Positions 1 to 22,485 of a stretch of 22,485 bases of DNA are shown here, piece after piece (within the stretch, counting starts at the first letter, position 1; every line of letters starts with the position of its first letter). The position numbers and the translations under genes were made by a program. A model generated the notes under the pieces. It was not told the DNA's origin. It ran no database searches and worked only from the letters and a program-made list of their open reading frames with translations. This stretch comes from a virus, in IMG/VR virus record IMGVR_UViG_3300026183_000041, positions 1 through 22,485 of that record; one strand, written 5' to 3'.

Positions 1-1950
1 GAGTCTTCAATGCTAGAAGCTTTCATTGAATATTGGTCAACGCCTGATAATACACCAGACGTTATCACTGGTTGGAATACACGCTTTTTTGATATTCCAT
101 ATATGATTTCACGTATGGTTTTTCTTCTTGGTGAAGAACGTGTACGTAATATTTCTCCCTGGCGCAAGATTGAACGCAGAGATATTCGTGTTCAAGGTAG
201 TGTCCGAACTACATTTGACATTATGGGTATTCAGCATCTTGACTATATGGAATTGTTCAAAAAGTTTGCTTATACGTATGGCAATCAAGAGTCTTATTCT
301 CTTAATCATATTTCAAGTGTTGTTCTAGGTGAGAAAAAACTAGACTATTCTGAAGTAGGTTCATTACGCGATCTTTATGATGCAGACTATCAAATGTTCG
401 TTGACTACAACATTAAAGATGTTGAGCTTATCGAACGTATGGAAGAAAAACTCGGTCTCATTACTCTTGTTATGACTATGGCATATCTTGGCGGTGTGAA
501 TTACCAAGATACTCTCGGTACGTGTGCGATATGGGATTCGATTATTTTCCGTCGTCTTGCTCGATCTAAAATCGCAACGATTCCATCCGAGGAAAAAACA
601 TCTGAGGCTTTTCCTGGTGGTTACGTTAAGGATCCTCATGTTGGTATGCATGATTGGGTAATGTCCTTTGACCTCAATTCGCTTTATCCAAATCTTATTG
701 TTCAATACAATATGTCGCCTGAAACAATCTTAGGTATGCCTGGTGCAGAAGGCGCTACAGCTTCAAATGGAGCAGTATTTAGTAAGGCGAAAAAAGGTAT
801 TATTCCTGAGATTGTTGAAGAACTTTATGCAAAGCGTGTCACTGTTAAAAATGAAATGCTCGAAGCAAAGACTAAACTAGAAACTATTTCAAAACGTCAA
901 CGTAAAGAATACCAAGTAACTTCAGGCCAAGTCGCTCGATTAGAAACTCTTCAGACAGCAATTAAGATTCTTCTTAATTCTCTCTATGGTGCTATGGGTA
1001 ACAAATATTTTCGTTACTTCGATCTTCGCATCGCATCTGGTATTACTATGACTGGTCAATCTGTCATTAAACATGGCGAAAAAAGTGTAAATGCTTTTCT
1101 TGACAATTTCATTGGCGAAAGCAAAGATCGTGTTATTGCTATGGATACTGATTCGCTTTATATTGGTGTTAATGATGTTATTGAAAAGTTTAAGCCAAAT
1201 AATCCTATTTCTTTTCTTGACGAGTTTGGTTCTAAAGCTATTGAACCTATGCTTGAAAAGGCCTTTAAAGAATTTGCCGATAAATCAAATGCGTATACGA
1301 ATCGCATGGTTATGAAACGTGAAGCAATCGCTGATCGAGGTATTTGGACTGCAAAGAAAAGATACATTCTTAATGTGCATAACAACGAGGGTGTTCAATA
1401 TGCTGAACCTAAAATTAAGATGATGGGTATTGAAGCAGTTAAGTCATCAACACCTCAAGTATGCCGAAAAGCAATGAATCAGATGTTTAAGATTATTGTA
1501 AGTGGCGATGAATCTAAAACACAAGAGGCAATTAAACTTTTCAAAGATCATTTCAAATCTTTACCTGCTGATGAAATCGCCTTTCCTCGAGGAGTTACAG
1601 ATATGACTAAGTGGTCAAGCCGTTCTACTATTTACAAAAAGGCGACACCTATTCACGTACGAGGTGCTCTCCTCTACAATAATCGGGTGCGCTCACTTGC
1701 TTTAGAAAAACAATACGAGCTTATTCAGAACGGCGATAAGATTAAATTCATTTATCTGCGTGTTCCAAATACAATCCAAGAAAATGTTATTTCTTTCCCA
1801 GGCCATTTACCGGATGAATTAGAACTCACTAAATACATCAACCACGACCTTCAATTCCAAAAGACATTCCTAGATCCCATTAACATTATCCTTGATGCAA
1901 TTGGGTGGTCTGCAGAACCAAGAGCTGACCTTCAACAATTCTTATTTTAA
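1..1950 (+). CDS. 43: DNA polymerase gp43, C-terminal 649 residues (5' end outside window)
   Basis: Family B replicative DNA polymerase of the T4 type, the phage replisome polymerase with 3'-5' proofreading. The frame is open from base 1, so the true start lies upstream; the ATG at 10 is internal. Visible exonuclease motifs are Exo II (GWNTRFFDIPY, bases about 70-102) and Exo III (YNIKD, about 406-420). Polymerase motif A is DLNSLYPNL (Asp at 670-672), motif B is KILLNSLYG (about 964-990), and motif C is DTDS (Asp codons at 1144 and 1150). T4 gp43 has about 900 residues, so roughly 250 N-terminal residues including Exo I are missing. The protein ends in LQQFLF, resembling the C-terminal sliding-clamp-binding peptide of T4/RB69 polymerases. 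The next gene follows 40 bases later behind its own promoter. Confidence 0.97.
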   Translation, partial: ESSMLEAFIEYWSTPDNTPDVITGWNTRFFDIPYMISRMVFLLGEERVRNISPWRKIERRDIRVQGSVRTTFDIMGIQHLDYMELFKKFAYTYGNQESYSLNHISSVVLGEKKLDYSEVGSLRDLYDADYQMFVDYNIKDVELIERMEEKLGLITLVMTMAYLGGVNYQDTLGTCAIWDSIIFRRLARSKIATIPSEEKTSEAFPGGYVKDPHVGMHDWVMSFDLNSLYPNLIVQYNMSPETILGMPGAEGATASNGAVFSKAKKGIIPEIVEELYAKRVTVKNEMLEAKTKLETISKRQRKEYQVTSGQVARLETLQTAIKILLNSLYGAMGNKYFRYFDLRIASGITMTGQSVIKHGEKSVNAFLDNFIGESKDRVIAMDTDSLYIGVNDVIEKFKPNNPISFLDEFGSKAIEPMLEKAFKEFADKSNAYTNRMVMKREAIADRGIWTAKKRYILNVHNNEGVQYAEPKIKMMGIEAVKSSTPQVCRKAMNQMFKIIVSGDESKTQEAIKLFKDHFKSLPADEIAFPRGVTDMTKWSSRSTIYKKATPIHVRGALLYNNRVRSLALEKQYELIQNGDKIKFIYLRVPNTIQENVISFPGHLPDELELTKYINHDLQFQKTFLDPINIILDAIGWSAEPRADLQQFLF

Positions 1951-1952
1951 TA

Positions 1953-1981
1953 TTTACAATATCAACTAAATACAGTATAAT
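1953..1981 (+). promoter_or_regulatory. Sigma70-like promoter with almost no leader, for the MazG-like gene
   Basis: TTTACA at 1953-1958 and TATAAT at 1976-1981 are separated by exactly 17 bases. With the usual distance from the -10 box the transcript would start near 1988, only about 3 bases before the ATG at 1991. No Shine-Dalgarno sequence fits in that space. Start-site position is inferred, not measured. Confidence 0.8.
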
Positions 1982-1990
1982 ACAAACACG

Positions 1991-2407
1991 ATGAGCAAAG
2001 ATTGGGTAAAAGATATTAATGATATGCACACAAAATATGGTGTGAAAGAAGCCGTAGAAAAAATGAACAATCTAGATCTACGAACATTCTTAAATTTTAG
2101 AATTAATTTTCTCAAAGAAGAATTGAACGAAACAATCGATGCAGCATCTAATGCTGGCTATATCGATTGTGAAGAGGTAGTTGATGGTCTTATTGACCTA
2201 TGTGTTGTGGCTATTGGAACTCTTGATGCTTTTGGTATTGATTCCAATAAAGCATGGGATGCTGTACTTGAAGCAAATATGAATAAAGAAGTTGGGATTA
2301 AAGAATCCAGGCCAAATCCATTGGGCCTTCCTGATTTGATTAAACCAGAAGGTTGGACAGCTCCTTCTCATGAAGGAAATTATGGTGATTTGAAAAAGAT
2401 TTCTTAA
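1991..2407 (+). CDS. MazG-like / all-alpha NTP pyrophosphohydrolase
   Basis: 138 residues. The pattern matches the all-alpha NTP pyrophosphohydrolase superfamily (MazG, HisE, dimeric dUTPase): EELNE at residues 43-47 followed by EEVVDGLIDL (61-70) supply the acidic Mg-binding residues, and EANMNKE (94-100) is the usual downstream Asn/Lys element. These enzymes hydrolyse (d)NTPs to monophosphate plus pyrophosphate. In a phage that also encodes dCMP hydroxymethylase, a role in removing dCTP/dUTP (the job of T4 gp56, which belongs to the same superfamily) is plausible but only inferred; control of the host nucleotide pool or ppGpp, proposed for cyanophage MazG, is the alternative. The start is fixed by the promoter immediately upstream. 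The next ATG follows one base after the stop, so the two genes probably share a transcript. Confidence 0.85.
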   Translation: MSKDWVKDINDMHTKYGVKEAVEKMNNLDLRTFLNFRINFLKEELNETIDAASNAGYIDCEEVVDGLIDLCVVAIGTLDAFGIDSNKAWDAVLEANMNKEVGIKESRPNPLGLPDLIKPEGWTAPSHEGNYGDLKKIS

Positions 2408-2408
2408 A

Positions 2409-3350
2409 ATGTATTCACTTACAATATTCAAATCTATCTTCGACAATAAGACTCATCGCAAAATGAGTTTTTCAACGTGGCAAGGTTTTGAAGATTTGTT
2501 ATATTCTTTGAGTACACAACCAGGTTACAAACCAAAAAAAGGAGAAAGAAAAGATGGCTCGCCGCTTATTACACCAGCTACCTATGATAGGGGCACTACT
2601 CGTGCCAACAAAAACGTTATTTCTTGGGCTAGTTGGGTGGCCCTTGACATTGATGAGTATGATACTTCATTCGAAGAAACGATCGAAACCTTTAAAGGTC
2701 ATCGATTCGTGTGCTATAGCTCTGCATCTTCATCGAAAGAAAAACCAAAATTCAGAATCGTCTTCCCTCTTACACAAGAAGTAAAGGCTGATAAGATTAA
2801 GCATCTTTGGTTTGCATTGAATAAAGAGTATAACTCACTTGGAGATCCACAGACAAAAGATCTCTCTCGTATGTATTATGTTCCAGCGCAATATCCAAAT
2901 GCGTATAATTTCATTTTCACTCATGAGGGCCCATTTCTTGATCCTATTGCGCTGATGGACAAATATGATTTTGTGAGTAGTACTGGTAATACATTGAGCG
3001 ATCACTTACCAGAGGCAATCCAAAAAGAGCTCAAAAAGCACTATGAGAGCAAATTGACCAACACTGATATTAGGTGGTCTTCATATCGCGATTGTCCATT
3101 TGTCAATAAGCAGCTTGTGGCAGAATATTCAACGATCAACGAATCTGGATGGTACCACCATATGTATCGTATTATGATGAGCATTGCTGCAAATGCAATA
3201 CGTAGGAAATACCCTATTAGTCCTATTGAAATTGAATCGATTGTTAGAGAAATTGACAACGAAAGCGGAGGGTGGTATAAAGGCCGCCCTATAAAGCTCG
3301 AAGCGGCCCGAGCGATAGATTTTGCCCTAAAATCCTCTAAAATAGAGTAA
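2409..3350 (+). CDS. Primase-polymerase-like (archaeo-eukaryotic primase superfamily) protein
   Basis: 313 residues. Residues 75-160 look like the catalytic core of the AEP/prim-pol superfamily: hydrophobic strand plus DxD (WVALDIDE, D80 and D82), then a YSSASSSKEKPKFRIVFPL strand-loop-strand (103-121), then DLSRMYYVP (151-159), the usual 'D..R..Y.P' element. The His normally found in the sxH motif is not evident; Ser occupies this region (SASSS, 105-109). No helicase or zinc-finger module is present, so it is shorter than most plasmid or phage prim-pol/helicase fusions. It lies right behind polymerase and the MazG-like gene in a replication operon. No DnaG-type gp61 primase is seen in this window, so this might be the priming enzyme, but gp61 may lie elsewhere. 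Fold assignment is from motifs only. Confidence 0.6.
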   Translation: MYSLTIFKSIFDNKTHRKMSFSTWQGFEDLLYSLSTQPGYKPKKGERKDGSPLITPATYDRGTTRANKNVISWASWVALDIDEYDTSFEETIETFKGHRFVCYSSASSSKEKPKFRIVFPLTQEVKADKIKHLWFALNKEYNSLGDPQTKDLSRMYYVPAQYPNAYNFIFTHEGPFLDPIALMDKYDFVSSTGNTLSDHLPEAIQKELKKHYESKLTNTDIRWSSYRDCPFVNKQLVAEYSTINESGWYHHMYRIMMSIAANAIRRKYPISPIEIESIVREIDNESGGWYKGRPIKLEAARAIDFALKSSKIE

Positions 3351-3352
3351 AT

Positions 3353-3366
3353 TGTTCACTTGAACA
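3353..3366. promoter_or_regulatory. Palindrome upstream of early promoter (possible operator)
   Basis: TGTTCA-CT-TGAACA is a perfect 6-bp inverted repeat with a 2-base centre, directly after the stop of the primase-like gene. A nearly identical palindrome occurs at 12841-12856, at the same relative place upstream of another promoter. The 2-base centre is too short for an RNA loop without opening pairs, so a protein-binding site is the likelier reading. Confidence 0.45.
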
Positions 3367-3419
3367 CCAAAAATCTGTAATACAACTGAAAAAAAGTGCC
3401 ATTTTTTGTAAAAAAAGTA

Positions 3420-3448
3420 TTCACACGGGCCTCTTTTTGTGCTATAAT
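3420..3448 (+). promoter_or_regulatory. Sigma70-like promoter of the 3473 gene
   Basis: TTCACA (3420-3425), 17-base spacer, TATAAT (3443-3448). It is preceded by an A-rich stretch with GTAAAAAAAGTATT that recurs before the promoters at 3903 and 12908. The expected leader is about 18 bases and contains no good Shine-Dalgarno sequence (only CAAGAAAC). Confidence 0.8.
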
Positions 3449-3472
3449 ATATCCATAATCAATCAAGAAACT
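3446..3472 (+). repeat. Duplicated promoter/leader repeat, copy 1
   Basis: 27 bases running from inside the -10 box to the start codon are repeated at 3929-3955 with a single substitution. They include ATATCCATAATCAA and CAAGAAACT. The coding regions that follow are unrelated, so only the regulatory leader was duplicated or conserved. Confidence 0.85.
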
Positions 3473-3874
3473 ATGAAAAGAACCGGTAAAAAGAACATCC
3501 AACTCCTCCGCAACGTCATCTCAACCTTCAGTGGGGATATCCCTCGGAAAACAATTGTTAATATTGCCATCAAAAATGGTCTTATTGAAAAGGATACTTA
3601 TCCACTCATAAAGCCTACCGCCAGAGGAAATGAACGAGGAACTTACAACGTTGATAAAATGTTGGAACTTGCGGATAAAATCCTAAAAAATGGTAAAAAA
3701 GAAGTATCTGTCAAAAAGGTCATTAAGAAGCTTATTGAAGAGGTAGAAGCTCCAGTAGAAAAGGTTGAAGAAATCGTAGAAAGTAAAAACTACGGGAATG
3801 TTTCATGGGGTGAGCTCGCTTATACAGAAGACGATATCAACGATGAGCTCAGCCTCATGGGTACGTACCTCTAA
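3473..3874 (+). CDS. Unknown protein with possible N-terminal winged-helix-like domain
   Basis: 133 residues from ATG 3473; an upstream in-frame start at 3437 lies before or inside the promoter and is rejected. Function not recognised. Residues 1-60 are basic with a helix-turn-helix feel: a helix (LLRNVISTF), a PRKTIVNIAIKNGLI segment, then RGTYNV, which resembles the 'RKQ(L/I)...RG.Y.(L/V)' layout of small phage winged-helix domains. A Lys/Glu-rich helical linker (about residues 64-107) follows, then an acidic tail (WGELAYTEDDINDELS). Its promoter region contains a palindrome, so it could be a regulator of its own module, but that is inference. Confidence 0.75.
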   Translation: MKRTGKKNIQLLRNVISTFSGDIPRKTIVNIAIKNGLIEKDTYPLIKPTARGNERGTYNVDKMLELADKILKNGKKEVSVKKVIKKLIEEVEAPVEKVEEIVESKNYGNVSWGELAYTEDDINDELSLMGTYL

Positions 3875-3879
3875 AAAAA

Positions 3880-3893
3880 TGCGGTTTTCCGCA
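3880..3893. other. Hairpin in A-tracts between stop 3874 and the next promoter
   Basis: TGCGG-TTTT-CCGCA is a perfect 5-bp stem with a 4-base loop, flanked by seven A on each side. On the + strand there is no U-tract after the stem, so it is not a standard terminator for the upstream gene; read on the - strand it would be one. A second CCGCA at 3911-3915 could pair with the same left arm in an alternative fold. Confidence 0.5.
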
Positions 3894-3902
3894 AAAAAAG
3901 TA

Positions 3903-3931
3903 TTTACAAACCGCAAAAAATATTTTAGAAT
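3903..3931 (+). promoter_or_regulatory. Sigma70-like promoter of the 3962 gene
   Basis: TTTACA (3903-3908), 17-base spacer, TAGAAT (3926-3931), preceded by the same AAAAAAAGTAT block as at 3413-3420. Predicted leader is about 24 bases without a strong Shine-Dalgarno site. Confidence 0.8.
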
Positions 3932-3955
3932 ATATCCATAATCAAACAAGAAACT
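3929..3955 (+). repeat. Duplicated promoter/leader repeat, copy 2
   Basis: Same 27-base unit as 3446-3472, one mismatch (A for T in the middle). The start codon comes 6 bases later than in copy 1 (ACTAT added before ATG). Confidence 0.85.
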
Positions 3956-3961
3956 AACTAT

Positions 3962-4450
3962 ATGACTACCACTACTACCACTACTACTACTCCACGCTTC
4001 GTTCAGATCTTTACTCAATTGCGTGAAAACTACGGTGCCCATGACTGGGACGGCGTTGGCAATTGCCCTCAGCGATGGAAGAATAAGAGCGGTTCCGTTT
4101 ATATTTTGGGCCCAGATGTAGATGTTGATAAATTCAAGGGATCTATTGAGTACGCCGATAATTATTTCGAGGAGTTTGTTGCTTTCGTTGAAGAGACAAC
4201 TGAACCATATTCAGGACTTGAAGCATGGGATACTCCATTGATTGTTTCCCCGAGTCCTAAAGGCGGGTTCTTTATGGAGCTTTTCCAAGAAGATGAATTC
4301 TCTTCCTTAAGGAAAGGGATTAAGAGTAAGAAAACTGTAACTGAGATTGACCAAAACGGAAAACATCTTAGCGCCACTGTAGAGTACTGTATGGAAGATG
4401 GTCAAACGCTTGACCGTGAAGGTCTTAATAAATATTTTAAGGTTGCTTAA
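3962..4450 (+). CDS. Unknown acidic protein with N-terminal polythreonine run
   Basis: 162 residues, not recognised. It begins M-T9-P, encoded by nine ACT/ACC codons, then RFVQIFTQLRENYG. The rest is mixed alpha/beta, acidic (DVDVDKFKG, YADNYFEEFVAFVEE) with a hydrophobic FFMELF strand around residue 101-107 and no transmembrane segment or recognisable catalytic motif. The start is set by the promoter and repeated leader immediately upstream; translation from a downstream codon is not supported because no other Met occurs before residue 102. Likely expressed early with the gene at 3473, since both use the same promoter type. Confidence 0.8.
   Translation: MTTTTTTTTTPRFVQIFTQLRENYGAHDWDGVGNCPQRWKNKSGSVYILGPDVDVDKFKGSIEYADNYFEEFVAFVEETTEPYSGLEAWDTPLIVSPSPKGGFFMELFQEDEFSSLRKGIKSKKTVTEIDQNGKHLSATVEYCMEDGQTLDREGLNKYFKVA
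3965..3991 (+). repeat. ACT/ACC trinucleotide repeat (nine Thr codons)
   Basis: Nine consecutive ACY codons directly after the start codon of the 3962 gene. Length changes by slippage would keep the frame and only alter the number of threonines. Confidence 0.9.
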
Positions 4451-4464
4451 AAAGTCACTAAATT

Positions 4465-4611
4465 ATGAGTAAATTGATTAAAGCTACTATGTCTAAATCA
4501 GGACAACAAAAGCTAGAAATGGCTCGCCGTAAATTCTACGAACAGGAACAAAATCGACTTTACAATTCAAAGAAAGTCGATTGGTCGAGTTTTTATAAAA
4601 AAGGAAAATAA
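4465..4611 (+). CDS. Small basic protein, 48 residues, unknown
   Basis: ATG 4465 to TAA 4609-4611 encodes a 48-residue protein beginning MSKLIKATMSKSGQQ and ending WSSFYKKGK. It is rich in Lys, Arg, Gln and Tyr (MARRKFYEQEQNRLYNSKK), has no transmembrane segment, and looks like a charged helix. It starts 14 bases after the previous stop with no own promoter, so it is likely co-transcribed with the 3962 gene and continues into the tRNA genes. A second Met (residue 9) could also start it. Coding is supported by compactness and position only; no family is recognised. Confidence 0.6.
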   Translation: MSKLIKATMSKSGQQKLEMARRKFYEQEQNRLYNSKKVDWSSFYKKGK

Positions 4612-4620
4612 AACTTATAA

Positions 4621-4697
4621 GGCTCGGTAGTCCAATTGGCAGAGACAGCGGACTTAAAATCCGTACAGTGTGGGTTCGAATCCCACTCGAGCTACCA
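4621..4697 (+). tRNA. tRNA with UAA anticodon (Leu, UUA codon), short variable arm
   Basis: Cloverleaf: acceptor GGCTCGG (4621-4627) with TCGAGCT (4687-4693), two G-U pairs; D stem GTC/GAC with GG in the loop; anticodon stem GCGGA/TCCGT around loop CTTAAAA, anticodon TAA at 4655-4657; T arm GTGGG-TTCGAAT-CCCAC; discriminator A and encoded CCA (4695-4697). The variable region is only ACAGT (4665-4669), whereas bacterial leucine tRNAs normally carry a long variable arm. It would serve UUA, a codon common in this AT-rich genome. Confidence 0.9.
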
Positions 4698-4708
4698 ATT
4701 TTAACAAC

Positions 4709-4784
4709 GCGCTTGTAGCTCAGTGGTTAGAGCAGGGGTCTCATAAACCCTTGGTCGCTGGTTCGAGTCCAGCCGGGCGCACCA
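4709..4784 (+). tRNA. tRNA with CAU anticodon, probably tRNA-Ile2 (AUA) rather than Met
   Basis: Acceptor GCGCTTG (4709-4715) with CGGGCGC (4774-4780), D arm GCTCAGTGGTTAGAGC, anticodon loop CTCATAA with CAT at 4742-4744, variable TGGTC, T arm GCTGG-TTCGAGT-CCAGC, discriminator A, encoded CCA (4782-4784). From memory, E. coli tRNA-Ile2 shares the GTGGTTAGAGCAGG segment and the CTTGGTCGCTGG segment, which elongator tRNA-Met does not. G1-C72 is paired, so it is not an initiator. If it is Ile2, host TilS would convert the wobble C to lysidine so that it reads AUA. Confidence 0.9.
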
Positions 4785-4796
4785 ATTTTTAAAGAA

Positions 4797-4886
4797 ATGT
4801 ATTTTGAATTATTATTATTAGTAACAACAGTTTGGGCAGGGATTGAATTATTGACTGATCAGAATTATGAGAAAAGAAAAAAATAG
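4797..4886 (+). CDS. Tiny membrane peptide, 29 residues
   Basis: ATG 4797 to TAG 4884-4886: starts MYFELLLLVTTVWAGIELL and ends with a basic tail (EKRKK). It consists of one hydrophobic segment (residues 2-19) followed by a charged cytoplasmic-type end. It lies 12 bases after the CAU tRNA, and the next small ORF starts inside it. AAAGAA before the start could act as a weak ribosome site. Function unknown; the tandem with two other membrane-anchored proteins supports that it is real. Confidence 0.5.
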   Translation: MYFELLLLVTTVWAGIELLTDQNYEKRKK

Positions 4887-4974
4887 AGAATTTTTTGAAA
4901 ACGTTGTAGCATTTTGTCTTGCTATTTGGTTTTTTACAATTTTAACACTTGCATTTATTAAACACATTATATGA
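4867..4974 (+). CDS. Tiny membrane protein, 35 residues
   Basis: ATG 4867 to TGA 4972-4974. A charged N-terminus (MRKEKNREFFEN) is followed by one strongly hydrophobic segment (VVAFCLAIWFFTILTLAF) and KHII. It overlaps the preceding tiny ORF by 20 bases, and its stop overlaps the next start as ATGA (4971-4974), a layout typical of translational coupling. Single-span proteins of this size in T4-like phages include holin-, immunity- and exclusion-type proteins, but nothing here identifies which. Confidence 0.55.
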   Translation: MRKEKNREFFENVVAFCLAIWFFTILTLAFIKHII

Positions 4975-5414
4975 AACACACATTACTATTATTGTCGGTT
5001 GGGCTGATTCCACTCTGGGCTTCAGCAGTCTATTTAACAAAGGTTAAACCAAATATTAGTGTCCCTAAAACAGTTCAACGAGTTGAAACTAATCAAGAGA
5101 TTGTTGCAATGCCAGCAACAGTCACTTTAACTAGAATGCAGGTTGAAAAGATGTATAGCGCTTTTGGATCATCTAATCCTGCAGACATCATAAAGTTTGA
5201 AACTGTTGTTGAAAAAAAACCAAGTGGGAATTGGGAAATTTCACCGTTTCTACTGTCGAATTCAGCGTCTAGGGAAAATATTCCAATGCCAAAAGGTGAC
5301 TTTTGCGTGATTGATGTAGCATATATTGATCATAGTGGTGATTTTAAATCGTGTATTGACTACGCAAATAGTTATAAGGACCACCACGAATATGTTGTTC
5401 TAAGCGCTAAATAA
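4971..5414 (+). CDS. Membrane-anchored or exported unknown protein
   Basis: 147 residues. Residues 1-22 form an N-terminal hydrophobic segment (HTLLLLSVGLIPLWASAVYL) that could be a signal peptide (possible cut after ASA at 17-19) or an anchor; there is no lipobox Cys. The remainder is soluble with two Cys (112 and 128), which could form a disulphide in the periplasm. Start chosen because ATG 4971 overlaps the stop of the preceding ORF as ATGA. No family recognised; it may work together with the two tiny membrane proteins before it. Confidence 0.75.
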   Translation: MKHTLLLLSVGLIPLWASAVYLTKVKPNISVPKTVQRVETNQEIVAMPATVTLTRMQVEKMYSAFGSSNPADIIKFETVVEKKPSGNWEISPFLLSNSASRENIPMPKGDFCVIDVAYIDHSGDFKSCIDYANSYKDHHEYVVLSAK

Positions 5415-5451
5415 ATATTTGTGATAACTTTATAGAGAATTAAACACTGGA

Positions 5452-6081
5452 ATGATTAACACAGTAAAATTATTGGGATACTATGGATCAGATGAAGTCA
5501 TCGCCTGTAGTGCATGGACATCAACATCAAGAGACTTAACAGATGATAAAAAGAAGCGCATACCTAAACTCATTAACATGTTATGGAGAGAGGGACATGA
5601 AACACCCTTTGAAAAAGGTACTGTGCATTTTCTCGTGGATTGCGATATTGCTAGCCACATTCATCTTCTTAAGCATAGGATTAGCTCTCTCAATGCTGAG
5701 TCAGCGCGTTACAAAGAGCTTAAAGAAGACAAGTTCATAGTACCAGACGATTGGTCTGAATATTGGCAAAAAAAATTAGCATACTATACACAACAAGGTA
5801 ACGAGCTCTATCATCAATGTGTAGGTGAATTAAGTGATACTTTAGGTCGTAAACGTGCTAAAGAGAGTGCACGCTTTTTTAAGACCTATAATAGTAAGAT
5901 TCAGTCTGATATTATGTTTAATATGCGTTCATTTGGAAACTTTTTGAAGCTTCGTAATAGCGAACATGCTCAAAAAGAAATCAGAGAAATTGCAGAGAAA
6001 ATGCTTAAGCTCGTAGAGAATATTGAAGGCAATCCTTTTGAAGCGACTTTTAGTGCTTGGAAATCAAAAGGAACTATCTAA
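5452..6081 (+). CDS. thyX: Flavin-dependent thymidylate synthase ThyX
   Basis: 209 residues. ThyX makes dTMP from dUMP using FAD, NADPH and methylene-tetrahydrofolate. The ThyX signature RHRx7SxR appears as KHRISSLNAESARY (residues 74-87) with the first Arg replaced by Lys and the essential Ser at 84. Other family landmarks are GHETPFEKGTVHF (48-60) and the C-terminal MRSFGNFLKLRNSEHAQKEIR segment, where Arg and His contact the nucleotide and flavin. Length is typical for the family (200-250). It is followed 41 bases later by the dCMP hydroxymethylase, so the two nucleotide-modifying enzymes are neighbours although under separate promoters. T4 itself uses the unrelated ThyA-type gene td. Confidence 0.95.
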   Translation: MINTVKLLGYYGSDEVIACSAWTSTSRDLTDDKKKRIPKLINMLWREGHETPFEKGTVHFLVDCDIASHIHLLKHRISSLNAESARYKELKEDKFIVPDDWSEYWQKKLAYYTQQGNELYHQCVGELSDTLGRKRAKESARFFKTYNSKIQSDIMFNMRSFGNFLKLRNSEHAQKEIREIAEKMLKLVENIEGNPFEATFSAWKSKGTI

Positions 6082-6086
6082 AAAGA

Positions 6087-6115
6087 TTTACAAACACTAA
6101 AAAATGTGGTAGAAT
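6087..6115 (+). promoter_or_regulatory. Sigma70-like leaderless promoter of gene 42
   Basis: TTTACA (6087-6092), 17-base spacer, TAGAAT (6110-6115). Transcription should start near 6122, one base before the ATG at 6123. This placement decides the start of gene 42: an upstream in-frame ATG at 6057 lies before the promoter, inside thyX. Confidence 0.8.
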
Positions 6116-6122
6116 TATTATC

Positions 6123-6851
6123 ATGCAAAAAGTTATAGACATTAAAGAAACATTTATTGACCTTTATAAAAAAGGAGAATTTGTTCAAGATAAGACAGGT
6201 GTAAAAACAATCGAATTGGTTGGTGCTTCATTTATTGCTGATAAACCAGCAATCTTTGGTTCCCCAAATCAAGACTATATCAACCGAGAAATCTCTTGGT
6301 ACGAATCAAAAAGCCAATATGTTTATAACATTCCTGGTGATACACCAGCGATTTGGAATCAAATTGCATCAACTAAGGGTAAAGTAAATTCTAACTATGG
6401 GTATCTCATTTATCACAAAAACAATTACGAGCAATATAAAAATGTTCTTCAACAACTATTAGTTGATCCTAATTCTCGTCGTGCTGTTATGATTTATCAG
6501 CGCCCTTCGATGCATGAAGATTTCAATGTTGATGGTATGTCTGATTTTATTTGTACCAATGGTGTTCAGTATGTTGTGCGTAATAACTATGTTCACGCAA
6601 TTGTTCAAATGCGATCAAATGATGTTGTCTTTGGATATCGTAATGACTATGCTTGGCAAAAGTATGTTTTAAAAAAGCTAGTAAAAGATCTAAATACACT
6701 TGGTGAAAACAAATATTCTATTGGTGATATCACATGGCAAGTTGGCTCTCTTCACGTTTATGAAAGACATTTTAAATTTATTGAATCTGAAATTAAATTA
6801 GCTGAAAGTATCGATCGTGCTCATGTTCTAGCGGCAAAGGCAATGGGATAG
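6123..6851 (+). CDS. 42: dCMP hydroxymethylase (T4 gp42 homologue)
   Basis: 242 residues, against 246 for T4 gp42. It converts dCMP to 5-hydroxymethyl-dCMP with methylene-tetrahydrofolate, the first step in replacing cytosine in phage DNA. Blocks closely similar to T4 gp42 run through the protein: DKTGVKTIELVGASF (23-37), SNYGY (90-94), DPNSRRAVMIYQRPSM (115-130), DGMSDFICTNGVQY (137-150), MRSNDVVFGYRNDYAWQKYVL (163-183) and SLHVYERHF (209-217). The nucleophile is Cys144. Asp175 (RNDYAW) stands where thymidylate synthase has the dUMP-selecting Asn, which is the hallmark of dCMP specificity. Start at 6123 is supported by alignment to gp42 and by the promoter placed immediately before it. Alternative: a thymidylate synthase, made unlikely by Asp175. 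Confidence 0.95.
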   Translation: MQKVIDIKETFIDLYKKGEFVQDKTGVKTIELVGASFIADKPAIFGSPNQDYINREISWYESKSQYVYNIPGDTPAIWNQIASTKGKVNSNYGYLIYHKNNYEQYKNVLQQLLVDPNSRRAVMIYQRPSMHEDFNVDGMSDFICTNGVQYVVRNNYVHAIVQMRSNDVVFGYRNDYAWQKYVLKKLVKDLNTLGENKYSIGDITWQVGSLHVYERHFKFIESEIKLAESIDRAHVLAAKAMG

Positions 6852-6866
6852 ATAAAATAGAATGTT

Positions 6867-7316
6867 ATGACTAATATTAAATTTAATGCCAACGATTTAG
6901 AACATAGTTACTATATTGAAAGAGCTAGAAAGGAAACTGAAGAAATTCATTCTAAAGAAAGCACTCGAAAAAATAGAACTTTTGTCGAAATATTTAAAAC
7001 TACATTGTATGGTCATGCGCCAGAAGTTTACTTAATTGAAAAATGTGGTTTTACTGACGATGTCCGTAAATACAGAGACGTGATTCACCCAAATGGTAGT
7101 CCTGTTGAAGTAAAAGCTACTAAAGGAGAATACTATGTTCCTTATGTCTTAAAAAGAGCAAATCGCGCGGCATCAAAATCATGGACAAATTATCCTAAGA
7201 TTTTATACATTTTTATTGGCGATAAAAATACAGGTGATTATACATTCCATGGATCATATGATTGGGATAAAAATAGCAAAAAATTTGTTTTACAAAGCAA
7301 CACAATTTTAGTATAA
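6867..7316 (+). CDS. PD-(D/E)XK nuclease-like protein
   Basis: 149 residues. Residues 45-85 look like a restriction-endonuclease core: a helix with Glu (HAPEVYLIEKCG, E53), then YRDVIHPNGSPVEVKATK, where D71 and E81-x-K83 fit the D-(x)n-ExK metal-binding motif. The following Arg/Lys-rich stretch and the YPKILYIFIGDK strand suit the fold. It starts 15 bases after gene 42 and lies on what looks like the same transcript. A nuclease next to dCMP hydroxymethylase suggests an enzyme that cuts unmodified cytosine DNA, as T4 endonucleases II and IV do, but those are other families and the substrate here is inferred. No recognisable Shine-Dalgarno sequence precedes the ATG. Confidence 0.6.
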   Translation: MTNIKFNANDLEHSYYIERARKETEEIHSKESTRKNRTFVEIFKTTLYGHAPEVYLIEKCGFTDDVRKYRDVIHPNGSPVEVKATKGEYYVPYVLKRANRAASKSWTNYPKILYIFIGDKNTGDYTFHGSYDWDKNSKKFVLQSNTILV

Positions 7317-7317
7317 T
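7289..7317 (+). promoter_or_regulatory. Sigma70-like leaderless promoter inside the end of the nuclease-like gene
   Basis: TTTACA (7289-7294), 17-base spacer, TATAAT (7312-7317); the -10 box overlaps the TAA stop of the upstream gene. Predicted start near 7324, one base before ATG 7325. Confidence 0.75.
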
Positions 7318-7324
7318 ATCTCAT

Positions 7325-7660
7325 ATGGAAAAAGAATCAATTAAAGTGCTTAATGAATGTGCAGAAGTTCAAATTAAAAAATCCCGGGATTACCAAAACC
7401 CTAATTCACGAATTAAGCAATCAGATTATTATCCTCGAGGTGTTATGTCAATCATGGAATTGATTAACACGAAAACAATTCGTTTGTGGTCAGTAATTGA
7501 AGCAATGGAGAATGATCCAGAATATGAACCTAACTTTGAGTCGATTGAAGACTCACTAAAAGATTTGATCAATTACGCGTCATTTGCTGTGGCGTATTCA
7601 CGAGGAAAAATAGAAGGACAGCGTCCGGATCGTGATTTTCTCAATCGTGAAAAAAAATAA
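7325..7660 (+). CDS. DUF1599 / Nmad1-like protein (nucleotide-modification associated)
   Basis: 111 residues, all helical. The layout N-E-C-A...KKSRDYQNPNS...SIMELINTKTIRLWSVIEAM...ESIEDSLKDLINYASFAV fits my memory of DUF1599, called nucleotide modification associated domain 1: a K(S/N).DY element, a helix with regularly spaced Lys/Arg, then a D(L/I)INYA helix near the C-terminus. Such proteins are found near enzymes for hypermodified bases in phages; no reaction is established here. The setting between dCMP hydroxymethylase and glucosyltransferase agrees with that. Alternative: another all-alpha NTP-pyrophosphatase-like protein. Start fixed by the leaderless promoter just upstream. Confidence 0.55.
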   Translation: MEKESIKVLNECAEVQIKKSRDYQNPNSRIKQSDYYPRGVMSIMELINTKTIRLWSVIEAMENDPEYEPNFESIEDSLKDLINYASFAVAYSRGKIEGQRPDRDFLNREKK

Positions 7661-7668
7661 AAACACAC

Positions 7669-8904
7669 ATGAAAATTGTACATATATTGGGTAGAGGCAT
7701 CGAAGGTTGTGGTGTAACTCGCTTTACTTTAGAAATGAAAGATTGGGCATTAGCTCAAGGGTGGGATTATAAAATTTATGCCACTAAAGATAAACGTTGG
7801 ACTAGGTCAAAATCTCATGATTTAGGTGAAAATGTAATTGAACAAAAATTCGGTAATAAGCCTTCGAGAGGTGATACCATCTATGGTGTTAATAATATTA
7901 TTGAAGACACGAAGGACGCTGATATGGTGATTATTGGCTCTCTCCCTTCAAAAGGTCATCCAGATGATTGCATTGAGAACTTTAGCAAACTTATTGATAA
8001 TATTAACACTAAGCTTGTTATGATTCAACATGATCATAAAATGATGTCAATTCGACGAAATTCACTCCTTGATGAAACAATTAAAAAGTCTGATGTTATA
8101 TTTTCTTATTCTACAAAGAGTCCTTTTATGAATTATTGTAGAAGTCTTGGAACAAACGCAGCACTATATAATTTCTGTAATGGGATTGATATTTCAGAGA
8201 TTAAAAATAAATATTGGAAATCAATTGAAGATCAGGATGAAAATCATTTAAAATGGATTGGGCGTAGTGCGTATTGGAAAGGGTTTGACGTTCTTTTCGA
8301 CTTATATGAAAACAACGCAAAAAATCAAGGGTTTCTTTTTACATTAGAAGGAATGGAACGATCAATTCAGTTTGCAGATATACGTAAAAAATTTGATTTC
8401 CATCATCCAGATAGTGACTTCAACTTTAAATTAGAATACAACACTAAACCTTATGTATTTTCAGCATACAAATATACTGAAATGCTTGAAAGATTATCTA
8501 AATGTGCTTTTGGTTTTCAACTAACATATCTTCAACCTGAATACATTCAAAATTTTATTGAATTTACTCACCTGGAAATTGTAGCGGCTGGATGCATTCC
8601 AATATTTAGAAAGTCTTATGGCGATCATTGCTATCATTTACAGACCGGTAATCCAATGACTTTTGATAACGATAATGGAACAATCTGGCTTGGAGAAGTT
8701 GGTTCAGATCATACGCAAAATATGGAGTTAATCAATCAACTAAGAAAAGATTCTATAATGCGGGATGAATGGAGACATAAAGCTTATGAATACTATTATT
8801 CTCACAACTCACCTGATTCATCTTTTAATGATTTTTTCAATAAGGTGAAAAAAACAAATAAAGAAACTAAACGTATTGTAAATATTGAAGAGTTTTTTGT
8901 ATAA
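7669..8904 (+). CDS. agt: DNA alpha-glucosyltransferase (T4 AGT homologue)
   Basis: 411 residues; T4 AGT has 400. It transfers glucose from UDP-glucose to 5-hydroxymethylcytosine in DNA in alpha linkage, protecting phage DNA from restriction. The GT-B fold start GRGIEGCGVTRFTLE (8-22) matches ARGLEGCGVTKFSLE of T4. Further shared blocks are MIQHDHKMMSIRRN (118-131, with active-site His/Asp), IGRSAYWKGF (197-206), EGMERS (227-232), LERLSKCAFGFQL and THLEIVAAGCIPIFRKS. The last 20 residues (from KKTNKETKR) extend past the T4-like end. Together with gene 42 it is strong evidence that this phage makes glucosylated hydroxymethylcytosine. The next gene starts one base after its stop. Confidence 0.93.
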   Translation: MKIVHILGRGIEGCGVTRFTLEMKDWALAQGWDYKIYATKDKRWTRSKSHDLGENVIEQKFGNKPSRGDTIYGVNNIIEDTKDADMVIIGSLPSKGHPDDCIENFSKLIDNINTKLVMIQHDHKMMSIRRNSLLDETIKKSDVIFSYSTKSPFMNYCRSLGTNAALYNFCNGIDISEIKNKYWKSIEDQDENHLKWIGRSAYWKGFDVLFDLYENNAKNQGFLFTLEGMERSIQFADIRKKFDFHHPDSDFNFKLEYNTKPYVFSAYKYTEMLERLSKCAFGFQLTYLQPEYIQNFIEFTHLEIVAAGCIPIFRKSYGDHCYHLQTGNPMTFDNDNGTIWLGEVGSDHTQNMELINQLRKDSIMRDEWRHKAYEYYYSHNSPDSSFNDFFNKVKKTNKETKRIVNIEEFFV

Positions 8905-8905
8905 G

Positions 8906-10102
8906 ATGAAAAATAAATATAATTATGCTTCATGTGTTCCACTCATAGGTGGTGAAACGCTTGCAATGGAAAACGCCTTTGGAAAAAGACCTGAATATAT
9001 TTTATCATATTCACCTTTTCAGGACAACGACTCACAGCTTCTAAAACATTATAACAATGAAGTACCTTATCATTTAATTGATGAAGGTGATGAAAAGAAA
9101 AGTTATGTAGATGTTGTAAATGCAGTATGCCCATGTGCTGGTTTATCTTCTCTTAGTCCATCAGCTTCAACAGACAATAAGGCAAATGATTGGATGGTTG
9201 AATCTGCAAAATATGTTTTAGGTGAAGTTAAACCTAAAGTCTTTTGGGGAGAAAATGCTCCTCGTCTTGCATCAAAGATGGGTAGCCCTATTGTAAAAAA
9301 ACTAAGAAATTTAGCAAAAGAAAATGGTTATACTTTACTTTTATACAAAACAAAATCAAAATTGCACGGCTTAAGCCAAACTAGGGATAGATCTTTTTAT
9401 TTCTTTTGGAAAGGAAAACGAATTCCATATATGCGTTTTCACCATCGCCCGCATGAAAGAATTGAAGATACAATTTTAAATGCTTTTGTTTCCGACGATG
9501 ATCCTATGAATCAATTGACGAATAGTGGTAAACCATCAGAGAATCCTTTTTACAGATATGTTTTAGAAGAAATTGAAGGTGGTATTACACATAGGCAATT
9601 CTTTGATAAGATTGAAAGAACTATTAATCCTATGGATTATATAGAAAATCATGGTATAGAATATGATAAAGTTGCTGTTTGGATGGAAAATAATGGTTAT
9701 CCCAAAAAAGCAGAAAGATGCTTACAGGTTCATAAAAAACTAAAAGCTGGAGGAAATGTTATGCGTAAATTGACCGAAATACCAAAGGATTATATTGGTG
9801 CTTTTGTAGGTCATATGCCAATGTGCCTTACACACCCACACGAAGACAGATATCTTACAATAAGAGAGTGTTTAGCGATTATGAAAATGCCAAAGGATTT
9901 TCAACTTCAAGGAGGAAAAAGAAATCTTAATATGATTTGTCAAAATGTTCCTGTTAGTACAGCTACAGACATGGCATTAAATATTAAAGATTGGCTTGAT
10001 GGAAAATTAGATAGTCGCGAAGCAGATTTTGGTATTGCTGATAATAAGAAACAAACAATAGAATTTGAAGAAAATATTCAAACCATTGAATCATTCATTT
10101 AA
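8906..10102 (+). CDS. C5-cytosine DNA methyltransferase homologue, divergent
   Basis: 398 residues from ATG 8906; an in-frame ATG at 8885 lies inside agt and is less likely. Motifs in order: motif I-like PLIGGETLAMENAFG (12-26; usual FxGxGG reduced to LIGG), motif IV CPC (75-77, nucleophile Cys77), motif VI GEN (115-117), motif VIII QTRDR (158-162), a long variable region (about 170-300) in place of the target-recognition domain, and motif IX/X elements (LTIRECLAIMKMP and CQNVPVSTATDMA). The catalytic residues are therefore present while the SAM-binding start is unusual. It is the last gene of the modification cassette. An active 5mC methylase seems redundant if cytosine is replaced by hydroxymethylcytosine; it could act on residual cytosine or host DNA, or have another substrate. 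Confidence 0.85.
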   Translation: MKNKYNYASCVPLIGGETLAMENAFGKRPEYILSYSPFQDNDSQLLKHYNNEVPYHLIDEGDEKKSYVDVVNAVCPCAGLSSLSPSASTDNKANDWMVESAKYVLGEVKPKVFWGENAPRLASKMGSPIVKKLRNLAKENGYTLLLYKTKSKLHGLSQTRDRSFYFFWKGKRIPYMRFHHRPHERIEDTILNAFVSDDDPMNQLTNSGKPSENPFYRYVLEEIEGGITHRQFFDKIERTINPMDYIENHGIEYDKVAVWMENNGYPKKAERCLQVHKKLKAGGNVMRKLTEIPKDYIGAFVGHMPMCLTHPHEDRYLTIRECLAIMKMPKDFQLQGGKRNLNMICQNVPVSTATDMALNIKDWLDGKLDSREADFGIADNKKQTIEFEENIQTIESFI

Positions 10103-10105
10103 TGG

Positions 10106-10134
10106 TGTACAAATAAATAAATTTATAGTATAAT
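10106..10134 (+). promoter_or_regulatory. Sigma70-like promoter of uvsX
   Basis: TGTACA (10106-10111), 17-base spacer, TATAAT (10129-10134), in the 54-base gap before uvsX. Predicted leader is about 16 bases with only weak purine-rich CTAAAGA before the ATG. Confidence 0.7.
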
Positions 10135-10156
10135 ATCTACAAGCTAAAGATCAAAT

Positions 10157-11209
10157 ATGTCCTTATTAGAAAAACTCAAAAAATCATCCCGCTCTGCGGG
10201 TGCTTCAGTCCTTTCAGAATCTAAACTTTTTTCTGAAAAGGAGCTGACTACAACACCAGTTCCAATGATCAATGTTGCCCTTTCAGGTTCTATTGACGGC
10301 GGCCTTGCGTCTGGTCTTACAGTACTTGCTGGTCCATCAAAACACTTTAAAACATCCTTTGCGCTTTTGATGGCAGCAGCGTATCTTAAAAAACATGAAG
10401 ACTCTGTGCTAATTTTTTATGATTCAGAATTTGGTTCACCGCAATCATATTTTGAATCTTTTGGAATCGACACTTCACGTGTTCTACATACTCCAGTTAC
10501 AAATATCGAAGAACTAAAATTTGATTTGGTACACCAATTACAAGAGATTGATCGTAATGATAAGGTAGTTGTTGTTATTGACTCAGTCGGTAATATTGCT
10601 TCGAAGAAAGAAGTCGAAGATGCTGAAAATATGAAATCAGTTGCTGATATGACACGTGCTAAAGCGCTTAAAGGTTTGTTTAGAATGGTTACTCCTATGC
10701 TAACATTAAAAGATATTCCTCTTCTAGCAATCAATCACACATATATGGAGCAGGGGATGTTTCCAAAGGCTGTTGTCTCAGGAGGAACAGGTGTAATGTA
10801 TTCAGCAGATAATGTTTGGATTATTGGCCGACAGCAAGATAAAGATGGCACAGAAATCAAAGGATACCACTTTGTGATTAATGTTGAAAAATCACGGTTT
10901 GTTAAAGAGAAATCGAAGATTCCGATTTCAGTTTCTTGGGAAGGTGGAATCCAAAAATGGTCTGGTCTATTAGATGTTGCAATGCAAGGTGGATATGTGG
11001 TTAAACCTAAGAATGGTTGGTATATGGCAAAGAATCCAGCGACAGATGAAGAACTTTCAGGAAACGTAAGAGCTAAGCAAACGTTGGAAAAGACGTTTTG
11101 GACACCAGTGTTTGAAAAGACAGACTTTTCGAACTTCATTACAAAGAAGTTTAAAGTTGGTACAGTAGAAATGGTAACAGAAGAAAGTGATGACAGCGAA
11201 GAAAATTAA
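10157..11209 (+). CDS. uvsX: UvsX RecA-like recombinase
   Basis: 350 residues (T4 UvsX 391). It is the phage strand-exchange protein for recombination-dependent replication and repair. Walker A is the UvsX variant GPSKHFKTS (59-67), Walker B is VVVVIDS (137-143) followed by VGNIASKKE, and AINHTYMEQGMFPKAVVSGG corresponds to the L2 DNA-binding loop region. The conserved GGTGVMYSADNVWIIGRQQ block follows, and the acidic C-terminal tail (ESDDSEEN) matches the regulatory tail of RecA-family proteins. Order uvsX - small gene - gp41 is as in T4 (uvsX-40-41). The downstream gene starts inside its last codons, suggesting coupled translation. Confidence 0.95.
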   Translation: MSLLEKLKKSSRSAGASVLSESKLFSEKELTTTPVPMINVALSGSIDGGLASGLTVLAGPSKHFKTSFALLMAAAYLKKHEDSVLIFYDSEFGSPQSYFESFGIDTSRVLHTPVTNIEELKFDLVHQLQEIDRNDKVVVVIDSVGNIASKKEVEDAENMKSVADMTRAKALKGLFRMVTPMLTLKDIPLLAINHTYMEQGMFPKAVVSGGTGVMYSADNVWIIGRQQDKDGTEIKGYHFVINVEKSRFVKEKSKIPISVSWEGGIQKWSGLLDVAMQGGYVVKPKNGWYMAKNPATDEELSGNVRAKQTLEKTFWTPVFEKTDFSNFITKKFKVGTVEMVTEESDDSEEN

Positions 11210-11516
11210 CGTAGATAAGTTTATTCAATTTGTTGAAAAAGGTGATAGCGAACTTTATTCATTAAAGGTTGTACAAGGCCCTTATTCTGGTGTAATATAC
11301 ACTTATGGCAAAGTACAAATCAAAGGTACTCTTGAAGAACCAATTGTTAAATTTGATTTTACTATCAATGAAGTACCGAAAGGTAAGAAAAAAGCTAAAT
11401 TAGAAAAATCTAAAAGGTTTAAAAATTTTATGGGAGACATATTAGTCTCTATGCTCGAAGAAGAAATTAATGACAAATCTACAAAAACTGATCCTCAAGA
11501 ACCTGACAACGGATGA
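11190..11516 (+). CDS. Small protein between uvsX and gp41, gp40-like by position (head vertex assembly chaperone)
   Basis: 108 residues from ATG 11190 (GTG 11187 in the same frame is an alternative, and AAGAAAG lies just before both). It overlaps uvsX by 20 bases and gp41 by 47, so the three are probably translated together. Sequence shows an N-terminal KFIQFVEKGDSELY segment, two beta-strand stretches (LKVVQGPYSGVIYTYG, VKFDFTINEV), a Lys-rich turn (PKGKKKAKLEKSKR) and a helix (MGDILVSMLEEEI). Length and place match T4 gp40, a head-assembly chaperone of about 114 residues, but I assign it mainly from synteny, not from motifs. Confidence 0.6.
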   Translation: MTAKKINVDKFIQFVEKGDSELYSLKVVQGPYSGVIYTYGKVQIKGTLEEPIVKFDFTINEVPKGKKKAKLEKSKRFKNFMGDILVSMLEEEINDKSTKTDPQEPDNG

Positions 11517-12837
11517 AGAATTCTGTCGTCAGACATTACCACATCTCAAAACTGAATATTTTGAGAATGAACATAAGCCAGTCTATGAGCTTATTTTAAG
11601 TTTTTTAAGTAAATACAACAAATTACCTAGTTCAGCAGCCTTAGATGTTGAGTTTCAAAAGTCAGATTTTATAAATAAATCTAATTGTAATGATATTCAC
11701 AATTTAATTCTTGATTTGAATAATCATGAGAAGGTTGATAGAGAATGGCTACTGAACTCTACCGAGGAATGGTGTAAGCAAAGAGCTGTGTATCTTGCTA
11801 TCATCAAGTCAATCAGCATCATCGATGGAAAGGAAAAACAATTAACAGATGGTGCAATCCCCGGAATATTATCCAAGGCGCTTCAAGTGTCTTTTGATAC
11901 GAATGTTGGTCACGATTATTTTGAAAACTCAGAACAAAGATACGATTTTTACCATGCTCAAGAAGATAAAATCCCGTTTGATATATCGCTCCTCAACACC
12001 ATTACAAAAGGCGGTGTTTCAAATAAAACTCTTAATATCATACTTGCAGGTACAGGTGTGGGAAAAAGCCTCGCAATGTGTCACTTTGCTAGTGCCAACC
12101 TCGCCGCTGGACTCAACGTATTATACGTTACTCTCGAAATGGCAGAAGAAAGGATTGCTGAGCGAATCGATGCAAATTTACTTGATATCCCGATTGATCA
12201 ACTTGAGACGTTGCCTCAACAACTTTTTTCTTCCAAAGTTGATAAGCTCAAAGAGAAGTCTAGAGGCCAACTTATTGTAAAAGAGTATCCTACAGCTACT
12301 GCGCATGTTGGCCATTTTAGAGCATTGCTTGACGAACTTAGATTAAAAAAGAATTTCAAGCCTGATGTCATTTTTGTTGATTATCTTAATATTATGGCAT
12401 CATCTCGAATTAAAGGGCTAGGTAGCTCTGTTAATACTTACTCATTGATCAAAGCTATTGCTGAAGAATTGAGAGGCCTTGCAGTTGAGAATGACGTACC
12501 TATTTGGTCAGCAACTCAGGTTACTCGATCAGGTTTTGGAAATACTGATGTTGAATTGACAGATACATCTGAATCATTTGGTCTTCCGGCAACAGCAGAC
12601 TTAATGCTTGCTTTGATATCAACCGAACAGCTTGAAGGTATGAATCAACTCATGGTTAAACAATTGAAAAACCGTTACAATGATCCTACTCAAAACAAGA
12701 GATTCGTAGTCGGCATTGATCGAGCAAAAATGCGGCTTTTCGATGTTGAAGATTCAGCTCAAACCTTATCTAGTGACGAAATTACAACACCTCCATCACA
12801 ATGCGGAAATAGTGATTTTTCAGCCTTTAAAATCTAA
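11470..12837 (+). CDS. 41: Replicative DNA helicase gp41 (DnaB-like)
   Basis: 455 residues (T4 gp41 475). Hexameric 5'-3' helicase of the replisome. N-terminal helical domain (1-150, with LPHLKTEYFENEHKPVYELI as in DnaB-family N-termini), then a RecA-fold domain: Walker A AGTGVGKS (193-200), TLEMAEERIAERI (221-233, catalytic Glu region), Walker B VIFVDYLNIM (300-309, Asp304), H3 SATQVTRSG (347-355, sensor Gln350), and QLKNRYNDP near the C-terminus. The C-terminal tail is unrelated and low in structure (TTPPSQCGNSDF). Start ATG 11470 overlaps the preceding gene and is preceded by GAAGAAG, a plausible ribosome site. A terminator-like hairpin lies 38 bases after the stop. Confidence 0.95.
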   Translation: MTNLQKLILKNLTTDEEFCRQTLPHLKTEYFENEHKPVYELILSFLSKYNKLPSSAALDVEFQKSDFINKSNCNDIHNLILDLNNHEKVDREWLLNSTEEWCKQRAVYLAIIKSISIIDGKEKQLTDGAIPGILSKALQVSFDTNVGHDYFENSEQRYDFYHAQEDKIPFDISLLNTITKGGVSNKTLNIILAGTGVGKSLAMCHFASANLAAGLNVLYVTLEMAEERIAERIDANLLDIPIDQLETLPQQLFSSKVDKLKEKSRGQLIVKEYPTATAHVGHFRALLDELRLKKNFKPDVIFVDYLNIMASSRIKGLGSSVNTYSLIKAIAEELRGLAVENDVPIWSATQVTRSGFGNTDVELTDTSESFGLPATADLMLALISTEQLEGMNQLMVKQLKNRYNDPTQNKRFVVGIDRAKMRLFDVEDSAQTLSSDEITTPPSQCGNSDFSAFKI

Positions 12838-12840
12838 ATA

Positions 12841-12874
12841 GTGTTCAAGTGAACACCATAAGTTGTATTACAAC
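12841..12874. promoter_or_regulatory. Two adjacent palindromes after gp41 (possible operators)
   Basis: GTGTTCA-AG-TGAACAC (12841-12856) and GTTGTA-T-TACAAC (12862-12874) are perfect inverted repeats with 2- and 1-base centres, too tight for ordinary RNA loops. A related pair occurs after 3350: TGTTCA-CT-TGAACA and TGTAATACAAC. Symmetry and conserved spacing to the promoter suggest binding of a dimeric protein. Confidence 0.5.
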
Positions 12875-12875
12875 T

Positions 12876-12928
12876 AAAAAAAAGTGCGGTTTTTCTGTAA
12901 AAAAGTATTTACAGACCGTACTTTTTTT
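12876..12928 (+). terminator. Long hairpin terminator overlapping the next promoter
   Basis: Outer stem: A-tract plus GTGCGG (12877-12889) pairs with CCGTAC plus seven T (12916-12928), 13 bp with one G-U. Inner stem: TCTGTAAA (12894-12901) pairs with TTTACAGA (12908-12915), loop AAAGTA. The left side has a 4-base T bulge. The A/U ends make it usable as a terminator in either direction. The right inner arm contains the -35 box of the promoter at 12908-12936, so termination of the gp41 transcript and a new start share the same bases. Confidence 0.65.
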
Positions 12929-12936
12929 GTTAGAAT
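12908..12936 (+). promoter_or_regulatory. Sigma70-like promoter of the metallopeptidase gene
   Basis: TTTACA (12908-12913), 17-base spacer that contains the T-tract of the hairpin, TAGAAT (12931-12936). Predicted leader about 8 bases before ATG 12951. Confidence 0.75.
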
Positions 12937-12950
12937 CTATCTAGATAAGA

Positions 12951-13403
12951 ATGGTTAAGGTAACTGGATCCGGAAAAAACAAAAGGGAAAACGTGAAATC
13001 TCTAGTAGAGTTTTGCATAGAGAAACTCATGCCTAGACTTAAAGGTAAGCTAAAAATCAATATTGAGTTAGTGTGTCGACTTACCGAAAAAGAATCACTA
13101 GCAGGCGATTGTATATGGGAAGATGAATCGTGTAATAGGCCTAGAGAGTTCTCTATTCGTATTGATTCAACCCAGGATGAAACAGCGATGATGGAGACTG
13201 TTGCTCATGAAATGGTTCATGTAAAACAATATGCTAAGGGCGAATTAAAGGATTTCTTCTCAACCACTAAAGTTTGTAAGTGGCAAGGTAAAAAAATTAA
13301 TCTTTCAAAAATGAATTATTACGATCAACCATGGGAAATTGAAGCCCATGGTCGTGAAAAGGGATTGTATATTCAATGGCTTTGTTCGAAAATGGTTGAT
13401 TAA
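12951..13403 (+). CDS. Zinc metallopeptidase-like protein (HExxH)
   Basis: 150 residues. HEMVH at 86-90 inside TVAHEMVHVKQY is a zincin motif, with a second conserved-looking block QPWEIEAHGREKG (126-138) where E131 is the probable third metal ligand; this HExxH...WExEA layout resembles small SprT/ImmA-like phage peptidases. Four Cys (22, 42, 54, 61) precede it, and two more (109, 145) follow. It has no signal peptide or membrane segment, so it acts in the cytoplasm; substrate unknown. It is a lone gene between the replication block and the late block, under its own early-type promoter and with a very short leader, while the late promoter follows directly. Confidence 0.8.
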   Translation: MVKVTGSGKNKRENVKSLVEFCIEKLMPRLKGKLKINIELVCRLTEKESLAGDCIWEDESCNRPREFSIRIDSTQDETAMMETVAHEMVHVKQYAKGELKDFFSTTKVCKWQGKKINLSKMNYYDQPWEIEAHGREKGLYIQWLCSKMVD

Positions 13404-13428
13404 TTCTAAATGCTAAGAATGAAAAGTT

Positions 13429-13436
13429 TATAAATA
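13429..13436 (+). promoter_or_regulatory. T4-type late promoter
   Basis: Exact TATAAATA, the consensus read by gp55/gp33 with the gp45 clamp in T4. It lies in the gap between the metallopeptidase and the late gene at 13463; with T4 geometry the transcript begins near 13442, about 21 bases before the ATG. No -35 box is needed for this promoter class. Confidence 0.85.
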
Positions 13437-13462
13437 GAAATATATTTAATCTATGGAACATC

Positions 13463-15271
13463 ATGTTATCATTTAAAGATTACGAAATTTTATCAGACAC
13501 AATTGCAGAAGCAACAGTAAGCGCTTCTAAATATGGAGAAGGTTCATTATTTGTTTTAAAGACATCAAAGATTGATGCCTTTGAGAAAAAAATTGCCGGA
13601 AAAATTAATTTACCTCCAACGACAGTTTTTAGTAAATTAGATCCAAACAAAGTACCTTCTGATGCCATCATATTTGGTAATCCTAATGATGAGTTAAGAG
13701 CTGCATTCGATATTTTAGACGGCCCAGAAGGAAAGTCATATGGTGCAATTGCATGGCATGAAAAAGCGGTTGATAACTATTTCAACAATTTAAAAATAGG
13801 ATCAGATATAAACTGGGGACGAGACACACCAACATTAGAAACAGTTCAATGCATTGGTGTTTTTTATAAATCAGTAGAAGCCGACGCTGACGATAGAACC
13901 CGCGTGATTAAAAACGTAAAGGACATTCTTAACAACGGTCAAGATTGGGATACTAAAGGTAAGACAAACCTTATTTCAAAACTTGACACGATGACTTCTA
14001 AGAATTTTAATGAAATGATTGGACTAATCGCTGGTATGAGTGATTTTATGAGTCTTATAGATTTTAAACCAAACATTATTCATGGAAGAATTAATGATTA
14101 TTATTCAGCTGAAGAAGAAAACGAAAACGTTGAAATAACAGGTGTTAAGGCGAATACAGCAGATATGATTATTTCTTCTGCAGATGCTAATAAAACGATT
14201 GAGGCAATGAAAAGTGACTCATTCACATTTAACAAGAATGGTTTAATTACTGGTAAAAATAGTAAGATTAAACTTATTCAAGTGTCTTTGAAAAAATCAG
14301 CTAATAAAGCACAACTTGGTAAGGTTACAGCATACATTATTCAAAAATACGGTTTACCTTCTTATGACGATTACTTTACTGATATTATAAACGAATCAAT
14401 TGACATCGACGAAAGTGTTATTGATTTTATTAAAACTGCTTACACTAAAGTGAAGGATGTTTTCTCAAAAGTTTCTGTTGCAGTTACTAATTTCTTTAGT
14501 AATATTATGAATAAATTTAAAAAGATTAATTCTAAAGAAAAGAAAAAGGTTTTTTCACGTTATCAGAAGCTTTTTAATTTAGGGAAAAATGATATGTTTA
14601 TCCTTGAAAGTTATGCTGAAAATCCAGGTGTTCTTCTTGAAAAAAAGGCCGAACAATCTTTAAACAGTAAGCTTGAAAACATTGAAATATCTAACGCCAA
14701 TAAACTCGTTAAAGAAGTTAGAAATAAAAAGAGCGAAATTATTAATTTGTATAGTACTAAAGACTATCTTATACACAAAGCCGGAAGTAAAATTAAAAAT
14801 TTTACTGATAAAAGCGAATTAAACATCGATGTTATTTCAAAACTTCTTTCTAATTCGTATTCGTTATCGTCTGTGCAATCTATTATTGGTACAGCTAAAA
14901 CAGACGAAATTATGTCCGCGGTGATTGACATGCATAAAGAAGTATTTTTTGGTAAGACATCTCTTCCTCTTTATAAAGTGTACGGAAAGACAGGAGGTAA
15001 GTCATGGGAATATTTGGGTTCAGCTGATGAATATGTTAAAAAGAAAAAAGAAAAACTTAAAAACGTACAGTTTCCAATTTCAGGGATTAGGATGAATACG
15101 CAAGATAATAAATATCTAAATATCGATTTATACGTCGTGAGTGACGTTGTAGATAATCAAATTTATTATACGGCGTTTCGTACTGGAACTAATGCGTCAG
15201 GTCGATTCTCCTTCAACTTTGAAGGAACTAAAAAAATATCACACGAACAATTTATAAAATTTTTAAAATGA
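13463..15271 (+). CDS. Late virion/head protein with capsid-targeting-like N-terminus
   Basis: 602 residues, function not recognised. It begins MLSFKDYEILSDTIAEA; this resembles the capsid-targeting sequence of T4 internal proteins (MKTYQEFIAEA), with IAE|A at residues 14-17 as a likely prohead-protease cut. Residues about 320-370 form an amphipathic-hydrophobic helical stretch (SVIDFIKTAYTKVKDVFSKV..AVTNFFSNIMNKFKK), unusual for a soluble structural protein and possibly membrane-interacting. The C-terminal part is beta-rich (ISGIRMNTQDNKYLNIDLYVVSDVVDNQIYYTAF). It follows the late promoter and overlaps the next gene as ATGA. A packaged, possibly ejected protein is my inference. Confidence 0.75.
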   Translation: MLSFKDYEILSDTIAEATVSASKYGEGSLFVLKTSKIDAFEKKIAGKINLPPTTVFSKLDPNKVPSDAIIFGNPNDELRAAFDILDGPEGKSYGAIAWHEKAVDNYFNNLKIGSDINWGRDTPTLETVQCIGVFYKSVEADADDRTRVIKNVKDILNNGQDWDTKGKTNLISKLDTMTSKNFNEMIGLIAGMSDFMSLIDFKPNIIHGRINDYYSAEEENENVEITGVKANTADMIISSADANKTIEAMKSDSFTFNKNGLITGKNSKIKLIQVSLKKSANKAQLGKVTAYIIQKYGLPSYDDYFTDIINESIDIDESVIDFIKTAYTKVKDVFSKVSVAVTNFFSNIMNKFKKINSKEKKKVFSRYQKLFNLGKNDMFILESYAENPGVLLEKKAEQSLNSKLENIEISNANKLVKEVRNKKSEIINLYSTKDYLIHKAGSKIKNFTDKSELNIDVISKLLSNSYSLSSVQSIIGTAKTDEIMSAVIDMHKEVFFGKTSLPLYKVYGKTGGKSWEYLGSADEYVKKKKEKLKNVQFPISGIRMNTQDNKYLNIDLYVVSDVVDNQIYYTAFRTGTNASGRFSFNFEGTKKISHEQFIKFLK

Positions 15272-15792
15272 ACCAAAGAGTATTAGAAGCACTAGATTTT
15301 CATTACGAAAATAACATTCCATTAGCAGAAAACATTTTTAGACCTCATTCTGAAAATTATTACAAGCTTTTTAGTTATGCACGTATCCTTAAAGAGTCTT
15401 TAAATCTAAGTGATTTTGATGAATATTTGTTATCAACAGACATTGGAAATTTTGGAATTTACGAAGGAACCGAAGTTCCTTTAGATCACCCATTCGTTAG
15501 TGAAGCAGAATATAAAGGAAAAGACGTTGACTTAAATCAACCTAAGCGAGGTGGAAGCAAAAAGTTTTATGTTTACGTTAAGAATGATAAAGGCAATGTT
15601 ATAAAAGTAGAGTTTGGTGATACATCTGGCCTTGATGTAAATTTTGATGATGATGGTGCAAGAAAATCGTTTGCTGCACGACACAAATGTCATCTAAAAA
15701 AAGATAAAACAAAACCAGGATATTGGTCGTGTAACCTTCCACGATATGCATCAGAACTCGGCCTTAAAAACGGAGGAAACTTTTTTTGGTAA
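15268..15792 (+). CDS. Late protein with a DUF5872-like C-terminal domain
   Basis: 174 residues. The start overlaps the previous stop as ATGA (15268-15271). Residues 82-156 hold a block I recall from T4-like phages: KGKDVDLNQPKRGGSKKFYVYVKND, then ARKSFAARHKC (131-141) and KTKPGYWSC (147-155), with C141 and C155 possibly binding metal. I recall this as the DUF5872-type domain, but am not certain of the number. PFVSEAEYKG (75-84) just before the domain looks like a prohead-protease site (VSE|A), so the N-terminal 79 residues could be removed on maturation. Function unknown; a head-associated protein by context. Confidence 0.75.
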   Translation: MNQRVLEALDFHYENNIPLAENIFRPHSENYYKLFSYARILKESLNLSDFDEYLLSTDIGNFGIYEGTEVPLDHPFVSEAEYKGKDVDLNQPKRGGSKKFYVYVKNDKGNVIKVEFGDTSGLDVNFDDDGARKSFAARHKCHLKKDKTKPGYWSCNLPRYASELGLKNGGNFFW

Positions 15793-15793
15793 T

Positions 15794-17305
15794 ATGAATA
15801 ATCCATATAAAGACACAAAAGACGGAAGTATGAAGATTCGCACCTTTAAAGCTGGTGTAGATTCTTCTGAGCTTGTTTGGCATCGCGATAAGCAAAATAG
15901 AAAAGTAACTATATTAGAAGGTGAAGGTTGGTCATTGCAAATGGATAACGAAATACCAAAACAGTTAAAGGTTGGTGATGTTATTGAAATTAATAAGATG
16001 GAATATCACCGAATTTACGAATCTGGTTCATCTGATCTCGTAATATCAATTGAAGAATATCCCTTTAAATCATTTAAAGACTATATTTCAGAAGCATCAA
16101 AGGCTGGCAAAAATACTCACATGACTCACATTGAAGATCGTGTTCTTTATGCTGGTGTGAAAGGAGCAAGAGAAGCGATTCTTGCCCTTCGTTCATTAAG
16201 GGACATGCTAGCTGGTAAAACAAACTCTTCGACAAATGTTACTGTCAAATGGGATGGTGCTCCTGCTGTATTTGCAGGAACTGATCCATCTGATGGTAAG
16301 TTCTTTGTCGCTAAAAAGGGAATCTTCAATAAAGAACCTAAAGTCTATAAAAGTGAAGCAGATGTACGTGCTGATACATCAGGAGATCTCGCAGACAAAT
16401 TAGTAATTGCATTTAATGAACTTAAAAATATTGGAATTAAAGACGTTATTCAAGGTGACATTATGTTCACCAAAGGAGACATTTCTTCTGAATCAATTGA
16501 TGGGGAAAAATACATCACCTTTCAACCTAATACACTTGTATATGCAATACCTTCCAAGTCTGATTTAGCAAAACAAATTTCTAAATCAAATCTTGGTGTT
16601 GTATGGCACACCACTTATAAAGGAGATACTTTTGAATCTATGACTGCATCTTATGGTGTAGATGTTAAATCTCTTAAGAAAAAATCATCTCTTTGGCAAA
16701 TAAGTGCTGATCTTCCAAGAGACATGTCAGGAACAGCAACTTTAACTAAAGTCGAAACTGATGAAGTAACAGAACAACTTTCAAAGGCTGGTAAGATTTT
16801 CCAAAAAATTAAATCTACAACTCTTAATGAGTTAGAAAATAATCCAGCTCTTGCTACTAAACTTGAGACATTTAATAATACTCTTGTTCGTAAAGGTCAA
16901 CGTATTCAAAATACTACAAAGCATGTAAATGATTTAATTTCCTGGTTTGATGAAAAATACAAAAAAGAGTATGAAAAGCGCTCGAGCGAAAGAGGAAAGT
17001 TGGCTGTTCTACAAAGGCAAAAAGACGAGATGAGATTCTTTTCAAAGGAGAATCGAAAAAACCTCGATCTTATGTATCAGTTAATGAATGCAATTGTAGA
17101 TGCTAAATTAATTATTATAAATAAACTTGATAAACTAAAAAATATTGACACTTTTGTTAGAACCAAAAACGGTTTTAAGGTGACAGGTTCTGAAGGATTT
17201 GTTGCTATTGATAACGGATCAGGAGGTGCAGTAAAATTAGTTGATCGATTAGAATTTTCTACAAATAATTTTTCACCAGACGTAATAAAAGGTTGGGAGC
17301 GATGA
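15794..17305 (+). CDS. Cupin-like domain fused to a ligase-type nucleotidyltransferase-like domain
   Basis: 503 residues. ATG 15794 comes one base after the previous stop; an in-frame ATG at 15746 would start inside that gene and is rejected. Residues 25-88 resemble a small cupin barrel (VWHRDKQNRKV, LEGEGWSLQMDNE, LKVGDVIEINKMEYHRI). Residues 90-104 (PFKSFKDYISEASKAG) look like a capsid-targeting sequence, here internal, with ISE|A at 98-101. From residue 109 (HMTHIEDRVLYAG) comes a domain I recall as DUF6267 of marine T4-like phages; KWDG (152-155), FVAKKG (171-176) and QGDIMF (220-225) fit motifs I, IIIa-like and a metal-binding acidic strand of the DNA/RNA ligase superfamily. The C-terminal third is helical and charged. 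Enzyme activity is not shown. Confidence 0.8.
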   Translation: MNNPYKDTKDGSMKIRTFKAGVDSSELVWHRDKQNRKVTILEGEGWSLQMDNEIPKQLKVGDVIEINKMEYHRIYESGSSDLVISIEEYPFKSFKDYISEASKAGKNTHMTHIEDRVLYAGVKGAREAILALRSLRDMLAGKTNSSTNVTVKWDGAPAVFAGTDPSDGKFFVAKKGIFNKEPKVYKSEADVRADTSGDLADKLVIAFNELKNIGIKDVIQGDIMFTKGDISSESIDGEKYITFQPNTLVYAIPSKSDLAKQISKSNLGVVWHTTYKGDTFESMTASYGVDVKSLKKKSSLWQISADLPRDMSGTATLTKVETDEVTEQLSKAGKIFQKIKSTTLNELENNPALATKLETFNNTLVRKGQRIQNTTKHVNDLISWFDEKYKKEYEKRSSERGKLAVLQRQKDEMRFFSKENRKNLDLMYQLMNAIVDAKLIIINKLDKLKNIDTFVRTKNGFKVTGSEGFVAIDNGSGGAVKLVDRLEFSTNNFSPDVIKGWER

Positions 17306-17625
17306 AAGACTTAATTAACACTGTAAAAGAATTAAATGAGCAGATGTATGGCTCAGTCGATTTTAACGATTGGACATATGCCAATCCAAATAATCCCATG
17401 GTTATTATTTCAGGATATGGATCAATGAAGTTTGATCAACTTAAAAAATCTATTGATCAGGATTTGAAAAAGCTTTCTAAGACAAAAAATTATAGTGTTC
17501 TTAAATATGAAATTGGTCATCGTTCATCGCCATCAGCACTACAGGTAAAGATTGATGCAGCTGAAGGAATTATTGCGTTTATGAATGGTAAAACGTATAA
17601 AAAATTAATTAAAAAAGGACAATGA
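17302..17625 (+). CDS. Small late protein, unknown
   Basis: 107 residues from ATG 17302, which overlaps the previous stop as ATGA; GGGAG just before it is one of the few Shine-Dalgarno-like sequences in the window. An in-frame TTG at 17293 is a poorer choice. Helix LINTVKELNEQM, strand VIISGYG, then a Lys-rich helix (FDQLKKSIDQDLKKLSKTKN) and EIGHRSSPSALQVKIDAAEGI. No recognised family. Its stop overlaps the next start (ATGA 17622-17625), so it is translated between the ligase-like and the nucleotidyltransferase-like late genes. Confidence 0.75.
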   Translation: MKDLINTVKELNEQMYGSVDFNDWTYANPNNPMVIISGYGSMKFDQLKKSIDQDLKKLSKTKNYSVLKYEIGHRSSPSALQVKIDAAEGIIAFMNGKTYKKLIKKGQ

Positions 17626-19460
17626 TTAAATCTTTTAAACAGTTTAGTGAGGATACTAAAAAGGAAATTGTTTTTACCTTTGGAAGATTTAATCCTCCGA
17701 CAATCGGACACGCAAAGTTGATTGATAAAGTTGCTGCAGCTGCTATTGGTAACCAATATAGAATTTATGCGTCGCAATCAAGCGATTCTAAAAAGAATCC
17801 TCTTGAATATAAAGAAAAGATTCGTGTAATGAGGAAAATGTTTCCCAAGCATGGACGTAATATCATTGAAGATAAAAATGCAAAGACGGCATTGCATATT
17901 GCTTCTATTTTACACGATCAAGGTTTTACAAAGATCACTATGGTTGTTGGTTCTGATCGAATTAGTGAATTTACAAAACTCCTTAAAAACTATAATGGTG
18001 TAAAAGGCCGCCATGGGTTTTATGATTTTAAAGATGGTATTGATGTTGTTTCTGCTGGTGAAAGAGATCCAGATGCTGAAGGTGTTTCAGGCATGAGTGC
18101 TTCTAAAATGCGCGCTGCAGCACTTGAAGGCGACTTTAAATCGTTTAGCCAAGGTTTACCTAAAGAGTATGGTGAAGATATGACTTTATTTAATCTTATT
18201 CGTAAAAGAATGGGATTGAAGGAAATGACAACTTTTCGTAAGCACGTTCAATTGCCAAGCCTTTCAGAAAAAAGAGAGCAATATATTTCGGGTAAAATTT
18301 TTAATGTAGGAGATAGTGCTATTACTGAAAATGGTGAAACAATTGTAATTAAAGAAAGAAAAGCAAATTACATTGTTGACACAGTTGGTAAGAAATATTT
18401 TATTGAAAAACTTTCAGCGTCTTATGGTAAAGGTCTTTCAAAATCTACCAAAGATAAACGTCAGGCTCAGTTTAATAAGCAAGCAAAAATGGATGATGAT
18501 GATCCAAGAGCATATAAGCCTGCACCTGGTGATGCAAGAGCAAAAACTAAACCTTCAAAATACACTAAAGCATATCACAAAAAATATGGTAAAGAAGAAG
18601 CTTTAGAATTGGGTACGGATGATCTTGTTAAAGCATATAAAAAGTTAACACCTCTTGAAGAAAAACAGATCGCTGGACTTAAGAAAAAATCAAAAGAGTC
18701 TGGTATATCATATGGTATTTTAAAGAAGGTATATGATAGAGGTATGGCTGCATGGAAAACAGGACACAGGCCAGGAGCAACACCACAGCAATGGGCTTTT
18801 GCTAGAGTGAATTCATTTATTACAGGAGGAAAAACACAAAAGACAACTGATTCAGATCTTTGGAAAAAACATAAAGTGATGAAAGAATCTTTTGAACCAC
18901 ATTGGATGTATGATCCAAAAACTGGAGAAAAAGAAAAAGCTAAAAAACCTGAGGATCATGAAAGGCTGGCTGCAAAGGGATGGACACATGAGAATCCAGA
19001 ATTAGAACTTAATGAGAATATACTTTCAATCTTACAGTCATTTAAGAAAAAAGTCTCTCCGCAGAACATCAATCGTTTGAAGAAAACATTTAGGTTTTTA
19101 AGAAAGGTAAGACCTAAAAGCCCGTTATTTAAGGCTATTGATGATCTACTTGATGATTTAGATCCTAATACTTTAGAGAAACTAGCTGATGCTGGTATTA
19201 ACGTTGTTTCAAACATTGCTGCTTTAAAATTAAAATTAAAGAGAGAAGGTGTCGGTAAGACTAAAGAAACCTGGGAAGATGGTTTTGCTCGCCGTGTTGT
19301 AAAAACTACAGATTCTAAACATAAAGAACAGGGATACAAATGGCGTATCAAAGGTAAAGAGCGTGATGAGATATCAATTAAGCTTTACAAAAACAAGCCT
19401 GATTTTGATGAATTTAAAAAACAAATGAAACGTGTTGCAGGACACGAATTTGGAGGATAG
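17622..19460 (+). CDS. NMN-adenylyltransferase-like nucleotidyltransferase, multidomain head protein
   Basis: 612 residues. N-terminus MIKSFKQFSEDTKKE resembles a capsid-targeting sequence. Residues 15-200 are a HIGH-superfamily nucleotidyltransferase: GRFNPPTIGH (21-30) is the (H/T)xGH nucleotide-binding motif, and GMSASKMRAAA (157-167) is the ISxTxxR-like motif; NadM/NMNAT-type activity is the nearest guess. Residues 275-325 hold a basic block (KDKRQAQFNKQAKMDDDDPRAYKP), and 352-412 (GLKKKSKESGISYGILKKVYDRG, GHRPGATPQQWAFARVNSFI) a domain I recall as DUF5824. The last 150 residues are basic and of unknown type. A second SFK-like stretch, TTFRKHVQLPSLSE (203-216), may be another processing signal. 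An enzyme packaged in the head, possibly acting on host NAD, is inference. Confidence 0.8.
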   Translation: MIKSFKQFSEDTKKEIVFTFGRFNPPTIGHAKLIDKVAAAAIGNQYRIYASQSSDSKKNPLEYKEKIRVMRKMFPKHGRNIIEDKNAKTALHIASILHDQGFTKITMVVGSDRISEFTKLLKNYNGVKGRHGFYDFKDGIDVVSAGERDPDAEGVSGMSASKMRAAALEGDFKSFSQGLPKEYGEDMTLFNLIRKRMGLKEMTTFRKHVQLPSLSEKREQYISGKIFNVGDSAITENGETIVIKERKANYIVDTVGKKYFIEKLSASYGKGLSKSTKDKRQAQFNKQAKMDDDDPRAYKPAPGDARAKTKPSKYTKAYHKKYGKEEALELGTDDLVKAYKKLTPLEEKQIAGLKKKSKESGISYGILKKVYDRGMAAWKTGHRPGATPQQWAFARVNSFITGGKTQKTTDSDLWKKHKVMKESFEPHWMYDPKTGEKEKAKKPEDHERLAAKGWTHENPELELNENILSILQSFKKKVSPQNINRLKKTFRFLRKVRPKSPLFKAIDDLLDDLDPNTLEKLADAGINVVSNIAALKLKLKREGVGKTKETWEDGFARRVVKTTDSKHKEQGYKWRIKGKERDEISIKLYKNKPDFDEFKKQMKRVAGHEFGG

Positions 19461-19466
19461 AAATAT

Positions 19467-19474
19467 TATAAATA
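19467..19474 (+). promoter_or_regulatory. T4-type late promoter
   Basis: Exact TATAAATA between two late genes. With T4 spacing the start would be near 19480, giving an 11-base leader before ATG 19491 and no visible Shine-Dalgarno sequence. Confidence 0.85.
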
Positions 19475-19490
19475 GTACTATTAAATTAAT

Positions 19491-19790
19491 ATGGGAGACA
19501 TGCATCAAAAAGACGATACAAGATTAGATCGAATCGAAGAAAAAATTGATAGAATGTCTGAAGCAGTTATTGCTTTAGCCAGAGCTGAAGAAAAGATTGT
19601 AAATTTAGACGAAACGACTCGTATGATTCTTAAACGTATGGTTGAGCAAGATGAACGTCTCCGTCAAGTTGAAGCTATTCAACAAGATAATCAAAGTACT
19701 ATTAAAACGATTAGATCTGTAGTTTGGACTGCGATCTCAGCATTAATAACTTCAGCTATCGGTGCATTAGCATGGATATTTAACGACTAA
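19491..19790 (+). CDS. Coiled-coil protein with C-terminal transmembrane segment (XhlA/holin-like)
   Basis: 99 residues. Residues 8-75 are a heptad-rich coiled coil (DRIEEKIDRMSEAVIALARAEEKIVNLDET, MVEQDERLRQVEAIQQDNQ); residues 77-97 are one hydrophobic segment (VVWTAISALITSAIGALAWIF) with a two-residue tail. This N-coil/C-anchor layout matches XhlA-type holin partners and similar small late proteins of T4-like phages. It differs from T4 holin gpT, which has an N-terminal anchor and large periplasmic domain. It is the first gene after an exact late promoter, and six bases separate it from the next. A role in lysis or in head/tail membrane attachment cannot be told apart here. Confidence 0.75.
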   Translation: MGDMHQKDDTRLDRIEEKIDRMSEAVIALARAEEKIVNLDETTRMILKRMVEQDERLRQVEAIQQDNQSTIKTIRSVVWTAISALITSAIGALAWIFND

Positions 19791-19795
19791 AAAAA

Positions 19796-20152
19796 ATGAT
19801 CACTTTTAAACAATTCATTACAGAAAAACCTTTGACTCCTTCTCAAAGAATAGCTCGATCTCGCGCGATGAAAAGGATAATGCCTAAGATTCAACAGAAG
19901 CGAAAGTTGGCAATGAAAAAGAAAGCTTCTATGGAACAAATTAAAGCAAGAGCCATAAAAAAAGCCACAGATATTATAAGAAAAAAATTAGCAAAGGGTG
20001 ATTATGCATCAATGACCTATTCTCAGAAAATAGAAATTGATAAAAAGCTGGAAAAGAAAAAAGGCGCAATTAAAAAACTTTCAAAAAAGCTAATACCATC
20101 AATGAAACAGGCCGAGGCCGAAAGACTTAAAAAAGCACAAGAAAAACCATAA
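19796..20152 (+). CDS. Highly basic small head protein with capsid-targeting-like N-terminus
   Basis: 118 residues, extremely rich in Lys and Arg with almost no acidic surface. N-terminus MITFKQFITEKPLTPSQR matches the M-x-(S/T/Y)-(F/Y)-K/Q-x-F-(I)-x-E capsid-targeting pattern, with ITE9 before a likely cleavage point. Segments RSRAMKRIMPKIQQKRKLAMKKK and KKLEKKKGAIKKLSKKLIPSMKQAE are of a type I recall in cyanophage and vibriophage T4-like genomes. The composition suggests DNA or core binding inside the head, like T4 internal proteins or prohead-core proteins. No Shine-Dalgarno sequence; only AAAAAA precedes the ATG, so it depends on the transcript of the preceding gene. Confidence 0.8.
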   Translation: MITFKQFITEKPLTPSQRIARSRAMKRIMPKIQQKRKLAMKKKASMEQIKARAIKKATDIIRKKLAKGDYASMTYSQKIEIDKKLEKKKGAIKKLSKKLIPSMKQAEAERLKKAQEKP

Positions 20153-20155
20153 GAT

Positions 20156-20163
20156 TATAAATA
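20156..20163 (+). promoter_or_regulatory. T4-type late promoter placed for a leaderless transcript
   Basis: Exact TATAAATA. With T4 geometry (TATAAATA from -13 to -6) the transcript starts at 20169, exactly the A of the start codon. Confidence 0.8.
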
Positions 20164-20168
20164 GAATT

Positions 20169-21242
20169 ATGTACCAAGACGATTTAACAAAAAAACTTGC
20201 TGAAGCAGCTAAAGCTGTAATCAAAGGCAAAAAAATGAAAGAGACGGAAGTTCAACCTTCAGATAAAGACTTCGTTGATCTTCACTCAATTGATAAAGAA
20301 AAACGCCGCGGCTCAACACCTCTTACAGAAAAAGACGTCGAAGAAGCAAATGAATTTACTAAAGCCGCTGCAAAAGCTGCAGTTGCTGGTGATGACGAAT
20401 TTGAATTCGACGGTAAGAAATTCCCTACTGAAATGGATGTAGATGTAGCTAAGAAAATTCTTGGTGAGTCTGTTGAGTCCGATGAATCATCCAAACTTAC
20501 AGAATCTAATACTGATAAGTATATGTGGAGCGATATCAATAATGCGCTGAAAGCTGCAGGTTTAGATATTCGCACAATTTTAAGTATTGTGTCTAAACTT
20601 AAAGGCAAGGAAATAAAGGAAGAAATGGATCTTGCAGAAGCATTTATTGATGTTGATGCTTCTGATCCAAAATCAATTGAATTTGCAAAGTTGATCAAAA
20701 AGTATCGCGTTAAAGCAAGAATTATAACAATGAACGGTCCTGGTGGTGGAATGCCATTGGTTAGGCTTACTGGTAAAAAGAAAGACCTAGTAGGTATTTT
20801 GAAAGACCCTATGGGTTGGCAGGATGACGGATTTCTTGCAGGTTTTATTGAAGAATCACTTAATTTTGACGAAGAATCTGAAATTGACGAAGCAATTTAC
20901 CAAATTGTTGAAGAAGAAAACGTTGACTTAGACGGTTTAACGGAAGAGCAATTAGATGAACTAATCGGTAAAGCTCTAAAAAAGGTTGGATCTAAGATTA
21001 AAAAGGTTGTTAAGGGTCGTGTCACTACAGCTGGACGTGCAGAACGTTTAACAAAGAAAGCGGACAAAGCGGATAAAAAGCAGGCAGATCGTGACAAACT
21101 AAAAAAGGCAAAGGCGCGCTTAAAGATACAAAAGGCTAAAAGGAAAAAAAAAGCTGACAATCGGAAAGCAGCTAAAGCGCGTTTAAATCAAATGAAAAAT
21201 AAGAATGAATCATCAAGCGATATTGATGAATCTAACGGTTGA
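20169..21242 (+). CDS. Head-core-like protein, ends at an in-frame UGA
   Basis: 357 residues up to UGA 21240-21242, after which the same frame stays open to 22037. Early sequence KLAEAAK (residues 9-15) and later DLAEA (154-158) and IDEA (239-242) contain hxE|A sites of the prohead-protease type. Residues 168-220 hold a compact conserved-looking region (SIEFAKLIKKYRVKARIITMNGPGGG... KDPMGWQDDGFLAGFIEES). Residues 265-345 are an extremely Lys/Ala-rich helix (KKADKADKKQADRDKLKKAKARLKI). The alternation of acidic segments and a basic coil fits a scaffold/core or packaged protein. Expressed from the late promoter just upstream; probably without a leader. No specific family recognised. Confidence 0.75.
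   Translation: MYQDDLTKKLAEAAKAVIKGKKMKETEVQPSDKDFVDLHSIDKEKRRGSTPLTEKDVEEANEFTKAAAKAAVAGDDEFEFDGKKFPTEMDVDVAKKILGESVESDESSKLTESNTDKYMWSDINNALKAAGLDIRTILSIVSKLKGKEIKEEMDLAEAFIDVDASDPKSIEFAKLIKKYRVKARIITMNGPGGGMPLVRLTGKKKDLVGILKDPMGWQDDGFLAGFIEESLNFDEESEIDEAIYQIVEEENVDLDGLTEEQLDELIGKALKKVGSKIKKVVKGRVTTAGRAERLTKKADKADKKQADRDKLKKAKARLKIQKAKRKKKADNRKAAKARLNQMKNKNESSSDIDESNG
21240..21242 (+). other. In-frame UGA in a continuous open frame
   Basis: Codons around it are TCT AAC GGT TGA AAA GAT. From 21243 the frame stays open for 264 codons to TAA 22035-22037, and no ATG, GTG or TTG occurs in frame until GTG 21435. UGA is a true stop elsewhere here (ATGA overlaps at 4971, 15268, 17302 and 17622), so general recoding is unlikely. 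Confidence 0.9.
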
Positions 21243-21434
21243 AAAGATAAAGTAAAACCTGGGTCTCAGGTTGATGAAGCAGTTAGACCAAACGACAAAG
21301 TTTTTATTAAAGGAAAAAATAAAGATGGTAAACCTGTAAATTATTTTGCTTTTGGCGGATCTTTTAAAGAAGACAAAGCTTTTAGAAGTGCAATTAAGAA
21401 ACTATTATCTGATTATTCTAAGAAAAAGTATGAC

Positions 21435-22037
21435 GTGTATGTTGATGGAAAAAAACACCTTGTAGATGCTAATTCAAGTAAAACTATTGTTACATTTAAT
21501 GATAAAATGACAGTTTCTGATGTTGCTAAAGCTGTTGAAAATTTTATTAATAAAGAGTATCCTCAGAAAAAGACTGCTTCTACTATTGATTATGAAACAG
21601 ACACTCGTACAATCGTTACTGCTGATGATGAAAAAGCAAATGAGCTTAAGAAAAAATATCACGGTAAAGGAACTAAAGTGCGAATCATGAAAAGAAAATC
21701 TGGCAATAAAGTATACATTGATTCAAAAACGCCTGAAATTCATAAAGCAATTAATGACGCATTAGGTGATGAATTTAATGAAGAAATTGATCTTCCAAAA
21801 GTCAAAGAAGCAAAGATCGATAATTATATCACGATGCTTAAAAAGACGTATGGCAATTTGAAAACGATGGATCCAAATAGTGATCTTTGGAAAAATCTTA
21901 ATAAGCAATTGTCTAATCTTTCTGATGATGACCTTAAAAAGGTTGTTGATGCTAAGATTAAATGGGCTTCGATGATGGCAGAGCCAATGCTAAAATATGG
22001 AAAATTTGCAAATTTAAGGCATGGTGGAAAGAAGTAA
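21435..22037 (+). CDS. Distal part of the 20169 frame, or separate gene from GTG 21435
   Basis: 200 residues if started at GTG 21435, 264 if read through from UGA 21240-21242. The 64 codons between (21243-21434) also look coding: KDKVKPGSQ, DEAVRPNDKVFIKGKNKDG, YFAFGGSFKED. The later part has a DxxxYVDGKKHLVD strand pattern, PEIHKAINDALGDEFNEE and VKEAKIDNYITMLKKTYG, then LWKNLNKQLSNLSDDDLKKVVDAKIKWASMM. VKE|A is another possible prohead-protease site. No Shine-Dalgarno sequence precedes GTG 21435, and there is no promoter, so independent start is weakly supported. Best readings: readthrough extension of the upstream protein, or the 3' part of a gene broken by a nonsense mutation. Family not recognised. 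Confidence 0.6.
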   Translation: MYVDGKKHLVDANSSKTIVTFNDKMTVSDVAKAVENFINKEYPQKKTASTIDYETDTRTIVTADDEKANELKKKYHGKGTKVRIMKRKSGNKVYIDSKTPEIHKAINDALGDEFNEEIDLPKVKEAKIDNYITMLKKTYGNLKTMDPNSDLWKNLNKQLSNLSDDDLKKVVDAKIKWASMMAEPMLKYGKFANLRHGGKK

Positions 22038-22043
22038 TAAATA
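22036..22043 (+). promoter_or_regulatory. Possible T4-type late promoter, one mismatch
   Basis: AATAAATA differs from TATAAATA at the first base. If used with T4 geometry the transcript would start near 22049, two bases before ATG 22051, matching the leaderless layout seen elsewhere. The first T is normally well conserved, so this is uncertain. Confidence 0.35.
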
Positions 22044-22050
22044 ACTCTAT

Positions 22051-22419
22051 ATGAAGTTATTTGATGAATTAAATAATGAAAACTTTGAGCTATTTGCATC
22101 AAAATATTACAGAAACCCAACTTGTTTATCAGCACAAGAATTCTACGACGATTTAGCTAAATTTAAATATATCGTAAGATTATTAAGACGTTATAGGGAA
22201 AGTGGTAAGATTCAAATCAGACTTTTATTGAATCATATCATTATCATCTATAACGTTTTTGAAATACATGCTGCAACACGAATGTTATTCCATAGAGTCG
22301 ATGAAGATCTTTGGCCAGCATTGAAAACATTTCTAATTTATTTAAATTATTTACAAAGAGGCACTTATCAAAATATAAATATTGATTTAGGTATAGCAAC
22401 CAAACTGAAAGAAATATAA
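22051..22419 (+). CDS. Conserved T4-like phage protein of unknown function
   Basis: 122 residues, mostly helical: NENFELFASKYYRNPTCLSAQEFYDDLAKFKYIVRLLRRYRESG, then IQIRLLLNHIIIIYNVFEIHAATRMLFHRVDEDLWPALKTFLIYLNYL. I recall near-identical layouts ('NFxLYAxxxYxNPxCxxxEEFYEDLxRxKYIKRLxxRY...LNHxIxxxNVFGIEAA') as uncharacterised proteins in many cyanophages and other T4-like phages, so it is an old conserved gene. No catalytic motif is visible. It is followed one base later by the start of the next gene, so the two are expressed together. Confidence 0.85.
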   Translation: MKLFDELNNENFELFASKYYRNPTCLSAQEFYDDLAKFKYIVRLLRRYRESGKIQIRLLLNHIIIIYNVFEIHAATRMLFHRVDEDLWPALKTFLIYLNYLQRGTYQNINIDLGIATKLKEI

Positions 22420-22420
22420 T

Positions 22421-22485
22421 ATGGGATTACTCAGAGGACCAGACTTTTTTTATGCTTTACGATTCCTTCGTTTATTAACGATGCC
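22421..22485 (+). CDS. Conserved T4-like protein, N-terminal 21 residues (3' end outside window)
   Basis: ATG 22421, one base after the previous stop; reads MGLLRGPDFFYALRFLRLLT and runs off the end. The pattern MGL(L/I)xGPDxxYxFRFLxLL is one I recall at the start of a small conserved protein in cyanophages and other T4-like phages, usually following the same neighbour. Function unknown. The window is too short to say more. Confidence 0.75.
   Translation, partial: MGLLRGPDFFYALRFLRLLTM

Follow-up and report, generated by a model that had tools for sequence, protein, structure and literature searches.

What would a cytosine-C5 methyltransferase (C5-MTase) do in a phage that is predicted to place 5-hydroxymethylcytosine (hmC) in its DNA? 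Phages with hmC are usually viewed as combining a dCMP hydroxymethylase (HMase) with a glycosyltransferase, and the T4 system, with its HMase gp42, has two glucosyltransferases (alpha-GT and beta-GT). That system is not known to include a C5-MTase homologue. The question is raised by a 22,485-base virus fragment from IMG/VR, of T4-like type and from a marine phage, which in its entirety is referred to here as the window. Its genes run in the order DNA polymerase, MazG-like pyrophosphohydrolase, ThyX, HMase, DNA alpha-glucosyltransferase (AGT), C5-MTase homologue, UvsX and gp41 (Table 1). The window resembles T4 in having a gp42-type HMase and an AGT clustered with the replication genes uvsX and gp41, and differs from it in the C5-MTase homologue that lies between AGT and uvsX.

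The gene and its neighbours

The reading frame of the homologue runs from an ATG at 8906 to a stop codon at 10100-10102, encodes 398 residues, and begins 1 nt after the AGT stop codon. The product matches the Pfam family DNA_methylase (PF00145) with E 5.4e-18 and 65.9 bits, the curated cut-off being 22, and all 77 family members scored below match PF00145 at E <= 0.001. Estimates of dN/dS are about 0.05-0.07 for the homologue (three close pairs) and 0.12 for the AGT (one pair); the homologue's family is under purifying selection. A chance or misread reading frame at this position is ruled out by the Pfam match, the strong purifying selection and the synteny.

A preliminary description of this locus had placed the gene in an hmC-glucosylation cassette, and the neighbours are indeed as it described them. 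The AGT, with its PF11440 match (E 4.6e-59), is about 35% identical to T4-type a-gt, while the HMase has a thymidylate-synthase fold and shows about 60% identity to gp42 proteins of T4-like phages. Asp179 makes the T4 enzyme specific for cytosine (PMC6400193), and the equivalent Asp is found in all 139 HMase reading frames of the loci collected here, the window protein having GYRND. The MazG-like protein is a candidate for a dCTPase role. The family of the 111-residue protein encoded between HMase and AGT is common beside HMase genes and occurs in loci with and without the MTase homologue.

Two other reading frames of the window were noted. One encodes 149 residues (6867-7316), adjoins the HMase gene and has a PD-(D/E)xK-like pattern (DVIHPNGSPVEVKAT); similar patterns occur in reading frames nearby in other loci (L033, 5311-5922; L131, 3072-3524; L008, 499-1038). 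A family of this kind lies near the MTase homologue in 12 of 34 loci, and is present in 3 of 20 loci that lack the homologue. These proteins are possibly nucleases that spare hmC DNA. The other reading frame (17622-19460) encodes 612 residues and combines a cytidylyltransferase-like domain at the N terminus (PF01467, phrog_3041) with a DUF5824 domain.

Table 1. Genes of the window that bear on the hmC cassette, and motifs of the C5-MTase homologue, by window position
Feature	Position	Strand	Basis
MazG-like nucleotide pyrophosphohydrolase	1991..2407	+	PF01503, phrog_671
ThyX, flavin-dependent thymidylate synthase	5452..6081	+	PF02511 E 7e-34; TIGR02170 above cut-off
dCMP hydroxymethylase (HMase), T4 gp42 type	6123..6851	+	RSND...GYRND, cytosine-specific Asp
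111-aa ORF, distantly 'nucleotide modification associated domain 1'	7325..7660	+	PF07659 E 0.02, sub-threshold; phrog_1485
DNA alpha-glucosyltransferase (AGT)	7669..8904	+	PF11440 E 4.6e-59
C5-cytosine MTase homologue, PLIGG / PCAGLS family	8906..10102	+	ORF, PF00145, AlphaFold2 fold
Altered motif I VPLIGG, residues 11-16	8936..8953	+	P12, L13, G15, G16 in 77/77
Motif IV CPCAGLS, residues 75-81, nucleophile Cys77	9128..9148	+	P76-S81 in 77/77
Motif VI GENAP, residues 115-119	9248..9262	+	E116, N117, P119 invariant
Motif VIII QTRDR, residues 158-162	9377..9391	+	Q158, R160, R162 invariant
Target-recognition region, residues ~175-305, mostly helical	9428..9820	+	secondary structure, family conservation
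Motif X CQNVP, residues 345-349	9938..9952	+	Q346, N347, V348, P349 invariant
UvsX recombinase, downstream cassette anchor	10157..11209	+	phrog_97 E 2e-88; synteny
Replicative helicase gp41, DnaB-like	11470..12837	+	PF03796 E 4e-18

Catalytic residues, cofactor motifs and fold

Conservation was scored in 77 diverse family members that are 28-77% identical to the window protein. The CPC, GEN(AP) and QTRDR catalytic motifs reported earlier are present in the 398-residue protein, and C77, E116, N117, Q158, R160 and R162 are invariant (77/77), as are P12, L13, G15, G16, F38, N41, P76-S81, N94 and Q346-P349. The invariance of the catalytic residues argues for chemistry at C5/C6, with Glu116 of motif VI expected to contact the base.

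When a profile of the family is compared with solved C5-MTases, the match starts at motif IV and does not cover motifs I-III, which indicates that divergence is concentrated in the cofactor half of the protein. Motif I of ordinary C5-MTases is FxGxGG; in the window protein it is VPLIGG, with V11 and L13 aligned by hhalign to F18 and G20 of M.HhaI. The LIGG to which the preliminary description drew attention is therefore no sequencing oddity, considering that P12, L13, G15 and G16 are the same in all 77 proteins. Three further changes go beyond that description: the Gln that follows the catalytic Cys is replaced by Ala (PCQ to PCA, with Ala78 in the position of M.HhaI Gln82), motif X reads QNVP rather than the GN or GNxV of ordinary enzymes, and a conserved acidic residue for the ribose is missing. 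All of the ordinary C5-MTases compared (M.HhaI, phage enzymes and six enzymes from viral contigs) have PCQ and GN, and their motif I either follows the FxGxGG pattern or is recognisably derived from it. The set was drawn from phage records and viral contigs, with M.HhaI added; the sequence used for the latter behaved as M.HhaI in searches.

The alignment by hhalign to M.HhaI (probability 99.3) pairs D59 with D60, A78 with Q82 and N347 with N304. Of the 77 proteins, 64 retain D59, which corresponds to the adenine-binding Asp60, and all retain N347. Around motif II the alignment is of low confidence, hhalign pairing S34/Y35 with E40/W41 and MAFFT pairing S36 with E40. Position 34 is Ser or Thr in 77/77, and at position 36 any of S, T, E, K, A or D is seen, with Glu or Asp in 15/77, so that a conserved ribose-binding Glu is absent in both alignments; an acidic residue could occupy the ribose position in some members. 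The canonical cofactor motifs (motif I, ribose Glu, PCQ and GN) are thus lacking, the position of the ribose Glu being alignment-dependent. Because the non-standard pocket residues (P12, L13, F38, N41, A78 and Q346) are as invariant as the catalytic ones, the pocket appears to have been rebuilt and not to have decayed.

How far do these changes affect the overall structure? The structure prediction that had been proposed as a check was run with AlphaFold2 and gave a model with pLDDT 91.2 and pTM 0.89. Its best matches among solved structures are M.HaeIII (1dct; Z 25.6) and M.HhaI (Z 25.4; 294 residues aligned at 3.1 A), with CmoX, a phage protein discussed below, lower at Z 23.5. Judged by its scores and the matches at Z 25, the model contains the entire C5-MTase fold. 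The preliminary description had held that a standard SAM pocket, together with a standard target-recognition region and plain 5mC at a defined motif, would indicate an ordinary methylase; going by sequence, the protein keeps a standard fold but departs from the standard at motif I, at the ribose Glu and at the motif IV Gln. It had also called the target-recognition region of about 130 residues variable, which does not stand: the region is long but conserved within the family, the commonest residue averaging 63% there and 69% across the domain as a whole, and P210, W259 and K278 being invariant.

Family extent and linkage to hydroxymethylase

Relatives are numerous in viral contigs, with 172 recovered by a single-sequence query and at least 464 by an alignment query; four relatives sit on contigs of metagenome-assembled genomes, in a phage-like gene order. 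Among 50,697 annotated phage records, the window protein matches nine, which comprise cyanophages of the S-TIM5 type, Pseudoalteromonas phage XG4, Bacillus phage G and Nostoc phage YongM. The YongM protein is an ordinary PCQ enzyme, while the others carry the altered motifs, in looser form in phage G (FIFGGS, PCSGLS, QGVP). When the XG4 protein was used as the query, no relatives were confirmed in viral contigs, and the phage G protein gp301 recovered one further contig besides its own record.

The phylogeny and the survey of neighbouring genes that had been called for were also carried out. A maximum-likelihood tree of 34 rows, rooted by midpoint and with long branches flagged, places 19 family members, among them phage G, on one side of a branch with 100/99 support and 15 ordinary C5-MTases on the other. 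The homologue belongs to a distinct phage subfamily of enzymes with the C5-cytosine MTase fold, and it is no ordinary methylase acquired by chance. Compared with M.HhaI and M.HaeIII (PF00145), the family has the same fold, the same Cys/Glu/Arg set, the motif order I-X and a recognition region between motifs VIII and IX; it differs in VPLIGG, PCA, QNVP and the lack of a conserved ribose Glu, in its separate branch, and in its linkage to dCMP hydroxymethylase.

That linkage is strong in one direction. In loci samples that were chosen by similarity and length, and so are non-random, an HMase gene accompanies the homologue in 44 of the 45 loci that extend 5 kb or more upstream, and an AGT-like gene does so in 33 of the 45. 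All ten S-TIM5-type loci whose flanks are long enough have an Asp-type thymidylate-synthase homologue, as do XG4 and phage G. Since synteny within one clade is inherited, the fair count of independent support is four lineages, namely the window clade, the S-TIM5-type cyanophages, XG4 and phage G. In the other direction the linkage fails, the homologue being absent from 58 of 78 HMase loci; evidently the HMase does not need the MTase homologue. A restriction-modification methylase was considered and rejected, there being no endonuclease-like gene common to the 34 loci examined that carry the homologue.

Between the HMase and the MTase homologue, which stay constant, the genes that would decorate hmC vary. 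The variants include AGT alone; AGT with a UDP-glucose dehydrogenase and an epimerase; a TET-associated glycosyltransferase (PF20691); an inositol-phosphate synthase with an hmdU-kinase helical domain (PF18723); a divergent AGT with a cytidylyltransferase-like protein; and, in XG4, a nucleotidyltransferase with a glycosyltransferase. AGT is present in 22 of 34 loci with the homologue and in none of 20 without it (loci chosen for length), and T4 has an AGT but is not known to have the homologue. Among the same 34 and 20 loci no gene family resembling a dedicated donor synthase was found. A special donor made by the phage was rejected on these grounds, as only AGT tracks both the presence and the absence of the homologue.

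Some of these cassettes merit comment in their own right. Six loci (L066 at 6173-8925, and similarly L058, L065, L079, L115 and L116) have a myo-inositol-1-phosphate synthase and a PF18723 protein in hmC cassettes, a hint of an inositol-derived cytosine decoration. In L099-L101 and L107-L109, AGT, UDP-glucose dehydrogenase, an epimerase and a radical-SAM gene share one HMase cassette, which suggests uronic-acid-type or further modified sugars on hmC. Other HMase cassettes lack both AGT and the MTase homologue (L123, L127, L135, L140, L143, L185, L186 and L192) and carry a family that resembles PF18723 proteins by eye; this family (the cluster of L140 4096-5265) is present in 10 of 20 loci without the homologue and in none of 34 with it, and hints at an alternative route of hmC decoration. 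Bacillus phage G (its record, L199 and L232) has a true ThyA besides the Asp-type homologue, and an AGT-like gene near the MTase homologue. From this combination, phage G DNA may carry modified cytosine.

Proposed function and alternatives

Because the family occurs here almost only alongside HMase genes, it probably edits hydroxymethylated DNA and does not carry out simple methylation. Our main reading, to which we assign a probability of roughly 45%, is that the homologue is a partner of the HMase that acts through Cys77 on cytosine or hydroxymethylcytosine in phage DNA, with an altered chemistry at C5. The HMase, by homology, would first place hmC in the phage DNA. The MTase homologue would then bind that DNA by its conserved recognition region and flip out the (hydroxymethyl)cytosine, and Cys77, aided by Glu116 and Arg160, would attack C6, as the invariant residues suggest. 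The outcome at C5 would be an altered substituent instead of ordinary AdoMet methylation, a step suggested by the rebuilt donor side (VPLIGG, no conserved ribose Glu, Gln to Ala, QNVP). Another group might be coupled to hmC, the hydroxymethyl might be removed, or a group might be transferred from a non-standard donor; activity, substrate, cofactor and product are all put forward here as predictions.

Several precedents bear on this proposal. In M.HhaI, a transferred group that is extended can clash with Gln82, and the Q82A mutation considerably lowers methylation while slightly raising transfer of bulky groups (PMC10666283), so a natural Ala78 would suit a bulky C5 substituent or donor. The HMase being the constant partner, a C5 substituent or a donor bulkier than methyl would be the simplest interpretation. 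In vitro, C5-MTases couple thiols to hmC (PMC7176277) and appear to strip hmC, releasing formaldehyde (PMC11347137), which makes a dedicated natural version plausible. Those side reactions, like the hydroxymethylation of cytosine with formaldehyde, involve the same catalytic set and the same proposed substrate, but are known only from ordinary or engineered enzymes, and the literature searched yielded no natural enzyme devoted to them. Phages have, however, already switched the donor of one C5-MTase homologue, CmoX of Synechococcus phage S-B43 (PMC12783734, PDB 8YF3). CmoX serves in hypermodification with an altered C5 chemistry, as is proposed for this family, but it keeps the SAM contacts, has Arg350 and the partners CmoA and CmoY, and acts on C, whereas this family has Asn347 and the HMase. 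Together, the conservation across the family, the HMase in four lineages and the CmoX precedent strengthen the earlier suggestion of a C5-MTase homologue with changed cofactor motifs in an hmC pathway. We consider it less likely than not that this widespread natural family goes so far as to rewrite hmC with the C5-MTase nucleophile and no ordinary AdoMet methyl transfer, giving a new C5-substituted cytosine, or hmC erasure at chosen sites, in parallel to glycosylation.

Perhaps, instead, the protein still methylates C5 with AdoMet, unusual as its cofactor motifs are, and makes plain 5mC on host DNA or on residual cytosines left by HMase or dCTPase leak-through. The whole fold, with its matches to M.HaeIII and M.HhaI at Z 25.6 and 25.4, and the retained GG of motif I speak for this, and the kept D59 (64/77) and N347 (77/77) are compatible with AdoMet binding and count against altered chemistry. 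No donor-synthesis gene travels with the homologue, so that a metabolite of the host, AdoMet for instance, would suffice. The retention of N347 and mostly of D59, together with the missing donor gene, keeps this alternative alive at perhaps one chance in three. Against it, the Leu at the position of Gly20 in motif I and the Ala for Gln in motif IV are invariant, unlike every ordinary C5-MTase compared, and the corresponding Q82A change in M.HhaI cuts methylation (PMC10666283). Moreover, methylation of residual cytosine or host DNA leaves the HMase link in four lineages unexplained, and the target-recognition region is conserved across phages, unlike what tuning to differing host restriction sites would produce.

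A DNA-level hydroxymethylase, using formaldehyde or a folate one-carbon donor to turn residual cytosine of the phage DNA into hmC and so topping up the nucleotide-level HMase, is improbable. M.HhaI does perform the reaction with formaldehyde in vitro (PMC7176277), the HMase linkage holds whatever the later decoration, and a phage-made cofactor would not be needed; but the in vitro reaction used free formaldehyde at 13 mM, which is not physiological, and the homologue is commonly absent from HMase phages. Slightly less probable again is an idle or regulatory protein that reads hmC DNA by base flipping, for instance in directing glycosyltransferases, packaging or transcription. The gene often lies directly behind the last decoration gene and the cofactor pocket is changed, as such a reader might lead one to expect, but Cys77, Glu116, Arg160 and Arg162 are invariant in 77/77, down to 28% identity, and a pure binder needs none of them. 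A CmoX-like carboxymethyltransferase, making 5cxmC from carboxy-SAM, is very unlikely even though CmoX, itself a C5-MTase homologue from a marine phage, uses an alternative donor and is among the solved structures matched by the model (Z 23.5): the hallmark Arg350 is replaced by Asn347 in 77/77, an Arg at the Asn304 position and an SPPC motif IV both being absent and PCA taking the latter's place throughout; Glu47, Phe25 and Phe48, kept in CmoX (PMC12783734), are not clearly kept here; no CmoA-type Pfam match occurs among the scanned reading frames of the 22-kb window fragment; and the constant partner is instead the HMase.

That hundreds of contigs, most of them marine, encode a conserved HMase partner with a C5-MTase fold suggests that cytosine hypermodification includes a step so far unrecognised. 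The question is testable now, considering that cultured phages (S-TIM5, phage G and XG4) carry members of the family. If a natural C5-MTase does handle hmC, its chemistry would be new and the enzyme would offer a means of labelling hmC.
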